Part shown: piece after piece, positions 1-64,000 of the stretch
How the letters are laid out: every line of letters begins with the position of its first letter
How positions within the stretch are numbered: position 1 is the first letter of the stretch
Source of the DNA: Cognatilysobacter segetis
GTDB lineage: Bacteria; Pseudomonadota; Gammaproteobacteria; Xanthomonadales; Xanthomonadaceae
Direction: 5' to 3'
DNA: 64,000 bases
NCBI RefSeq assembly: GCF_004359965.1
Contig: NZ_SMRQ01000003.1
Coordinates: 1-64,000, forward strand
Program-made: the position numbers and the translations under genes
The notes under the pieces: generated by a model
Database searches by the model: none
What the model was told of the DNA's origin: nothing
The model's input: only the letters and a program-made list of their open reading frames with translations

Positions 1-93
1 GCGGTGGTTCACCGAGCGCAGCTCGCAGGCGAGCGTGCCCCACGGCGTGGTCGATTCGCCGCTGGCGAAGGCGGTCATGCTGCGGATGGACAT
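1..93 (-). CDS. yicC: YicC family protein, N-terminal fragment (runs off window start)
   Basis: The minus strand from 93 to 1 encodes 31 residues beginning [13 protein letters not shown] and containing ELRSVNHR. This matches the start of YicC family proteins, which open with an IRSMTAFA motif followed by a W-G and an E-x-R-SVN-R motif. YicC proteins are associated with RNA turnover (endoribonuclease activity has been described) and with stationary-phase stress survival. The gene is divergent from rph, an arrangement I recall from other Xanthomonadaceae. Only the first 31 codons lie in the window, so length and C-terminus cannot be judged. The 66 bp between the two starts must carry both promoters. 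Confidence 0.8.
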
Positions 94-159
94 GGCGATT
101 CGGTGCCGGGGCCGCGGGGCGTGGATGGTACGCTCACGCGCCGTCGCCCGGATATCGCC

Positions 160-903
160 ATGAGCGCGACCGCCCCCGCCTCCTTCGCCCGTCCCTCGGG
201 CCGCGCACCCGACGAGTTGCGCCCCGTGCGCATCACGCGCGGCTTCACCCGCCACGCCGAAGGCTCGGTGCTGATCGAGTTCGGCGATACCCGCGTGCTG
301 TGCACGGCGAGCGTCGAGGCCCGCGTGCCCGGCTTCCTGCGCGGCAAGGGCGAGGGCTGGGTCACCGCCGAGTACGGGATGCTTCCGCGCTCGACCAATA
401 CCCGCAACGACCGCGAGGCCGCGCGCGGCAAGCAGGGCGGGCGGACGCTGGAGATCCAGCGGCTGATCGGCCGCTCGCTGCGCGCCTGCGTCGACCGCCG
501 GTTGCTCGGCGAGCGCACCATCACGCTCGACTGCGACGTGCTGCAGGCCGACGGCGGTACGCGCACCGCGGCGATCACCGGCGCCTACGTCGCGCTGGTC
601 GACGCGGTGCAGTGGCTGCTCAAGCGCGGCGAGATCAAGCGCGACCCGGTCTTCGGCGGCGTGGCGGCGGTCTCGGTCGGCGTCTACCGCGGCGTCCCGG
701 TGCTGGACCTCGACTATGCCGAGGACAGCGACTGCGACACCGACATGAACGTCGTCATGAACGACGGCGGCGGCTTCATCGAGCTGCAGGGCACCGCCGA
801 GGGCCATGCCTTTCGCCGCGCTGAACTGGAAGCGCTGACCGACCTCGCGGAAGCCGGAATCGCGCAGCTCGTCGCATTCCAGCGCGAGGCCCTGGGCCGC
901 TGA
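160..903 (+). CDS. rph: Ribonuclease PH
   Basis: Phosphorolytic 3'-5' exoribonuclease that trims tRNA 3' ends with inorganic phosphate and works as a ring hexamer. The 247-residue product is close to the usual length of about 240. Family motifs are present: [20 protein letters not shown] near the N-terminal third, [19 protein letters not shown] in the phosphate-binding core, and the acidic [13 protein letters not shown] segment that binds metal. I start at the ATG at 160 (MSATAPASF) because conserved sequence begins shortly after it. The longer reading frame back to position 4 antisenses yicC and looks spurious. rdgB follows 40 bp downstream, a common pairing in proteobacteria. Confidence 0.96.
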
Positions 904-943
904 TCCACGCGGCCTGCACCGGCCCGGCAGGACGATGCCGCCC

Positions 944-1543
944 ATGAGGCTCGTCGTCGCCAGCGGCAACCGCGGAAAGCTCGCCGAGTTCGATCGCCTG
1001 CTCGGGCCGCTGGGCTTCGAGTGCGTGCCGCAGTCGGCACTCGGCATCGCGGACGTCGACGAGACGGGCGCGACCTTCGTCGAGAACGCGTTGCTCAAGG
1101 CGCGCCACGCCGCGCGCCTCAGCGGGCTGCCGGCGCTGGCGGACGACTCGGGCCTGTGCGTGGACGCGCTGGACGGTGCGCCCGGCCTGTTCTCGGCCCG
1201 GTACGCCGGCCCCGACGCCGGCGCCGAGGCCAACATCGCCAAGCTGCTCGACGCCCTGCGCGACCGCCCCGACGCCGAACGGAGCGCGCATTTCCACGCC
1301 ACCGTCGTGCTGCTGCGGCATGCGGACGACCCACGGCCGGTCATCGCCGAGGGCAGCTGGCACGGCCGTATCCTGCCGGCGCCGCGCGGGCGGGCCGGCT
1401 TCGGCTACGACCCGGTCTTCCTCGATCCGACGCGCGGCCTGTCGGCCGCGGAGCTCGACCCCGACACCAAAGCGCGCATCAGCCACCGCGGTCGCGCGGT
1501 GGAGGCGCTCGCCTCCCGGCTGGCCAAAGGAGCGATGCCATGA
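944..1543 (+). CDS. rdgB: XTP/dITP diphosphatase (RdgB/HAM1)
   Basis: Hydrolyses non-canonical purine triphosphates (dITP, dHAPTP, XTP) to monophosphates and so keeps them out of DNA. The product of about 199 residues has the family's N-terminal SGNRGKLAEF nucleotide-binding motif, ETGATFVENALLKA, the metal-site LADDSGLCVDAL, the GFGYDPVF segment and the C-terminal ISHRGRA motif. Two ATGs are possible, 935 (MPPMRLVV) and 944 (MRLVV). Homologues usually begin directly before the LVxASGN strand, so I prefer 944. The AGGA at 929-932 lies only 2 nt before the first ATG. The stop overlaps the next start by 4 nt (ATGA), implying translational coupling. Confidence 0.95.
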   Translation: MRLVVASGNRGKLAEFDRLLGPLGFECVPQSALGIADVDETGATFVENALLKARHAARLSGLPALADDSGLCVDALDGAPGLFSARYAGPDAGAEANIAKLLDALRDRPDAERSAHFHATVVLLRHADDPRPVIAEGSWHGRILPAPRGRAGFGYDPVFLDPTRGLSAAELDPDTKARISHRGRAVEALASRLAKGAMP

Positions 1544-2043
1544 ACGAGCTGCACCAGGCGCTGGACGTGGGCTGGCAGGCGCGCCGGCCGGCGGTCGTGC
1601 TGCTCTGCACGGCCGCGCTGGCGGCGGCGGTCGGGATGGCGCTCTGGCTGGGGCCGATGGCCGGGCTGGTCGTCGTGCTCGCCAGCGCGCTGGCCGCGAT
1701 GATGCGCATGCAGTGGGCCGCGCTGGACGGTCACGCGTTGGTGGTCCGCGATGCACGAACCGCCTATGCCTACCGCGCGCTGCCGGCGCGTCGCATCGCA
1801 CGGGTCCGGTTCCGGCGCTCGGCCGCGCCCTGGTGCCGGGTCGCACTCGAGCCGGATTCGAACGGCGCCTGCCTGGTGCTGTCGGGGCCCACGCCCGCGC
1901 ATCCGACGCTGCGCCCGGTCGTGCTGTGGATGATCGTCCACGGCCGCCGCCGGGCCCGGATCGATCCCTGCCTGCTCGACGCGCTGGCGACGATGCCCGA
2001 GCATGGCGGCGCCCCGCAGCCGCACGACGCCTCCCCCGCATGA
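1540..2043 (+). CDS. Hypothetical two-helix inner-membrane protein between rdgB and hemW
   Basis: A 167-residue protein with no motif I recognise. Residues about 17-63 form a hydrophobic hairpin of two predicted membrane segments (AVVLLCTAALAAAVGMALWL, then a second Ala/Val/Leu-rich stretch). An Arg-rich soluble part follows (residues about 80-155), with a YRALPARRIARVRFRRS patch and a WMIVHGRRRAR stretch. The layout of a TM hairpin plus an oriented domain resembles small DUF2244 or PH-like membrane proteins, but that is only a shape comparison. It overlaps rdgB by 4 nt and hemW by 4 nt (ATGA at both ends), so it is almost certainly cotranscribed with them. Function unknown. Confidence 0.75.
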   Translation: MNELHQALDVGWQARRPAVVLLCTAALAAAVGMALWLGPMAGLVVVLASALAAMMRMQWAALDGHALVVRDARTAYAYRALPARRIARVRFRRSAAPWCRVALEPDSNGACLVLSGPTPAHPTLRPVVLWMIVHGRRRARIDPCLLDALATMPEHGGAPQPHDASPA

Positions 2044-3221
2044 CCCTCGCCACCCCGCCGCTCTCGCTCTACGTGCATGTGCCGTGGTGCGTGAAGAAGT
2101 GCCCGTACTGCGACTTCAACTCGCATACGGGGCGCGGCGAGCTGCCGCTGGCGCAGTACGTCGACGCGCTGCTCGCCGACCTCGACTTCGACCTGCCGCT
2201 GGTCTGGGGCCGCACGATCCGTACCGTCTTCTTCGGCGGCGGAACCCCCAGCCTGCTCCCGGCCGAGCTGGTCGACCGCTTCCTCCAGCAGGCCAGCGCG
2301 CGCCTGCGCTTCGCGCCCGATTGCGAGATCACGCTGGAGACCAATCCGGGCACGTCCGAATACGGAAAGCTCGCCGATTACCGCGCCGCCGGCGTCAACC
2401 GGCTGAGCTTCGGCGTGCAGAGCTTCGACGACGGCTGCCTCGAGCGCCTCGGCCGCATCCACGATTCGGCGCAGGCCGCCACCGCGATCCGGCAGGCGCA
2501 GGACGCCGGGTTCGATGAGCTCAACCTCGACCTGATGTACGCCCTGCCCGGCCAGGACCTCGCGATGGCCGAGCGCGACGTCGAACGCGCGATCGCGCTC
2601 GCGCCGACGCACATCTCGCACTACCAGCTCACCCTCGAACCCAACACGGTGTTCGCGGCGCGACCGCCGAAGAACATCCCCGACGACGACCTCGCCTGGG
2701 ACATGCAGGAGCATTGCCAGGCCCTGCTCGCGAGCGCCGGTTACGAGCACTACGAAACCAGCGCCTACGCGCGGCCCGGCCATCGCTGCGCGCACAACCT
2801 CAACTACTGGCGCTACGGCGACTACCTCGGCATCGGCGCGGGCGCGCACGGCAAGATCACGCTCGGCGCATCGCAGGCGATCCTGCGTCGCTGGAAGCAC
2901 AAGCATCCGGCGCGCTACCTGGAAACCGCGGGCACCGCGGACTCGCTCGGCGGCGACGAGACGATCGAACCGTCCCGGCGTCCGTTCGAGTTCATGCTCA
3001 ATGCCCTGCGCCTGCACGAAGGCTTCGCCTGGCCGCAGTTCGAAGCGCGCACCGGGCTTTCCCGCGCCGCCATCGCCGGACCGCTGTCGCGGGCGTTCGA
3101 CGAGGGCTGGCTGGAGACCGACGGGGAGTACGTGCGACCCACCGCGCTGGGTCGCCGCTTCACCAACGACGTGCTGGAACTGTTCCTCGACGCCCCGGTC
3201 GAAGCTGACATCCATGCCTGA
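2040..3221 (+). CDS. hemW: Heme chaperone HemW (radical SAM, coproporphyrinogen dehydrogenase-like)
   Basis: A 393-residue radical-SAM family protein that binds heme and a 4Fe-4S cluster and delivers heme to respiratory enzymes; such proteins were long annotated as a second oxygen-independent coproporphyrinogen oxidase. The cluster motif CVKKCPYC is at residues 17-24 (Cys17, Cys21, Cys24). FFGGGTPS, ETNPGT, RLSFGVQSFDD and NLDLMYALPGQ mark the SAM-binding barrel. The C-terminal HemN-like winged domain contains NALRLHEGF. HemW proteins carry three cysteines but lack the extra N-terminal residues HemN needs for decarboxylation, which fits this N-terminus (YVHVPWC). The start overlaps the previous stop (ATGA). 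It ends 38 bp before the DUF1631 gene. Confidence 0.95.
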   Translation: MTLATPPLSLYVHVPWCVKKCPYCDFNSHTGRGELPLAQYVDALLADLDFDLPLVWGRTIRTVFFGGGTPSLLPAELVDRFLQQASARLRFAPDCEITLETNPGTSEYGKLADYRAAGVNRLSFGVQSFDDGCLERLGRIHDSAQAATAIRQAQDAGFDELNLDLMYALPGQDLAMAERDVERAIALAPTHISHYQLTLEPNTVFAARPPKNIPDDDLAWDMQEHCQALLASAGYEHYETSAYARPGHRCAHNLNYWRYGDYLGIGAGAHGKITLGASQAILRRWKHKHPARYLETAGTADSLGGDETIEPSRRPFEFMLNALRLHEGFAWPQFEARTGLSRAAIAGPLSRAFDEGWLETDGEYVRPTALGRRFTNDVLELFLDAPVEADIHA

Positions 3222-3259
3222 GCGTGTTTAGATCGTCCGGCTAGACGGGGAATCCCTAC

Positions 3260-5542
3260 TTGTCTGTCCCGTTTCCACCCAATCGACGCGTCCCGCCCGC
3301 GACGGCGCTCGCCGCCGCGGCGTTGCCGCGCCGCGTGCGCGAGACGCTGGAAGCGGTGCATGCGCTCGCGTACGAGGTGGTGGTCGATCCCTTCGACCGC
3401 GTGATCCCGCAACTCGAGGCGCGCCTTGTGCACCTGCGCGACCAGGGCGCGCGCCACGCGGTGGGCGTGAGCTACCTCGAACAGTCGCAGCTGCTGGCGC
3501 GTCGCCAGAGCGGCTTCGTCATCGAGTTCGCACGGGCGATCGACGCCGAACTCGCCGGCCTGCGCACGACCGCCCGCATGCCGCAGCGCAGCCCGGAAGC
3601 ACCGTCGATGCCGAGCTTCGGCGAGCTGCGCCTCGTCGACGAGGACGAGACCGACGAGGTCTCGGAGGTGAAGGCGATTGCGCTGCGACACGAGTCACGC
3701 GCGTCGCTGCCGATCCATCTGCTCTGCCAGCGCTTCGCGGTACTTGCCGAGGCGCCGGCCTTCGAGCCCGGCCGACTGCCGGTGGGCCCGCAGCGCCTGT
3801 GCGAGCTGATGCTCGCCGCGGCGGAGGCCAACGGGTTCAGCCTGGCGTTGCGCATCGCCCTCCTGCGCGAATTCGACCGCACGGTGCTCGGCGAATACCC
3901 GGGCATCGCGGAAAGCCTCAACGACCTGCTCGCACGGCTGCGGATCATGCCCGGGCTGTCGTTCGTGCCGCTGCGCCCGCGCGCGCGGATCGCCACGGCC
4001 GAATCGGCGACGCCCGACGCCGAACGCCCCCACACGGGCTGGACGAGCACGGCGCCGACCGATGCCGACACGCCGACGTTCCAGATGCTGCAGGACCTGC
4101 TCGCCTCGCGCCGTTCCGCCGCGGATCGCTTCCGCGGCGGTGGCTTCGGTGCGGGAAGCGGGAGCGGCACCGGCAGCGCCGCGGGCGTGGGCACCGGCAC
4201 CGGCACCGGCGCCGGCGGCGCTGAAGCCGGTTCGCCGGGCGCCGCCCTGCAACTTTCGCTCGCACGACCGGAACTCCCCACACGGGTCGCGCTGGAACTG
4301 TTGCGCGATGCCGGGGACGACGTGCGCGGCCTCGACATAGAGGCGATCCGCCAGTGGCTGCTGCTGCAGGGCCGCCATCGCACCGGCGAGGCGGTCGCGC
4401 TCTCGCAGACCGACGCCGACGTCTTCGAACTGCTCGGCCTAATGTACGCACAGCTGCAGCGCGACGTCCGCCGCGACAGCGCGGCGGTCGCGATGCTGTC
4501 TGCGCTCCCGCTGCCGCTGCTGCGGCTCGCCCTCGGCGATTCCGCGTTCTTCCTCAATGCCGGCCACCCGGGCCGCGAGATCCTCAATGCCGTCGCCGAG
4601 GCCGGCGCGCGCTGGCAGGCCGCGGACGACGTGGACCCGCAGTGGCTGCTGCAGCTCGAGCGCATCGTCGACACGATCGCGCGGGCCCGCGACGACCTCG
4701 GCGACGCGTTCCGCGCCGGCGCCACGACGCTCGAACAGCAGCAGCAGGCCGTGGCGCGCCGGGCGGACATCGCCGAGCGACGCAACATCGAGTCCGCGCG
4801 CGGCAAGGACAAGCTCGCGGTGGCACGGCACGTCGCCGGCGCCGTCATCGAGGACGCGCTCACGACCACGCGCGTGCCGGCCTTCCACCGCGGCATGCTG
4901 CGACATGCCTGGGCGGACGTGCTCACGCTCGCCCACCTGCGCAACGGCGAGTCCAGCGCCGAATGGGCGGCGCTCGTCGACGCGACGGGCGAACTCGTGC
5001 GCGCGGCCGCCGGCGCGGGCGAAGCCGGCCCCGACCTGGTGCTGCTCGTGGACCAGTGGCTGGTCACGGTCGGCTACCACGCGGACGACGCGGCGCGCAT
5101 CGCGCGCATCCTTACCGGCACCGATGGCGACCAGGGCGACGATGCGGCGACGCGCACCGAACTGGCGATGCGCCTGAAGTCGCGGGCACGCCTAGGCGAG
5201 GAAGCGACGGGCGACGGCGCGGCATCGACGACGCTCGACGCCGCGGGAGAGGCCGAGGCCGATCGCGTCCGCGGCCTGCCGCCGGGCACCTGGATCGAGA
5301 TGCGCGACGAACGGGGCGAGGCGCTGCGTCGCCGCCTGTCGTGGCTCAGCCCGACCACCGGCGCCGCGCTTCTGGTGAATGCGCGCGGCCAGCGCATCGG
5401 CGAGAGCACCGTGAATGCACTTGCACGCGACCTCGTGGCCGGTCGCGCCCGCATCGTGACCGCGGGCGAAGGCCGGCTGGTCGACCGGGCCTGGCGCGCG
5501 GCCCTCGCCTCGCTGGCGAGCAACGCGGGACGCACCGAATGA
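3260..5542 (+). CDS. DUF1631 domain protein
   Basis: A 760-residue protein of the DUF1631 family, large cytosolic proteins of Xanthomonadales and Pseudomonadales without an assigned biochemical role. It starts at a TTG (3260) preceded by a GACGGGG Shine-Dalgarno-like stretch 9 nt upstream; no in-frame ATG lies near. The N-terminal third and the C-terminal half are predicted helical. A low-complexity Gly/Ser/Thr linker at about residues 293-325 (alternating GSG and GTG units) joins them. The last 100 residues, from LPPGTWIEMRDERGEALRRR, look like a small beta domain with a basic strand, as PilZ domains have. The next gene encodes a PilZ protein and overlaps by 4 nt, so a link to c-di-GMP signalling is plausible but inferred. 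Confidence 0.85.
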   Translation: MSVPFPPNRRVPPATALAAAALPRRVRETLEAVHALAYEVVVDPFDRVIPQLEARLVHLRDQGARHAVGVSYLEQSQLLARRQSGFVIEFARAIDAELAGLRTTARMPQRSPEAPSMPSFGELRLVDEDETDEVSEVKAIALRHESRASLPIHLLCQRFAVLAEAPAFEPGRLPVGPQRLCELMLAAAEANGFSLALRIALLREFDRTVLGEYPGIAESLNDLLARLRIMPGLSFVPLRPRARIATAESATPDAERPHTGWTSTAPTDADTPTFQMLQDLLASRRSAADRFRGGGFGAGSGSGTGSAAGVGTGTGTGAGGAEAGSPGAALQLSLARPELPTRVALELLRDAGDDVRGLDIEAIRQWLLLQGRHRTGEAVALSQTDADVFELLGLMYAQLQRDVRRDSAAVAMLSALPLPLLRLALGDSAFFLNAGHPGREILNAVAEAGARWQAADDVDPQWLLQLERIVDTIARARDDLGDAFRAGATTLEQQQQAVARRADIAERRNIESARGKDKLAVARHVAGAVIEDALTTTRVPAFHRGMLRHAWADVLTLAHLRNGESSAEWAALVDATGELVRAAAGAGEAGPDLVLLVDQWLVTVGYHADDAARIARILTGTDGDQGDDAATRTELAMRLKSRARLGEEATGDGAASTTLDAAGEAEADRVRGLPPGTWIEMRDERGEALRRRLSWLSPTTGAALLVNARGQRIGESTVNALARDLVAGRARIVTAGEGRLVDRAWRAALASLASNAGRTE

Positions 5543-5898
5543 ACACAATCGCCGACGAATCGCGCCGCAGCCGCCGTCGCCGGGTCGACGAGCGCGTCGA
5601 CGTGATCGACGCCATGACCGACCAGGCGCTCGGCCAGCTCGGCAACATTTCCGACAGCGGCCTGCTGCTGCTCGCCAGCGCGGCCCTGCACGACGACTGC
5701 CTTTACCAGCTCCGCTTCACGCTCCAGGAGCGCAGCGGGCACCGCCTCGCGTTCGAGATCGGCGCGCACCTGCTCTGGCAGAACGCCGCGTCCGCGCCGG
5801 GCCAGGCCTGGATGGGTTTCCGGTTCCTGTCCTTCGACGACGGCCAGCTCGACCGCCTGCGCGAATGGATCGACGCGCCGGGCGCGACCTACGTCTGA
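5539..5898 (+). CDS. PilZ domain protein (putative c-di-GMP receptor)
   Basis: A 119-residue single-domain PilZ protein. The two c-di-GMP-binding motifs are visible: the Arg cluster RRSRRRRVDERVDV at residues about 9-22 (RxxxR) and NISDSGL at about residues 37-43 (the D/NxSxxG motif). The remaining sequence has the beta-barrel pattern with a closing GFRFLSFDD strand and a short terminal helix. The start overlaps the DUF1631 stop by 4 nt, so the two are probably translated together. The last 10 nt overlap the stop of the convergent GGDEF/EAL gene. Ligand binding is inferred from the motifs. Confidence 0.88.
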   Translation: MNTIADESRRSRRRRVDERVDVIDAMTDQALGQLGNISDSGLLLLASAALHDDCLYQLRFTLQERSGHRLAFEIGAHLLWQNAASAPGQAWMGFRFLSFDDGQLDRLREWIDAPGATYV

Positions 5899-8546
5899 CC
5901 GCCCGCGCGGTACATCACCGCCGGTTCGGGACGGTGCAGCGCGAAGCCCTGCGCATGGTCCACGCCGAGTTGCGCCAGCGCCTGGATGATCGCCTCGCTG
6001 TCGACCCACTCGGCGACCACCTGCATGCCGCGCTGGTGCCCGATGTCGGTCACCGCCCGCACGATGGCGTGGCTCATCGGATCGCTGGTCAGGTCCTGCA
6101 CGAAGCTGCCGTCGATCTTGATCATGTCTACCGGCAGGTTCTTGAGGTAGCCGAACGAGGACATGCCGACGCCGAAATCGTCGAGCGAGATGCGGCAGCC
6201 GGCCTTGCGCAGCTGGCCCATGAAACGCGAGACCTGCGTGAGGTTGCGCACGGCGAGCGTCTCGGTGATCTCGAAGCAGAGGCGGCGCGGATCGACGTCG
6301 TGCGTGCGGATCAGCGCCAGGATGTGCTCGATGAACGACTCGTCCTCGATCGTGCCCCCCGATAGGTTGATCGCGACCATGCGCAGCCCGCGGCCCTCGG
6401 GGTGCAGGCGGTCGATATTGGCGAGCGCGGTTTCCACCACCCAGCGATCGATCGCGGGCATGAGGCCGTAACGCTCCGCCGCCGGGATGAACGCGCCGGG
6501 CGGGATGATGCGGTCGTCCTCGTCGACCAGGCGGAGCAGCAGCTCGATCCGTGCGCCGCCGGCCAGCGCCGACAGCGGATGCACTTCCTGGTAGTACAGG
6601 CGGAAGCGCTCGGCCTCGAGTGCCCAGCGCAGGCGATGCGCCCATTCCATCTCGGTACGACGGCGCGCGGTGGCGTCGTCGCTCGCGGAGAAGAAGTGCA
6701 CGCGGTTGCGACCGGCTTCCTTGGCCATGTAGCAGGCGGTGTCGGCCTGCGCCAGCAGTTCCTTCAACGAGCTCGATGGATCCAGCAGCACGCCGCCGAT
6801 GCTCGCGGTGATGCCGTAGCTGGCCTGCTCCCACACGAACGCATAGCCGTCGATGTGCTGGCGCAGGCGCTCGGCGACGAGACGCGCGCCATCCTCGTCG
6901 TGGACGTCGCTCGCCAGCACGCCGAACTCGTCGCCCCCCAGGCGCGCCAGCACGTCGCCGCCGCGCAGCTGCTCGCGCATCACCTGCGCGAGCTGCGCCA
7001 GCAGCTGGTCGCCGGCCGCGTGGCCGGAGGTGTCGTTGATCAGCTTGAACTGGTCCAGGTCGATGTAGAGCAGCGCGCAACGCGGTCCGCCGGCGGCCAT
7101 GTGCGCGAGCGTGCGCTCGACGTGGCGCTCGAATTCGCGACGATTGAACAGCTCGGTCAGCGCGTCGTGCGAGGCCTGGTAGCTCAGCAGCTCGGTGAGC
7201 TGGCGCTGCTGCGAGATGTCGGAGGCGACCACGAGCCGCTTCCAGCGATCGTTGATGCGCACGCGCGACATCGACACGTTCGCCCAGAAGCGGTCGCCGT
7301 TCATCGTGCGCAGCATCGCCTCCACGTTTTCCCAGCCGCGCCCCTCCGCGACTTCCAGCAGCTCGGCGCGGCGATGCGCATCCTCGAACAGATCGTCCAG
7401 CCGCGCGCCGTCGATGGTGGCGCCCAGCCGCACGCGGGCCGCCTGGTTGGCGTAGATGATGCGGCCGTCCTGCTCGCGCGCGAGCAGCACCAGCGCGGGC
7501 AACAGCTCGTTGACGGCGCGGAAGCGCTCCTCGCTCTCGCGATAGCGCAGGCTCATCGCCTCGCCGAGTTCCACCGCCCGCCGTCGAGCGCCGGCCAGCG
7601 AGGCGATCCACAGCGCGAAGAGCACGCTGCCGATGATGCCCGCGAGCATCAATGGCAGGGCATCGCGCACTTCCGCGATGCCGTGGCCGGCGTCGTGCAC
7701 CTCGAAGCGCCAGCGCCGGCCGCCGAACGTCAGCAGCCGCGACTGGTGCCAGCTGTCGTCCTTGCGACGGTCGCCCGGCGACGAGTCGTAGACCAGCACC
7801 TCCGGCTTCGCGTCGATGTCGTGGATGCGCAGGTGCAGCGCGCGCTGCCATTCCGGCCGGAACGCGTGCTCGGCCATCCGCGAGATCCGGAACGACATCG
7901 CGAGCGAGCCCGCGAACCGCGCCCGGCGTTCCGCGGTATCGCGCGGCGGATCGCCCGGCGTGTAGGCCGGCAGGCGCAGCAGGAGGCCGTCGGGCGCATG
8001 GCCCGGCGGGTCCTGGATCAGGCGGAATGGCGCGGACAGGATCGAGCGGTCGGCATCGCGCGAGACCTGGAGCGCGACGAAGTTCGCCGGCTGCGCGCGC
8101 ACGTCGAGCCCGACCACGCGCTCATTGCCGGCGAGCGGCACCACGAAGACGGTCGGATAGCGCGTACCGGCCGGCGTCGCCATCGGCACCGAATACACCA
8201 GCGCCTGCAGGCCCGGCAGGCGCTGCCGCAGCCCAAGCACGCGATAGGTGCGATCGAAGCCCTCGGCGTCCAGCCCGTGCGTGAGGAAAGCGGCCTGCAT
8301 GGCGCGCAGGGCGATGTCGTAGTCCTGCAGGCCCGCCTGCAGCATCGAGAACTCGCCGTCCGCCAGCGCGGCGAGCTGGCGCCCGCGCTCGGCGCGCGAG
8401 CGCTGGTGCTGCCACCCGACCAGCGCGACGGTGATCAGCAGGCCGGCGAACAGCGCCAGCAGTCCGAGCAGCCACGGGGCCTGCAGGCCCGGCGGCAGCC
8501 GGCCTTCCGGCATGCGCGGCTCACGCGGCGATGGGTCAGAATCCAT
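5889..8546 (-). CDS. CHASE-PAS-GGDEF-EAL membrane protein (c-di-GMP turnover)
   Basis: An inner-membrane signalling protein of about 885 residues. Order: TM helix near the N-terminus, a periplasmic CHASE-type sensor of about 260 residues, a second TM, a PAS-like segment (FRAVNELLPALVLLAREQDG), a GGDEF domain with intact RLGGDEFGVL, and an EAL domain. The EAL motif reads ELL, a variant also found in active enzymes. Other phosphodiesterase residues are present: AINLSGG, CFEITET, SLDDFGVGMSSF and MIKIDGSFV. Both synthesis and hydrolysis are therefore possible. I prefer the ATG at 8546, preceded by GGAGAGGGGG, over the one at 8573, which would overlap the divergent pepQ start. It converges on and overlaps the PilZ gene. 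Confidence 0.92.
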   Translation of the reverse strand: MDSDPSPREPRMPEGRLPPGLQAPWLLGLLALFAGLLITVALVGWQHQRSRAERGRQLAALADGEFSMLQAGLQDYDIALRAMQAAFLTHGLDAEGFDRTYRVLGLRQRLPGLQALVYSVPMATPAGTRYPTVFVVPLAGNERVVGLDVRAQPANFVALQVSRDADRSILSAPFRLIQDPPGHAPDGLLLRLPAYTPGDPPRDTAERRARFAGSLAMSFRISRMAEHAFRPEWQRALHLRIHDIDAKPEVLVYDSSPGDRRKDDSWHQSRLLTFGGRRWRFEVHDAGHGIAEVRDALPLMLAGIIGSVLFALWIASLAGARRRAVELGEAMSLRYRESEERFRAVNELLPALVLLAREQDGRIIYANQAARVRLGATIDGARLDDLFEDAHRRAELLEVAEGRGWENVEAMLRTMNGDRFWANVSMSRVRINDRWKRLVVASDISQQRQLTELLSYQASHDALTELFNRREFERHVERTLAHMAAGGPRCALLYIDLDQFKLINDTSGHAAGDQLLAQLAQVMREQLRGGDVLARLGGDEFGVLASDVHDEDGARLVAERLRQHIDGYAFVWEQASYGITASIGGVLLDPSSSLKELLAQADTACYMAKEAGRNRVHFFSASDDATARRRTEMEWAHRLRWALEAERFRLYYQEVHPLSALAGGARIELLLRLVDEDDRIIPPGAFIPAAERYGLMPAIDRWVVETALANIDRLHPEGRGLRMVAINLSGGTIEDESFIEHILALIRTHDVDPRRLCFEITETLAVRNLTQVSRFMGQLRKAGCRISLDDFGVGMSSFGYLKNLPVDMIKIDGSFVQDLTSDPMSHAIVRAVTDIGHQRGMQVVAEWVDSEAIIQALAQLGVDHAQGFALHRPEPAVMYRAGGQT

Positions 8547-8571
8547 GCGGTCGCCCCCTCTCCCTGTCGAC

Positions 8572-9894
8572 ATGACCGATCAGACTCCCGCTTCCCTTTA
8601 CGGCCGGCACATCGAAGTCCTTCAGGCCCGTGCCGCCGTCGCCCTGGAACGGGGCGGCTTCGACCACCTCGTCGTCCCGAGCGGCAACCTGCATTACCAG
8701 GTCTTCGATGATCGAGACTATCCCTACGCGGTGAACCCGCAGTTCAAGGCCTGGCTCCCGCTGACGCGTAATCCCGGCAGCTGGCTGGTCGTCACGCCCG
8801 GTCGCCGGCCCAAGCTCGTCTACCTGCAGCCGCGCGATTACTGGCATGTCGTTCCCCGGGCTCCGTCCGGCGCATGGGTGGAGCATTTCGACATCGTGGT
8901 TGTCCGTACCCCGGACGAGGCCATCCCCCACCTGCCACCCGCGCACCGCAGTGCGGTCCTCGGCGAGCCGCAGAGCACGCTTGGCGAGTATGCCCCGAAC
9001 AATCCCCCCGCGGTCGTGGCGTATCTCGAGTACCACCGCGCATTCAAGACGCCGTACGAGATCGCGATGATGCGCGAGGCCACGCGCATCGGCGTGCGCG
9101 CGCACCGCGCCGCCGAGGCCGCGTTCCGGCAGGGCCTGTCGGAGTTCGACATCCACCTCGCCTACTGCGCCGCCGCGCGACAGGACGCGAACGAACTGCC
9201 CTACGGCAACATCGTCGCGCTCAACGAACACGGCGCGGTGTTGCACTACACGGAGCTCGACCGTGAAGCGCCCGCGCAGTCGCGCAGCTTCCTGATCGAC
9301 GCGGGCGCGAGCCACGGCGGCTACGCCTGCGACATCACGCGCACGTATTCGGCGCGCGGCGACGAGTTCCAGGCCCTGGTCGACGCGGTGGACGCCGCCC
9401 AGCAGCGCATGTGCGCGCAGGTGCGCTCGGGCACCGATTACCGTCGCATCCACCTCGACGCGCATCTCGCGCTCGCGGGCATCCTGCGGGAGCACGGCGT
9501 TCTGACCGTATCGCCGGAAGCCGCGGTGGCGACCGGCGTCAGCGCGACGTTCTTCCCGCACGGCATCGGCCACGGGATCGGCCTGCAGGTGCACGACGTC
9601 GCGGGCTTCGCCGCGGCCGACGCCGGAACCGAGACGCTCGCCAAGCCCGACGGCCATCCCTACCTGCGGCTGACGCGAACGCTCGCGCCGGGCATGGTGG
9701 TCACGATCGAGCCGGGCATCTACTTCATCGACATGCTGCTCGACGACCTGCGCGCCGGCCCGAATGCCGCGAGCGTCGACTGGTCGCGCGTGGACGCGTT
9801 ACGGCCCTACGGCGGCATCCGCATCGAGGACGACGTCGCCTGCACCGACGGCGAGCCGCTCAACCTCACGCGCGAGGCCTTCGCCGTCCGCTGA
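8572..9894 (+). CDS. pepQ: Xaa-Pro dipeptidase
   Basis: Cytosolic metallopeptidase (M24B) that cleaves dipeptides ending in proline. The 440-residue length matches E. coli PepQ (443), and colinear motifs follow that protein: YAVNPQFKAWLP near the N-terminus, RDYWHVV, then the pita-bread catalytic domain. Metal ligands are visible in LIDAGASHGGYACDITRTY (two Asp), FFPHGIGHGIGLQVHD (His), TIEPGIYF (Glu) and GIRIEDDV (Glu). The start at 8572 is chosen because MTDQTPASLYGRHI aligns with the family N-terminus; the frame is open further upstream but antisenses the diguanylate cyclase gene. It ends directly at the convergent crcB stop. Confidence 0.95.
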   Translation: MTDQTPASLYGRHIEVLQARAAVALERGGFDHLVVPSGNLHYQVFDDRDYPYAVNPQFKAWLPLTRNPGSWLVVTPGRRPKLVYLQPRDYWHVVPRAPSGAWVEHFDIVVVRTPDEAIPHLPPAHRSAVLGEPQSTLGEYAPNNPPAVVAYLEYHRAFKTPYEIAMMREATRIGVRAHRAAEAAFRQGLSEFDIHLAYCAAARQDANELPYGNIVALNEHGAVLHYTELDREAPAQSRSFLIDAGASHGGYACDITRTYSARGDEFQALVDAVDAAQQRMCAQVRSGTDYRRIHLDAHLALAGILREHGVLTVSPEAAVATGVSATFFPHGIGHGIGLQVHDVAGFAAADAGTETLAKPDGHPYLRLTRTLAPGMVVTIEPGIYFIDMLLDDLRAGPNAASVDWSRVDALRPYGGIRIEDDVACTDGEPLNLTREAFAVR

Positions 9895-10275
9895 TCAGCG
9901 GGCGATCGCGATCGCCTTCATGCCCAGCCAGACCGCGGCGAGCCCCAGCAGGAGGCTCGCCGCCACGTAGGCGGACGCGAGCGCCGCGTCGCCCCGGCGC
10001 AGCATCAGCATCGTTTCGAGCCCGAAGGCCGAGAACGTGGTGAAACCGCCGAGGACGCCGGTCACGAGCAGCAGGCGTGCCGGGCCGTTGAGCCCGGGCA
10101 GGTGCTCGGCGACCGCCGCGAAGACGCCGATCAGCGCGCAGCCCAGCACGTTGATCGCGAGCGTGCCGACGGGGAAGCGGTCCTGGCCGGATGCGAGCAT
10201 CAGCCACGTCCCGAGCAGGTGCCTCGCCGAGGCGCCCGCGAATCCGCCCACGCCGACGAGCAGCACGTCGCGCAT
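9895..10275 (-). CDS. crcB: Fluoride channel CrcB/Fluc
   Basis: A 126-residue inner-membrane protein with four hydrophobic segments; dimers form dual-topology fluoride-specific channels that expel cytoplasmic fluoride. Signature sequences are GGFAGASARHLLG at the N-terminus, TLAINVLGC in TM2 (the conserved Asn) and GGFTTFSAFGLE in TM3, the polar Phe-Thr-Ser track of the pore. The start ATG (10275-10273) overlaps the msrB stop by one nucleotide, so the two genes are cotranscribed. I looked for a fluoride riboswitch before msrB but could not support one by eye. Convergent with pepQ with no gap. Confidence 0.95.
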   Translation of the reverse strand: MRDVLLVGVGGFAGASARHLLGTWLMLASGQDRFPVGTLAINVLGCALIGVFAAVAEHLPGLNGPARLLLVTGVLGGFTTFSAFGLETMLMLRRGDAALASAYVAASLLLGLAAVWLGMKAIAIAR

Positions 10276-10697
10276 CAGCCCGTCGGCTCCGGCACGAAGT
10301 CCATCGACGCGGAATTGATGCAATAGCGCAGGTGCGTCGGCGGCGGACCGTCGGGGAACACGTGGCCGAGATGCGACGCGCAGCGCGCGCACTTCACCTC
10401 CACCCGCCGCATCCCGTAGGCCGTGTCCTCGTGCTCGGTGACCGACTCCGGCTTCGCCGGCCGCGTGAAGCTCGGCCACCCGCTGCCCGAGTCGTACTTG
10501 TCGACCGAGAGGAAGAGCGGCTCGCCGCAGGCGACGCAGGTGTACGTGCCCGCGGCCGTGTGGTCCCAGAACTTGCCGGTGAACGCGCGCTCGGTCGCCG
10601 AGCACCGGCACACCGCGTACTGCTCCGGGGTCAGTTTCGCGCGCCATTCCTCGTCGCTGCGCTCGACGGATGCGTTCCGTCCCTCGTCGGTACTCAT
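10275..10697 (-). CDS. msrB: Peptide-methionine (R)-S-oxide reductase MsrB
   Basis: Repairs methionine-R-sulfoxide in proteins, using thioredoxin. The 140-residue product has zinc pairs Cys54/Cys57 (CVAC) and Cys103/Cys106 (CARC), the SGSGWPSF substrate loop, and the catalytic Cys126 in RYCINSASMDF. Cys30 and Cys32 (VCRC, just before SATERAFTGKFW) sit where two-cysteine MsrBs keep their resolving cysteine, so a disulfide-recycling enzyme is likely (inference). The ATG at 10697 has GGAGG seven nt upstream; the longer reading frame to 10853 enters the divergent lptD gene and is rejected. First gene of a pair with crcB. Confidence 0.95.
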   Translation of the reverse strand: MSTDEGRNASVERSDEEWRAKLTPEQYAVCRCSATERAFTGKFWDHTAAGTYTCVACGEPLFLSVDKYDSGSGWPSFTRPAKPESVTEHEDTAYGMRRVEVKCARCASHLGHVFPDGPPPTHLRYCINSASMDFVPEPTG

Positions 10698-10731
10698 GTC
10701 GCCTCCACTTCCAAGGTCCGATCCTGCCGCG

Positions 10732-10757
10732 TTGCCGCCCCGTCGGGGATACGGCAA
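10732..10757. other. Hairpin in the divergent msrB-lptD intergenic region
   Basis: TTGCCG (10732-10737) and CGGCAA (10752-10757) are exact inverted copies enclosing a second inverted pair, CCCC/GGGG, around GTC, with a 3-nt bulge. The element lies in the 100 bp between the msrB and lptD starts. It could be an operator or a 5' UTR stem for lptD. No T-run follows, so it is not an obvious terminator. Confidence 0.35.
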
Positions 10758-10797
10758 GCTACCCGCCCGAGGGCCGGAACGCCATTCATTCCGACGG

Positions 10798-13245
10798 ATG
10801 CCCCGCGTGCGAACCACTCTCCGCCTGCTCCCGTTATCGCTGTGCATCGCCATCGCCCTGCCCGCGATGGCGGCCGAGGATCAGGAGGATTGGAGCCTCT
10901 GCCCGCTGCGCGACGCGGTGCCGGCCTTCGAAGGGGTGGCGACGCCGACTTCGGGCGATTCCAAGACGCGCGTGCAGCAGCCCACCGACATCGAAGGTGA
11001 CGCGCTGCAGGGCCAGGAGGACGCCGACACGCTGGTGCAGGGCAACGTGCGCCTGAGCCGCGGCGACCAGTTCCTCGGCACCGATCGCCTCGTCTACAAC
11101 CAGACGACCGGCAACTACAAGGCCGACGGCAGCGTGCGGTACCAGGATTCGGGCATGCGCATCGTCGCGCAGAGCGCCGAAGGCAACCAGGACGCCGATA
11201 CCCACCAGATCAACGATCTCCAGTACCAGCTCATGCGCCGGCGCGGCAACGGCGGCGCCGACAAGATCACGCTCAAGGACGACAACGGCGCGCTGTTCGG
11301 CGCGACGTACTCCACGTGCGACCCCGGCCAGCGCGCCTGGGAGCTGCGCGCCAGGGAAATCGACATCGACCTCGCCAAGGGCCGCGGCGTCGCGCGCAAC
11401 GCCACGCTGCGCATCGGCCGGGTGCCGGTGCTGTACGTGCCGTGGTTCCCGTTCCCGACCGACGACCGTCGCCAGACCGGCCTGCTGTACCCGTCGATCG
11501 CGAGCTCGAGCCGCAACGGCTTCGACTGGCGCCAGCCGATCTACCTGAACCTCGCGCCGAACTACGACGCCACGCTCTACCCGCGCTACATGAGCAAGCG
11601 CGGCTTCCAGATGGGCGGCGAATTCCGCTGGCTCTACGAGCAGGGCAACGGCACCGTCTACGGCGCCTGGATGCCGAAGGACGACCTGCCGGGCCGGCGC
11701 CCGGAGCGCTACCTCAACGATCTCAACGGCGTGCCGATTCCCGGCGCCGACCTGCCGGACAGCAATCGCGGGCAGTTCGGGCTGAACGCGATCCACAACC
11801 TCAATGGCGCCTGGTACGCCCGCGCCGCGCTCAACTGGGTCAGCGACACGCACTACCTCGAGGACTTCAGCAACAGCCTCTATGGCGTGTCGAACTACTT
11901 CGTCACCAGTGACGTGCGTCTTGTCGGTAACGGTCGTTACTGGAACGCCGGCATTTCGGCCGACCACTACCAGCTCGCCGACTACACCCTCAGCGAAGTG
12001 AACCTTCCCTACGACCGGGTCCCGCGCCTGTTCGCGCACTGGGGTCAGCCGTACGGGCGGATTTTCGAAATCGGCTCCGACGCCGAGCTCGTCCATTTCC
12101 GGCACGCGTCGTACGACAACCAGACGACGCAGTTCGACGGCACGCGCTTCGACGTGAAACCGTACGTCGCAGCGAATTTCGACGGCGCCAGCTGGTTCAT
12201 CCATCCCAAGCTGGCGTGGCGCTACACCGCCTGGCAGCTCGACAGCGCTTGGCGTACGCGCGGCGGTCTCAGCGATACGTCCCCGTCGCGGAGCCTGCCG
12301 ATCGCGTCCGTCGATGCCGGCATGTACTTCGACCGCTCGATGCAGTTCCGTGGCGAGGGCTATCTGCAGACGCTGGAGCCGCGCCTCTACTACCTGCGCG
12401 CTCCCTACCGCGACCAGTCGGGGATCCCGCTTTTCGATACCGGCCCGATGACCTTCAGCTGGGGCCAGCTGTTCCGCGACAATCGCTACACCGGTGCCGA
12501 CCGCCAGACCGACGCGAACCAGCTCACGATCGCCGCCACCACCCGCTTCATCAGCGAGGCGGATGGCCGCGAGAAGCTGGCGCTGAGCCTCGGGCAGATC
12601 AGCTACTTCGAGGACAGCCGCGTCTTCATCCCGGGCGCCGAGGCACCGGTCGCCAAGGGCAAGTCGGCCTGGGTGGCGGAAGCGAGCTTCGCGCCGACGG
12701 ATCGCTGGCTGATCAACGGCGCCTACCAGTGGGATCCCAAGATCCGCGGACAGGATCTGGCGAGCCTGCGTACGCGCTACCTCGTGGGTGACCGCGGCAT
12801 CGTGAACCTCGGGTACCGCTACCGGCGGAACACCAGCTTCCGTCCGGGCATCGACCCGCCCGAGGCGCGCGATCTGGTGAAGCAGGCCGACCTCTCGTTC
12901 CTGTACCCGATCACGGACAACTGGAGCGTGGTCGGCCGGTACTACTACTCGCTCCTCGACCACAAGCCGCTCGAGCAGATCGCCGGCGTGCAGTGGGAAA
13001 GCTGCTGCCTGGCCGTGCGCGCGGTGGCGCGCCGGTACCTGCGCGACCGTACGGGCGAGCTGAACAACGCTATCCAACTGGAAGTTGAACTGAAGGGTCT
13101 GGGCTCGGCCGGCCAGAAGACGGAGCGCGTATTGCGCCGTGCTATCTTGGGCTACGACCGCGACGACCTGTATCTGGTCCCGCCCCGGACGGTGAATCAG
13201 CCCGTCACCAACGGCACCTCGACGAGTACCGACCCCACTCCATGA
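10798..13245 (+). CDS. lptD: LPS-assembly protein LptD
   Basis: Outer-membrane beta-barrel that with LptE inserts lipopolysaccharide into the outer leaflet. The 815-residue product starts with a signal peptide (MPRVRTTLRLLPLSLCIAIA, cleavage near AMA-AE). A periplasmic OstA/LptA-like beta-jellyroll follows (QGNVRLSRGDQFLGTDRLVYN) and then a large barrel. The cysteines needed for the rearranging disulfides are present: one near the mature N-terminus (WSLCPL, Cys35), one in YSTCDPGQRAWELRA, and the adjacent pair in WESCCLAVRAV near the C-terminus. The ATG at 10798 is selected by the signal peptide. surA overlaps by 4 nt, the conserved lptD-surA-pdxA-rsmA-apaG-apaH order. Confidence 0.97.
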   Translation: MPRVRTTLRLLPLSLCIAIALPAMAAEDQEDWSLCPLRDAVPAFEGVATPTSGDSKTRVQQPTDIEGDALQGQEDADTLVQGNVRLSRGDQFLGTDRLVYNQTTGNYKADGSVRYQDSGMRIVAQSAEGNQDADTHQINDLQYQLMRRRGNGGADKITLKDDNGALFGATYSTCDPGQRAWELRAREIDIDLAKGRGVARNATLRIGRVPVLYVPWFPFPTDDRRQTGLLYPSIASSSRNGFDWRQPIYLNLAPNYDATLYPRYMSKRGFQMGGEFRWLYEQGNGTVYGAWMPKDDLPGRRPERYLNDLNGVPIPGADLPDSNRGQFGLNAIHNLNGAWYARAALNWVSDTHYLEDFSNSLYGVSNYFVTSDVRLVGNGRYWNAGISADHYQLADYTLSEVNLPYDRVPRLFAHWGQPYGRIFEIGSDAELVHFRHASYDNQTTQFDGTRFDVKPYVAANFDGASWFIHPKLAWRYTAWQLDSAWRTRGGLSDTSPSRSLPIASVDAGMYFDRSMQFRGEGYLQTLEPRLYYLRAPYRDQSGIPLFDTGPMTFSWGQLFRDNRYTGADRQTDANQLTIAATTRFISEADGREKLALSLGQISYFEDSRVFIPGAEAPVAKGKSAWVAEASFAPTDRWLINGAYQWDPKIRGQDLASLRTRYLVGDRGIVNLGYRYRRNTSFRPGIDPPEARDLVKQADLSFLYPITDNWSVVGRYYYSLLDHKPLEQIAGVQWESCCLAVRAVARRYLRDRTGELNNAIQLEVELKGLGSAGQKTERVLRRAILGYDRDDLYLVPPRTVNQPVTNGTSTSTDPTP

Positions 13246-14600
13246 AGACATCCTCCCGCCCGGTGAAGACGCTGCTCGCGTGCCTGCTGGCCGCCTCGGT
13301 CGTCGCCCCCGTCGCCATGCCGCTGCCGGTGTACGCGCAGCAGCAGGCCCAGGAACTCGACCGCATCGTCGCCGTGGTGAACGAGGACGTGGTCCTGCGC
13401 AGCGAGCTCGATCGCGCGATCGCCAACATCCGCGGCCAGTACGCCGGCAAGGAAGCGCAGCTGCCGCCGGCCGACGTGCTGGAGCGCCAGGTGCTCGAGC
13501 GCCTCGTGCTGACCAAGCTGCAGGTGGCACGCGCACAGGAAACGGGTATCGCGGTCAACGACGAGGAAGTCGACCAGGCGATCGCCGCCATCGCGCAGCA
13601 GAACGGCGCGAGCGTCGAACAGCTGCGCCAGCGCGTGACGTCGGACGGCTCGACGTTCGACGAATTCCGCGCCTCGGTGCGCGAAGAGCTCACCCTGCAG
13701 CGCCTGCGCCAGCGTTTCGCGCAAGGCCGCATCAACGTGAGCGAAGCCGAGATCGAAGCCGCGATGGCCGCCACGGCGACCTCCGGCAAGCAGTACCACC
13801 TCGCCCACATCCAGGTCGGCCTGCCGGAGGGCGCGACGCCCGAGCAGATCGCGACCGCCCAGAAGAAGATCGAGGGCATCAAGGCCCTGATCGACAAGGG
13901 CGAGATGGACTTCGCGGCCGCGGCGGTCCGCTACTCCGACAGCCCGAACGCGCTCGAGGGCGGCGACCTCGGCTGGCGCGGCGGCGACGAGATCCCGAAC
14001 GCCTTCGCGCGCCTCGTGCAGAACATGCAGCCCGGCCAGGTGACCGATCCGATCCGCGGGCCCAGCGGCTTCCAGCTGCTCCGGCTCGTCGAGGTCCGCG
14101 ACGCCTCGCAGGGCCCGGCGCAGATGGTCACGCAGTTCCATGGCCGCCACATCCTGATCCGCGTCGGCGAAGGCAAGACCGACGAGCAGGCGCGCAGCGA
14201 AGCCGAGACGATCGCCGCGCGCATCGCCGGTGGCGCCGACTTCGCCGAACTCGCCAAGGCCAGCTCGCAGGACCAGAACAGCGCCGGCAAGGGCGGCGAT
14301 CTCGGCTGGTTCGCGGCCGACGAATTCGGCCCGGAGTTCGCCGCGCAGATGAACGTGCTGCAGGACGGCCAAGTGTCCAAGCCTTTCCGCACGCAGGCGG
14401 GCTGGCACGTGGTGCAGCGCCTCGAGACGCGTCAGTCCAACGCGGCCGACCAGTCGCGCCGCGCGCAGGTCGCCGAGACGATCGGCCGTCGCAAGCTCGA
14501 GGAAGAGTGGAACCGCTACCTGCGCGAATTGCGCGGCGAGGCCTACGTCGACGTGCGCCTCGGCGCAGCCGCGCCTGCGCCGGCCACCTCCGGCGGCTGA
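13242..14600 (+). CDS. surA: Periplasmic chaperone/PPIase SurA
   Basis: Periplasmic chaperone that escorts unfolded outer-membrane proteins, LptD among its clients, to the BAM complex. The 452 residues comprise a signal peptide (residues 1 to about 32, ending VYA), an N-terminal SurA domain (ELDRIVAVVNEDVVLRSELD), and two parvulin-type PpiC domains. The first starts near YHLAHIQVGLPE and the second near FHGRHILIRVG; each contains a GGDLGW motif. A C-terminal helix that packs on the N-domain follows. The start overlaps the lptD stop (ATGA), which couples chaperone and client synthesis. Confidence 0.97.
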   Translation: MKTSSRPVKTLLACLLAASVVAPVAMPLPVYAQQQAQELDRIVAVVNEDVVLRSELDRAIANIRGQYAGKEAQLPPADVLERQVLERLVLTKLQVARAQETGIAVNDEEVDQAIAAIAQQNGASVEQLRQRVTSDGSTFDEFRASVREELTLQRLRQRFAQGRINVSEAEIEAAMAATATSGKQYHLAHIQVGLPEGATPEQIATAQKKIEGIKALIDKGEMDFAAAAVRYSDSPNALEGGDLGWRGGDEIPNAFARLVQNMQPGQVTDPIRGPSGFQLLRLVEVRDASQGPAQMVTQFHGRHILIRVGEGKTDEQARSEAETIAARIAGGADFAELAKASSQDQNSAGKGGDLGWFAADEFGPEFAAQMNVLQDGQVSKPFRTQAGWHVVQRLETRQSNAADQSRRAQVAETIGRRKLEEEWNRYLRELRGEAYVDVRLGAAAPAPATSGG

Positions 14601-14601
14601 A

Positions 14602-15594
14602 GTGGCACCGCTCCGGCTCGCGCTGGTCCCGGGTGAACCGGCCGGCGTCGGGCCCGAGCTCTGCGTGCGGCTCGCCCAGCGGCCGCGCTCGCACGCCCTG
14701 ATCGCCCACGCCGATGCCGGCGTCCTGTCGGACGCGGCGGGCCGTGCGGGCGTCGCTCTCGCACTCGTCGATCCCGCCGACCCGGACGCGTCCTGTCCGG
14801 GCGTGCTCGGTCTCGTACCCGTTCCCGTCGTGAATCCCGCGGTGCCGGGCCGGCTCGACGTCGCCAATGCGCCTTCGGTGCTGCAGGCGCTCGATGCCGC
14901 CGCGCGCGGCTGCCTCGACGGTGCCTACGACGGGCTGGTCACCGGTCCGGTGCACAAGGCGATCGTCAATGACGCCGGCATCGCCTATTCGGGCACCACC
15001 GAGCGGCTCGCCGCGCAGGCCGGCTGCGACGTCGTGATGATGCTGGGCCACGACGATCTCCGCGTCGCGCTGGTGACGACGCACCTGCCCCTGAGCGCCG
15101 TGCCGGATGCGATCACCGCGCAGGCGGTCGAGCGCACGCTGCGGATCGTCGATGCCGCGCTGCGTCGCGATTTCGGAATCGCCGTACCGCGCGTCGCGGT
15201 GCTGGGACTGAACCCGCACGCGGGCGAGGACGGCCACCTCGGCGGCGAGGAAATTTCGGTGATCACGCCGACGCTCGTTCGCCTGCGGGCCGAAGGCCTC
15301 GACCTGCTCGGTCCGCTGCCGGCGGATACCGCGTTCCTGCCGGCCAAGCTCGCCGGCGTCGATGCGGTCGTCGCGATGTACCACGACCAGGGCCTGCCGG
15401 TGCTCAAGTACAGCGGCTTCGAGCGCGCGGTGAACATCACGCTGGGCCTGCCGTATCCGCGCGTGGCGGTCGACCACGGCACGGCCCTCGACCTCGCCGG
15501 CACGGGGCGCGCGGATCCGTCGAGCCTGTTCGCGGCCGCCGACCTGTGCCTGCGCCTGGCATCGAACCGACGCGCGGCTCGCCACCCGGCCTGA
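14602..15594 (+). CDS. pdxA: 4-hydroxythreonine-4-phosphate dehydrogenase
   Basis: NAD-dependent enzyme of the DXP-dependent pyridoxal-5'-phosphate pathway; it oxidises 4-phosphohydroxy-L-threonine. The 330-residue product starts at GTG (14602), one nt after the surA stop. Family motifs are PGEPAGVGPE at the N-terminus, LVTGPVHKAIVNDAG, FSGTTE-like YSGTTERLA, LNPHAGEDGHLGGEE and MYHDQGLPVLKYSGF, the last holding the metal-ligand His. The C-terminus HGTALDLAGTGRADPSS completes the NAD site. Cotranscribed with surA; rsmA follows after a 118-bp gap with its own candidate promoter. Confidence 0.95.
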   Translation: MAPLRLALVPGEPAGVGPELCVRLAQRPRSHALIAHADAGVLSDAAGRAGVALALVDPADPDASCPGVLGLVPVPVVNPAVPGRLDVANAPSVLQALDAAARGCLDGAYDGLVTGPVHKAIVNDAGIAYSGTTERLAAQAGCDVVMMLGHDDLRVALVTTHLPLSAVPDAITAQAVERTLRIVDAALRRDFGIAVPRVAVLGLNPHAGEDGHLGGEEISVITPTLVRLRAEGLDLLGPLPADTAFLPAKLAGVDAVVAMYHDQGLPVLKYSGFERAVNITLGLPYPRVAVDHGTALDLAGTGRADPSSLFAAADLCLRLASNRRAARHPA

Positions 15595-15700
15595 CGTCGG
15601 GCGCTGCGGCATCACCGCGTACGTTCACGCGTCGCGACGGCTCGACGCATCTCCATCGCGTCCCGCATCGGCCGCTCGCGTCGCCGTCCGCCGCCTGCCC

Positions 15701-15706
15701 GATAAT
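15701..15706 (+). promoter_or_regulatory. Candidate -10 element (GATAAT) for rsmA
   Basis: GATAAT sits 6 nt before the rsmA ATG in the context GATAATGGCCGCATG. A -10 element here would place transcription start at or next to the ATG, giving a leaderless or nearly leaderless mRNA. No convincing -35 hexamer lies 17 bp upstream. The same arrangement is found before bioA (34947-34952). Confidence 0.4.
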
Positions 15707-15712
15707 GGCCGC

Positions 15713-16507
15713 ATGACCGCCTTCACCGAACCGCCGAAGAAACGCCTCGGCCAGCACTTCCTCCACGAGCGCGGGATCATCGACCGGATCGTGCTGGCGG
15801 TGGATCCGCAGCCCGGCGACCGGCTCGTCGAAATCGGCCCCGGCCAGGGCGCGATCACGTTCCCGCTGCTGGATCGCCATCACGAGCTGACGGTCATCGA
15901 GTTCGATCGCGACCTGATCGCGCCCCTCACGCAGGCGGCGCAGGCGCACGGCACGCTGCACGTCATCCATTCGGACGTGCTGCAGGTGGACTTCACGGCG
16001 CTCGCGGGCGACGGCACGATCCGGCTCGTTGGCAACCTGCCCTACAACCTGTCCTCGCCGATCCTGTTCCACGCGCTGGACCATGCCGCCGTCGTGCGCG
16101 ACATGCACTTCATGCTGCAGAAGGAAGTGGTGGACCGCATGGCCGCCGGCCCCGGCAGCAAGGTCTACGGGCGGCTGGGCGTGATGCTGCAGGCCTATTG
16201 CCGCGTGACCCCGCTGTTCGACGTGCCGCCGGGCGCGTTCCGGCCGCCGCCGAAGGTCGATTCGGCGGTGGTCCGACTGGTGCCGCGGCCGGAGCCCGAG
16301 ATCGCCGTGCACGACCGCGCGACGTTCGCGCGCGTCGTGCGCGACGCCTTCAGCCAGCGCCGCAAGACGCTGCGTAACGCCCTGTCCAACGTGTGCGACG
16401 CGGATGCGATCGCAGCCGCCGGCATCGACCCGACCCTGCGCGCGGAGCAGGTGCCGGTCGAGGCGTTCGTCGCGCTCGCCAACGCGCTCGCGCGCGACGC
16501 CGCGTGA
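15713..16507 (+). CDS. rsmA: 16S rRNA (adenine1518-N6/adenine1519-N6)-dimethyltransferase
   Basis: Universal enzyme that dimethylates two adjacent adenines in the 3' hairpin of 16S rRNA during 30S assembly. The 264 residues carry KRLGQHFLHERG at the N-terminus, the SAM-binding motif VEIGPGQGAIT, the catalytic NLPYNLSSPIL (N-L-P-Y motif IV) and FRPPPKVDSAVV in the C-terminal part, plus the basic FSQRRKTLRNAL segment. Start at 15713 follows the family N-terminus. There is no clear Shine-Dalgarno sequence, but a GATAAT box 6 nt upstream. Fourth gene in the conserved lptD-to-apaH order. Confidence 0.97.
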   Translation: MTAFTEPPKKRLGQHFLHERGIIDRIVLAVDPQPGDRLVEIGPGQGAITFPLLDRHHELTVIEFDRDLIAPLTQAAQAHGTLHVIHSDVLQVDFTALAGDGTIRLVGNLPYNLSSPILFHALDHAAVVRDMHFMLQKEVVDRMAAGPGSKVYGRLGVMLQAYCRVTPLFDVPPGAFRPPPKVDSAVVRLVPRPEPEIAVHDRATFARVVRDAFSQRRKTLRNALSNVCDADAIAAAGIDPTLRAEQVPVEAFVALANALARDAA

Positions 16508-16550
16508 AGCGCGGTTCCCCCGTCCCGCATCGCCACGTAAACTCGGGCGG

Positions 16551-16934
16551 ATGAACGAACGCGAGCTCCATGCGATCGGCGTCGAGGTGCAGGCGCGCTA
16601 TCTCGAAAGCGAGTCCGCGCCCGAGCAGGACCGCTACGTCTTCGCCTACACCGTCCGCGTGCAGAACCGCGGCAGCGTCGGCGCACGCCTGCTCGGCCGC
16701 CACTGGATCATCACCGACGCCCGCGGCCAGGTGCGCGAAGTCGACGGCGAAGGCGTCGTGGGGGAACAGCCGATGCTCGGGCCGGGCGAGGCGTTCGAAT
16801 ACACCTCGGGCGCGGTGCTGGAAACCGACCTCGGCACGATGCGCGGCAGCTACCGCATGCTCGCCGAGGACGGCACGCCGTTCGAGGCGCCGATTCCCGC
16901 GTTCACGCTCACCGTGCCGCGCACGCTGCACTGA
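16551..16934 (+). CDS. apaG: Co2+/Mg2+ efflux-associated protein ApaG
   Basis: A 127-residue protein of a single fibronectin-III-like beta-sandwich. Typical family features are VEVQARYLESES, the Y-x-V-x-x-x-N strand FAYTVRVQNRGSVGARLLGR, HWIITDA, GVVGEQPMLGPGEAFEYTSG and the GTMRGSYRM strand. The biochemical role is unsettled; ApaG has been linked to cobalt resistance and to nucleotide binding. The start at 16551 matches the family and is preceded by CGGGCGG. It precedes apaH by 20 bp, the usual pairing. Confidence 0.95.
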   Translation: MNERELHAIGVEVQARYLESESAPEQDRYVFAYTVRVQNRGSVGARLLGRHWIITDARGQVREVDGEGVVGEQPMLGPGEAFEYTSGAVLETDLGTMRGSYRMLAEDGTPFEAPIPAFTLTVPRTLH

Positions 16935-16954
16935 CGCATGACGGTCCGCGCGAC

Positions 16955-17872
16955 GTGACTATCTGGGCCATCGGCGACCTGCAAGGTTGCTACGACGCGA
17001 CGCAGCGCCTGCTCGAGCGCATCGCCTTCGATCCCGCGAAGGATCGCCTCTGGTTCTGCGGCGACCTCGTCAACCGCGGCGGGCAATCGCTGGAGACGCT
17101 GCGCCTCGTGCACTCGCTGCGCGCCCAGAGCGTGGTCGTGCTGGGCAACCACGACCTGTCGCTGCTCGCGATCGGCGAGCGGCGCGAAGAGGAGCAGCGC
17201 AAGGTCAACACCGACCTGCAGCGCATCGTCACCGCGCCCGACCGCGACGAGCTGCTCGGCTGGTTGCGCTCGCAGAAGCTGATGCACGTCGACCGCGAGC
17301 TGGGCTGGTCGATGGTGCACGCCGGCATCGCGCCGAAGTGGACGATCGCCATGGCCGAGCGGCACGCCCGCGAGGTCGAAAAGGTGCTGCAGGGCGACCA
17401 GTACGCGCGCCTGCTCAAGCACATCTACGGCGATGCGCCGGCATGGAACCCGCGGCTCGCGGGCATCGACCGCTGGCGCGCGATCATCAACATCTTCACC
17501 CGCATGCGAGTCTGCAGCCCGCGCGGCCGCATCGCGTTCGAGGACAAGGGCGCGCCCGGCACGCAGCCGGCCGGCCTCTATCCGTGGTTCTCGGTGCCGG
17601 GCCATGCGCCGCGCGACCTCAAGCTCGTCTGCGGACACTGGTCGGCGCTCGGGCTGTTCGTGGGCCAGGGCGTGCACGCGATCGATACCGGTGCCGTCTG
17701 GGGCGGCAAGCTCACCGCGCTGCGGCTGGACACCGACGAGTTGCAGGTCGCGCAGGTGCCGGGTCGCGACGTGCCGGCGCAGCCGCCGAAGGCGCGTTCG
17801 CAGGGCCGCAACGGGCGCCGCGACCACGATCGCGGCCGCGGCCCGCGGCCACCGAAGCCCGCCGCGGGCTGA
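16955..17872 (+). CDS. apaH: Symmetrical bis(5'-nucleosyl)-tetraphosphatase
   Basis: Cleaves Ap4A and related alarmones, and removes Np4 caps from RNA. The 305 residues include the metallophosphatase motifs GDLQGCYD (usually GDVHG; His is replaced by Gln here), CGDLVNRG, LGNHDLSLLA and a late CGHWSALG. It starts at GTG (16955). An ATG at 16938 opens only a six-codon frame whose TGA overlaps this GTG, so translation may be coupled. E. coli ApaH has about 280 residues; the extra tail here (from about residue 272) is basic and low in complexity, rich in Arg, Gly and Pro, unlike the catalytic core. Convergent with folA. Confidence 0.94.
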   Translation: MTIWAIGDLQGCYDATQRLLERIAFDPAKDRLWFCGDLVNRGGQSLETLRLVHSLRAQSVVVLGNHDLSLLAIGERREEEQRKVNTDLQRIVTAPDRDELLGWLRSQKLMHVDRELGWSMVHAGIAPKWTIAMAERHAREVEKVLQGDQYARLLKHIYGDAPAWNPRLAGIDRWRAIINIFTRMRVCSPRGRIAFEDKGAPGTQPAGLYPWFSVPGHAPRDLKLVCGHWSALGLFVGQGVHAIDTGAVWGGKLTALRLDTDELQVAQVPGRDVPAQPPKARSQGRNGRRDHDRGRGPRPPKPAAG

Positions 17873-17883
17873 CCCACGCGGTC

Positions 17884-17899
17884 GTCGCGCCGGCGCGAC
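17884..17899. other. Perfect 16-bp palindrome between convergent apaH and folA
   Basis: GTCGCGCC is followed immediately by its reverse complement GGCGCGAC, in the 48 bp separating two convergent stop codons. As RNA it would form a six-pair stem with a CCGG loop in either direction. It lacks a T-run; a role in bidirectional termination is a guess from position. Confidence 0.3.
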
Positions 17900-17920
17900 C
17901 CGCGACGGCGGCTCCCTGCG

Positions 17921-18430
17921 CTACGTGCGTGCCGCCCGCGCGCGCACGAGGTCCACGAAATCGAACGCGTGCGCATGCTTCGCGTCCGCCGCATGGTGCG
18001 TTCGCGCGACCTCCGACCATTCGTCCGCCGGGAAGGGCGGGAACCACGTGTCCGCGCGCGGTGCGACGGTGTCGACGAGCGTGAGGTGCAGCCACGTCGC
18101 GATCGGCAGCGTGGCTTCGAACACGCCACCGCCGCCGATCACGGCGATCTCCTCGCCGCCGTCCTCGCGCACGCGCTCGAGCGCGGCCTCGATGCTCGGC
18201 ACCGCTTCCATGCCGTCGAACGGCACCCGTCCACTGCGACTCAGCACGAGGTTGAGCCGGCCCGGCAGCGCGCGGCCGAGCGATTCGGCCGTGCGGCGTC
18301 CCATCAGCATCGGCCTGCCCAGCGTCAACGCCTTGAAGCGCTTGAGATCGTCCGGCAGGTGCCAGGGAAGCCCGCCGTCCACGCCGATCGCACGTTCGCG
18401 GTCGTAGGCGACGACGATCGAGACGCGCAT
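17921..18430 (-). CDS. folA: Dihydrofolate reductase
   Basis: NADPH-dependent reduction of dihydrofolate to tetrahydrofolate, regenerating the cofactor consumed by the adjacent thymidylate synthase. The 169-residue product has RAIGVDGGLPWHLPDDLKRF (active-site Met20-type loop and acidic residue), GRPMLMGRRTAESLGR (NADPH-binding), GRLNLVLSR, VIGGGGVFEATL (the GG motif) and the C-terminal FDFVDLVR. The start codon at 18430 shares one nucleotide with the thyA stop region, so the two are translationally linked. Minus-strand order is lgt, thyA, folA. Confidence 0.96.
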   Translation of the reverse strand: MRVSIVVAYDRERAIGVDGGLPWHLPDDLKRFKALTLGRPMLMGRRTAESLGRALPGRLNLVLSRSGRVPFDGMEAVPSIEAALERVREDGGEEIAVIGGGGVFEATLPIATWLHLTLVDTVAPRADTWFPPFPADEWSEVARTHHAADAKHAHAFDFVDLVRARAART

Positions 18431-19224
18431 CAGACGGCCACCGGTGCCTTGATGGCGGGATGCGGGTCGTAGCCCTCGATCGCGATGTCGTCGTAGGTGA
18501 ACGCGAACAGGTCGGTGACCGCCGGGTTCAGTCGCAGCGTCGGCAGGGCGCGCGGCGCGCGCGTGAGCTGCTCGCGCGCCTGCTCGACGTGGTTGGAGTA
18601 GAGGTGCGCATCGCCGAGCGTGTGCACGAAGTCGCCGACGCCGAGGCCGCAGACCTGCGCCACCATGTGCGTCAGCAGCGCGTAGCTCGCGATGTTGAAC
18701 GGCACGCCGAGGAAGATGTCGCCGCTGCGCTGGTAGAGCTGGCAGCTGAGCTTTCCGTCCGCCACATAGAACTGGAACATCGTGTGGCAGGGCATCAGCG
18801 CCATCTTCGGCAGGTCGGCCACGTTCCACGCGCTGACGATCAGGCGGCGCGAATCGGGGTTGCGCCTGATCTCGTCGACGACCCACCTGATCTGGTCGAT
18901 CTCGCTGCCGTCGCTGCCGGTCCAGCGGCGCCACTGCTTGCCATAGACGGGGCCGAGCTCGCCCTCGGCATCGGCCCATTCGTCCCAGATGCTGACCTTG
19001 TTCTCGCGCAGGTAGGCGATGTTGGTCTCGCCGCGCAGGAACCAGAGCAGCTCGTGGATGATCGAGCGCAGGTGGAGCTTCTTGGTGGTGACCAGCGGGA
19101 AGCCTTCGCCCAGGTCGAAGCGCATCTGCCAGCCGAACACGCTGCGCGTGCCGGTGCCGGTGCGGTCCGCCTTGTCGGTGCCGTGCTCCAGCACGTGCCG
19201 GAGCAGGTCGAGGTAGGCGCGCAT
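18430..19224 (-). CDS. thyA: Thymidylate synthase
   Basis: Converts dUMP to dTMP with 5,10-methylenetetrahydrofolate. The 264 residues equal the E. coli length. Motifs: [12 protein letters not shown] at the N-terminus, [25 protein letters not shown], the nucleophile Cys146 in [33 protein letters not shown], and the dUMP-binding [15 protein letters not shown]. It begins at the ATG at 19224, five bp after the lgt stop, and folA follows without a gap. The C-terminal residues PVAV match the family's conserved tail that closes over the active site. Confidence 0.97.
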
Positions 19225-19229
19225 GCGCG

Positions 19230-20111
19230 TCAGTCCGCCGCGACGACCGGCTGCGGCTGCAGCGTCGGCGACGTACGCGCACGCCACAGGCAGTACAGGC
19301 CGAAGGCGAACACCGGAAGCTCCAGCACCTGCCCCATCGTCAGCCAGCCGAACGCGAGATACCCGAGCTGCTCGTCGGGCACGCGCACGAACTCGACCAG
19401 GAAGCGGAAGGTCGCGTAGAGGATCGCGAACAGGCCGCCGACGGCGTAGCGCGGTCGCGGGCGGCTCGAGAACCACCACAGGATCGACGCCATGACGATG
19501 CCCTCGAGCGCGGCCTGGTACAGCTGCGACGGATGCCGCGCGAAGACGTCGAGCACGCCCTTGGCGTGCAGCTCCCGCAACTGCTGCATCGGCATCCCCA
19601 CGTACGGCTCGGGCAATGCGCGCGGGAAGATCACACCCCAGTCGCCGCCGGTGGGCTTGCCCCACAACTCGCCGCCGATGTAGTTGCCGAGACGACCGAA
19701 GCCGAGCCCCGGCGGCACCAGCGGCGCCAGGAAATCCATCGCATCCATGAAATGCATCCGCCGGCGCCGGCACCACAGCCAGACGCCGGCCATCACGCCG
19801 AGCAGGCCGCCGTGGAAACTCATGCCGCCTTCCCAGATGCGGAAGATCAGCAGCGGGTTCTCGACGAAATCGCCGAAGGCGTAGAACAGGATGTAGCCGA
19901 TGCGACCGCCCAGCACGACGCCGAGCATCCCGTAGAACAGGAGATCGCCGAAGGCCTGTTCGTCCACGCCGGGCAGGCGCCCCGCGCGGATGCGGCGACG
20001 CCCGAGCAACCAGGCCGCGATGAAGCCCAGCATGTACATCACGCCGTACCAGTGCACCTGCACGGGGCCCAGGTGGAGCGCGATGGGATTGATGTCGTGC
20101 AGGTACGTCAT
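19230..20111 (-). CDS. lgt: Prolipoprotein diacylglyceryl transferase
   Basis: Inner-membrane enzyme that transfers diacylglycerol from phosphatidylglycerol to the lipobox cysteine of prolipoproteins, the first step of lipoprotein maturation. The 293 residues contain about seven membrane segments, the [11 protein letters not shown] motif, [15 protein letters not shown] (family H-G-G-L motif) and the signature [20 protein letters not shown] with its essential Arg. [13 protein letters not shown] is also conserved. The start at 20111 (MTYLHDINP) aligns with the family N-terminus. First gene of lgt-thyA-folA. Confidence 0.96.
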
Positions 20112-20204
20112 CGGGGACGGAGGCCGGCGGCGGGGTCGACCGGTATTGTCACCGTTGGCGACGCCCGCGTCATGGCCGGGACGCGCGGCGATGCGGCCCG
20201 CACG

Positions 20205-20693
20205 TCAGAGCAGGTGCGGGCGGTCGGGCAGCTCGTTGCTGTCCACGTAACCGTGCGGTCGCGGGAAATGCCGCTCCAGCAGCGCCGAGATCGCCTCGAT
20301 CGCGCGCAGCACGCCGGCTTCCGTGTCGCCTGCGCGCATCGCCGACTCCAGGTCGTGGCAGATGGCCGCCCAGTCGGCATCGTCGACGCGGCCGTTGAAG
20401 CCGCGGTCGGCGACGATCTCGATCGCGCGGTCGGCCAGCAGCATGTACACGAGCACGCCGTTGTTGGCCTCCGTGTCCCACGCGCGCAGGCGCGAGAACA
20501 CCTCGAGCGCGCGCTCGCGCGGGCGGTGGCCGACCAGCGCCAGCCTCAGCGGCAGTGCGGCCTCGACCGCGAAGCAGATCTCGCCCGTGTGGCGCGCCTC
20601 GCTCGCCGCGATGGCGCCGGCGATGCGCTCGAGCATGTCGGGCGGGAATACGCGCGCCGACGACGGCGCGAAGAGGTGCCTGAGCGCGCGCAT
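20205..20693 (-). CDS. TPM-domain protein (YgcG-like), soluble
   Basis: A 162-residue protein with a single TPM domain and no signal peptide: FPPDMLERIAGAIAASEARHTGEICFAVEAALP, then NGVLVYMLLADRAIEIVADRGFNGRVDD. TPM domains (TLP18.3/Psb32/MOLO-1) occur in chloroplast photosystem-repair proteins and in bacterial envelope proteins; biochemical activity is unclear in bacteria. The ATG at 20693 overlaps the stop of the upstream membrane-anchored TPM gene (TGATG), so the pair is coupled. Third gene of a lemA-TPM-TPM unit that recurs in proteobacteria. The reading frame extends upstream but translates the other gene's Gly-rich tail out of frame, so I reject that start. Confidence 0.88.
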   Translation of the reverse strand: MRALRHLFAPSSARVFPPDMLERIAGAIAASEARHTGEICFAVEAALPLRLALVGHRPRERALEVFSRLRAWDTEANNGVLVYMLLADRAIEIVADRGFNGRVDDADWAAICHDLESAMRAGDTEAGVLRAIEAISALLERHFPRPHGYVDSNELPDRPHLL

Positions 20694-21607
20694 CACCAGC
20701 CCCCGGAGGCGCCGCCGCCCCCGCTCATGCCGCCACCGCCGCCCCAGCCACCACCGCCGCCGAAGCCGCCGCCACCGAAACCGCCACCGCCGAATCCCCC
20801 ACCGCCGAAGCCGCCGCCCCACCAGCCGCCGAGGCCGGCGTCGCGCGCGTAGCGAACGCGACGTCCGCCGGAGAGGCCCATGACGAATCCGATGAAGCCG
20901 CCGATCGCACCGATGAACACGCTCGCGAGCAGCCAGGCGATCGCGCCGGCGGCGATGCCGCCTGCGATGCCGCGGAAGAACGCCGGCGTGCGGCCGAACA
21001 GACCGCGCACCATCTGCGCCACGAAGAACGCGGCGATCAGCGCCAGCATCGGATTGCCGCGCATGCCGCCGCCGGACGACGGGGCCTCCTGCGCGGCCAT
21101 CGGCGCGGGCAGCGGTTCGCCGTCGATCACCTGCGTGATGACCTTGGTGGCGTCCATAAGCCCGCCGGCGTAGTCGCCCTGCTTGAAACGCGGCGCCATG
21201 TATTCGTTGATGACGCGGATCGCCGTGGCGTCCGGCAGCGCGCCCTCGAGCCCGTAACCGACCTCGATGCGCGCGCGATGGTCGTCCTTGGCGACCACGA
21301 CCAGCACGCCGTCGTCCACCTTCTTCCGGCCGAGCTTGTACTGCTCGAAGGCGCGGACGGCGTACTCCTCGATCTCCTCGGGCTTGGTCGTCGGCACCAT
21401 GAGGATCTGCAACTGCGCACCCTTGCGCTGCTGCAGCGCCAGCGCCTGTTGCTCGAGCTGCTGGCGCGCCTGCACGTCGAGCGTCGCGGTGGTGTCCACC
21501 ACCGGCGACGTCAACGGCGGGATCGGCGCGAGCTGCTGCGCGATCGCCTGGAAGGCGGTCGCCAGCAGCGCGATCGCGGCGACCGCGAGCAGGCGCGACC
21601 GCGTCAT
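20693..21607 (-). CDS. Exported TPM-domain protein with Gly-rich C-terminal tail
   Basis: 304 residues. A signal peptide (MTRSRLLAVAAIALLATAF, cleavage near AIAQQ) is followed by a TPM domain (VVDTTATLDVQARQQLEQQ, LQILMVPTTKPEEIEEYA, GRKKVDDGVLVVVAKDDHRARIEVGYGLEG). Next come two or three hydrophobic segments at about residues 185-250, and finally a tail of about 45 residues of repeated FGGGG units ending in GGASGGW. The organisation matches YgcG-type membrane proteins, where the TPM domain lies in the periplasm and the Gly-rich tail follows the TM hairpin. lemA lies 10 bp upstream and the second TPM gene overlaps its stop. Function unproven. Confidence 0.9.
   Translation of the reverse strand: MTRSRLLAVAAIALLATAFQAIAQQLAPIPPLTSPVVDTTATLDVQARQQLEQQALALQQRKGAQLQILMVPTTKPEEIEEYAVRAFEQYKLGRKKVDDGVLVVVAKDDHRARIEVGYGLEGALPDATAIRVINEYMAPRFKQGDYAGGLMDATKVITQVIDGEPLPAPMAAQEAPSSGGGMRGNPMLALIAAFFVAQMVRGLFGRTPAFFRGIAGGIAAGAIAWLLASVFIGAIGGFIGFVMGLSGGRRVRYARDAGLGGWWGGGFGGGGFGGGGFGGGGFGGGGGWGGGGGMSGGGGASGGW
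20740..20820 (-). repeat. Short tandem repeat coding for FGGGG units
   Basis: About four near-identical 15-bp units (on the plus strand built from CCGCC, CCACC and GAA/GAT triplet groups) encode successive FGGGG pentapeptides in the tail of the exported TPM protein. Units differ mainly at third positions. Such an in-frame repeat can change length by slippage without breaking the frame. Confidence 0.7.
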
Positions 21608-21617
21608 CGGCGCGGAC

Positions 21618-22334
21618 TCAGCCCTGCGGCACGGTGGCGGGCGCGGTCGACGGCGCGGGGGCGCTCGACGGCGGCAGCGCCTGGCCCTGCGGGGCCTGCG
21701 GCTGCGCCTGCGGCGCCGGCATCGCCTGCGGCGCGGTCTGCACGGGCGGCGGCGTGCCGAAGTCGACCGTCGGCGCGTTCGAGATCTGCGCCTCGTTCTC
21801 GACCGTGAAGTTCGGCTTCGGCTTGTAACCGAACATCTTCGCGGTGAGGTTCGTCGGGAACTGGCGGATGTACGTGTTGTAGTCCTGCACGGTCGTGATG
21901 TAGCGCTGGCGCTCCACCGTGATCCGGTTCTCGGTGCCTTCAAGCTGCGCCTGCAGCTGCAGGAAGTTCTGGTCGGCCTTGAGCTGCGGGTACTGCTCGC
22001 TCACCACCAGCAGCCGGCTCAGCGCGCCCTGCAGCTGCGTCTGCGCGGCCTGGAACTGCGCGAGCGAATTCGGGTCGTTCGCATTGACGTTGATGCTGCC
22101 CACGCGCGCGCGGGCTTCGGTCACTTCCGTCAGCACGCGTTCCTCGTGGCTGGCGTAGCCCTTCACCGTGGCGACCAGGTTCGGCACCAGGTCGGCGCGA
22201 CGCTTGTAGACGTTGAGCACCTGGGACCAGGCCGCGTTCACCGCCTCGTCCTTCTGCTGGATCGTGTTGTAGCCGCAGCCGCTCAGTAGCGTGGCGAGCG
22301 TGAGCAGCAACAGGGCGTTGAGGAGCTTGCGCAT
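21618..22334 (-). CDS. lemA: LemA family lipoprotein
   Basis: A 238-residue LemA protein. The N-terminus is a lipoprotein signal with lipobox LLSGC (MRKLLNALLLLTLATLLSGC). The LemA core of long helices follows: QKDEAVNAAWSQVLNVYKRRADLVPNLVATVKGYASHE, the central LLVVSEQYPQLKADQNF, and ITTVQDYNTYIRQFP ending in the conserved FPTNLTAKMFGYKPKPNF. The last 50 residues are Pro/Gln/Ala-rich and probably unstructured. LemA proteins pair with TPM-domain proteins in many genomes, as here (21607 downstream), but no mechanism is established. First gene of the unit. Confidence 0.94.
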   Translation of the reverse strand: MRKLLNALLLLTLATLLSGCGYNTIQQKDEAVNAAWSQVLNVYKRRADLVPNLVATVKGYASHEERVLTEVTEARARVGSINVNANDPNSLAQFQAAQTQLQGALSRLLVVSEQYPQLKADQNFLQLQAQLEGTENRITVERQRYITTVQDYNTYIRQFPTNLTAKMFGYKPKPNFTVENEAQISNAPTVDFGTPPPVQTAPQAMPAPQAQPQAPQGQALPPSSAPAPSTAPATVPQG

Positions 22335-22420
22335 CGGAAGGCCTCGGTCGTGATCGATGGTGCCGGCGGGGCCATACCCTACCGGCAGCGGCAATAAATA
22401 CGCCGTGACGGCCGGTCCGG

Positions 22421-23152
<732 letters not shown>

Positions 23153-23185
23153 CACGCGGCGTCCGTCGGCATCGGGTCGCGCAGT

Positions 23186-23578
23186 TTACGCGGCGGCCGG
23201 CCAGACGCGCGGCAGCAGGATCGCGGCCCAGGTGACCACCACGTTGAGCATCATCACGAAGACCGCGGCGGAGCCCATGTCCTTGGCGCGGCCCGCGAGC
23301 TCGTGGAATTCGGCGCCGTAGCGCTCGATCACCGCCTCGATCGCGGAATTCAGCAGCTCGACCGCCATCACCGCCAGCATCGAGCCGATCAGCAGCGCGC
23401 GCTCGACGCCGCCATCGCCCAGCCACCAGGCCAGCGGCGCGAGCACCGCGAACAGCCAGACCTCGAGCCGGAACGAGGACTCGTGCTTCCATGCGGCGCA
23501 GAGGCCCTGCACCGACCAGCGCGCCGCCTTCACGATGCGCAGCGGATGGCGCGGCAGGTGTCCGACGGTGTCGGCCAT
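23186..23578 (-). CDS. dgkA: Diacylglycerol kinase
   Basis: Small trimeric inner-membrane kinase that phosphorylates diacylglycerol left over from phospholipid-derived periplasmic reactions. The 130-residue product has the amphipathic N-terminus, the substrate-facing W-KHESSFRLE segment, and the signature VELLNSAIEAVIERYG followed by ELAGRAKDMGSAAVF, which holds the catalytic Glu and the metal-binding Glu of the family. Three TM helices are predicted. Of two ATGs, 23578 has AGGA about six nt upstream and is preferred to 23590. Confidence 0.95.
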   Translation of the reverse strand: MADTVGHLPRHPLRIVKAARWSVQGLCAAWKHESSFRLEVWLFAVLAPLAWWLGDGGVERALLIGSMLAVMAVELLNSAIEAVIERYGAEFHELAGRAKDMGSAAVFVMMLNVVVTWAAILLPRVWPAAA

Positions 23579-23611
23579 GGCAGTCCTCATGATCACGGAT
23601 CGCGGGCGGCG

Positions 23612-23631
23612 CCGGCCGCAGAGGCGGCCGG
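23612..23631. terminator. GC-rich hairpin between iaaA and dgkA
   Basis: CCGGCCGC (23612-23619) and GCGGCCGG (23624-23631) form a perfect 8-bp stem with an AGAG loop in the 154-bp gap after the asparaginase stop on the minus strand. There is no T-tract, so termination is only possible by position. I see nothing else gene-like in this gap. Confidence 0.35.
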
Positions 23632-23732
23632 GACGGTGCGCGGCTCCCCGCCGCGGCCTCCGGATTCTCTCACGCGACCGGCACGCCGGCCCGCGGCCTG
23701 CGCTGAATGCGCGCGCCGCCGCCGCGAACGGA

Positions 23733-24755
23733 TCAGTCCTCGTGGATGGCCACGCCGCGGCTGCCGTCCGGCCGCACCCAGGCGCGGAACATGCTGCCGC
23801 TGTTGAACGGCATGGCGATGTTGCCGTCGCGGTCCAGCGCGATCGCGCCGCCGTCGCCGCCCATGGCCGGGATGACCTTGTTGATGACCTCGTTCGCCGC
23901 GGCCTCGAGGCTGTCGCCGCGGTACTCGACGCGCGCACAGATGTCGCGCGCGGCGTTCGCGCGGATGTAGTACTCGCCCCAGCCGGTGCCGGACACGCCG
24001 CAGCGCTCGTCGGCCCAGGTGCCGGCGCCGATGATGGGGGAGTCGCCGATGCGGCCCCAGCGCTTGTTGGTCATGCCACCCGTACTGGTGCCGGCGGCGA
24101 TATGGCCGGCGCGATCGAGCGCGACCGCGCCGACGGTGCCGAGGTAGCGGCGAACGTTGCCGTCGTCGCCCGCGATCACCGCGGTCTTCTGCGTGGCCTC
24201 CTTGCGCTGCGCTTCCTCCAGCTGCCGGCGGCGCATGGGCGTGTCGAACCACGAATTCGGCACGCGCTCGATGTCCTTCTGCGTGTCCGCGAACGCTTCC
24301 GCACCCGCGCCCGCGAGCATCACGTGCGGGCTATGTTCCATCACCGCGCGCGCCAGCCTGATCGGGCTGCGCACCGTGGTGACGCCGGCGACCGCGCCCG
24401 CGCGGCGCGTATGGCCTTCCATGATCGCGGCATCGAGTTCGTGCCCGCCTTTCGCGTTGAACACCGCGCCCTTGCCGGCGTTGAAGCGCGGCGATTCCTC
24501 CAGCACGCGGATCGACGCTTCCACCGCGTCGATGGCCGCGCCGCCGGACCGCAGCACGCTGTTGCCGGCGTCGAGGGCGCGGCCGAGCGTCTCGCGGATT
24601 TCCTTCTGGTCCGCCGCGCTCAGCGATTCCTTCGGCACGAAGCCGGCGCCGCCGTGGATCACCAGGGCCGTCCTGCCAGAGGGAGGAGCGGGGTCGTGGG
24701 ACTGGGCATTCGCGGTCATGGCGAGGGCGAGCAGGCAAAGGGGAAGGATGCGCAT
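23733..24755 (-). CDS. iaaA: Isoaspartyl peptidase / L-asparaginase (Ntn-hydrolase), exported
   Basis: Plant-type asparaginase (peptidase family T2) that removes isoaspartyl residues from dipeptides and hydrolyses asparagine. It matures by self-cleavage before a threonine. The 340-residue precursor has a signal peptide (MRILPLCLLALAMTANAQ), then ALVIHGGAG, RFNAGKGAVFN and the nucleophile Thr207 in RYLGTVGAVALDRAG, preceded by the usual Gly. Downstream GTSTGGMTNKRWGRIGDSPIIGAGTWAD supplies substrate-binding Arg, Asp and Gly residues. The signal peptide predicts a periplasmic or secreted enzyme, whereas E. coli IaaA is cytosolic. The ATG at 24755 has GGAG upstream. Divergent from the subtilase gene. 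Confidence 0.94.
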   Translation of the reverse strand: MRILPLCLLALAMTANAQSHDPAPPSGRTALVIHGGAGFVPKESLSAADQKEIRETLGRALDAGNSVLRSGGAAIDAVEASIRVLEESPRFNAGKGAVFNAKGGHELDAAIMEGHTRRAGAVAGVTTVRSPIRLARAVMEHSPHVMLAGAGAEAFADTQKDIERVPNSWFDTPMRRRQLEEAQRKEATQKTAVIAGDDGNVRRYLGTVGAVALDRAGHIAAGTSTGGMTNKRWGRIGDSPIIGAGTWADERCGVSGTGWGEYYIRANAARDICARVEYRGDSLEAAANEVINKVIPAMGGDGGAIALDRDGNIAMPFNSGSMFRAWVRPDGSRGVAIHED

Positions 24756-24905
24756 GAGGGGCTCCACTGGAGGGCCGGAGCATAGCGGCGACGACGCCTC
24801 GTCCGCGATCCGCCATGCCTGCTTTTCGACGGTGCGGTGCAACACGAATCTTGACGGGGCCGTCACGTTGCTGACCGTCGCGGACCCTTCGCGAAATCCC
24901 TTCAC

Positions 24906-24935
24906 ATCGCGAAAAACCCGCTGTTTTTCCGCGAT
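24906..24935. promoter_or_regulatory. Interrupted palindrome, candidate operator
   Basis: Arms ATCGCG-AAAAAC and GTTTTT-(C)-CGCGAT flank a 5-nt loop. A related palindrome TTCGCGAA lies 11 bp before it, so TCGCG occurs three times within 50 bp. The position midway between two divergent exported-enzyme genes suits a shared regulator, but no regulator family is implied by the sequence. Confidence 0.4.
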
Positions 24936-25005
24936 AAACCTCGGCATCGCGTTGAGCGGCCGCCGGAGACAAACGTGAAAGCTGTACGGGTTCGGCCATC
25001 TATGC

Positions 25006-25035
25006 TTGACAGCGTTCAACCAGCGTTCGGATTGT
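25006..25035 (+). promoter_or_regulatory. Candidate sigma-70 promoter for the subtilase gene
   Basis: TTGACA at 25006-25011 matches the -35 consensus exactly. GATTGT at 25030-25035 is an 18-bp-spaced but poor -10. Start would fall about 75 bp before the ATG at 25117. Judged by eye only. Confidence 0.35.
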
Positions 25036-25116
25036 CGGCTCCGCGCCGCGACCCGTGGCGCGAGTGACGCGGTTCCAGGTGGACCCGCGCCTTCCCCCAC
25101 TTCTGATGGAGCAGCA

Positions 25117-26304
25117 ATGAACAGCAAGCGCGTCCTCGCGTTCGCCATCTCGATGGCCCTGTGCTCGACCGCCGCCAACGCCGGCACCCTCGTCCGCGCC
25201 GCCAAGGAGCGCATCGAAGGTCAGTACATCGTCGTGTTCAACCCGCAGAGCCTGTCGGTGCCCGCCGGCCTCGCTCGCGAGCAGGGCCTGGCACGCGCGG
25301 CGGAAAATGCCGCCGTCGACATCGCCGCCAAGCACGGTGGCGACGTGCGCATGGTCTACCGCAATGCCGTGCAGGGCATGGTGGTTCGCGCGCCGGAGGC
25401 GGTGGTCGCACGCATGCTCAAGGATCCGCGCATCGCGTTCATCGAGGAAGACGCGGTGGTCCATGCCGACGCCACGCAGAGCGGCGCGACCTGGGGCATC
25501 GATCGCATCGACCAGCGGTCGCTGCCGCTGAGCGGCACCTACACCTACGACTACACCGGCTCCGGCGTGCGCGCGTACGTCATCGATACCGGCATCCTGT
25601 CCAGCCATTCCGAGTTCGGCGGGCGCGTGCTCGCCGGCTACACCGCGGTCAGCGACGGCCGCGGCACCACGGACTGCAACGGCCACGGCACGCACGTGGC
25701 GGGCACGATCGCCGGCGCCACCTACGGCGTCGCCAAGTCGGCGCGCCCGGTGCCGGTGCGCGTGCTCGGCTGCGACGGTTCGGGCACGAACTCGGGCGTC
25801 ATCGCGGGCATCGACTGGGTGCGCACCAACGCGGTGAAGCCGGCCGTGGCGAACATGTCGCTCGGCGGCGGCGCGTCCTCGGCGGTCGACACCGCGGTGA
25901 ACAACCTGTCGAACTCGGGCGTGACGGTGGTGGTGGCGGCGGGCAACGACAACGCGAACGCCTGCAACTACTCGCCGGCACGCGCGGCGGGCGCGATCAC
26001 GATCGGTGCGACCACGTCGTCCGATGCCCGCGCCTCGTACTCGAACTACGGCTCCTGCCTCGACCTGTTCGCACCGGGCAGCTCGATCCGCTCGGCCTGG
26101 TACACCAGCACCACGGCGACCAACACGATCAGCGGCACGTCGATGGCATCGCCGCACGTCGCCGGTGCGGTGGCGCTCTACCTGCAGCGCAGCCCCTCGG
26201 CTTCGCCGTCGACCGTGCGCAACTGGCTGAAGACCAACGGCACGGCGAGCAAGGTCACCAGCGCGGGCAGCGGCTCGCCGAACATCCTGCTGTACTCGCG
26301 TTGA
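25117..26304 (+). CDS. Secreted subtilisin-like serine protease (S8, proteinase K/aqualysin type)
   Basis: A 395-residue prepro-enzyme. Residues 1 to about 22 form a signal peptide (ALCSTAANA). Residues about 37-117 match an inhibitor-I9 propeptide (GQYIVVFNP ... [14 protein letters not shown]). The catalytic domain follows with Asp157 in YVIDTGI, His190 in [13 protein letters not shown], oxyanion Asn278 in [10 protein letters not shown], and Ser342 in [16 protein letters not shown]. Cys residues at CNG, LGCD, NACN and GSCLD could form two disulfides as in aqualysin-type enzymes. There is no C-terminal prepeptidase or P-domain, so it probably leaves by Sec and type II secretion. The ATG at 25117 has GGAG seven nt upstream. 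A strong hairpin follows 16 bp after the stop. Confidence 0.95.
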
Positions 26305-26320
26305 TCGATCGGGTGTGACG

Positions 26321-26346
26321 GGAAGGCGGCCTCCGGGCCGCCTTCC
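26321..26346 (+). terminator. Intrinsic-type terminator after the subtilase gene
   Basis: A perfect 11-bp stem, GGAAGGCGGCC paired with GGCCGCCTTCC, has a TCCG loop. It sits between the protease stop (26304) and the convergent permease stop (26347). The T-rich tail is weak (TCATT), but the stem is symmetric and could end transcription from both sides. Confidence 0.75.
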
Positions 26347-27579
26347 TCATTGCGAGCGCAGCGCCTCGATCGGATCGAGCCGCGACGCCTTGCGCGCCGG
26401 ATAGAAGCCGAAGAACAGGCCGGTCGCGATCGAGAATGCCGCCGCGAGCAGGATCACCGTGGCGTCGAGTTTCACCGGCAGCGAGCCGAACTTGCCGACC
26501 GCCAGCGCGCCGCCCATGCCGATCAGGATGCCGAGTGCGCCGCCGATGAGCGAGATCAGCATCGCCTCGGCCAGGAACTGCCGCTGGATGTCGCCCGGCC
26601 CGGCGCCGACCGCCATGCGCAGGCCGATCTCGCGGATGCGCTCGGTCACCGACACCAGCATGATGTTCATGATCCCGATGCCGCCTACGATGAGCGAGAT
26701 GCCCGCCACCGCGCCGAGCAGCAGCGACATGAGCTTGGTCGTCTGCGTGCGGGTGGCGACCACCTGCGCGATGTTGCGCACGTTGAAGTCGTCCTCGTCG
26801 CCGGGCTGGATCTTGTGCCGCTGGCGCAGCAGCGCCTCGATCTCGCCCTGCGCGTAGTCGAGGTCCTTCGCGTCGGCCACGCCGACCGCGATCTGCATGA
26901 CGGCGCCCGCCGGCAGGCCCATCGCGCCCATGAGCCGGCGACGCGCGGTCTCCAGCGGCACCACGACGAGGTCATCCTGGTCCTGGCCGAAGCCGCCCTG
27001 CCCCTTGGACTTCAGCACGCCCACCACGGTGAACGGCACGCGGCCCATCCGGACGGTCTGGCCGACCGCCTCCTCGTCGCCGAACAGTTCGCGGCGCACT
27101 GTCTCGCCGAGGATCACGGACTTGGCGCCGGCGTAGTCCGAGGTGGAGAAACCCTCGCCGCTCGCCAGCTCCCAGCCGTTGATCTCGAACCAGTCGGCCT
27201 GCACGCCCTGCCATTGCGACTGCGTGTTGTTCTCGGCGAACACCACCTGCGAATTGCCGCGCAGCGTGCCGGTGACGCGGTCGATCTCGGGGATTTCCTG
27301 CCGGATCGCGTCGGCGTCGTCCTCGCTCAGGGTGAAGAACGAGCTCGACGACATGCGCACGCCGCCGAAGCCGCGTCCCGCGCCCGGGCTGATGTCCAGC
27401 CGGTTCGAGCCCAGGCCCGACACGAGCTTGTCGATTTCCGCCTGCGTGCCCTGCCCGACCGAGACCATCACGATCACCGCGGCGATGCCGATGATCACGC
27501 CCAGCGACGTCAGCGCGCTGCGCAACCAGTTGCCGCGCAGCGAGAACGTCGCGGTGCGAAGCGTTTCGGTGAACTTCAT
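26347..27579 (-). CDS. MacB-type ABC transporter permease
   Basis: A 410-residue permease of the MacB/FtsX superfamily: an N-terminal TM (RSALTSLGVIIGIAAVIVMVSVG), a periplasmic MacB_PCD domain of about 230 residues, and an FtsX domain with three TMs near the C-terminus (LMSLLLGAVAGISLIVGGIGIMNIML, ERIREIGLRMAVGA, ARKASRLDPIEALR). The mechanotransmission architecture lets cytoplasmic ATP hydrolysis drive substrate out through a tripartite complex with an outer-membrane TolC-like channel, none of which is encoded here. The ATP-binding subunit is a separate gene overlapping by 4 nt, unlike fused E. coli MacB. GGAGGG precedes the ATG. Substrate unknown: macrolide, peptide or siderophore export are options. 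Confidence 0.93.
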   Translation of the reverse strand: MKFTETLRTATFSLRGNWLRSALTSLGVIIGIAAVIVMVSVGQGTQAEIDKLVSGLGSNRLDISPGAGRGFGGVRMSSSSFFTLSEDDADAIRQEIPEIDRVTGTLRGNSQVVFAENNTQSQWQGVQADWFEINGWELASGEGFSTSDYAGAKSVILGETVRRELFGDEEAVGQTVRMGRVPFTVVGVLKSKGQGGFGQDQDDLVVVPLETARRRLMGAMGLPAGAVMQIAVGVADAKDLDYAQGEIEALLRQRHKIQPGDEDDFNVRNIAQVVATRTQTTKLMSLLLGAVAGISLIVGGIGIMNIMLVSVTERIREIGLRMAVGAGPGDIQRQFLAEAMLISLIGGALGILIGMGGALAVGKFGSLPVKLDATVILLAAAFSIATGLFFGFYPARKASRLDPIEALRSQ

Positions 27580-28322
27580 GTCGCGCCCTCCGTCCACGGC
27601 CCGGCATCGGGCGGCGCGATGTCCGGCACGCGGTTGCTCTCGTTCTGCTCGTGCAGTTCGCCGTCGCGCATCACGAAGACGCGGTCGGCGTGCACGGCGA
27701 CTTCGGGATCGTGCGTGATCAGCACGACGGTGTGGCCGTCGTCGCGCAGGCGCTTGAAGAGCGCGAGGATTTCCTCGCCCGTCTTGGTGTCGAGCGCGCC
27801 GGTCGGCTCGTCCGCCAGCAGGACCGGCGGCGAATTGATCAGCGCGCGCGCGATCGCGACGCGCTGCTGCTGGCCGCCCGAAAGCTCGCTCGGCCGGTGG
27901 TGCACGCGCGTGCCGAGGCCCACGGCCTCCAGCGCGGCCTGCGCGCGCCGCAGGCGCTCGGCGCGCGGCACTTCGGAGTAGGACAGGGGCATCGCCACGT
28001 TCTCGAGCGCATCCATCCGCGTGAGCAGGTTGAAGCCCTGGAACACGAATCCGATCGTGCGCAGGCGCAGCTGCGCGCGCTGCTCCGCGTCGAGCGTCGC
28101 GATGTCCACACCGTCGCAGAGGTAGACGCCCTCGCTGGGCGTGTCGAGGCAGCCGAGCAGGTTCATCAGCGTCGACTTGCCGGAACCCGACGGCCCCATG
28201 ATCGCGACGAACTCGCCGCGGCCGATCGACATGTGCACGTCGCGCAGCGCCACCACCTCGGCCTCGGTGCCGGCCGAGTAGACCTTGCCGAGGCCGCGCG
28301 TCTCGATGACCGCCTCGGTCAC
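27576..28322 (-). CDS. MacB-type ABC transporter ATP-binding protein
   Basis: A 248-residue ATPase of the LolD/MacB family. Walker A is GPSGSGKST, the Q-loop lies in VFQGFNLL, the signature is LSGGQQQRVAIARAL, Walker B is VLLADEPTGALD, and the H-loop is ITHDPEVA. The best start is GTG at 28322 (encoding VTEAVIETRGLGKVYS), overlapping the adaptor stop by 4 nt; the first ATG would remove the conserved N-terminal strand. A C-terminal extension of about 25 residues after the MRDGEL strand is unconserved. Middle gene of the adaptor-ATPase-permease set. Confidence 0.93.
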   Translation of the reverse strand: MTEAVIETRGLGKVYSAGTEAEVVALRDVHMSIGRGEFVAIMGPSGSGKSTLMNLLGCLDTPSEGVYLCDGVDIATLDAEQRAQLRLRTIGFVFQGFNLLTRMDALENVAMPLSYSEVPRAERLRRAQAALEAVGLGTRVHHRPSELSGGQQQRVAIARALINSPPVLLADEPTGALDTKTGEEILALFKRLRDDGHTVVLITHDPEVAVHADRVFVMRDGELHEQNESNRVPDIAPPDAGPWTEGAT

Positions 28323-29860
28323 GGCGCCTTGCGCTCCGCACCGGTGATCACGGTGTCGCCCTGCTTCGGCGCGCCCGACACTTCGGTGAAGCTGCCGTCG
28401 CTCGCACCCAGTCGCGCCATCACCATCTTGGGCTTGCCGGCCACCAGCAGGTACAGCGGCGCGCGGCGCGCGCTGAGCAGCGCGTCGAGCCCGCTGTCCC
28501 AGCGCTGCTGCTGATCCGGCGTGAGCAGCGCGCGGAACCCCGCGAACTGCTGCGTCATGCGCTGCGCCATGCGTTGGCGCATCGCGCCCGCATCGGGCCC
28601 GCCACCGCCGGTGCCACCGCCCGTGGCGCCGCGACCGCCGCCCGGGCCGCCGCCGAACAACCGGCTGCCGCCGCCCTGCTGCGCCATCGCCGCGCGACGC
28701 GCCTTCTGGCGTTCGCGCATCTCGGTCGCCGCCTCGTCGTACGCGGCGCGCTGCACCGGCGTCGGCGACAGCGACGCGACGAGCCGGTCGATCTCCTCGG
28801 TCACGCCCTGGCCGCCACCGCCCGCGGCGGCTTCGCCCGCGGACGCCTGCATCGCCGCCTGCTCCTCGTCGCTGGGCTTGTAGCGCAACGCGGCATTCGG
28901 CACGCGCAGCACGTCGTCGCGGCGCGACACCTCGATCTCGGCGTTCGCGGTCATGCCCGGCAGCAGCGTGCCGTCGCGGTTGTCGACCCGGATCACCACC
29001 GGATACGTCACCACGTTGTTCGTCGTCGTCGCCGACAGCCGTACCTGCGCGACTTCGCCGCGGAAGCGGCGATCGGGGAACGCATCGACCGTGAACGACG
29101 CGCGCTGCCCGACCTTGACCTGCCCGATGTCGGCCTCGTCGACCGCGAGCTCGATCTTCATCTGCGACAGGTCCTCGGCCAGCTTGAACAGCTCCGGCGC
29201 CTGGAAGCTCGCGGCGACGGTCTGGCCCGGCTCGATGCTGCGCGTGAGTACGACGCCGTCCACCGGGGAGCGGATCTCGGTCCGCGCGAGGTTCACGCGC
29301 GAGGTGCGCGTGCCCGCCTGCTGCTGCGCGATCTGCGCGCGGCTCGCGGTCAGCGTGGCGCGTGCACGCTCGAGCGTGGCGCGTGCAAGGTCCACATCGG
29401 CCTGTGCGACGAGCTTCTGCCGGCCGAGCTCGGCCTTGCGGCGGTAGTCCGCCTCGGCATTGCGCAGCGTCGCCGCGGCTTCGGCCGAATTGGCCTGCGC
29501 CGCGTTGATGGCCGCGCTGCCCTGCGCGATCTGCGCCTCGTAGGTGCTGGGATCGATGCGCGCAAGCACCTGGCCCTTGCCCACATGGTCGTTGAAGTCG
29601 ACGTAGACGTCGGTGACCTTGCCGGACACCTCGCTGCCGACCACGACCGTGGAGATCGCGCTCAACTGGCCGGTCGACGAGATGACGACGCGGATGTCGC
29701 CGCGGTCGATCTTCGCCGTGCGGTAGCCACCGCCCGCGGCGGTCGCGCCACGTTGGTGTTTCCACGCCCAACCGGCGGCGATCGCGACGACGGCGACAAG
29801 GGCTAGCGCGACGAGGCCGCGGCGGCGGGCGGGACGGACGGGGGCGGCAGGTCGGCTCAT
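28319..29860 (-). CDS. MacA-type periplasmic adaptor with large C-terminal insert
   Basis: A 513-residue membrane-fusion protein; MacA usually has about 370-400. An N-terminal TM anchor (residues about 14-33) is followed by the first lipoyl half (VVVGSEVSGKVTDVYVDFND), an alpha hairpin (about 105-185), the second lipoyl half (IRSPVDGVVLTRSIEPGQTV) and a beta-barrel domain. The membrane-proximal domain is interrupted at about residues 331-468. The insert has an acidic helix, a TPVQRAAYDEAATEMRERQK segment, a Gly-rich linker, and a helix containing LLTPDQQQRWDSGLDALL that resembles Spy/CpxP-type motifs. The domain resumes at LYLLVAGKPKMVMARLG. Stop overlaps the ATPase start (GTGA). See findings for the insert. 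Confidence 0.92.
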   Translation of the reverse strand: MSRPAAPVRPARRRGLVALALVAVVAIAAGWAWKHQRGATAAGGGYRTAKIDRGDIRVVISSTGQLSAISTVVVGSEVSGKVTDVYVDFNDHVGKGQVLARIDPSTYEAQIAQGSAAINAAQANSAEAAATLRNAEADYRRKAELGRQKLVAQADVDLARATLERARATLTASRAQIAQQQAGTRTSRVNLARTEIRSPVDGVVLTRSIEPGQTVAASFQAPELFKLAEDLSQMKIELAVDEADIGQVKVGQRASFTVDAFPDRRFRGEVAQVRLSATTTNNVVTYPVVIRVDNRDGTLLPGMTANAEIEVSRRDDVLRVPNAALRYKPSDEEQAAMQASAGEAAAGGGGQGVTEEIDRLVASLSPTPVQRAAYDEAATEMRERQKARRAAMAQQGGGSRLFGGGPGGGRGATGGGTGGGGPDAGAMRQRMAQRMTQQFAGFRALLTPDQQQRWDSGLDALLSARRAPLYLLVAGKPKMVMARLGASDGSFTEVSGAPKQGDTVITGAERKAP

Positions 29861-29891
29861 TCGGATCCGGGGATGGAAGGCTGCAGAAAGG

Positions 29892-29910
29892 CGTCAACGC
29901 CCGTCAACGC
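29892..29910 (-). promoter_or_regulatory. Tandem direct repeat upstream of the macA-like gene, candidate response-regulator site
   Basis: CGTCAACGC occurs twice with a 10-bp period (29892-29900 and 29902-29910); on the coding strand this reads GTTGACG-GGC-GTTGACG. An inverted half-site, GGTTGAC, lies at 29925-29931. OmpR/PhoB-type regulators bind direct repeats of about 10-11 bp period, and such a regulator is encoded two genes upstream. The repeats lie 32 bp before the adaptor ATG, in the 76-bp gap after the kinase gene. Confidence 0.45.
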
Positions 29911-29936
29911 ACGAGGTCGCGCGCGGTTGACAGGCA

Positions 29937-31214
29937 TCAGCGCTGGAAATGGATGGTGGCGACGGTGCCGCGCCCGGGCGTGCTCTCGAGCTCGACCGGC
30001 CAGCGGAAGCGTTCGCCCAGCCGGCGCACGATCGAAAGGCCGATGCCCATGCCTTCGCCGCCGCCGTCGCGATCGTGGCGGAAGAACGGATCGAACGCCT
30101 TGGCGAGCGTGTCCTCCGACATCCCGATGCCGGTATCGCGCACTTCGATGCGGTCGGGGCGCAGCACCACGTCGACCCGGCCCGCCTCGGTGAAGCGCAC
30201 CGCGTTGCTCAGCAGGTTGCCCACCATCAGCGACAGCACGCGGCGCGGGGCGTCCACCGCGCCACCGCCTTCGTCGATCACGCGCAGTTCGACCGGCTTG
30301 TCGCCGACCTGCCGGCGCGCCAGCTCGACCTCGTCGTCGACGACCTCGTGGACGTCGAAGCGCTCGCGCTCGGCCTCCACCTCGGTGTCGCGCGCGAGGA
30401 TGAAGAACGCGTCGATCACCGACTGCATGTCGTGGCCCGCGCGCTGGATGCGCGCGACGGCGCGCTGCGAGCGCTCGGGAAGCGCGCTGTCCGCGGCCAT
30501 GAGGTCCGAGGCCACGCGGATCACCGTGAGCGGCGTGCGCAGCTCGTGGCTCGCATCGCGGGTGAACCGGCGCTCGCGGTCGATGAAGTCCGATACGCGC
30601 GCGGCCATGCCCCGCAGCGCGTGCGCGAGGCGACGCACTTCCAGCCCGGCGTCCACCGGCAGGTTGTGCGGCGAGAGCGGTCCCGTGTTCGGCGACAACG
30701 GATCCCAGCGGGCGACGACCCCGGCCAGCCACGTCACCGGGGCCACCATCCGCTTGGAGGTGCGGTAGGTCAGCCACGCGGAGACGTAGGTCACCAGCAG
30801 CGCGAGCAACAGGCTGAGGCCGCCGGTCCAGAAGACGGCGGCATCACTGAAGGACGGGTCGAAGCTGAGGTAGATCGTGCCTTGCGGCCGTCGGTCGACG
30901 ACCGTCGCACGTGCGCCCCAGAACGGCACCCGGACGCCCGGCGGAAGGTTCCGCAGGTCGTCCGGGACGCTGGCGGCGGACGCGCCCGCCGGTACGAAAT
31001 ACGTCGCCATCCGCGAGTTGTGCGGCAGCGACGCGCCGCGCGAGGCATTCACCTGCGTCCAGGCGCTGGCGGCTTCGTCGGCCAGGCGGTCCCGCAGCAG
31101 GACGTGGCGTACGCCGAACTCGGCGCACGCGATGCCGAACGCCATCACCAGGCTCGCGGCGAGAGCCTGGACGACGAAAGCGATTTTGATCTTACGGGGT
31201 AGCCCGTGCGGCAT
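29937..31214 (-). CDS. Two-component sensor histidine kinase
   Basis: A 425-residue membrane kinase. TM1 lies at about residues 11-31 and TM2 at about 128-148, leaving a periplasmic sensor of about 95 residues. A HAMP-like linker and the HisKA domain with phospho-acceptor His223 (FTRDASHELRTPLTVIR) follow. The HATPase domain shows the N box (MVGNLLSNAVRFTEAG), G1 (VRDTGIGM), F box (FDPFFRHD) and G2 (GMGIGLSIVRRL). All catalytic motifs look intact. It starts 12 bp after the response-regulator stop and lies directly upstream of the MacAB-like genes, so it probably senses envelope stress or the exported compound (inference). Confidence 0.95.
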   Translation of the reverse strand: MPHGLPRKIKIAFVVQALAASLVMAFGIACAEFGVRHVLLRDRLADEAASAWTQVNASRGASLPHNSRMATYFVPAGASAASVPDDLRNLPPGVRVPFWGARATVVDRRPQGTIYLSFDPSFSDAAVFWTGGLSLLLALLVTYVSAWLTYRTSKRMVAPVTWLAGVVARWDPLSPNTGPLSPHNLPVDAGLEVRRLAHALRGMAARVSDFIDRERRFTRDASHELRTPLTVIRVASDLMAADSALPERSQRAVARIQRAGHDMQSVIDAFFILARDTEVEAERERFDVHEVVDDEVELARRQVGDKPVELRVIDEGGGAVDAPRRVLSLMVGNLLSNAVRFTEAGRVDVVLRPDRIEVRDTGIGMSEDTLAKAFDPFFRHDRDGGGEGMGIGLSIVRRLGERFRWPVELESTPGRGTVATIHFQR

Positions 31215-31226
31215 GCGGTCGCCGGA

Positions 31227-31937
31227 TCACTCCGGCGGCTGGCTGATATCCGCGATACGGTAACCGGCCGACTGCACGGTGTGCAGCAGCTGCTTGTCGA
31301 AGGGCTTGTCGATCGTCTTGCGCAGGTTGTACAGGTGGCTGCGAAGGGTGTCGGAATCCGGCAGGCCGTTGCCCCAGATCTCACGCTCGATCTCCTGCCG
31401 GCTCACCACGCGGGGCGACTCGCGCATCAGGATCGTCAGCAGGCGCAGGCCGATCGGCGAGAGCTGCAGCTCGACGCCACCGCGGGTCACGCGCAGGCTG
31501 GCCGGGTCGAGCACGAGGTCGGCCACCTTCAGCACCTCGCCGCCGACCTGGCGCCGCTCGCGGCGGATCAGGGCGCGCAGGCGGGCCTCGAGCTCCTGGA
31601 TCGCGAAGGGCTTGGTCAGGTAGTCGTCGGCGCCGGCGGACAGGCCGGTGAGCTTCTCGTCGAGCGTGTCGCGCGAGGTCAGCATCAGCACCGGGGTCGA
31701 CTTGCGCGCTTCCTCACGGAGCCGCTTGCATACTTCCACGCCGTCCAGGCGCGGCAGCATCAGGTCGAGCACCAGCACGTCGTAGCTGTTCTCGGCGGCC
31801 AGCCGGTAGCCGTCGAGGCCGTCGGCCGCATAGTCCACCTCGAAGCCGCGGCTCTCGAGGTATTCGCCCATCATCTCGGAAATGTTGCGGTTGTCCTCGA
31901 TGATGAGGACGAGGCCGCCGTCTCGGTTGGTCTGCAT
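31227..31937 (-). CDS. OmpR-family response regulator
   Basis: A 236-residue transcription regulator. The receiver domain has the acidic pocket (LIIEDN), phospho-acceptor Asp58 in VLVLDLMLPRLDG, a Thr/Ser switch (LMLTSRD) and Lys in YLTKPF. The C-terminal winged-helix Trans_reg_C domain has LSPIGLRLLTILMRESPRVVSRQEIE, the recognition helix region SDTLRSHLYNLRKTID and the wing HTVQSAGYRI. First gene of the RR-kinase-adaptor-ATPase-permease series, all on the minus strand. GAGGAG-type spacing is not evident before the ATG; the sequence there reads CTCCTCACATG-complement, giving a GGAGGGCTCCTC stretch close by. Confidence 0.95.
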   Translation of the reverse strand: MQTNRDGGLVLIIEDNRNISEMMGEYLESRGFEVDYAADGLDGYRLAAENSYDVLVLDLMLPRLDGVEVCKRLREEARKSTPVLMLTSRDTLDEKLTGLSAGADDYLTKPFAIQELEARLRALIRRERRQVGGEVLKVADLVLDPASLRVTRGGVELQLSPIGLRLLTILMRESPRVVSRQEIEREIWGNGLPDSDTLRSHLYNLRKTIDKPFDKQLLHTVQSAGYRIADISQPPE

Positions 31938-32031
31938 GTGAGGAGCCCTCCTTCAGTTTTGTGAAAGGTGCCCGCCGCCAAGTCTAGACGCTGTGAAGAC
32001 CGAACGTTTTTCTCAACTCCTGCAGACCTCG

Positions 32032-32370
32032 ATGAACGACCGCATCCTCGCTCCCCTACTGCTGCTCGGCTCCAACGTGTTCATGACCTTCGCGTGGTAT
32101 GGCCACCTGAAGTTCAAGAACGTCCCGCTCCGGTGGGTGATCCTCGCCAGCTGGGGCATCGCGCTGTTCGAATACTGCCTCCAGGTGCCCGCCAACCGCC
32201 TCGGCAGCAACGTGTACAGCGCGCCGCAGCTCAAGGGCATGCAGGAGATCCTCACGCTGCTGGTGTTCGCGGTGTTCTCGATCTGGTTCCTCGGCCAGCC
32301 GCTCAAGTGGAACCACTGGGCCGGCTTCGCGCTCATCGTCGTGGCCGGCTGGCTGATCTTCCTCGAGTGA
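32032..32370 (+). CDS. DMT-family / DUF486 small membrane protein
   Basis: A 112-residue protein with four predicted TM helices, member of the DUF486 family: ILAPLLLLGSNVFMTFAWYGHLKF, then WVILASWGIALFEYCLQVPANRLG, EILTLLVFAVFSIWFL and GFALIVVAGWLIFLE. DUF486 proteins resemble half-size drug/metabolite transporters and probably dimerise, but no substrate is known. I choose the ATG at 32032 (MNDRILAP) because homologues begin there. An upstream GTG at 31993 would add 13 polar residues. Divergent from the response-regulator gene. Confidence 0.88.
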   Translation: MNDRILAPLLLLGSNVFMTFAWYGHLKFKNVPLRWVILASWGIALFEYCLQVPANRLGSNVYSAPQLKGMQEILTLLVFAVFSIWFLGQPLKWNHWAGFALIVVAGWLIFLE

Positions 32371-32393
32371 CAGGCGCGGCGCATGATCCGCCC

Positions 32394-32702
32394 ATGACGA
32401 CGCGACGCTTCGCCAGCTTTCGCGAGTTCTATCCGTTCTATCTCGAGGAGCACTCGCATCCGGTGAGCCGACGGCTGCATTTCGTCGGGACGCTGGGCGT
32501 GCTCGGCTTCATCGCCGCGAGCATCGCCACGCGCGATGCGCGCTGGCTGATCGGAGCGCCCCTGTGCGGCTACGGCTTCGCCTGGGCCGGTCACTTCGTC
32601 TTCGAGAAGAACCGGCCCGCCACGTTCCGGCACCCGCTCTACTCGCTGATGGGCGACTGGGTGATGTTCAAGGACATCCTGACCGGTCGCGTCCGGCTCT
32701 AG
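32394..32702 (+). CDS. Mpo1-like (DUF962) membrane protein
   Basis: A 102-residue protein of the Mpo1/YGL010w-like DUF962 family. Yeast Mpo1 is an Fe2+-dependent dioxygenase for 2-hydroxy fatty acids. The family pattern is present: FREFYPFYLEEHSHPVSRRL with candidate iron-binding histidines, two hydrophobic segments (FVGTLGVLGFIAASIA and PLCGYGFAWAGHFVFEKNRP), and a terminal PLYSLMGDWVMF. Activity in bacteria is untested as far as I know. It begins 23 bp after the DUF486 stop and probably shares its transcript; convergent with mazG. Confidence 0.87.
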   Translation: MTTRRFASFREFYPFYLEEHSHPVSRRLHFVGTLGVLGFIAASIATRDARWLIGAPLCGYGFAWAGHFVFEKNRPATFRHPLYSLMGDWVMFKDILTGRVRL

Positions 32703-32717
32703 TACGCCGCGCTGCCG

Positions 32718-33545
32718 TCAGCGGCCGCGCTCCTCCGCCTTCGCGCGATCCCAGTACGCATCCTGTGCTTTGAGGTCCAGCGCCGCGAGATCGACGCCAT
32801 CGCCGGCGGCGAAACGCTCCATCGCGCGGAAACGGCGTTCGAATTTCGCGTTCGCACGGCGTATCGCTGCGCCCGGGTCGACCTTCGCATGCCGCGCGAG
32901 GTTCGCGGCGACGAACAGCAGGTCGCCGATCTCGTCCTCGAGCCGGTCGCGCGCGCCGTCGTCGCCTTGCGCGAGCGCGGCGAACTCCACGCGCACGTCC
33001 TCGATCTCCTCGTGCAGCTTGTCGATCACCGGCGCGGGGCCGGGCCAGTCGAAGCCCACCGTCGCCGCGCGCTTTTGCAGCTTCACGGCGCGCTGCCATT
33101 CCGGCAGGCCGCGCGCGATGCCCGCTAGCACGCTGGTATCGACGTCGCCGCTCGACTCGCGCTCCGCGCGCTTGATCGCCTCCCAGCTCGCGGTCTGCGC
33201 CTCGGCATCCTCGAAGCTCGCGTCCCCGAAGACGTGCGGATGGCGACGCACCATCTTGTCGTTGATCGACTCGACGACGTCGGCGAACGCGAACGCGCCC
33301 TGTTCTTCGGCCATCCGCGCGTGGAAGACCACCTGCAGCAACAGGTCGCCGAGCTCGCCGCACAGGTCGGCGGTATCACCGCGTTCGATCGCGTCGGCGA
33401 CCTCGTACGCTTCTTCGATGGTGTACGGCGCGATCGTCGCGAACGTCTGCTGCAGGTCCCACGGGCAGCCCCCGTTCGGGTCGCGCAGGCGCGCCATGAT
33501 CGCGAGCAGCGTGCGCACGTCGCGCGGATCGCCCGCCAGGCTCAT
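32718..33545 (-). CDS. mazG: Nucleoside triphosphate pyrophosphohydrolase MazG
   Basis: All-alpha NTP pyrophosphohydrolase that cleaves NTPs and dNTPs to monophosphates and, in E. coli, helps restrain ppGpp-linked toxicity. The 275 residues contain two MazG repeats. The first has the metal motif spread over PYTIEEAYEVADAI and LCGELGDLLLQVVFHARM (E-x-x-E...E-x-x-D), and the second has IDKLHEEIEDVRVEFA and LEDEIGDLLFVAANLARH. The start ATG (33545) overlaps the cysQ stop by 4 nt, so nudE, cysQ and mazG form one operon of small-molecule phosphate hydrolases. Confidence 0.95.
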   Translation of the reverse strand: MSLAGDPRDVRTLLAIMARLRDPNGGCPWDLQQTFATIAPYTIEEAYEVADAIERGDTADLCGELGDLLLQVVFHARMAEEQGAFAFADVVESINDKMVRRHPHVFGDASFEDAEAQTASWEAIKRAERESSGDVDTSVLAGIARGLPEWQRAVKLQKRAATVGFDWPGPAPVIDKLHEEIEDVRVEFAALAQGDDGARDRLEDEIGDLLFVAANLARHAKVDPGAAIRRANAKFERRFRAMERFAAGDGVDLAALDLKAQDAYWDRAKAEERGR

Positions 33546-34375
33546 TTCGAGAGTGCCGCCTGCGCCGCCGATGTCCATTCCTGCCAGCGCAGCTCCGGAT
33601 CGCCGATCGCGATGAAGTCGCCGTTGAGCAGCGTTTCGCGCACGTTGTAGCGAAGCGGGCGGCCGCGCGGGTCGACGACCTGCCCGCCCGCGCCTTCGAG
33701 GATGGCCTGCCCGGCGGCGGTGTCCCATTCGCAGGTCGGCCCGAAACGCGGGTAGAGGTCGAGCCCGCCCTCGGCGATGCGGCAGAACTTGAGCGAGGAA
33801 CCGAGATTCAACTGCTCGACATCGCCGTGCGCCCGCATGGCATCGATGAAGGCCTCGCTGCGGCCGTCCTTGTGCGAACGACTGGCGGCGACCTGCATCG
33901 GCTGCGAGGCCGGCGCGCGCACGCGCACGGCGCGGTCGTCCGCGCCCGCACCGTCGCGACGGAAGGCGCCGTGCGAGGCACCACCGTGCCAGACGATGCC
34001 CGTTACGGGCGCCTGGATGACGCCCCACGTGGCGACGCCGTCCTCGACCAGCGCGATGTTCACGCTGAACTCGCCATTGCGCTTCACGAACTCGCGCGTC
34101 CCGTCGAGCGGATCGACGATCCAGAGCCGTCGCCATTCGCGGCGGACCTCGTGCGCGACCTTGTGCTCGGCTTCTTCCGACAGCACCGGGATGTCGGGCG
34201 TCAGTCGCCCGAGCCCCGCGGCGATGCAGCGGTGCGAGGCGAGGTCGGCCTCCGTCAACGGCGACGCGTCGGTCTTGCGTTCGACGTCGAAGTCGGCGCC
34301 GTAGACCTCGAGGATCGCGGACGCCGCATCGCAGGCCAGCGCGATGACGGATTCGCGCAGGGATGCATCGATCAT
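33542..34375 (-). CDS. cysQ: 3'(2'),5'-bisphosphate nucleotidase CysQ
   Basis: Removes 3'-phosphoadenosine-5'-phosphate, the toxic by-product of sulfate reduction, by a Mg2+-dependent, Li+-sensitive reaction. The 277 residues show inositol-monophosphatase-fold motifs: VLSEEAE (metal Glu), WIVDPLDGTREFVKRNGEF (the D-P-L-D-G-T loop) and GPTCEWDTAAGQAILEGAGG. The ATG at 34375 is preferred to upstream ones: it has GAGG about nine nt before it and overlaps the nudE stop by 4 nt (ATGA). The longer frame enters nudE. Confidence 0.95.
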   Translation of the reverse strand: MIDASLRESVIALACDAASAILEVYGADFDVERKTDASPLTEADLASHRCIAAGLGRLTPDIPVLSEEAEHKVAHEVRREWRRLWIVDPLDGTREFVKRNGEFSVNIALVEDGVATWGVIQAPVTGIVWHGGASHGAFRRDGAGADDRAVRVRAPASQPMQVAASRSHKDGRSEAFIDAMRAHGDVEQLNLGSSLKFCRIAEGGLDLYPRFGPTCEWDTAAGQAILEGAGGQVVDPRGRPLRYNVRETLLNGDFIAIGDPELRWQEWTSAAQAALSK

Positions 34376-34914
34376 CGGTTCGACCTCAGCCATTCGCGGG
34401 TGATGAACAACGCCGCGATGGAGCGGCCTTCGGAAAAATCGTCGCGCAGGATCAGCGCGTCGAGCGCGTCGAGCTTCCACGGCACGACGTCGAGCGGCTC
34501 GGGCTCGTCGCCGGGCAGCCGCTCGGGATACAGGTCGCGCGCGAGCACGAGCTGCGTCGCATGGCTCATGTACGTCGGCGCGAGCGAGAGTTCGCGCAGG
34601 CGCAGCAGCGAGCGGGCGCCGTAGCCGGCCTCCTCCTTGAGCTCGCGATCGGCGGCCTGCTCGGGCGTTTCGCCGCGGTCGATGCGGCCCTTCACGAGGC
34701 CGAGCTCGTAGCGATGGAAGCCGGCGGCGTACTCGCGCACCAGCAGCACGGTCTCGTCGTCGAGCATGGGCACGACGACGGCGCCGTGCCCGCGCCCGTG
34801 CAGGCGCTCGAACTGGCGCCGCTCGCCGTTGCTGAATTCGAGGTCGAGCCGCTCCATCCGGTACGGCCCGGCATCGTGCTCGGTGACGCCGTGGATGGTC
34901 GGCAGCGTCTTCAT
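34372..34914 (-). CDS. nudE: ADP compounds hydrolase NudE (Nudix)
   Basis: Nudix hydrolase acting on ADP-ribose, Ap3A and NADH in the E. coli family. The 180 residues start MKTLPTIHGV and contain a complete Nudix box: GRIDRGETPEQAADRELKEE continuing AGYGA, with the RELKEE helix supplying Mg2+ ligands. Flanking sequence is also typical of NudE (YRMERLDLEFSNG, VREYAAGFHRYELGLVKG). It is the first gene of nudE-cysQ-mazG and is divergent from bioA with 44 bp between starts. Confidence 0.92.
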   Translation of the reverse strand: MKTLPTIHGVTEHDAGPYRMERLDLEFSNGERRQFERLHGRGHGAVVVPMLDDETVLLVREYAAGFHRYELGLVKGRIDRGETPEQAADRELKEEAGYGARSLLRLRELSLAPTYMSHATQLVLARDLYPERLPGDEPEPLDVVPWKLDALDALILRDDFSEGRSIAALFITREWLRSNR

Positions 34915-34946
34915 GCGACCCTCGCCGGAAGGCCGGCCGGACGCGG

Positions 34947-34952
34947 GATAAT
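34947..34952 (+). promoter_or_regulatory. Candidate -10 element (GATAAT) for bioA
   Basis: GATAAT lies 6 nt before the bioA ATG, in GATAATGGCGGGATG. This layout almost repeats the rsmA start region (GATAATGGCCGCATG). It would place the transcription start at the first codon. No consensus -35 is visible, and only 44 bp separate this start from divergent nudE. Confidence 0.4.
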
Positions 34953-34958
34953 GGCGGG

Positions 34959-36392
34959 ATGAACAGGCACGATCACGATGCGGCCATCCTAGCAGGGGCA
35001 GGCGAAAGCCCGGCTGACGCATGGCGCCGACGCGACCTCGACGTGGTCTGGCACCCGTGCACGCAGATGCGCGAGCACCCGCACGCGCTGCCCCTCCTCC
35101 CGATCGCGCGCGGCGAGCGCGAATGGCTGGTCGGCATGGACGGTCGCCGCTATCTCGACGCGGTGTCGAGCTGGTGGACCTGCACCCACGGCCACGCCGA
35201 GCCGCGCATCGCCGAGGCGATCGCCACGCAGGCACGCACGCTGGAGCACGTGATCCTCGCCGGCTGCACGCACGAGCCGGCGGTGATGCTGGCCGAGCGC
35301 CTGCTCGCGATCGCGCCGCGCCCGCCGGGGCGTGCGCCGTTGTCCAAGGTGTTCTTCGCCGACAACGGCTCGGCCGGCGTGGAAGTGGCGCTGAAGATGG
35401 CCTTCCACTGGTTCCGCAACGGGGGCCAGCCGCAGCGGACGAAGTTCGTCGCGCTGGAGAACAGCTACCACGGCGAGACGCTGGGCGCGCTCGCGGTCGG
35501 CGACATCCCGCTCTACCGCCGCGTGTACGCGCCGCTGCTGGCGGAGGCGCTGTTCGCGCCGTCGCCGGATGCGGTCCTCGCTCCGCCCGGTGAGAGCGCC
35601 GAGCAACGGGCGCATCGCGCGGCCGACGCGCTCGCCGCGCTGCTCGCGGCGCAGGGCGACACCGTCTGCGCGCTGATCCTCGAGCCGCTCGTGCAGTGCG
35701 CCGGCGGGATGCGCATGCATCATCCGGCCTACCTGCGCCGCGTACGCGAGCTCTGCGACGCGCACCGCATCTTCCTCATCGCCGACGAGATCGCGGTGGG
35801 CTTCGGCCGCACCGGCACGATGTTCGCCTGCGAGCAGGCGGGCATCGCGCCCGACCTCATGTGCCTGTCGAAGGGCCTGACCGGCGGCTCGCTGCCGCTG
35901 GCCGCCGTACTCGCCACGCAACGCATCTACGACGGCTTCCTCGACGACTCGCGCGAGCGCGCCTTCCTGCATTCGCACAGCTACACCGGCAATCCGCTCG
36001 GCTGCGCGGCGGCGCTCGCGTCGCTGGGCATCTTCGAGAGCGATGACGTGCTGGCGCGCAACCGCACGACGGCCGCGAAGATGAGCGAGCGCGCGGCGTC
36101 GTTCCGCACGCATCCCAACGTCGTGGACGTGCGGCAGACCGGCATGATCGTCGCGATCGAAATGGCGCCGGGCGCCGACGCGGGGGTCGACGGCACGGCG
36201 GTCGAGATCGCCGGCGGCCGCGGCCTGCGCGCGTACCGCGAGGCCGTCGCGCGCGGCGTGCTGCTGCGTCCGCTCGGCGACGTCCTCTACTGGTTCCCGC
36301 CCTACTGCATCGGTGACGACGCGCTCGACCTGCTGGCCGCCACGACGCGCCACGCGATCGACGCCGCCTTCGGAGGCCCGACATGCGCCTGA
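34959..36392 (+). CDS. bioA: Adenosylmethionine-8-amino-7-oxononanoate aminotransferase
   Basis: PLP enzyme of biotin synthesis that makes 7,8-diaminopelargonate, using SAM as amino donor. The 477 residues carry the BioA-type N-terminus VWHPCTQMREH, AVSSWWTCTHGHAEPRIAEA, VFFADNGSAGVEVALKMA, ENSYHGETLGALAVGD, the Asp of LIADEIAVGFGRTGTMFACE, and the Schiff-base Lys in MCLSKGLTGGSLPLA. The tail VLLRPLGDVLYWFPPY is conserved. The length exceeds E. coli BioA (429) because of an N-terminal extension and an Ala-rich loop around residues 205-235. No other bio gene is in the window. rsmE overlaps its end by 10 nt. Confidence 0.95.
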   Translation: MNRHDHDAAILAGAGESPADAWRRRDLDVVWHPCTQMREHPHALPLLPIARGEREWLVGMDGRRYLDAVSSWWTCTHGHAEPRIAEAIATQARTLEHVILAGCTHEPAVMLAERLLAIAPRPPGRAPLSKVFFADNGSAGVEVALKMAFHWFRNGGQPQRTKFVALENSYHGETLGALAVGDIPLYRRVYAPLLAEALFAPSPDAVLAPPGESAEQRAHRAADALAALLAAQGDTVCALILEPLVQCAGGMRMHHPAYLRRVRELCDAHRIFLIADEIAVGFGRTGTMFACEQAGIAPDLMCLSKGLTGGSLPLAAVLATQRIYDGFLDDSRERAFLHSHSYTGNPLGCAAALASLGIFESDDVLARNRTTAAKMSERAASFRTHPNVVDVRQTGMIVAIEMAPGADAGVDGTAVEIAGGRGLRAYREAVARGVLLRPLGDVLYWFPPYCIGDDALDLLAATTRHAIDAAFGGPTCA

Positions 36393-37120
36393 CCCGCGTG
36401 TACATCCCGCAGCCGCTGTCGCCGGGCGCCGAGGTGACGCTGCCCGAGAGCGCCGCCGCGCACCTCACCCGCGTGCTCCGCCTGGGCGTGGGTGATGCGT
36501 GCATCGCCTTCAACGGCGACGGTTGCGACTACGCCGCGACGCTGGCGTCGGTGGGCAAGCGTGAGGCACGGCTGGTAATCGGCCAGGCGACGCGCGTGGA
36601 CCGTGAATCGGCGCTGGGCATCACGCTGCTGCAGGGCGTGGCCAAGGGCGAGAAGATGGACCTGATCCTGCAGAAGGCGACCGAGCTGGGCGTGCAGGCG
36701 ATCGTTCCGGTGTGGTCGCAACGCAGCGACGTCAAGCTCGACGGCGACCGCGCCGCCAAACGCCTCGAGCACTGGCGCAACGTCGTCGCATCCGCGTGCG
36801 AACAGTGCGGGCGCGCGGTCGTGCCAGCGGTTGTGCCGCCGGCCTCGCTGCAGGCCGCGCTGGGCGCATTGCCGCCGCACGACACGCGGCTGCTGCTGGA
36901 CCCGGTGGGCGCGCACTCGCTGCGCACGCTCGATCTCGGCGCCGACGCGGCGTTGTGCGTCGCGGTCGGGCCGGAAGGCGGCTGGTCACCGCTGGACCGC
37001 GAGCAGTTGCAGGCCGCGGCCTTCGGCGGACTCCGACTCGGCCCGCGCATCCTGCGTACCGAGACCGCGGGCCTGGCGGCGATCGCCGCGCTGCAGGCGC
37101 GCTTCGGCGACCTGATCTGA
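36383..37120 (+). CDS. rsmE: 16S rRNA (uracil1498-N3)-methyltransferase
   Basis: Methylates U1498 of 16S rRNA with SAM. The 245 residues comprise an N-terminal PUA-like domain (HLTRVLRLGVGDACIAFNGDG) and a SPOUT methyltransferase domain with LLQGVAKGEKMDLILQKATELGV, SQRSDVKL and the knot motifs AVGPEGGWSPLDREQL and LGPRILRTETAGLAAIAAL. The ATG at 36383 lies inside the bioA end, implying a shared transcript. A strong hairpin terminator follows 11 bp after the stop. Confidence 0.95.
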   Translation: MRLTRVYIPQPLSPGAEVTLPESAAAHLTRVLRLGVGDACIAFNGDGCDYAATLASVGKREARLVIGQATRVDRESALGITLLQGVAKGEKMDLILQKATELGVQAIVPVWSQRSDVKLDGDRAAKRLEHWRNVVASACEQCGRAVVPAVVPPASLQAALGALPPHDTRLLLDPVGAHSLRTLDLGADAALCVAVGPEGGWSPLDREQLQAAAFGGLRLGPRILRTETAGLAAIAALQARFGDLI

Positions 37121-37131
37121 CGCCCCAATTA

Positions 37132-37158
37132 GAAAGGGCCGCACGGGGCGGCCCTTTC
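37132..37158. terminator. Bidirectional terminator between rsmE and chpC
   Basis: GAAAGGGCCGC (37132-37142) pairs perfectly with GCGGCCCTTTC (37148-37158) around an ACGGG loop. The 3-nt A and T ends of the arms give a short U-tail in either direction, and both flanking genes run into it (rsmE from the left, chpC from the right). Confidence 0.85.
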
Positions 37159-37178
37159 GCATGCGCGGCGAGCGTCGA

Positions 37179-37871
37179 TCAGGCGGCGTCGCGAAGCTCG
37201 TGCAGTTGCTGTTCGATCTGCAGGAGATCCGGCAGCAGCGCGGGCTCGTCGTTGAGACGGACGAGGGCCTGCACGCCCCGCGGCAGCGGCGCGTCCTGGG
37301 ACTCGATGCTGAGCGCCGCCTTCGAAACCGTGACCAGGCGCGGGAAGCCCTGCGTCACCACCGCGAAGAACGGCAGGCGGCGATCACCGCCGAGCGCCTT
37401 CAGCACGATGACCTTGCTGCCCAGGCCCGGCGTGTCCTCGCCGATGCCGGCCAGGCGGGAGAACGCGACCAGCGGCAACTGCCAGCCGCGCCAGCGCATG
37501 CGGCCCAGCAGCCAGTCGGCACCGCTCGCCTCGCGCTCCGGCTCGGCGTAGGACAGCACCTCGGCGATGGTGGCATTGGGCAGCAGCAGTCGCCCGCCGC
37601 CGACCTGGATGAGCACGCCGCGGATATCGCCGGATTCCTGCGCGGTCCATGCGGCCTGCACGCCGATCGCGGGCGCCGGCTGGAGCGCGGGCGAGGCGTC
37701 CGTCCCGACCTGCGTCATGGCGACGGCCTGCGCCAGCGCGACGTCCACGACCGGCGAGGCGGCGTCCGCCTCGACGTCGGCTTCGGGGGTTTCGATCGCG
37801 GCCTCGGCGATGCGCGCCCCGGAGGCGGGCATGGCGACGGCGGGACGGCGATTGCGCTTCTTCTTCGACAC
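37179..37871 (-). CDS. chpC: ChpC-like CheW-domain protein of the pilus chemosensory operon
   Basis: A 230-residue protein whose C-terminal about 150 residues form a CheW domain (RGVLIQVGGGRLLLPNATIAEVLSY, WLLGRMRWRGWQLPLVAFSRLAG, FFAVVTQGFPRLVTV). In P. aeruginosa the second CheW-like protein, ChpC, connects extra receptors to the ChpA kinase. The N-terminal 75 residues are basic (SKKKRNRRP) then Ala/Pro/Glu-rich and probably disordered. The start is a GTG at 37871 with a strong GAGGGGG eight nt before it; upstream in-frame ATG lies inside chpB and is rejected. Last gene of the operon. Confidence 0.88.
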   Translation of the reverse strand: MSKKKRNRRPAVAMPASGARIAEAAIETPEADVEADAASPVVDVALAQAVAMTQVGTDASPALQPAPAIGVQAAWTAQESGDIRGVLIQVGGGRLLLPNATIAEVLSYAEPEREASGADWLLGRMRWRGWQLPLVAFSRLAGIGEDTPGLGSKVIVLKALGGDRRLPFFAVVTQGFPRLVTVSKAALSIESQDAPLPRGVQALVRLNDEPALLPDLLQIEQQLHELRDAA

Positions 37872-37881
37872 GGTTTCCCCC

Positions 37882-39315
37882 TCAGCGGCCCCAGCGGCCG
37901 GCGAGCATTGCAGCGAGTTCGGACGGCGGCGCACGGGTGCCGCCGCGTGCGGCGACCGCATCGGCGGCCGCGGCGTCGTAGCAGCCGTCGGGCGCCTGCG
38001 CGCCGACGAAGGTGCCCTGGCCGGCGAGTGCCGCGACGGCGTCGGTCAGGGACGGGTCGGCGCCGCTCAGGACGATCACGGCGCTGCCCACGGCCGGCAA
38101 CTGACGCAACAGCGTGTCGCCCGATGCCGTGGCGAAGGCGCCCTTGGCGTCGAGCCCGACGTCATCGCCCAGGATGTAGATGTGGCCGCGCTGCGGAACC
38201 GTGCCCGCTTCCGCCAGCGACACCGGCAATGCCGATGCCCGCTGCAGCTGCGCGACAAGCTTGTCGTAGCGCGCGCCGTCCAGGCGCTGGCGGATCAGGA
38301 TCGCGCGCTCGAACCGGGCGGGAATCCCGCCGAGCAACTGGCGCACGGCATCCGGGCCGCCGATGCCCGCAAGCACCAGCACGACGCCTTCGCGCGTGTC
38401 GTCCACGAGTTCGAGCGAGGCGATGCGCCGCTCGAGATCGCCCAGATCATGTCGCGGCCCGGCCGTGTGCGCCACGGCGGGTGGCGCCGCGTCGTCCGCG
38501 AGGCTGAGCTCGCCGAAGCTGATCCTCGGCTCGGCGACGGCGGCCGGCGCCGGCGCCACGTCCTCCTGCGACACCGCGTCGACGGCGATGAAGTCCTCCA
38601 CGAGGCCGCCCTGCCACTCGACCTCGGGGAGAGGCGAGACATCGGGCAGCGGCACGTCGGGAAGCTCGGCATCGAGCTCGGCCAGCAACGGATCGAAATC
38701 CGTCGCGGTGAAATCCGGGCCCGTCACCGGCGGCAGATCGCCGGCCGGATCGGTCTCGAGTTCAAGCCCGTGCAGCGTCAGGCTGTAGTCGCTGCCGCCG
38801 CCGTCGCCCTCGGCCGCGACCGGGTCGAAGATGGCGAAATCCTGCCCAGCCGTCGCGGACTCGGGCACGGCGGCCGGGATGACGTCGCCGTCCTCGTCGA
38901 CCGCGATCAGCTCTTCGAGCTGCATCGACAGGGCGTCGGTGGCAGGCACCAGGTCGGCGCCCGCGACCGGCGGCAGCACGTCGTCGCGATGGTGCAGCTT
39001 GGCGGCGAGGTGCCGGCGCCAGCGCGCCGCTTCCCAGCCGTCGCGCGAGGCGGCGACGTCGGCCTCCTCGAACATCACTTCGATCGCCGGGTCGCCGAGC
39101 ATGCTGTCGAAACGGTCGAGCGCGTTCTCGCTCACCGCGTCGAGCACGATCATCAGCACCTCGGGCGCCGTGCCGCGGATGGCCTCGGCCGATGCGGAGC
39201 CCGGATCCTCTTCGGCCACGATGTCGGCGCCGACCTCGAGCAACGCGTTGCGCACGCAGTCACGCGCGGTGCCCGGTCGGGCCAGCAGGGCGACGCGACG
39301 GCCCGTCTCACTCAT
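37882..39315 (-). CDS. chpB: ChpB: CheB-like protein with degenerate methylesterase domain
   Basis: A 477-residue protein in the position of chpB. The N-terminal about 110 residues look like a degraded receiver domain (VALLARPGTARDCVRNALLEVGADIV). An acidic, Pro/Asp-rich linker runs from about 111 to 300. The last about 170 residues align with the CheB esterase: GVVLVLAGIGGPDAVRQLL, ALPVSLAEAGTVPQRGHIYI, VGSAVIVLSGAD. The catalytic triad is gone. The Ser of the usual A-S-T-G-G motif is Gly317 (AGIGG), the His of Q-H-M is Arg344 (RQRL), and the Asp of the GMGxDG loop is missing (SGADPSL). It likely acts as a scaffold or regulator. Start 39315 (MSETG) or 39321; both overlap the chpA end. Confidence 0.85.
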   Translation of the reverse strand: MSETGRRVALLARPGTARDCVRNALLEVGADIVAEEDPGSASAEAIRGTAPEVLMIVLDAVSENALDRFDSMLGDPAIEVMFEEADVAASRDGWEAARWRRHLAAKLHHRDDVLPPVAGADLVPATDALSMQLEELIAVDEDGDVIPAAVPESATAGQDFAIFDPVAAEGDGGGSDYSLTLHGLELETDPAGDLPPVTGPDFTATDFDPLLAELDAELPDVPLPDVSPLPEVEWQGGLVEDFIAVDAVSQEDVAPAPAAVAEPRISFGELSLADDAAPPAVAHTAGPRHDLGDLERRIASLELVDDTREGVVLVLAGIGGPDAVRQLLGGIPARFERAILIRQRLDGARYDKLVAQLQRASALPVSLAEAGTVPQRGHIYILGDDVGLDAKGAFATASGDTLLRQLPAVGSAVIVLSGADPSLTDAVAALAGQGTFVGAQAPDGCYDAAAADAVAARGGTRAPPSELAAMLAGRWGR

Positions 39316-42300
39316 GCGCATGCACCCGGTCCAGCAGCTCGTTGACGTTGCGCATCAGTTCCGGCTCCTGGTACGGCTTGCCGAGGTAGCGCTGCACGCC
39401 GAGCTCGAACGCGCGCTGGCGGTGCTTCTCGCCGGTACGCGACGTGATCATGATGATCGGCACGTCGCGCAGCCTCGAGTCGCTGCGCATCGCCGCGGCG
39501 AGCTCGTAGCCGTCCATGCGCGGCATTTCGATGTCCAGGAGCATCAGGTCGGGCACGCGCTCGGCCATGCGTTCCAGCGCGTCGATGCCGTCCTTCGCCG
39601 TGGCGACTTCGTAGCCGTGGCGTTCGAGCACGCGGCCGGTGACCTTGCGCATCGTCACCGAGTCGTCGACCACCATCACCAGCGGCACGGCGCGCTTCTC
39701 GACCACCGGCATCGGCGGCTCGACGAAACCGCGCGGCAGCGCGGCCTGGCGGCGCACCAGCGGGGCGACGTCGAGGATCACGACCACGCGGCCGTCGCCC
39801 ATGATCGTCGCGCCGAAGATGCCCGGAACCGAGGCGACCTGCGGGCCGACCGGCTTGACCACGATTTCGCGGTTGCCGATGACCTGGTCGACCGTGACCG
39901 CGGCGCGCAGGTCGCCCGCGCGGATCAGCAGCAGCGGTACCTGCAGCAGGCCTTCGGCCTTCGCCGGCGTACCGCCCAGCAGGCGACCGAGGTCGTGGAC
40001 CGCGTAGTCCTCGCCGCCGTAGCGGAAGTTGCCGCCGTCCTCGTTGTCGATCGCCGTCGCGAGGTCGTCGCGCGAGATGCGGCCGACGCCGCGGACCGAG
40101 GCGATCGGCACCGCGAACGTGGTCTCGCCGATGCGCACGAACACCGCCTGCGTGACGGCGAGCGTCTGCGGCAGGCGCAGGACGAACGTCGTGCCACGGC
40201 CGGTGGTGGTGTGGATGTCGATCGTGCCGCCGAGCTGGCGCACTTCCGAGGCGACCACGTCCATGCCGACGCCGCGACCGGCGAGGCGGCTGACTTCGTC
40301 CGCCGTCGAGAAGCCCGGCTCGAAGATCAGCATGTCGAGGTCGGAATCGGCGAGTGCGGCGTCGCTGTGGATCAGCCCGCGCTCGATGCCGCGCCGGCGG
40401 ATCGCGTCGCGATCCAGGCCGCGGCCGTCGTCGCCGACTTCCAGCACGACTTCCGAACCCTCGCGGCGCACCGCGATGCGGATGGTGCCTTCCTCGGGCT
40501 TGCCGGCCGCGACGCGCTTGTCGGTGGACTCCAGGCCGTGCGCGACCGCGTTGCGGAGCATGTGCTCCAGCGGCGCGGTCATGCGCTCCAGCACGTTGCG
40601 GTCCAGCTCGCCCTGCGTGCCTTCCAGGCGCAGCACGACCTGCTTGCCGAGTTCGCCGGACGCCTGGCGCACGACGCGGCGCAGGCGCGGCAGCAGGCCG
40701 TCGAACGGCACCATGCGGGTGCGCATGAGGCCTTCCTGCAGCTCGGACGACACGCGCGACTGCTGCAGCAGCAGGGTTTCGTACTGGCGCGTCAGGTCGT
40801 CGAACGTGGTCTGCAGCGAGGTCTGGTCGGCCGCGGACTCCGAGAGCGCGCGGGTCAGCTGCTGCAGGGTCGAGAAGCGATCGAGCTCCAGCGGGTCGAA
40901 CGACGCCTCGGCGGCGTCCTCGCGCTGGTAGCGCGCGACGATCTGCGCTTCGGTCTCGATCTCGAGGCGGCGCAGCTGGTCGCGCATACGCGTGTTCGTC
41001 GCTTCCATTTCCGCGATCGCGGAACGGAACGCGCCGAGCTGCTGCTCGAGGCGGGCGCGGTAAATCGCGACCTCGCCCGCGTAGTTGACGAGCCGGTCGA
41101 GCAGGTCGGCGCGGATGCGCACCTGTTCCTGCGGCGCGCGCACCGCGATGTCCTCGTCGTCCGCGAGCAGGTGCGGCTGCTCGCCGATCGGCGCGGACAG
41201 CGGGGTGAGCTCGGCGACCGGCGCCGGCATCTGCACGGCCTCGGGCGCGGCAGCGATGTCGGCAGGCAACGGCAGGCGCTCGCCGCGTGCACGCGCTTCG
41301 AAGTGCGCGATCAACGCCAGCGGCATGCCGATCGCCTGGCGCTGGCCGACGCGGGTGATCATCGCGTGGAGCCGGTCGAAACCGCGCTCCAGCAGCGGCA
41401 CGCCGTCGCGGCCGAGCTCGCTGCGATGGTCGACCACCGCTTCGAGCAGCGACTCCATGACGTGGCCGAGTTCGCCCACGGCCATGATGCCGGCCATGCG
41501 CGCGCCGCCCTTGAGCGTATGCAGGTCGCGCTGCAGGCCCGCCAGCGTCTCGCGGTCCTCCGGCTGCTGGCGCAGTTGCGCGAGCAGGCCGTCGGAATGG
41601 TCGAGCAGGTCGCCGCCTTCCTCGACGAAGATGTCGACGAGTTCCGGGTCCAGGCCGGTCAGGTCGAGCGCCGTCTCGGGGTCGGCTTCGTCGACCACGT
41701 GCGACGGCATCGCCTCGCCGGAGTCGACGGCCGCGGCAGCGGCGGCGATCGCCGCGCGGACCTGCTCGGCCATGCGTTGCTCGGCGGCGATGCGTTCGAG
41801 ACGCTCGGCCTCGGCGCGCTGCGCTTCGATGCGCGCCTGCTCGCGACGCGCGGATTCCTCACGCTCGCGCTCGACGCGCTCGGCCTCGGCACGCTCGGCT
41901 TCGATGCGTTCGCGCTCGGCGCGTTCCGCGGCCAGGCGCTCCTCCTCGATCCGGCGGGCTTCGGCGGCCTCGGCGGCGATCCGCTCGGCCTCGGCCTGTT
42001 CGGCGGCGAGGCGCTCCTGTTCGAGCCGCTCGGCTTCCAACCGCTCCTGTTCGAGGCGTTCTGCTTCGACCCGTTCGGCTTCCAGGCGTTCGGCTTCAGC
42101 CTGTTCGGCCGTCAAGCGCTCCTGCTCGACACGCTCGGCCTCGAGGCGCTCGGCCTCCAGACGCTGGGCCTCCGCTTCCTCGGCGGCGATGCGTTCGGCT
42201 TCGAGTCGCTCGGCTTCGGCGCGTTCCGCGGCGATGCGTTCGGCTTCGAGGCGCTCGGCCTCTTCGCGGACGGCCTGCTCGGCGGCCACGCGCTCGGCTT

Positions 42301-45300
42301 CGGCGCGTTCCGCGGCCAGACGCTCTTCTTCGTGACGCTGGGCCTCGTCCAGTTCCGCCAGACGGGCCTGTTCGATCGCGTGGGCTTCCTCGGCGGCCAG
42401 ACGCTCCGCTTCGGCGCGTGCGGCGTCTTCGGCGGCGAGTCGCTCCGCTTCGGCCTGCTCCGCGGCGAGCCGCTCGGCGTCCAGGCGCTCCGCCTCGATC
42501 CGCGCCGCGTCCTCGGCGGCAGCGCGTTCGGCTTCCTCCGCAGCGAGACGCTCCGCTTCGGCGCGCGCGGCGTCCTCGGCGGCGATGCGTTCGGCCTCGG
42601 CCTGCTCCGCGGCGAGGCGCTCCGCTTCCATCCGCGCGGCTTCTTCGGCCGCAGCGCGTTCGGTCTCTTCTGCGGCGATACGCTCGGCTTCGGCGCGCGC
42701 GGCCTCTTCGGCGGCGAGTCGCTCGATCTCCGCTTGCTCGGTCGCGAGGCGCTCCGCTTCGATGCGTGCCGCTTCCAGACGCTCGGCCTCGAGCTGCGCT
42801 TCCTCCAGTTCCGCGAAGTCGGTTTCGGCCGATGCGTCCACCGGGTCCATCGCTGTCGCGGCGCGCGTATCCGGCAGGCTGTCGCGCAGCGCTGCGACGC
42901 GCTCGGCAAGTCCCTCGAAACGCGGCACGTGCGGCCGGTCGGCCTGTAGGCGCGCGAGCGTGCCACGGATCGCGGCAGCGACGTCGGCGATCGCCTCGAT
43001 GCCTTCAGGCGTGGCGGCGGTGCCGGCGGCGAGCAGGCGCTTGATGTAGGCCTCGGTCGGACCGGTGATGCCCGGGATCACCGGCACCTCGGTCATCGCG
43101 AACGCACCGTTGAGCGTGTGGATCGACCGCTGCAGGCGATCTTCCGCCGGCTGGGGCTGGCGGCGCGCGAGTTCCAGCCATTCGTCGATCGTGGCCAGGT
43201 GGCCATCGACTTCGGTCGCGAGGATCTCGAGCAGGACCGGGTCGACGTAGGCGGGCTCGCCGAGCTCTTCCATTGGGACCGGCGCGGGCGCCGGCGCGGC
43301 AACGACCGGCACCTCGGCGGCGGCCACGAATCCTTCGCCGGTGTAGAAGGCTTCCTCGCCCTTCTCCAACCGATCGGCGATCGCTTCGTAACCAGCGAGG
43401 TCGGCGGTGACCGACGCCTGCCCCGCAAGCGCGGCGTGGAACTGGGGCAGCGTTGCGACCGCGTGGTCGATGATCGCCGCCACGGCCGGCGTGGGCGGCC
43501 GCGTGCCGTCGAGCACGCGGTTGAGCATGTTCTCGATCTTCCAGCTGAACTCGCCGAGCACGCGCGCGCCGACGAGTCGGCCGCTGCCCTTCAGCGTGTG
43601 GAAGACGCGGCGGACCGGGCGCAGGCGGTCGAGATCGGTCGGCATCGCCTTCCAGGCCGGCAGCATCGACGCCAGGTTGTCCATCTCCTCCGACAGTTCC
43701 TCGAGGAAGACCTCGCGAATGTCGTCGTCGATGTCGGCATTGGCCTCGAAGCCGCCGAACACGGTGCCGCCCGTCGACGGGACGGCGTCCATGCGCACGG
43801 GCTCGATCGCATCCACGGCGGCGGCGTCGATCGCCACGGGCTCGTGCACGACCGGGGTGTCCTCCTCGCGCGCCTGCAGGTCGACGACCGCGAGCGACTC
43901 GGCGATGTGCGCGAGCACTTGCTCATCGTGCGCGTCGGTCGCGAGCGGCTCCGCCGACGCGTCCAGCGCCTCAGGGTGCAGTACCTCGGCGATGGCGGCG
44001 TCGACCGCGGGTTCGGCGGCGATCGCGGGCGCGGCGTCGATGGACGCTGGCGCAGGCACCGGCCAGTAGTGCAGCGACGCGAGGCTGGCCTTCGCGATGT
44101 CGAGCATGCCGTCGCGGTTCGGTCGCTGGTCGCGCAGCGCTTCGAGGAAGTACTCGAGGCTGGCGAGCGCGTCGGCAAGCGCGTCGAGCTCGGCACCCGT
44201 CGGCACGTGGCGACGGTCGATCAGTTCCTGCTGGGCGTAGCGCGCGATGGCGTCCAGATAGCCGGCCGGGGCCTGCATCTGCACCATGCGCATCGCACCG
44301 GCGACTTCGTCGAGCAGGCGCGGCACTTCGGCGAGCTCGGCGTGGTCCCACGCGGTCTCGACGAACGCAACGAACGACTGGCGCGCATCGCCGAAGTTGG
44401 CGATGGCTTCGCGTACGACGATGTCGAGGACCTTGCGGGACTCGCGCGCGAGCGCGCCGCCGTCCTCCTCCGCATCCTCGAGGCCGAGGCGTGCGACCTG
44501 GTCGTCGAGCGACGCGTCGACGTAGAGCAGCGCGCCGGCGATGTCGAGAAGCGCGTGCTCGTCGGCCGGGCGCCGGCCTTCGACGACGTCCGCCATCGCG
44601 TCGCGCTGCTGCAGCACGACGCCGCGCGCCGTTCCCAGCCCCATCATGCCGAGCGTGTCGCCGACCTGGGTCAGCGCCTCGACCTGCGGCTTCAGTTCGG
44701 CCACGTCGATGCGGCCGGTGCGCAGATGGATGTCGAGCGCGTCCTTGACGCGCATCAGGTCTTCCTTGATCGCGGCCGACACGGTGTCGAGCAGCGCGCG
44801 GTTGCGGCCGCTGAGCGAACCGCGCGCATGCGCGAGTTCGCTCTCGCTGGGACGCTGGGCGTCCAGCTCGAAGGTTTCGCGGATGTCGTCGAGGCGCGGA
44901 TGGGAGGCGCCGCTGTGCGCCACGTGATAGAGCAGCTGGCGCGTTGCGTCGGCCGCTGCCTCCGGCGACATCGACATGCCGTCGGCGGATGCGTCGCGCA
45001 CGGCCTGGTCCACGGCCGCGAACGCCTGGCGCAGGCCACGGCTGGTCGGCATGGCGCCATCGGCGATCGCCGCGGCGACGCCCTCGGCGACCCACAGCAG
45101 GCGCTGCAGCGCATCGCCACCGGCGGCGCGCATGAGCGCACCGATCGCATCGACGAGCGCGCCGGCATCGGCCGGGTCGCCGCTTTCAGGCCATGCTTCC
45201 AGCGCCGCCGAGAGGCGCGCCGCGACCTGCGCGTCGACACCCGCGCCTTCGCCGCCGGCACCCGGCACCGCGCGCTCGAGATCCGGCGCGAACAGCATGC

Positions 45301-45715
45301 TTTCGCTCAGCCCCGCCGCGCCGCGCGCGGCGCGCAGCTCGTTGAGCAGCGGCAGCAGGACGATCGGGATGTCCCGATGACCGCCCTGCAGGCGCTCGAG
45401 GTAGTCGGGCAACTGCACGACGCCTCGCAGCAGCGCCGCGCAGGCCTCGTCACGGTCGGCGACCTCGCCGTTCTGCACGGCGATCGCGAGCGTCTCCATC
45501 TCCGACGCGACCATCGACGGGGCGTCGAGCTCGATCATCTGGAGCGTGCCGCGCACCTGGTGCAGGAGCGTGGCGCAGGCGCGCATGCGCGCGGTATCGC
45601 CGGAATCCTCCAGGAACGCCTCGATCTCCTGCCGCGCCTGGCGCAGGGTCTCGTCGAGTTCCGGCTTGATCCAGCCGAGCGTGGTCGTATCGATCACTTC
45701 GCGCATCGCGATCAT
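39308..45715 (-). CDS. chpA: ChpA/PilL hybrid histidine kinase with multiple HPt domains
   Basis: The central CheA-type kinase of the type IV pilus (Pil-Chp) chemosensory system, 2135 residues. An N-terminal HPt-like segment has His52 (LLHQVRGTLQM). Later phosphotransfer motifs are HTLKGSGRL (about residue 705), HTLNGAF (about 867, Lys replaced by Asn) and HTLKGGARM (about 1398). Residues about 967-1318 form an uninterrupted charged Glu/Ala/Arg/Leu repeat. The dimerisation and ATPase region (LEHMLRNAVAHGLES, DDGRGLDRD), a CheW-like domain and a C-terminal receiver (VDDSVTMRK, LLDIEMPRMDG, YLGKPY; about 2010-2130) follow. GAGGTG lies eight nt before the ATG. In P. aeruginosa it controls twitching and surface-dependent cAMP signalling via PilG and PilH. 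Confidence 0.95.
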   Translation of the reverse strand: MIAMREVIDTTTLGWIKPELDETLRQARQEIEAFLEDSGDTARMRACATLLHQVRGTLQMIELDAPSMVASEMETLAIAVQNGEVADRDEACAALLRGVVQLPDYLERLQGGHRDIPIVLLPLLNELRAARGAAGLSESMLFAPDLERAVPGAGGEGAGVDAQVAARLSAALEAWPESGDPADAGALVDAIGALMRAAGGDALQRLLWVAEGVAAAIADGAMPTSRGLRQAFAAVDQAVRDASADGMSMSPEAAADATRQLLYHVAHSGASHPRLDDIRETFELDAQRPSESELAHARGSLSGRNRALLDTVSAAIKEDLMRVKDALDIHLRTGRIDVAELKPQVEALTQVGDTLGMMGLGTARGVVLQQRDAMADVVEGRRPADEHALLDIAGALLYVDASLDDQVARLGLEDAEEDGGALARESRKVLDIVVREAIANFGDARQSFVAFVETAWDHAELAEVPRLLDEVAGAMRMVQMQAPAGYLDAIARYAQQELIDRRHVPTGAELDALADALASLEYFLEALRDQRPNRDGMLDIAKASLASLHYWPVPAPASIDAAPAIAAEPAVDAAIAEVLHPEALDASAEPLATDAHDEQVLAHIAESLAVVDLQAREEDTPVVHEPVAIDAAAVDAIEPVRMDAVPSTGGTVFGGFEANADIDDDIREVFLEELSEEMDNLASMLPAWKAMPTDLDRLRPVRRVFHTLKGSGRLVGARVLGEFSWKIENMLNRVLDGTRPPTPAVAAIIDHAVATLPQFHAALAGQASVTADLAGYEAIADRLEKGEEAFYTGEGFVAAAEVPVVAAPAPAPVPMEELGEPAYVDPVLLEILATEVDGHLATIDEWLELARRQPQPAEDRLQRSIHTLNGAFAMTEVPVIPGITGPTEAYIKRLLAAGTAATPEGIEAIADVAAAIRGTLARLQADRPHVPRFEGLAERVAALRDSLPDTRAATAMDPVDASAETDFAELEEAQLEAERLEAARIEAERLATEQAEIERLAAEEAARAEAERIAAEETERAAAEEAARMEAERLAAEQAEAERIAAEDAARAEAERLAAEEAERAAAEDAARIEAERLDAERLAAEQAEAERLAAEDAARAEAERLAAEEAHAIEQARLAELDEAQRHEEERLAAERAEAERVAAEQAVREEAERLEAERIAAERAEAERLEAERIAAEEAEAQRLEAERLEAERVEQERLTAEQAEAERLEAERVEAERLEQERLEAERLEQERLAAEQAEAERIAAEAAEARRIEEERLAAERAERERIEAERAEAERVEREREESARREQARIEAQRAEAERLERIAAEQRMAEQVRAAIAAAAAAVDSGEAMPSHVVDEADPETALDLTGLDPELVDIFVEEGGDLLDHSDGLLAQLRQQPEDRETLAGLQRDLHTLKGGARMAGIMAVGELGHVMESLLEAVVDHRSELGRDGVPLLERGFDRLHAMITRVGQRQAIGMPLALIAHFEARARGERLPLPADIAAAPEAVQMPAPVAELTPLSAPIGEQPHLLADDEDIAVRAPQEQVRIRADLLDRLVNYAGEVAIYRARLEQQLGAFRSAIAEMEATNTRMRDQLRRLEIETEAQIVARYQREDAAEASFDPLELDRFSTLQQLTRALSESAADQTSLQTTFDDLTRQYETLLLQQSRVSSELQEGLMRTRMVPFDGLLPRLRRVVRQASGELGKQVVLRLEGTQGELDRNVLERMTAPLEHMLRNAVAHGLESTDKRVAAGKPEEGTIRIAVRREGSEVVLEVGDDGRGLDRDAIRRRGIERGLIHSDAALADSDLDMLIFEPGFSTADEVSRLAGRGVGMDVVASEVRQLGGTIDIHTTTGRGTTFVLRLPQTLAVTQAVFVRIGETTFAVPIASVRGVGRISRDDLATAIDNEDGGNFRYGGEDYAVHDLGRLLGGTPAKAEGLLQVPLLLIRAGDLRAAVTVDQVIGNREIVVKPVGPQVASVPGIFGATIMGDGRVVVILDVAPLVRRQAALPRGFVEPPMPVVEKRAVPLVMVVDDSVTMRKVTGRVLERHGYEVATAKDGIDALERMAERVPDLMLLDIEMPRMDGYELAAAMRSDSRLRDVPIIMITSRTGEKHRQRAFELGVQRYLGKPYQEPELMRNVNELLDRVHAHE
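41760..42815 (-). repeat. Imperfect tandem repeat coding for a long charged helix in ChpA
   Basis: About 1 kb of short degenerate repeats (units of about 15-24 bp reading EAERLAAEE, QAEAERI, EAERLEQER) encodes residues about 967-1318 of ChpA. Composition is almost only Glu, Ala, Arg, Leu, Gln and Ile without Pro or Gly, so one continuous helix is expected. The repeats also leave the opposite strand open over several kilobases. Confidence 0.85.
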
Positions 45716-45748
45716 CGTGCACCTCGCGCCTGGGCATCGGTGCGCGAA

Positions 45749-45768
45749 GCGCTCCCGTTCGGGAGCGC
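45749..45768. other. Hairpin in the pilJ-chpA gap
   Basis: GCGCTCCC (45749-45756) and GGGAGCGC (45761-45768) pair around GTTC in the 116 bp between the pilJ stop and the chpA start. There is no T-run, so it may attenuate or stabilise the operon mRNA rather than end it. In P. aeruginosa the gap position is occupied by pilK; no remnant of a methyltransferase is visible here. Confidence 0.45.
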
Positions 45769-45831
45769 GGTCGCGCCGCAGCGGCGGTCAGGTGCGTGCA
45801 GGTTCATTTCGTCGGTTCGTTCGGTTCGCGA

Positions 45832-47853
45832 TCAGGCCGGCAGCTTGAAGTCGGCGACCGAACGGCGGAGGTCCGCGGCCAGCTGCGCGAGATTTCCAAT
45901 CGAGGCCGCCGTCTGGCTCGCACCCTGCGAGGTCTGCGCGGTGATCGACTGAATCGTGGTCATCGTCTGCGTGATGTTCGTTGCTGCGAACGACTGCTGC
46001 TGGGCGGCCTGCGAGATGCCCTGAATGAGGTTCGACAGGTCGGTCGAGACCTTTTCGATCTCGCCCAGCGCGGTACCCGCGTCCTCGGCGAGGCGCGCAC
46101 CCGCGACCACTTCCGAGGTCGTCTGTTCCATCGACGACACCGCTTCGTTGGTATCGCTCTGAATCGTCTGGACCAGCGTCTCGATTCGCTTCGTCGCGTT
46201 GGACGCGCGCTCTGCGAGTCGCTGCACTTCGTCGGCGACGACCGCGAAGCCGCGACCCGCCTCACCGGCCGAGGCCGCCTGAATTGCCGCGTTCAGCGCG
46301 AGGATGTTCGTCTGTTCCGAGATGTCGTTGATCAGTTCGACGATGGAGCCGATTTCCTGCGACGACTCGCCGAGGCGCTTGATTCGCTTCGAGGTTTCCT
46401 GGATCTGGTCGCGGATCGAGTCCATGCCCTGGATCGTCTGGCGCACGACGCCAGCGCCCTTGGTCGCGATCTGCACCGAGCGCTGCGCCACCTCCGCGGA
46501 CTCCGCGGAGTTCTTCGAGACCTGGTCGATCGATCGCGCGATTTCGTTGATCGCTTCCGATGCCGTGCCGATCTCCTGCGCCTGGTGCTCCGCGGCTTCC
46601 GCGAGCTGCGTGGCGGTGGCCTGCGTTTCCTGCGCGCGGGCCGCGACCTGCACCGACGTGTCGGTGATCGTCTGCACGAGGCTGCGAAGCTGTTCGACGG
46701 CGAAGTTGATCGAGTCCGCGATCGCGCCGGTCATGTCTTCCGTGACCGTCGCCTTCACCGTGAGGTCGCCTTCTGCGAGCGAACCCATTTCGTCCAGCAG
46801 GCGCATGATGGCCTCCTGGTTACGGTCGTTGAGTTCCTTCGTGCTTTCGTAACGACGCTGCTGCTGCTTGTTCAGGGCGAGGAGCAGGCCGGCGATCGAG
46901 AGCAGCGTGAGGATACCGGCGCCGATCGAAATCCAGATGTTGCCGAGCAGGCTGGTGTCCTTGACCGAACCGATCGAGGTGAACGCGCCGAACAGCTTCT
47001 GCGAGTCGTCGAGCATCTGGCCCGAGTTCTTGGTGATCTCGTTCGCCGCGCGCTGCGCGCCGATGAGGTTGCGCGAGCTCGCGGTGATCGCGTCGAGATC
47101 CTTCTTCATGCCCGCCCACTGCTGCTCGACCTGCGCGAGCTGTGCCACGGCCGGGCCGGCCGTCAGCGGCAGGATCTTGTTGGCGTCGTCGCCCTTGCGC
47201 AGGCCGTTGAGCACGGTGGAGAACAGGTTGGCGTCGCGGCCGAGCGCGTCACCGGCGACCTGCGCGTTCGAGCCGCCGCTGCGGATTTCCGCGATGCGGC
47301 GCGCCATGGTCCCGGAGACGACGACCTGGCGCAGCGCGATGTAGACCTGCGAGGACGGCGAGCCCGACGCCGACATCGCGCGGACAAGTTCGTCGAGCGT
47401 GGCTTGGAAGTTCGGCAGGTTCTGGTTGAACTTGTCGGCGTGGCCGGCGAGCTCGACGATCGCCTGCTCCGACCCGACCACCTGGTCGGCGGACGGCTTG
47501 ATCTTCGACCAGGTATCCGCGACCTGTCGCACCGCCGAGCCGGCGCGGCTGTCGTCGCCGTAGCCCGACTGCAGGCGCGCGACGTCCGCCTCGATGGTGT
47601 CCTTGGTGGAGCGGAAGCTCTTGAACGCCTCGGCGTTGCCGCCGACCGCCTCGGTGCCGCGCACCGCGAGCTGCTGCGAGAGCACCTGCAGGTCCGAGGC
47701 CGAGGTGCTGGCGCCGCTCAGCCGACCGGCCTTGTACGAGGCGTAGCCGACGTTCGCGCCGAGCACGACCAGCGAACCGACCAGCAACGCCACCCAGGTG
47801 TTGATCTTGATGTCGCGGCCCTTGCCGGCGACGTTGTCCATCATGGTGCTCAT
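45832..47853 (-). CDS. pilJ: Pilus chemoreceptor PilJ (methyl-accepting chemotaxis protein)
   Basis: A 673-residue receptor that relays pilus retraction or surface contact to ChpA. TM1 is at about residues 18-38 ([21 protein letters not shown]) and TM2 at about 310-335; the periplasmic region contains two PilJ-type helical sensor modules. A HAMP domain ([17 protein letters not shown]...[15 protein letters not shown]) and a signalling domain follow, with the hairpin tip [33 protein letters not shown] (conserved E-x-x-R-x-x-x-V-V-x-x-E-V). GAGGT precedes the ATG at 47853. Flanked by pilI and chpA. Confidence 0.96.
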
Positions 47854-47883
47854 GCTTTGAACCTCAGGTCTTCGTGCTGGCCG

Positions 47884-48432
47884 TCAGGTGGCGGCGTGTC
47901 GGAATTCGGGAGTGCGGGCGAGGCGGTCGAGGCTGAAAACGCCCCAGACGTGCTCGCCCAGTCGGTAGGCGCGATCGAGGAAGTGCGTGTAGCGGCCCTG
48001 CGCGAGCGGCGCGAGGTCCTCGTCGGAGAGCATCTGCTCGTCGACGAACGAACGCTGGCCGAACAGTTCGTCCACGAGCACGGCGACGTCGCCGCCGGTC
48101 TGGCGCACCAGCAGCACGCGCAGCGATTCGTGCAGCACCGTGCGCTCGCCTTCCAGGAACTGCTTCATGTCGACGATCGGCAGCAGCTGGCCGCGCACGT
48201 TGGCGACACCCAGCATCCACGGCTGCGTGCCGGGCACCGGCGTGATCTGCGGGACGGTCAGGATTTCGCGGACTTCGCCGAACTCGGACGCGAGCCGGCG
48301 CGTGCCGACCCGGTAGCCGACGCCGCGCCACAGGCCGGGCGCGTCGAGCTGCTCCGGCAGGCCCGCGACGTGCGCGAGCGAGCGGCGCTCGTAGTCGACG
48401 AGCACGTCGAACGGGCTCATCGTGGTGTCCAT
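47884..48432 (-). CDS. pilI: PilI, CheW-type adaptor
   Basis: A 182-residue CheW protein that couples receptor PilJ to kinase ChpA. Visible features are the PilI N-terminus SPFDVLVDYERRSLAHVAGLPEQ, the CheW strand MLGVANVRGQLLPIVDMKQFL (contact surface for receptor and kinase), and VRQTGGDVAVLVDELFGQR. Two starts are possible, 48432 (MDTTMSPF) and 48420 (MSPF); the first is used here, two nt after the pilH stop. Third gene of pilGHIJ-chpABC. Confidence 0.94.
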   Translation of the reverse strand: MDTTMSPFDVLVDYERRSLAHVAGLPEQLDAPGLWRGVGYRVGTRRLASEFGEVREILTVPQITPVPGTQPWMLGVANVRGQLLPIVDMKQFLEGERTVLHESLRVLLVRQTGGDVAVLVDELFGQRSFVDEQMLSDEDLAPLAQGRYTHFLDRAYRLGEHVWGVFSLDRLARTPEFRHAAT

Positions 48433-48434
48433 CG

Positions 48435-48800
48435 TCAGGCGCCCAGCAGTTCGTTGATGCGCGAGATCAGCTCGTCCTCGCGCGGCGGCTTGACGATGTA
48501 GTCCTTCGCGCCCTGGCGAAGGCCCCACGCCTTGTCGGTGTCCATGCCCTTGGTGCTCACGATCAGCACCGGGATCGTCTTCGTCTCGGCGTCGCGCGAC
48601 CGCGCGCGGGTGGCCTGGAAGCCGTTCATGCCCGGCAGGACGACGTCCATGAGGACGAGGTCCGGACGTTCGCGTCGGCAGGTCTCGATGCCGTCCTCGG
48701 CGCTGCCGGACGTCATGACCTGGTGGCCATTGCGTTCGAGCAGTTGCGCCATGACCGCCGATTCGGTCGGCGAGTCCTCGATCAGGAGAATGCGTGCCAT
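48435..48800 (-). CDS. pilH: PilH single-domain response regulator
   Basis: A 121-residue CheY-like receiver: acidic pair in LLIEDSPTE, phospho-acceptor Asp52 in LVLMDVVLPGMNG, switch Ser in LIVSTKG, and Lys in YIVKPP. In P. aeruginosa PilH opposes PilG, draining phosphate from ChpA and limiting PilT-dependent retraction. A GGGGGG stretch precedes the ATG at 48800. It lies 18 bp after pilG and two nt before pilI. Confidence 0.95.
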   Translation of the reverse strand: MARILLIEDSPTESAVMAQLLERNGHQVMTSGSAEDGIETCRRERPDLVLMDVVLPGMNGFQATRARSRDAETKTIPVLIVSTKGMDTDKAWGLRQGAKDYIVKPPREDELISRINELLGA

Positions 48801-48818
48801 TGGTGCCCTACCCCCCGG

Positions 48819-49217
48819 TCAGGCGTTGACGTGCTTGCGGATCGCGTCGAGCAGTTCTTCGCGGGTGAACGGCTTGGTGAGGTACTGCTCCGAGCCGACG
48901 ATGCGACCGCGCGCCTTGTCGAACAGGCCGTCCTTGGACGACAGCATGATCACGGGCGTGGAGCGGAAGTTCTGGTTGTTCTTGATGAGCGCGCAGGTCT
49001 GGTAACCGTCCAGCCGCGGCATCATCACGTCGACGAAGATGATCTGGGGCTGCTGGTCGGCGATCTTCGCCAGCGCCTCGAAGCCGTCCGAGGCCGTCAC
49101 CACGTCGCAGCCCTCTCGCTTGAGCAGCGTCTCGGCCGTGCGGCGAATGGTCTTCGAGTCGTCGATGACCATGACCTTGAGGCCGCCCAAGCTGCCGTTG
49201 CGGGCGTCGTCCTGCAT
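48819..49217 (-). CDS. pilG: PilG single-domain response regulator
   Basis: A 132-residue CheY-like receiver with VMVIDDSKTIRRTAETLL, the phospho-acceptor Asp in IIFVDVMMPRLDGYQTC, MLSSKDG and YLTKPFTREELL. PilG promotes pilus extension and, in P. aeruginosa, activates adenylate cyclase CyaB through FimV/FimL. First gene of the operon; GGGGGA sits six nt before the ATG. The 173 bp to divergent gshB should hold its promoter, but I cannot assign -35/-10 boxes confidently. Confidence 0.95.
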   Translation of the reverse strand: MQDDARNGSLGGLKVMVIDDSKTIRRTAETLLKREGCDVVTASDGFEALAKIADQQPQIIFVDVMMPRLDGYQTCALIKNNQNFRSTPVIMLSSKDGLFDKARGRIVGSEQYLTKPFTREELLDAIRKHVNA

Positions 49218-49390
49218 TCGTAAATCCCCCGGCGCCGCATGAGGCGGGCGCGTAAAGCCTTTATTTCAAGCCCTGCGGGGGCTGTCAAGCAGGCAATTTT
49301 GGTCACGACAAAACTGAAGAACTGGCACTTTGCGTCAGGTTCGTGCCGGCCCCGCTGCTACCATCGACCACCCCGACCGCGGCTTGCGCC

Positions 49391-50338
49391 ATGCCCCTCG
49401 ACATCGTCGTCGTGATGGACCCCATCGGCTCCATCAGGATCGCCAAGGACTCCACCTTCGCGATGCTGCTGGAAGCCCAGCGCCGCGGCCACCGGCTGCT
49501 GTACGTGCTGCCGGGCGGGCTGTCGGTGCGCGATGGTCGCGCCGTGGCCGGCATCGCGCCGCTGCGGGTGGCCGATGACGAGGCCCGATGGTTCGATCTG
49601 GGAGAGCCGTCACAGGTGGAACTGGGCGCGGGTCACATCGTGCTGATGCGCAAGGACCCGCCGGTCGACGAACAGTACGTCCACGACACGCAGATCCTCG
49701 GACTTGCGCAGCGCTGCGGCGCCCTGGTGGTCAACGACCCGCAGGGCCTGCGCGACATGAACGAGAAGCTGACCGCGCTCGAATTCCCCGAGTGCTGCCC
49801 GCCCACGCTGGTCACCCGCGACGCCGCGGCGGTGAAGGCCTTCGTCGCCGACCACGGCGACGCCGTGCTCAAGACGCTCGACGGCATGGGCGGCCGGTCG
49901 ATCTTCCGCGCCCGCGCCGGCGACCCCAACCTCACCGTCATCCTCGAGACGCTGACGCAGGGCGGCAGCCATCTCGCCATGGCGCAGCGCTACATCCCCG
50001 AGATCGTCGACGGCGACAAGCGCATCCTGCTCGTCGACGGCGTGCCGGTGGACTACTGCCTGGCGCGCATCCCGCAGGGCGACGAGTTCCGCGGCAACCT
50101 CGCCGCCGGCGGCCGCGGCGAGGGCCGCCCGCTCAGCGACCGCGACCGCTGGATCGCCGCCCAGGTCGGCCCGGACATGAAGGCACGCGGCATGATCTTC
50201 GTCGGGCTCGACGTGATCGGCGGCTACCTGACCGAGGTCAACGTCACCAGCCCGACCTGCATCCGCGAGCTCGACAAGCAGTTCGGGCTGAACATCGCCG
50301 GCCAGCTGTTCGACGCGATCGAGGCGCGGGTGCGCTGA
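49391..50338 (+). CDS. gshB: Glutathione synthetase
   Basis: ATP-grasp ligase that joins gamma-glutamylcysteine and glycine. The 315 residues match the bacterial length and show IVVVMDPIGSIRIAKDSTFAM at the N-terminus, MRKDPPVDEQYVHDTQIL, NDPQGLRDMNEKL, the ATP-binding KTLDGMGGRSIFRA loop, RYIPEIVDGDKRILLVDG and the C-terminal DVIGGYLTEVNVTSPTCIRE metal-binding strand. The start at 49391 follows the family; the upstream extension is not conserved. Next to pilG and tonB as in P. aeruginosa PA0406-PA0408. Confidence 0.97.
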   Translation: MPLDIVVVMDPIGSIRIAKDSTFAMLLEAQRRGHRLLYVLPGGLSVRDGRAVAGIAPLRVADDEARWFDLGEPSQVELGAGHIVLMRKDPPVDEQYVHDTQILGLAQRCGALVVNDPQGLRDMNEKLTALEFPECCPPTLVTRDAAAVKAFVADHGDAVLKTLDGMGGRSIFRARAGDPNLTVILETLTQGGSHLAMAQRYIPEIVDGDKRILLVDGVPVDYCLARIPQGDEFRGNLAAGGRGEGRPLSDRDRWIAAQVGPDMKARGMIFVGLDVIGGYLTEVNVTSPTCIRELDKQFGLNIAGQLFDAIEARVR

Positions 50339-50342
50339 CCGC

Positions 50343-51221
50343 ATGAGCGTCGCGGTGCCCGCGCAGGATCCGTCGGCGATCGAATCGCGCCGGCTCGGCG
50401 TCACGCTCGCGCTGTCGCTGGCCCTGCACGTGTTCGTGCTGCTGGCGGTCGGCTTCGCGCCGGAGAAGGCGGCGCCGGTGGTCCCGACGCTCGATGTCAT
50501 CTTCACCGAGACGCAGAGCGCTCTCACGCCGAAGCAGGCCGACTTCCTCGCGCAGGCCAGCAACCAGGGCGGCGGCGAGCACGAGAAGACGACGCGCCCG
50601 CGCGAGCCGCAGAGCGGCGTGGCGCCGCAGGCGGATCCGGGCGTCGCCCCGCGCGAGCTGCGCGCGCAGTCGCCCGCACCGGCCCCGCCGCCGCAGGCGC
50701 GCATCGTCGGCAGCACGCGCGGCGTCGCGGCGCAGCCACCGTCGCGCGCCACGCCGACGCCCACCGAGGCGCCCGCGCCCGTGGGCGAGGAAAAGATCGA
50801 GCGCGACGAACGCATGGCGCGCCTGGCCGCCGAGATCCACCTGCGCTCGCAGCGCTACGCCAAGCGCCCGAAGCGCAAGTTCGTCTCCGCGAGCACGCAG
50901 GAATACGTCTGGGCGACCTACCTGCGGAGCTGGGTCGACCGCGTCGAGCGCGTCGGCAACCTCAACTATCCCGACGAGGCGCGCCGACGCCACCTGTCGG
51001 GCATGGTGGTGATCACCATCGCGATCCGCCGCAACGGCAGCGTGGAGCGCGCGGACATCGTGCAGTCCAGCGGCGTGCCGGCGCTCGATGCCGCCGCGCT
51101 GCGCATCGCACGGATGGCCGAGCCGTACGCCCCGCTGCCGAAGACGCAGGAGGATCCGGACATCCTGCACGTCACGCGCACGTGGTGGTTCCGGCCCGAA
51201 GGCGCGATGGTCGACGACTGA
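50343..51221 (+). CDS. TonB-family energy transducer (TonB3-like)
   Basis: A 292-residue protein with one N-terminal TM (residues about 18-38, LGVTLALSLALHVFVLLAV), a Pro/Gln/Ala-rich periplasmic spacer (to about 165), and a C-terminal TonB domain (NLNYPDEARRRHLSGMVVITIAIRRNGSVE, AALRIARMAEPYAPLP). The His in the TM helix is the residue that talks to ExbB/ExbD in this family; no exbB or exbD lies in the window. In P. aeruginosa the equivalent gene next to gshB and pilG, tonB3, is needed for twitching and pilus assembly, so a pilus role is plausible here by position. Confidence 0.9.
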   Translation: MSVAVPAQDPSAIESRRLGVTLALSLALHVFVLLAVGFAPEKAAPVVPTLDVIFTETQSALTPKQADFLAQASNQGGGEHEKTTRPREPQSGVAPQADPGVAPRELRAQSPAPAPPPQARIVGSTRGVAAQPPSRATPTPTEAPAPVGEEKIERDERMARLAAEIHLRSQRYAKRPKRKFVSASTQEYVWATYLRSWVDRVERVGNLNYPDEARRRHLSGMVVITIAIRRNGSVERADIVQSSGVPALDAAALRIARMAEPYAPLPKTQEDPDILHVTRTWWFRPEGAMVDD

Positions 51222-51252
51222 GTTCGGCGTCGGCCCGGCCCCGCGCGGCCGT

Positions 51253-51948
51253 CTACTTTCTGGAATCCCGCAGGGCCTGCTGTTCGACCAGCGTCAGCGC
51301 GACGTTGTCGCGCAGGTAGGCCGGCTCGACGAGCTCGGCCGCGACGCCACCGCCGCTGCGCAACGCCAGGCGCGCAACGTCCGCCGCGTGCGGCAATGCC
51401 GTCGCGTCGACGCCCGCGAGCGACGTCGCGAGGCGCCCCGCCAGCGCGCCCTCCTGCGCGGCGAAGCCGGTGCCGACGCCGCGCCAGCCCGTGCCGTCGA
51501 GCAGCACGCGATCGCCGGTCGTCAGCGCTTCCGGCCCGATCGCGACGAGCGCATCGTCGCGCCAGCGATAGGACGCGGCGTACAGCTCGCCCATGCGCGC
51601 ATCGATCGCCGCCAGCACCGGCGAGCTGGGGTGCGCCAGCGCGGCGGGAAGCGCCAGCGCGGCGAGCGTGGACACCGGGATGATCGGCCGATCGAGGCCG
51701 AGCGCCACGCCCTGCGCGATCGCGATCGCGAGGCGAACACCGGTGAACGCGCCGGGACCGCGACCGACCGCGATCGCGTCGAGCTGGCCGCGCGCGATGC
51801 CGGCGTCGGCGAGCAAGGCGTCCGCCCACGGCAGGGAAAGCTCCGCATGCCGGCGCGGGGCGACCTCGAAGCGTTCGACGATCTCGCCATCGACGGCGAG
51901 CGCGACGGAGCAGGCTTCGGTGGCGGTTTCGAAGGCGAGCAGTTTCAT
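51253..51948 (-). CDS. tsaB: tRNA threonylcarbamoyladenosine synthesis protein TsaB
   Basis: Partner of TsaD and TsaE in making t6A37 on ANN-decoding tRNAs. The 231 residues belong to the ASKHA fold with a TsaB-type N-terminus MKLLAFETATEACSVAL, RRHAELSLPWADALL, the GRGPGAFTGVRLAIAIAQGVALG segment that contacts TsaD, and PVLAAIDARMGELYAASY. The ATG at 51948 follows family length. YoaA lies 17 bp upstream on the same strand; convergent with the tonB gene at a 31-bp gap. Confidence 0.95.
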   Translation of the reverse strand: MKLLAFETATEACSVALAVDGEIVERFEVAPRRHAELSLPWADALLADAGIARGQLDAIAVGRGPGAFTGVRLAIAIAQGVALGLDRPIIPVSTLAALALPAALAHPSSPVLAAIDARMGELYAASYRWRDDALVAIGPEALTTGDRVLLDGTGWRGVGTGFAAQEGALAGRLATSLAGVDATALPHAADVARLALRSGGGVAAELVEPAYLRDNVALTLVEQQALRDSRK

Positions 51949-51965
51949 CGGGCGATCTTCGCAGG

Positions 51966-54014
51966 TCAGCCCGCGCCGAGCAGCTGCTGTTGCGGGTCGT
52001 GCGCGGATTCGGTCACGCCGAAGAACTCGCGCACGTGGCGCACGCTGCGCGTCTTCGGGAACGGCGGCAGCGAATTGAAGAACACGCTGCCGTACTGGCG
52101 GTTCACCAGGCGCGGGTCGCAGAGCACGAGCACGCCGCGGTCGCGCTCGGTGCGGATCAGACGGCCGACGCCCTGCTTCAGCGCGATCACCGCCTGCGGC
52201 AACTGTTCGTCGCGGAACGGCACGCCGCCGTTGCGGCGGATCGCGTCGAGGCGCGCCTCGAACACCGGATCGTCCGGCGCGGCGAACGGCAGCTTGTCGA
52301 TGACGACCACGCTCAGCGCATCGCCGGCCACGTCGACTCCTTCCCGGAAGCTTGCGGCGCCCAGCAGCACGCCGTTGCCCGAGGCGCGGAAACGATCGAG
52401 CAGTACCGAGCGCGGCGCCTCGCCCTGCACGAACAGCGGCCACGGGCCGTCCTTCAGCAATTCTGCGGACTCGCGCAGCGCGCGGTGCGAGGCGAACAGC
52501 AGGAAGGCGCGGCCGCCCGAGGCTTCGAGCACTGGACGCACGGCATCGATCACGGCCGCGGTGTAATCGCGCGCCGACGGTTCGGGCAGGTTCTTCGGCA
52601 CGTAGCACAGCGCCTGCGAGCCCCAGTCGAACGGGCTGGGCGCGAGCATCGTCTGCGGCTGCCATAGGCCGAGCTTGATGGAGAAGTGCTCGAAGCGGCC
52701 GCCGACCGCGAGCGTCGCGGAGGTGAACACCCACGCTGCCTGCGAACGCGCGCGGTGCTGCGCGAGCGGGCCGGCGACGTCGAGCGGCGTGCGCGAGAGA
52801 CGGAAGCCGCGCGCCGTCAGTTCGTACCAGAGCACGCTGCCATCGCTGCGCTTCTTCTTCCCGGGCGCGTCGGCAGCATCGGAATCGCCCTCGTCGGCGT
52901 CGTCGACCTCGACGGCCGCATCGTGGTCGACCTCGTTGCGCCAGCGCGAGAGCCGCTCACGGAACTCGTTGGCGCGCGCGAGGCAGCTGTCGAAGCCCGG
53001 CGACGTCGACGCGAGCGGACGCAGCGCGTCCTGCAGCGCAGCGAGCGAATCGTCGAGCGCGTCGAAGGCGTCCTCGACGGCCGGCACCTCCTGCGCGCGC
53101 CGGCGCGTGCCGCGCACCGGCAGCTCATCCATCGCGTTTCGCAGCAGGCGCACGCGGTGCTCCAGATCACGCGCTGGCTCCTGCACCGTGGCGAGCGCCG
53201 AGGCCACCTGGCGGCACTCGAGCAGCGCATCGCGCGAAAGTTCGACGAGCGGCCGGGCGCTCAGCGATTCGCCGAAGAACTGCGCGGCGAGTTCCGGCAG
53301 CTGGTGGGCCTCGTCGATCACGAACGCTTCCGCGCCCGGCAGGATCTCGCCGAAGCCCTCCTGCTTGAGCGCGAGGTCGGCGAGCAGCAGGTGGTGGTTG
53401 ACGACCACGACGTCGGCGGCCTGCGCGCGCTGGCGGGCCGCGACCACGAAGCACTCCTGGAAGAACGGGCATTCGGTGCCGAGGCAGTTCTCCGCCGTGC
53501 TGGTCACCAGCGCGTGCAGCGGCGAGTCCTCGGCCAGCTCCTCGAGCTCGGCGAGGTCTCCCATGCGGGTGCGGCCCGACCACGCGACGATGCGCTGGAA
53601 CTGCGCGGCCTGCTCGCGTGTCGCGAAACGCGGCTCGCCCTGCGCCTGGCGCATGCGGTAGTGGCAGAGGTAGTTGGCGCGCCCCTTCAGCAGCGCGCTC
53701 TTGTGGCCGACGCCCAGCGCGTTGCGCACGCGCGGCAGGTCGCGGTGGTAGAGCTGGTCCTGCAGCGCGCGGGTGCCGGTCGAGATGATCGTCTTCTTGC
53801 CCGACAGCAGCGCGGGCACGAGGTAGGCGAACGTCTTGCCGGTGCCGGTGCCGGCCTCAGCCAGCAGCACGCCGCGCGCATCGAACGCGTCGGCGATCGC
53901 GGCGGAAAGATCCTGCTGCGCGGGACGCGGGCGGAAGCCGTCGATCTCGCGCGACAGCGACCCGCCGTCGGCGAGCACGGCACGGCTCGCGTCGGCCAGG
54001 CGGGACGTCGTCAT
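51966..54014 (-). CDS. yoaA: ATP-dependent DNA helicase YoaA (DinG/XPD family)
   Basis: Superfamily 2 5'-3' helicase with an iron-sulfur cluster, related to DinG and XPD; E. coli YoaA aids replication-fork repair with HolC. The 682 residues contain Walker A (AEAGTGTGKTFAYL), the four-cysteine cluster region (NYLCHYR, then NCLGTECPFFQECFV), the DEAH box FVIDEAHQLPEL, and C-terminal motifs FASHRALRESAELL, SFREGVDV and ALKQGVGRLIRTERDRG. An acidic, low-complexity loop (VDDADEGDSDAADAPGKKK) lies near residue 390. The lipoprotein gene ends one nt before its ATG. Confidence 0.93.
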   Translation of the reverse strand: MTTSRLADASRAVLADGGSLSREIDGFRPRPAQQDLSAAIADAFDARGVLLAEAGTGTGKTFAYLVPALLSGKKTIISTGTRALQDQLYHRDLPRVRNALGVGHKSALLKGRANYLCHYRMRQAQGEPRFATREQAAQFQRIVAWSGRTRMGDLAELEELAEDSPLHALVTSTAENCLGTECPFFQECFVVAARQRAQAADVVVVNHHLLLADLALKQEGFGEILPGAEAFVIDEAHQLPELAAQFFGESLSARPLVELSRDALLECRQVASALATVQEPARDLEHRVRLLRNAMDELPVRGTRRRAQEVPAVEDAFDALDDSLAALQDALRPLASTSPGFDSCLARANEFRERLSRWRNEVDHDAAVEVDDADEGDSDAADAPGKKKRSDGSVLWYELTARGFRLSRTPLDVAGPLAQHRARSQAAWVFTSATLAVGGRFEHFSIKLGLWQPQTMLAPSPFDWGSQALCYVPKNLPEPSARDYTAAVIDAVRPVLEASGGRAFLLFASHRALRESAELLKDGPWPLFVQGEAPRSVLLDRFRASGNGVLLGAASFREGVDVAGDALSVVVIDKLPFAAPDDPVFEARLDAIRRNGGVPFRDEQLPQAVIALKQGVGRLIRTERDRGVLVLCDPRLVNRQYGSVFFNSLPPFPKTRSVRHVREFFGVTESAHDPQQQLLGAG

Positions 54015-54015
54015 G

Positions 54016-54543
54016 TCAGTAGCGCGGCGGCGGCTTCAGCGTGCAGGCGTCGCGTTCGCGTCCGAACGCGTCGGCCCGCGCGGCGGCGGCGACGTCGCCC
54101 GACGCGGCGCGCAGGCGCTCGACCTGGACCAGCATTTCCAGCGGGCGACGGCACAGGGGGCCGACCGCAGGGCCGACCGCATGCGACCGCCGCGCGAAAT
54201 CGAAGGCGGCGTCGGGGCGGTGCTGCAGCAGCGCCAGTTCCGCGAGCTCCTGCAGCAGCACGGGGTCGGCGGGCCGCTCGGCCAGTGCGCGATCGAGCGC
54301 CGCGGCCGCCTCCGGCAGGCGCCCCGCCTGCTCGTCGCGCCGCGCCTGCTCGCGCAGGTCGGCCACCTGCGGATCCTGCAGCGGCTGCACGTCGACCTCG
54401 GAGGCGACGCTCGCGCCCGCGGCGCGCACGGCGGCGACCCGCGCGGCCGCATCGAATGTCGGTACCGCCGACGGCGGCGGAGACGGCGCGGTCGTCGCGC
54501 AGCCGGCCAGAGCGAGCAGCGCAACGGCGGCGACCCGCTTCAT
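54016..54543 (-). CDS. Putative lipoprotein with tetratricopeptide-like helices
   Basis: A 175-residue protein starting with a lipoprotein signal (MKRVAAVALLALAGCATT, lipobox LAGC). A Pro/Ser-rich linker is followed by helices typical of TPR units (REQARRDEQAGRLPEAAAALDRALAERPADPVLLQELAELALLQ...). A Cys near the C-terminus and a PLCRRP motif are present, with no known function. The start overlaps the mrcB stop by 4 nt (ATGA). Given the coupling, a link to PBP1b is an attractive guess, since E. coli PBP1b is activated by the lipoprotein LpoB, but there is no LpoB similarity. Confidence 0.83.
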   Translation of the reverse strand: MKRVAAVALLALAGCATTAPSPPPSAVPTFDAAARVAAVRAAGASVASEVDVQPLQDPQVADLREQARRDEQAGRLPEAAAALDRALAERPADPVLLQELAELALLQHRPDAAFDFARRSHAVGPAVGPLCRRPLEMLVQVERLRAASGDVAAAARADAFGRERDACTLKPPPRY

Positions 54544-56996
54544 CGGCCGTCGTCCACCGGCGGCGCGGGCGCGGCGGGCGCCGGCGGCGGTACGCGCTTG
54601 GCCGGGTCGGGGTCGGCCGGTCGACCGCCGCCGAACAGCGAATCCCAGAACCCGCCGCCCTGGTCCTGCTCGGGCGCGGCGTCGCCGCCTTCGGCCGGCG
54701 CGGCCGGCGAGCCGTACGGGCAGGCGACGCGATCCGGCGCGTACCCCGGCACGAACGGAAAGCGCGCCGAGCCCGGGCAGCCCGGGTCGGTGGTGTGGCT
54801 GCCGGCGACCCATTCCCAGTCGATGCCGTCTTCCGGAATCACCAGCGGCGCCGACGGCAGGCGCGCGAACAGCGACGACCAGACGCGCATCGCGCCGGTC
54901 GCGCCGTAGAGCCCGGTCATCTTGTTCTGGTCGTTGCCGACCCAGATGACAGCGAGGTGGTCGCCGGTGAAGCCCGCGAACCAGCTGTCGCGGCCGTCGT
55001 TCGAGGTACCGGTCTTGCCGGCGGGCGACAGGCCGCCGCGTCCGTCCGCGATGAGCTGGTGGGCGGTGCCGCGATTGACCACCTGCTGCATGCCGTAGGT
55101 CACCAGGCGCGCCGCGACCGCGTCGCCCGGCTGCGCCGGCGCGGACGGCTTGTCGTAACGGTTGAGCGCGCGGCCGTTCGCGTCCAGCACGCCGCGCACG
55201 GCGCGCAGCGGCTGGATCTGGCCGCCGGACGCGAGGAACTGGTACAGCTGCGCCATCGCGTACGGGCTCTGGTCGATCGCGCCCAGGATCAGCGACGGAT
55301 TGACGTTGCCCTCGACCTCGATGCCGGCGAGCGTGCGGATGAGGTCGGCGAGCCGCTGCGGCGTCACCTGCATGCCAACCCGCACCGTCGCCTGGTTCAT
55401 CGACTGCGCGAGCGCGTCGACGAGGCGTACGGTGCCGTGGCTGCGACCGTCCGAATTGCCCGGCGACCACGGCTTGCTGCCCGGGATCCGCACCGTGATC
55501 GGTGCGTCCTCGACGTAGCTCGCGAGCGACCACTTCGACGGTTCGGCCAGCGCCAGCAGGTAGACGAAGGGCTTGAGCAGCGAGCCCACCGGGCGCTGTG
55601 CCTCGACCGCACGATTGAAGCCGTGCTCGGTGAACTCGCGCGCGCCCACCGCGGCGACGACCTCGCCCCGGTGCACGTCGGTGACCACGACGCCGGCCTC
55701 CAGCGTCGGGCGGTTCTTCGAGGCCAGCTGACGCAGCGTCTTGGTCACCGCGCCTTCGGCATAGGCCTGGGCCGACGGCGACATGCCCGTCATCACGCTG
55801 AGACCCGCGCCGACAAGACCCTCGGACGGGTAGTCGCGCGAGAGCTGGCGCCGCACCAGGTCCACGTAGGCCGGGAAGCGGTTCGGCGCGAGCGTGGTGG
55901 GGTTCGGCGTGACGCCCAGCGGCGCCTTCGAGGCGCGATCGTGCTCGCGCTGGTCGATCAGGCCGGTCTCGAGCATCTTGTCGAGCACGAAGTTGCGGCG
56001 CTCGAGCGCGCGGTCGGCATGGCTGCGCGGGTCGTAGTACGACGGGCCGCGCACGATGCCGATCAGCAGCGCGATCTGCTCGGTCGACAGGTCCTTCAGG
56101 TCGCGGCCGAACCAGAACTCGGCGCCGGCGGCGACGCCGCGGATCGCCTGCGAGCCGTGCTGGCCGAGGTAGACCTGGTTGAAGTACGCCTCGAGGATCG
56201 TGCTCTTCTCGTAGCGGGCGTCGATCAGCAGCGCGTAGATGATTTCCTTGAACTTGCGGCTGAAGGTCTGCTCCTGCCCGATGCCGAGCAGGCCGCTGCG
56301 CGCGAGCTGCTGCGTCAGCGTGCTCGCGCCCTGGCGCTTCTCGCCGCTGCGCACGTTGACCAGCACCGCACGCGCCAGGCCGGAGAAGTCGATGCCGATG
56401 TGATGGTTGAAGTCGCGGTCCTCGACCGCCTGCAGGCCGGTGACCAGCAGGTCCGGGACCTCGTTGATGCGCACCAGTCGGCGCTCTTCCTGCTTCTGTC
56501 CGTAGAGCGTGGCGATGCGCGCGGGATCGAGGCGATGCGCGCGGAGCGTGCGCCGTGCCGCGGCGTCGCGGACGGAGATCACGCGGCCGCCCGACAGCTG
56601 CACCTCGATTCGGCGCGCCGGCACGACGCCGTCGACGTCGTGGAACCCGCGGCTGGCGATGAGCCAGCGCCCGCCCTGCTGGGCGTAGCTGCCTTCGCGG
56701 CGCCCGTCGCCGGCACGGTAGCCCGCCGCGTCGAGCTCGGTCTTGAGCGTGGCGGCATCGAGCGCCAGGCCCGGCGCGAGCTCGAGCGGACGCGCGTAGA
56801 CGCGCGTGGGGAGCTGCCACTGCAACTGGCCGAAGCGCTGGCTGACCTCGTGGTTGAGGTAGGTCACGTACGGGATCAGGAAGCCCAGCGCGAGCCCGAC
56901 GACCACGAGGGCCGCGGTCAGCAGTCGGCGGCGCCAGCCCGGCCGGCCGCCGGCATCGGCGGTGTCGTCGTCTTCGTCGTAATCGATTCGGGCCAC
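54540..56996 (-). CDS. mrcB: Bifunctional penicillin-binding protein 1B
   Basis: Class A PBP that polymerises and cross-links peptidoglycan. About 818 residues: an acidic cytoplasmic tail (RIDYDEDDD), one TM (about 25-47), a UB2H-like domain, a GT51 domain with catalytic Glu in LQAVEDRDFNHHIGID and GASTLTQQLARS, and the transpeptidase with SLLK (Ser nucleophile), SMN and KTGTSN motifs. The C-terminal 60 residues are Pro/Asp/Gly-rich. No ATG exists near the true N-terminus; I take GTG at 56996, where ARIDYDED matches the family. The frame extends to an ATG at 57251 that antisenses the upstream region and is unlikely. Confidence 0.94.
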   Translation of the reverse strand: MARIDYDEDDDTADAGGRPGWRRRLLTAALVVVGLALGFLIPYVTYLNHEVSQRFGQLQWQLPTRVYARPLELAPGLALDAATLKTELDAAGYRAGDGRREGSYAQQGGRWLIASRGFHDVDGVVPARRIEVQLSGGRVISVRDAAARRTLRAHRLDPARIATLYGQKQEERRLVRINEVPDLLVTGLQAVEDRDFNHHIGIDFSGLARAVLVNVRSGEKRQGASTLTQQLARSGLLGIGQEQTFSRKFKEIIYALLIDARYEKSTILEAYFNQVYLGQHGSQAIRGVAAGAEFWFGRDLKDLSTEQIALLIGIVRGPSYYDPRSHADRALERRNFVLDKMLETGLIDQREHDRASKAPLGVTPNPTTLAPNRFPAYVDLVRRQLSRDYPSEGLVGAGLSVMTGMSPSAQAYAEGAVTKTLRQLASKNRPTLEAGVVVTDVHRGEVVAAVGAREFTEHGFNRAVEAQRPVGSLLKPFVYLLALAEPSKWSLASYVEDAPITVRIPGSKPWSPGNSDGRSHGTVRLVDALAQSMNQATVRVGMQVTPQRLADLIRTLAGIEVEGNVNPSLILGAIDQSPYAMAQLYQFLASGGQIQPLRAVRGVLDANGRALNRYDKPSAPAQPGDAVAARLVTYGMQQVVNRGTAHQLIADGRGGLSPAGKTGTSNDGRDSWFAGFTGDHLAVIWVGNDQNKMTGLYGATGAMRVWSSLFARLPSAPLVIPEDGIDWEWVAGSHTTDPGCPGSARFPFVPGYAPDRVACPYGSPAAPAEGGDAAPEQDQGGGFWDSLFGGGRPADPDPAKRVPPPAPAAPAPPVDDGR

Positions 56997-57108
56997 GGAA
57001 TGCGAGAATGAAGGGCTTCCGCCCGCCTGCCGCGAGTCTAGCGCAGGCGCCCGTGCCGGCCGGTCGGGCCGCGGGGGCGGTTCACGCGGAGTTGGAGGGC
57101 AGTTCCCG

Positions 57109-57132
57109 ATGTCGACGAGCGTCGCCCGATGA
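57109..57132 (+). other. Short leader ORF (MSTSVAR) coupled to the glycosyltransferase
   Basis: A GGAGGG Shine-Dalgarno stretch (57094-57099) sits nine nt before an ATG that encodes seven residues and stops with a TGA overlapping the glycosyltransferase ATG (57129) in ATGA form. The better ribosome site belongs to this mini-ORF, so the large gene may be translated mainly by re-initiation. Confidence 0.4.
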
Positions 57133-59219
57133 CCTGGGCCGGGGTCCGCTTCTCCTTCTTCCGCGTCCTGGGTTTGCTCCGCCGCACCGGCATCAGCCTG
57201 CGTGCACGTGGCCTCGGCGGCACCTGGACGCGCGTGCGCGACCACCTGCACCCGCGACCGGTCGTGCCCGCCGCCTCGCTCTACGCGCCGCCACGGTCAC
57301 CGTTCGCGCCGTTCGCGCTCGACACGTCCGACGCACCGCGGGTCAGCATCGTCATCCCCGTATACGGCCAGTTCGCCCATACGCTCGACTGCCTGCGCGC
57401 GCTGGCCGCCCATCCGCCGTCGACGCCGCACGAGGTGATCGTGGTGGACGATGGCTCCACCGACGAGACGCCGGCCTGCCTCCCGCGCATCGACGGCCTG
57501 CGCTACCACCGTCGCGCGCAGAACGGTGGATTCATCGCCGCCTGCAACGACGGGGCCTCGCTCGCGCGCGGCGACACGCTCGTATTCCTCAACAACGACA
57601 CGGTCCCACAGCCCGGCTGGCTCGAGGCCTTGCTCGCCACCTTCGAGACGCGCCCCGGCACCGGCCTCGTCGGCGCGCAGCTGCTGTATCCCGACGGCCG
57701 GCTCCAGGAAGCCGGCGGCCTCGTGTTCAACGACGGAAGCGGTTGGAACTACGGCAAGTTCGGCGATCCTGCCGACCCCCGCTACGCCTATGCCCGCGAC
57801 GCGCATTACTGCTCCGGCGCCGCGATCGCCGTGCCGCGCTCGGTCTTCGAGCGACTGGGCGGCTTCGATGCCCGCTACGCGCCGGCCTATTACGAGGACA
57901 CCGACCTCGCCTTCGGCGTGCGTTCGCTCGGGCTGGGCGTGCGCTACCAGGCCGCCTCTCGCGTGGTCCATTGCGAGGGCGTGACATCGGGTACCGACGT
58001 CACCCAGGGCATGAAGTCCTACCAGGTGGCCAATCGCGGCACGTTCGCCGCGAAGTGGGCGCCGGCGCTCGCATCCCAGCCCGCCCCCGGCGGCGACGTC
58101 GACGCCGCGGCCTGGCCGGTGAAGCCCACGCTGCTCGTGATCGACGCGCTGACGCCGGACACCACGCGCGACTCGGGCTCGCTGCGGCTCGTGAACCTGA
58201 TGCGGCTGCTGATGGACGACGGGTGGCATGTGGTGTTCCTGCCGGCCAACCGCCGGGACGCCGGCGCCGCGACGCAGGCACTCCAGGCGTTGGGCGTCGA
58301 AGCCTGGCATGCGCCCTACGCGCCGCGTCCCCCCGCCTGGTTCCGCCGCCACGGCCCGCGTTTCGATGCGGTGATCCTGTGCCGGCACTACGTGGCCCGT
58401 GAATTCCTGCCCCTGGTGCGCCAGCACGCGCCACGCGCGCGTCTGCTGTTCGACACCGTCGACCTGCACTTCCTGCGCGAGCGGCGCGGCGCGGAGGCGA
58501 GCGGCGACGTCCAGGCGCTGCGCACCGCCGCCCGCACCCGCGACCTGGAGCTGGACGTCATCCGTCGCAGCGACGTCACGCTCGTGGTCAGCGAGGTCGA
58601 GCGCGCGCTGCTCGCGCAGGAAGCGCCGCAGGCGCGGGTCGAAGTCGTGTCCAACGTGCACGAGGTCGCCGGGCCGGGCCTGCCGTTCGCGCAACGCCGC
58701 GACGTCGTGTTCGTCGGCGGCTTCCGCCATCCGCCGAACGTCGACGCGGTGCTGTGGTTCGCCCGCGACGTGTGGCCGACGGTGCACGCACGACGACCGG
58801 ATCTCGTGTTCCACTGCATCGGCGCCGACGTGCCGCCCGAGATCGCGACGCTGTCGTCGGTCGGAGGCATTCGCGTGCACGGGCACGTGCCCGACCTCGA
58901 TCCGTTCATGGACGGCGCCCGCATCGCAATCGCGCCGTTGCGCTTCGGCGCGGGCGTCAAGGGCAAGGTGAACCTCAGCATGGCGCACGGGCAGCCGGTG
59001 GTCGCGACGTCCTGCGCCGTCGAAGGCATGCACCTGCGCGACGGCGAGGACGTGCTCGTCGCCGACGCGCCCGACGCGTTCGCCGACGCGCTGCTGCGCC
59101 TCTACGACGACGAAGCGCTGTGGTCGCGGCTGGCGGCCCACGGCCTGGACAACGTGCGGCGCCACTTTTCGGCGGATGCCGCGCGCGACGCAGTGCGGCG
59201 CGCGCTCGGAACGGACTGA
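57129..59219 (+). CDS. Two-domain glycosyltransferase (GT2 fused to GT4-like)
   Basis: A 696-residue protein. Residues about 70-300 form a GT-A, family 2 domain: RVSIVIPVYGQF, EVIVVDDGSTDETP, ARGDTLVFLNNDTVPQPGWL (the D-x-D-type site) and APAYYEDTDLAFGVRS. Residues about 330-690 form a GT-B domain of the glycosyltransferase 1/4 group: FVGGFRHPPNVDAVLWF, then RFGAGVKGKVNLSMAHGQPVVAT with the nucleotide-sugar Glu-rich end EGMHLRDGEDVLVADAPDAF. Such fusions build O-antigen, glycan or glycoprotein side chains by adding two sugars in turn. No polysaccharide cluster surrounds it; it is flanked by mrcB and relA. Acceptor unknown. Confidence 0.88.
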   Translation: MTWAGVRFSFFRVLGLLRRTGISLRARGLGGTWTRVRDHLHPRPVVPAASLYAPPRSPFAPFALDTSDAPRVSIVIPVYGQFAHTLDCLRALAAHPPSTPHEVIVVDDGSTDETPACLPRIDGLRYHRRAQNGGFIAACNDGASLARGDTLVFLNNDTVPQPGWLEALLATFETRPGTGLVGAQLLYPDGRLQEAGGLVFNDGSGWNYGKFGDPADPRYAYARDAHYCSGAAIAVPRSVFERLGGFDARYAPAYYEDTDLAFGVRSLGLGVRYQAASRVVHCEGVTSGTDVTQGMKSYQVANRGTFAAKWAPALASQPAPGGDVDAAAWPVKPTLLVIDALTPDTTRDSGSLRLVNLMRLLMDDGWHVVFLPANRRDAGAATQALQALGVEAWHAPYAPRPPAWFRRHGPRFDAVILCRHYVAREFLPLVRQHAPRARLLFDTVDLHFLRERRGAEASGDVQALRTAARTRDLELDVIRRSDVTLVVSEVERALLAQEAPQARVEVVSNVHEVAGPGLPFAQRRDVVFVGGFRHPPNVDAVLWFARDVWPTVHARRPDLVFHCIGADVPPEIATLSSVGGIRVHGHVPDLDPFMDGARIAIAPLRFGAGVKGKVNLSMAHGQPVVATSCAVEGMHLRDGEDVLVADAPDAFADALLRLYDDEALWSRLAAHGLDNVRRHFSADAARDAVRRALGTD

Positions 59220-59221
59220 GT

Positions 59222-61384
59222 TCAGGCGCGCCGCGCCTGCTCCACGCCGGGCAGCGCGGCGAGCTTGCCGAGCACGTCGGTCAGCTGGCCGTAGTCGGCC
59301 ACGCGCAACCGCAGCTGCAGGACCACCTGCGTGCCGCCGCGAACGTGCTCGGTATTCATAGCGGTCAGGGCGACGCCGGCCTGCGCGACGACGTTGGTGA
59401 CTTCCTTGAGCAGCCACTTGCGGTCGAGCGCGACCAGCTCGACGCCCACGTCGTAGGCGCTGCCGCCCCGTCGCCATTCCACCGGCAGGACGCGTTGCGG
59501 CTCGGCCGCGGCGAGCCGCTGGAACGCGGCGCAGTCGGGGCGATGCACGCTCACGCCGCGGGCCCGCGTGAGATAGCCGGCGATCGCCTCGCCCGGCAGC
59601 GGCTGGCAGCAGCGCGCGATCTGCACGAGCAGGTTGCCGACCCCCTCGACGGTGAACTCGCTCGCCCGCCCGCCGCGCGGCTTGCGTACGGCCGGAGCCG
59701 GCGCCGGCGTGGCCGCGACCGGCTCGCGCGTCGCGCGCTCGTGCTCCAGCAGCACGCGCCCGACCTGGTGCGGCCCGACGTCGCCGAGCGCGACCAGCAC
59801 GAACAGGTCGGCATCGGTCGCCGCATGGAAGCGGTCGCGCGCCGGCGCGAGGCTCGCGTTGAGCAGCGACAGCCGGCGCAGCTCCTTTTCCAGCATCTCG
59901 CGTCCGGCCTGTTCGTTGCGCGCACGGTCGAGCCGGTTGAACCACGTGCGCACCTTTTCGCGCGAGCGCGGGCTGGCGAGGAAGCCGTTCGACGCGACGA
60001 GCCAGTCGCGCCGCGGCTCCGACACCTTGCCGGTGAGGATCTCGACGTGGTCGCCGCTGCGCAGCTTGTGGTCGAGCGGGACGATGCGGCCGTCGACCTT
60101 CGCGCCGCGGCAGCGATGCCCCACGTCCGTATGCACGTGGTAGGCGAAATCGAGCGGCGTCGCGCCCGCCGGCAGGTCGACGACCTCGCCCTTGGGCGTC
60201 AGCACGTAGACGCGGTCCTCGAGCAATTCGCTGTCGAGTTCGCCCGCGAGCGCGCCCTCCTCGCCCGCGCTTTCCAGCAGGCGGCGCATCCACGCGATCT
60301 TGCGTTCGAACGCGGCGCTGGCCGTGGCGCTGGCGCCGCCGGGTCCGCCTCCTTCCTTGTACTTCCAGTGCGCGGCGACGCCGAGCTCGGCCTGCCGGTG
60401 CATGTCGTGCGTGCGGATCTGCACTTCCAGCGTCTTGCCTTCCGGCCCGACCACCGCGGTGTGCAACGAGCGGTAATCGTTGCGCTTGGGCCGCGCGATG
60501 TAGTCGTCGAACTCGCTCGGGATCGGCACCCACGTCGCATGCACGATGCCGAGGGCCGCGTAGCAGGCCGCCACGTCGTCGACCAGCACGCGCACCGCGC
60601 GCAGGTCGTAGAGCTCGCCGATCGGGACGTGCTTGCGCTGCATCTTCTTCCAGATGGACTAGATGTGCTTGGGGCGGCCGGCCACGTCGGCATGGATGCC
60701 CTGCGCCTCCAGCGCCTCGCGCAGCGTCGACTTGACGCTCTCGATGTACTGCTCGCGCGCGACGCGCTTCTCGTCGAGCAGGCGCGCGATCTGCTGGTAC
60801 GTCGCGGGCTCGAGGAAGCGGAACGCGAGGTCCTCCAGCTCCCACTTGAGCTGCCAGATGCCGAGCCGGTTCGCGAGCGGTGCGTGGATGTCGCGCGTCA
60901 ATGCCGCAAGTGCGCGGCGTTCGTTTTCCGGCAACGACGCGGCCAGCCGCATGCGCGCGAGCTGGCGCGCCAGCAGGATCGGCACGACGCGCAGGTCGCG
61001 CACCATCGCGAGCAGTAGCCGGCGCAGGCCTTCGCTGCCGCGGCCGCCCGGATGCCGCGCATGCAGCGTCCAGACCGGCTCGGCGGCCCGCTGGCCCTCG
61101 ACCAGCGCGGCGACGGCGGGAAAGCGCGACATGAACGTCTCGCCGAGCGCAGCCGCGAGGCCCGGCCAGTCGTGCACGAGCGACGCCGCGATGACTTCGC
61201 CATCGGCGCCGAGCACGGCCAGCGAGCCGAGCGTGGAGTCCACGCGCGCCCACCCGTCGTCGTCGAGCGCGGGCGCCTCCGCGGTGGCCAGGGCGTCGCG
61301 CAGGGCCGCACCGAGCGCACCCGCGGCGGGAAGGGCGAGCGCATCGGCGAGGCGGTGCGTCGTCGGAGGGCGCGGCGCGTTCAT
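59222..61384 (-). pseudogene. relA: RelA (GTP pyrophosphokinase), interrupted by in-frame TAG
   Basis: Full-length frame of 720 codons matching RelA (E. coli 744). Codon 242 is TAG (60659-60661) where the family has Tyr in the motif GRPKHIYSIWKKM; sequence on both sides continues in the same frame (RPKHI, then SIWKKMQRKH). Residues 1-241 are the degenerate hydrolase domain, lacking the catalytic His-Asp pair. The 3' part holds the synthetase (YRSLHTAVVGPEGKTLEVQI), TGS (VYVLTPKGEVVDLPAGATPL), zinc-finger-like (IARCCQPLPGEAI) and ACT domains. An ATG at 60643 could restart the 473-residue C-terminal piece. Either a true null or split gene, or a base error. A bifunctional SpoT elsewhere would be needed. 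Confidence 0.88.
60659..60661 (-). other. Premature TAG codon within relA
   Basis: On the coding strand the codons run CAC ATC TAG TCC ATC TGG. A TAC or TAT to TAG change is a single substitution. No frameshift accompanies it and the flanking protein is well conserved. Confidence 0.9.
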
Positions 61385-61441
61385 CGAAAAGCCGGGACGG
61401 AGCGATCTACACTAGCCGGCATCCGTCCGGAGGAACAGTTC

Positions 61442-61933
61442 ATGGCCCTTGCCCGTTCGCGCGCCCTCGTCCTCGCCGTCGCGTTGGCCTGCGCCTCGCT
61501 TGCGGCGCACGCCGCGCCGCCGATCGAGCAGCAGATGACGCCGGAGCAGTTCAAGGCCGCGGGGCTAAACAAGCTGTCGCCGCAGGAACTCGCGAGCCTC
61601 AACACCTGGCTCGGCCGCACGATCGAAACGGAAACCGCGAAGGCTGCCGTCGCCGCGAAGAAGAAGGTCGAGGACGAGAACCGCGGCTTCTTCAACTTCG
61701 GCTCGTCCGAGCCGGTGAAGTCGGCGATCACCGGCGAGTTCCGCGGGTTCGCGATGGGCCGTACGTACACGCTCGACAACGGGCAGGTGTGGCGCCAGAT
61801 CGACGAGGCCAGCCTCGCCGGCGTGCGCAAGACCCATCCCGAAGTGGTGATCTCGCCGAGCGTGATCGGCAATGCCTGGTACATGGGCATCAAGGGCTAC
61901 GGCACGCGCGCGAAGGTGATGCGCGTCAAGTGA
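61442..61933 (+). CDS. Small exported protein of unknown function
   Basis: 163 residues with a signal peptide (MALARSRALVLAVALACASL, cleavage after AHA). The mature part starts with PPIEQQMTPEQFKAAGLNKLSPQELASLNTWL, a helix-turn element, then a short charged helix (KAAVAAKKKVEDE). A likely SH3-like beta region follows: SAITGEFRGFAMGRTYTLDNGQVWRQIDEASL and GNAWYMGIKGYGTRAKVMRV. I recognise this pattern from conserved hypothetical secreted proteins of Xanthomonadaceae but no function. Strong GGAGGAA lies six nt before the ATG. It is divergent from relA and convergent with hrpA. Confidence 0.85.
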   Translation: MALARSRALVLAVALACASLAAHAAPPIEQQMTPEQFKAAGLNKLSPQELASLNTWLGRTIETETAKAAVAAKKKVEDENRGFFNFGSSEPVKSAITGEFRGFAMGRTYTLDNGQVWRQIDEASLAGVRKTHPEVVISPSVIGNAWYMGIKGYGTRAKVMRVK

Positions 61934-61951
61934 GGCCCGCCGCGCCGCGGC

Positions 61952-64000
61952 TCAGCCCGTGAGCTGGGCGAGCCGCTGCGCGAGCTTCTTCGGCGACGCG
62001 CCGCCGCGCGCGCCCAGTTCCTGCGCGAACAGCGAGACGCGCAGTTCCTCCAGATCCCAGCGGAACGCATCCCAGTCGGGATCGTCGCCGTCGGCGCGTG
62101 CGAGCGCCTGCGCGAACGGGCGCAGCTCGAGCATGCGCGCCTGGTCGCGCGCTGGATCGCGCAGCGCACGCTCGGCGCGTAGCGCCAGCGCCTTCAGGTA
62201 GCGCGGATATTCGCGCAGCGCCGACGCCGGCGTATCGCGCAGGAAACCGGGCGGCGTGAGCGAGGCGAGGTGCGCCCGCATGTCGTCGAGGTTGCCGCTG
62301 GCCCAGCCCATCAACGGCGACTCGAACTTCGCGCGCGCGTCGGCGACGGCCGCAAGGATCGCCTCGGCCTGGCGCAGGCGCTCCATCGCCTCGGGGAAGA
62401 GTCCCTTCGCGACCTGTTCGCGGCGCGCGTCGAAGGCCTCCGGGTCGCGGACCGCGGCGAGCCCGTCGACGGTGAGGGCCTCGAACGCGCCGTCGACGAG
62501 GTCGAGCCGCAGCCGGTCGCCTTCCTTCAGCGACGCCGCCTCGCCCGAGCGCGGCGCCGCCGATTCGATCGCCGCGTACAGCAGGGCGGTCTTCGGCGAC
62601 ACCGGCAGTTGCTTGCGTGCCTGGCGCATGCGGTCGGCCGAGGCGAGGCGCAGCAGGCGGCGCACGCCGGCGGGATGTTCCCGTGCGGCCTCGTCGCGCT
62701 GGGCGAAGACCTGCACCGACGCGCTGTCGCCGTCGTCGTGGAGCGCCGGGAACGCGGGAACGCCGCCCGCGCCGCGCACCGTTTCCGGAATGCGCGTCGG
62801 CGGGAACGCGGTCAGCCCCTCCTGCGCGAGCCCGCTCGACGCCTTCTCCGCGAACGCATCCGCGGCGAGCGCGCCGAAGCGCTCGCGCAGGTCGTCGAGG
62901 TCGCGCGATTCGGCCAGTACATGGCGGCCGTCGCGGTCGAGCAGGCGCAGGTTCGTCCGCAGGTGCGGCTCAATCGCGGCCTCGTCGAACTCCGTCGCCG
63001 CGACCTGCGCGCCGGTGAGCTTGGACAGGAAGCGCGCGAGCGTGCCGGTGAACGTGTCGGGCTCGACCGGGCGGCCCTTGTCCCACGCGCCGTGCGCTTC
63101 CGCGAACGCCTTCGCGAAGTCGGGCGCCGGCACGAAGTTGCGGCGCTGCGCCTTGGGCAGCGAGCGGATCAGCGCGGCCGCCTTGTCGGCGACGAAACCC
63201 GGCGCCAGCCACGACAGCTGCGGCGCGTCGAGCGCGTTGAGCAGGTGCAGGGGCACGGCGAGCGTCATCCCGTCGTCGGGCGCGCCCGGCTCGAAGCGGT
63301 AGACGACGGCGAGCTGCACGTCGCCCATGCGCAGGAACGGCGGGAAGCGCGAGGCGGTGCTCGCCTCGCCGATCATCAGGTCGTCCAGCGACCATTCGAG
63401 CGCGGCCTTCTCGTTCGCCGGCAGCTTCGCGTACCAGGCGTCCAGCGCCTGCACGTTGTGCACGTGCGCCGGAAGGCGGTCGAGGTACCACTGCGCCATC
63501 CACTCCTCGTCGACGACGAGGCCGGCGCGGCGCTGCTTGGCTTCCTCGTCCTTCGCCCGTTCGAGCGTGGCGAGGTTCTTCTTCAGGAAGCCCGAGCGTG
63601 TGTTGATCTCCCCGGTGACCAGCGCGTCGCGCGCGAAGATGACGCGGCTTTCCTCGGGAAACATCGCGCCGTAATGGATCGGCTTCTTCGGCGCGAGCAC
63701 GAGGCCGAACAGCGAGATCTGCTCGCTGCCGATCACGCGGCCCTGCGAACGCGACCAGCGCGGATCGCTCTGCCGGCGCGAGAGCAGATGCGGCAGCTCG
63801 TCGATCGCCCACTGCGGCTCGATCGACGCGTTGATCAGCGCCCACACGCGCTCGGTGTCGAGTAGCGTGGCCGACAGCACCCACGGCGGCGGCTTCTTCG
63901 CCAGCGGCGAGCCGGGGAAGAGCTGGAACTTGCGGCCGCGCGGCCCGTCGTAGCCGCGGTCGGCGCGCTGGCCGACCTGCGTCGGCAGGCCGGCGAGCAC
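61952..64000 (-). CDS. hrpA: ATP-dependent RNA helicase HrpA, C-terminal part (runs off window end)
   Basis: The frame is open through position 64000, giving 682 residues of the C-terminal half of a DEAH-box helicase; the ATPase motifs lie beyond the window. The sequence matches the DUF3418 region of HrpA: RGRKFQLFPGSPLAKKPPPWVLSA, RIEPQW-like SIEPQWAIDELPHLLSRRQSDPRWSRSQGRVIGSEQISLFGLVL, HYGAMFPEESRVIFARDALV, and FPPFLRMGDVQLAVVYRFEPG with DDGMTLAVPLHLLNAL. E. coli HrpA (about 1300 residues) unblocks stalled ribosomes and processes some mRNAs. The apparent start near 64000 is an internal codon. Convergent with the exported protein at an 18-bp gap. Confidence 0.93.
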   Translation of the reverse strand: MLAGLPTQVGQRADRGYDGPRGRKFQLFPGSPLAKKPPPWVLSATLLDTERVWALINASIEPQWAIDELPHLLSRRQSDPRWSRSQGRVIGSEQISLFGLVLAPKKPIHYGAMFPEESRVIFARDALVTGEINTRSGFLKKNLATLERAKDEEAKQRRAGLVVDEEWMAQWYLDRLPAHVHNVQALDAWYAKLPANEKAALEWSLDDLMIGEASTASRFPPFLRMGDVQLAVVYRFEPGAPDDGMTLAVPLHLLNALDAPQLSWLAPGFVADKAAALIRSLPKAQRRNFVPAPDFAKAFAEAHGAWDKGRPVEPDTFTGTLARFLSKLTGAQVAATEFDEAAIEPHLRTNLRLLDRDGRHVLAESRDLDDLRERFGALAADAFAEKASSGLAQEGLTAFPPTRIPETVRGAGGVPAFPALHDDGDSASVQVFAQRDEAAREHPAGVRRLLRLASADRMRQARKQLPVSPKTALLYAAIESAAPRSGEAASLKEGDRLRLDLVDGAFEALTVDGLAAVRDPEAFDARREQVAKGLFPEAMERLRQAEAILAAVADARAKFESPLMGWASGNLDDMRAHLASLTPPGFLRDTPASALREYPRYLKALALRAERALRDPARDQARMLELRPFAQALARADGDDPDWDAFRWDLEELRVSLFAQELGARGGASPKKLAQRLAQLTG

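Follow-up and report, generated by a model that had tools for sequence, protein, structure and literature searches.

SpoT is reported to be the main mediator of ppGpp levels in Xanthomonas campestris, with RelA in a supplementary role, and serine hydroxamate led to a slight rise of ppGpp in the wild type and in a relA deletion mutant alike (PMC8693919). In Escherichia coli, truncating relA null alleles were found in clones that carried a spoT deletion (PMC4154780). In Leptospira biflexa Paris, the rel gene has become a pseudogene by a change of CAA to TAA, so that there is already a precedent among sequenced genomes for a one-base nonsense mutation in an RSH gene (PMC3153485).

We analyzed a stretch of 64,000 nt (the window), which lies within contig C3 of a Xanthomonadaceae draft genome of 2.94 Mb (133 contigs, 99.65% complete, contamination estimate 3.97%). 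The assignment to this family follows from the best hits that bear a name, which are Luteimonas, Lysobacter, Stenotrophomonas, and Xanthomonas. It contains a relA gene on the minus strand (61384-59222), the translation of which comprises 720 codons and a final stop codon, i.e. 721 codons in all. The reading frame is open apart from one internal stop, codon 242, which is TAG (60661-60659, minus strand) and lies within GRPKHI*SIWKKM (the asterisk marks the stop); the surrounding codons read CCC AAG CAC ATC TAG TCC ATC TGG AAG AAG ATG. The gene is thereby divided into a 5′ ORF of 241 codons, which ends in the TAG (60659..61384, minus strand), and a 3′ ORF of 473 codons, which starts at the conserved Met of SIWKKM (59222..60643, minus strand). 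The translation of the minus strand reproduced the original prediction in this respect, i.e. one in-frame TAG in a relA that is otherwise open over 720 codons, with fragments of 241 and 473 residues. The distance to the next ATG had been given as 12 nt after the stop and has to be corrected, as this ATG begins 15 nt after the TAG.

When the two ORFs were searched separately with Pfam, the 241-residue part gave HD_4, and the 473-residue part gave RelA_SpoT, TGS, and ACT_4. When the TAG was read through as Tyr, HD_4 (residues 48-177), RelA_SpoT (236-345), TGS (392-451), and ACT_4 (642-719) were found, i.e. the order of HD, synthetase, TGS, and ACT domains that is expected of RelA. The break had been placed between the pseudo-hydrolase and the synthetase domains. 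However, the synthetase domain PF04607 (60350..60679, minus strand) begins at residue 236 on read-through, and therefore the stop does not lie in an inter-domain linker, but inside PF04607, after its sixth residue. These six residues, which include Arg237 of GRPKH, are part of the 5′ ORF together with the pseudo-hydrolase, while the 3′ ORF encodes the remainder of the synthetase domain, TGS, and ACT.

The best match among solved structures was E. coli RelA. The EFDD of the synthetase domain, its EXDD motif, aligns with the EFDD of E. coli and is kept in 13 aligned relatives. The Asp in NDYRSLHT, a Gly in E. coli, is likewise common to 13 aligned relatives and was rejected as a sign of decay. 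With the NCBI RelA model NF008124 a score of 624.6 bits was obtained, which is below the cut-off of 728 but does not set the gene apart, because none of the 149 genomes of the family passes this cut-off; the cut-off of the broader model TIGR00691 is exceeded (528.6 versus 499.2). RelA is one uninterrupted polypeptide, which this gene does not encode, and because of the TAG at codon 242 the copy was classed as broken, not working. A glycosyltransferase gene with GT2 and group-1 domains (57129..59219, plus strand; ORF list and Pfam) is convergent with relA and separated from its stop codon by 2 nt, so that relA is probably the last gene of its own transcript. The relA frame of three congeners extends without a stop far 5′ of the start (61384-61764 of the window, minus strand), so that open frames of 849-890 codons result; this extension is probably the shadow of the divergent gene.

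The locus resembles the null alleles of E. coli (PMC4154780; relA1, PMC7434938) in that one lesion lies before or within the synthetase domain of an otherwise normal relA. The truncated polypeptides of the E. coli clones had 67 to 377 residues (PMC4154780), compared with 241 here. The E. coli alleles come from laboratory strains, and the clones of PMC4154780 had lost spoT, whereas SpoT is open here. A further difference is that the present allele has been seen once, in a draft genome. Like the rel pseudogene of L. biflexa Paris, which was also noted from genome data, it is a long RSH gene with a single nonsense substitution; that strain, however, is listed without any other RSH (PMC3153485), whereas SpoT remains here.

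Most likely, the stop in relA either knocked out the gene very recently or is a sequence error of one base. With modest confidence, we favor the view that an ordinary relA, present in a single copy, became a null allele very recently through one nonsense substitution at codon 242. The position of the stop suggests what the consequences would be. GRPKHIYSIW is conserved up to E. coli RelA (5iqr, 5kps), which also keeps the downstream RAVR. In RelSeq, R241 and R269 sandwich the adenine of ATP, and in RelTt, R249 and R277 sandwich AMP (PMC7983052). R237 and R265 of the relA studied here are 28 residues apart, as are both of these pairs, and the stop falls between them; judged by motif and spacing, and not by an alignment with RelSeq, they would be the ATP-sandwiching arginines. 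Because the stop separates R237 from R265, neither fragment should hold a whole ATP site. Taking the base as real, a single substitution would have converted codon 242, which encodes Tyr in congeners, into TAG, and translation would end after 241 residues, probably by efficient termination. The N-terminal fragment would keep the pseudo-hydrolase and R237, one of the two ATP-binding arginines, and the C-terminal fragment, if made at all, would keep R265 and the rest. Neither would be expected to synthesize (p)ppGpp alone, so that RelA activity would probably be lost and the cell would rely on an intact SpoT. That the strain lacks ppGpp synthesis upon amino-acid starvation, as had been proposed, is uncertain, since the relA deletion mutant of X. 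campestris responded to serine hydroxamate as the wild type did (PMC8693919).

Codon 242 was compared across 40 relA loci of relatives (L005-L044), two of which are partial (L015, L022) and two of which apparently stem from one organism (L023 and L035). It encodes Tyr in 33 loci (TAC in 29, TAT in four), Phe in five, and Thr in two; 13 of these loci were aligned in full with relA and have 12 Tyr and one Phe. The Tyr that had been described as conserved is therefore usual, but not invariant. No stop was present in the aligned part of any of the 40 loci. Three congeners have TAT TCC at the site of TAG TCC, and relA is without a stop in all seven congeners that were aligned, the copy in G003 ending at a contig end. 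The original prediction regarded a Tyr codon in close relatives as evidence of a sequencing error. The codon is indeed mostly Tyr, but the relatives are other species, so that their Tyr reveals which residue the ancestor had but does not, taken alone, demonstrate an error. A query from the C-terminal part of relA matched all 60 genomes searched (this one included), and no internal stop was found among the matches listed for these genomes with this query, which begins 3′ of the TAG site.

The family was surveyed with the RelA model NF008124 in 149 genomes, with matches of at least about 440 bits listed. A match of 517 bits or more was found in 140 genomes, including this one, and one stop was flagged in 14 of these strong matches. 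In the 13 other flagged genomes the match reaches profile position 742-744, i.e. the natural terminator. In three of them (G006, G022, G028) relA is open over the aligned length, and the other ten showed no stop with the shorter model TIGR00691, the match of which begins only at 78-92 in four cases (G079, G122, G148, G010). The sole internal stop found among the 140 strong matches is that in the relA of this genome.

The nine genomes without a match of that strength (G021, G060, G071, G096, G110, G113, G129, G162, G168) were inspected along with G076 and G052. Two of them contain a broken relA together with a stronger, SpoT-like match that is open, as is the case here. In G110, relA (C5:311836-313837) lies in two frames, owing to one frameshift; in the single-contig genome G129, relA (C1:131900-133890) lies in three frames, with two frameshifts and, like the present gene, an in-frame TAG, albeit at a different place. 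Both Xanthomonadaceae belong to other genera, and their lesions differ from the single nonsense codon described here, with more decay in G129. Because of G110 and G129, broken relA genes, one of them with a TAG, can be said to occur elsewhere in the family; their lesions may be sequence errors, too. A single RSH match was found in G168 (99% complete, 350 contigs), in which relA may be missing or unassembled. The remaining genomes without a strong RelA match have partial matches, several of them at contig ends.

The constraint on relA equals that of its sister genes. The dN/dS values (NG86) of relA versus four congeners (G007, G002, G005, G006) range from 0.15 to 0.25, compared with 0.11 to 0.22 for five pairs among these congeners. 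Versus the outgroup L009 the values are 0.22 for relA and 0.23 for G007, and versus the outgroup L012 they are 0.35 and 0.29, respectively. Of the columns that are invariant in the other rows, 110 precede the stop and 296 follow it; relA has unique changes at 1 and 5 of these, respectively (6 of 406 in total), and the totals of the four congeners in the same comparison are 6, 4, 2, and 7. These counts and the dN/dS values support the earlier statement that no other decay is visible in relA. A single lesion in a gene that is open in close relatives is what characterizes a recent nonsense allele, and both features were found. Because the constraint is undiminished, relA either was lost very recently or contains a wrong base, and the result fits both equally well. 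A rough Poisson bound dates the loss to the final 3-4% of the branch, if a branch dS of 0.2-0.25 is assumed. An old pseudogene was rejected, since dN/dS and unique changes are as in the sisters and a second lesion is absent.

Apart from relA and spoT, the genome yielded no match to PF04607, and neither a second relA nor a small alarmone synthetase was found in it. The spoT gene is spread over the contigs C95 and C105, the ends of which overlap by 731 identical bases and are unjoined. No stop is present within either part, and the first 620 aligned residues, with 422 invariant columns, show 0 unique changes at these (the last part, on C105, was checked for stops only); by its sequence, SpoT looks intact. 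In E. coli, loss of relA is known to compensate for damage to SpoT. Such compensation is unsupported here, as SpoT is open and free of unique changes at these columns, and hence no pressure of a spoT loss on relA is visible. Because SpoT is reported to be the main mediator of ppGpp in X. campestris, a loss of RelA could be tolerable in Xanthomonadaceae.

The possibility that comes next to a real mutation, and to which we assign somewhat less than an even chance, is a base-call or consensus error in the draft assembly, or a variant carried by the minority of a mixed population, in which case the real relA would be intact and working. A one-base difference suffices, and the full constraint and the stop-free relA of the seven aligned congeners (cut by a contig end in G003) are in line with it. 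The state of the assembly also points in this direction, i.e. the 133 contigs and the contamination estimate of 3.97%, the spoT gene broken across two overlapping contigs, and the lack of a tRNA-Ile(GAT) and a tRNA-Ala(TGC) among the genes found. Furthermore, the conserved phoH, the gene before ybeY (L286:1766-3262, contig C9), is 2 nt shorter in a GC repeat (about 2875-2895) than its counterpart in a congener, which is intact and encodes a PhoH protein. The frameshift results in an ORF that continues into ybeY, and YbeY is all that Pfam detects in this fused ORF. The assembly thus holds at least one other broken conserved gene. The loss of 2 nt in a GC repeat is typical of sites of sequencing errors, but it is an indel, and therefore a different kind of error from a substitution.

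A scan of codon usage over about 1.0 Mb of the genome argues against frequent errors of the latter kind. It requires at least 25 clean codons on each side of a stop, detects nonsense only, can miss cases, and is uncalibrated on other genomes. The scan revealed 12 candidates for in-frame interruptions, and relA had the highest score, suggesting that its interruption is more than chance. In ten of the 11 others, a start codon follows 0-5 codons after the stop, and by eye they resemble neighboring genes in one frame; the eleventh (L123:5648) has a short open stretch on either side (25 and 35 codons). In the scanned 1.0 Mb or so, no convincing nonsense gene other than relA was found, and substitution errors are therefore not common there; the view of an assembly full of nonsense errors obtains no support from the scan. 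In tblastn searches for broken genes, antisense shadow ORFs of this high-GC genome blurred the results. One of these searches gave 345 gene-like regions with many flags, and we therefore relied on the codon-usage scan. Three loci with apparent stops were dismissed, two being antisense to open ORFs and one having its stop 5′ of the gene start. A search of a plasmid collection gave no match.

Of the three options offered in the original prediction, recent loss and a wrong base both stand, and the third, a gene that works as two polypeptides, is weak. It would require that translation restarts at the ATG, 15 nt downstream, and that both fragments assemble into an active synthetase, which we regard as very unlikely. 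Both ORFs are open and the ATG is near the stop. However, the Met of this ATG belongs to a conserved motif (SIWKKM) and is kept in 40 of 40 relA loci; the ATG was therefore inherited and did not evolve for a restart. By eye its start context is weak, as the purine stretch GGAAGAAG directly abuts the ATG and no spaced ribosome-binding site is present. The cut runs inside PF04607, through the ATP pocket and not through a linker, and the split occurs in no other strong RelA match of the family survey, so that the features of a split gene are lacking. In E. coli, relA1 (an IS2 insertion) reportedly yields two complementing fragments.

Readthrough of the amber codon, by a suppressor tRNA or by programmed recoding, has an equally small probability. 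It would be compatible with the normal constraint on the remainder of relA, and the residue inserted need not be Tyr, because Phe and Thr also occur at position 242 in relatives. Yet none of the 52 tRNA matches typed by ARAGORN, one of which is a contig-end partial matching tRNA-Asp, has a CUA anticodon; the set is incomplete, since it lacks tRNA-Ile(GAT) and tRNA-Ala(TGC), which usually sit in rRNA operons. A tandem array of tRNA-Asp(GTC) genes with a period of 181 bases was noted on two contigs (seven copies on C33:137-1299, L181; two and a partial copy on C61:1-434, L183), perhaps one longer array split by the assembly. Against readthrough speak also the U that follows the TAG, as a stop codon followed by U is an efficient termination context, the lack of another convincing in-frame TAG in about 1.0 Mb, and the use of TAG as the terminator of 15 of 171 genes with readable ends, a set that includes some antisense shadow ORFs. 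The same 15 genes leave a change of the genetic code unsupported. That two RelA chains rebuild one ATP pocket across the break, as a natural split RSH enzyme whose activity needs their association, is very improbable.

The locus thus gives no evidence that the enzyme is split or that the codon is recoded, and the broken relA is an ordinary broken gene that involves no new mechanism. If the stop is an error, it calls for caution in reading physiology from one base of a draft genome. If the very recent nonsense mutation is real, it is a further natural null allele of relA, in a family in which SpoT may carry most of the ppGpp synthesis, and it would suggest that RelA is dispensable in some habitats.
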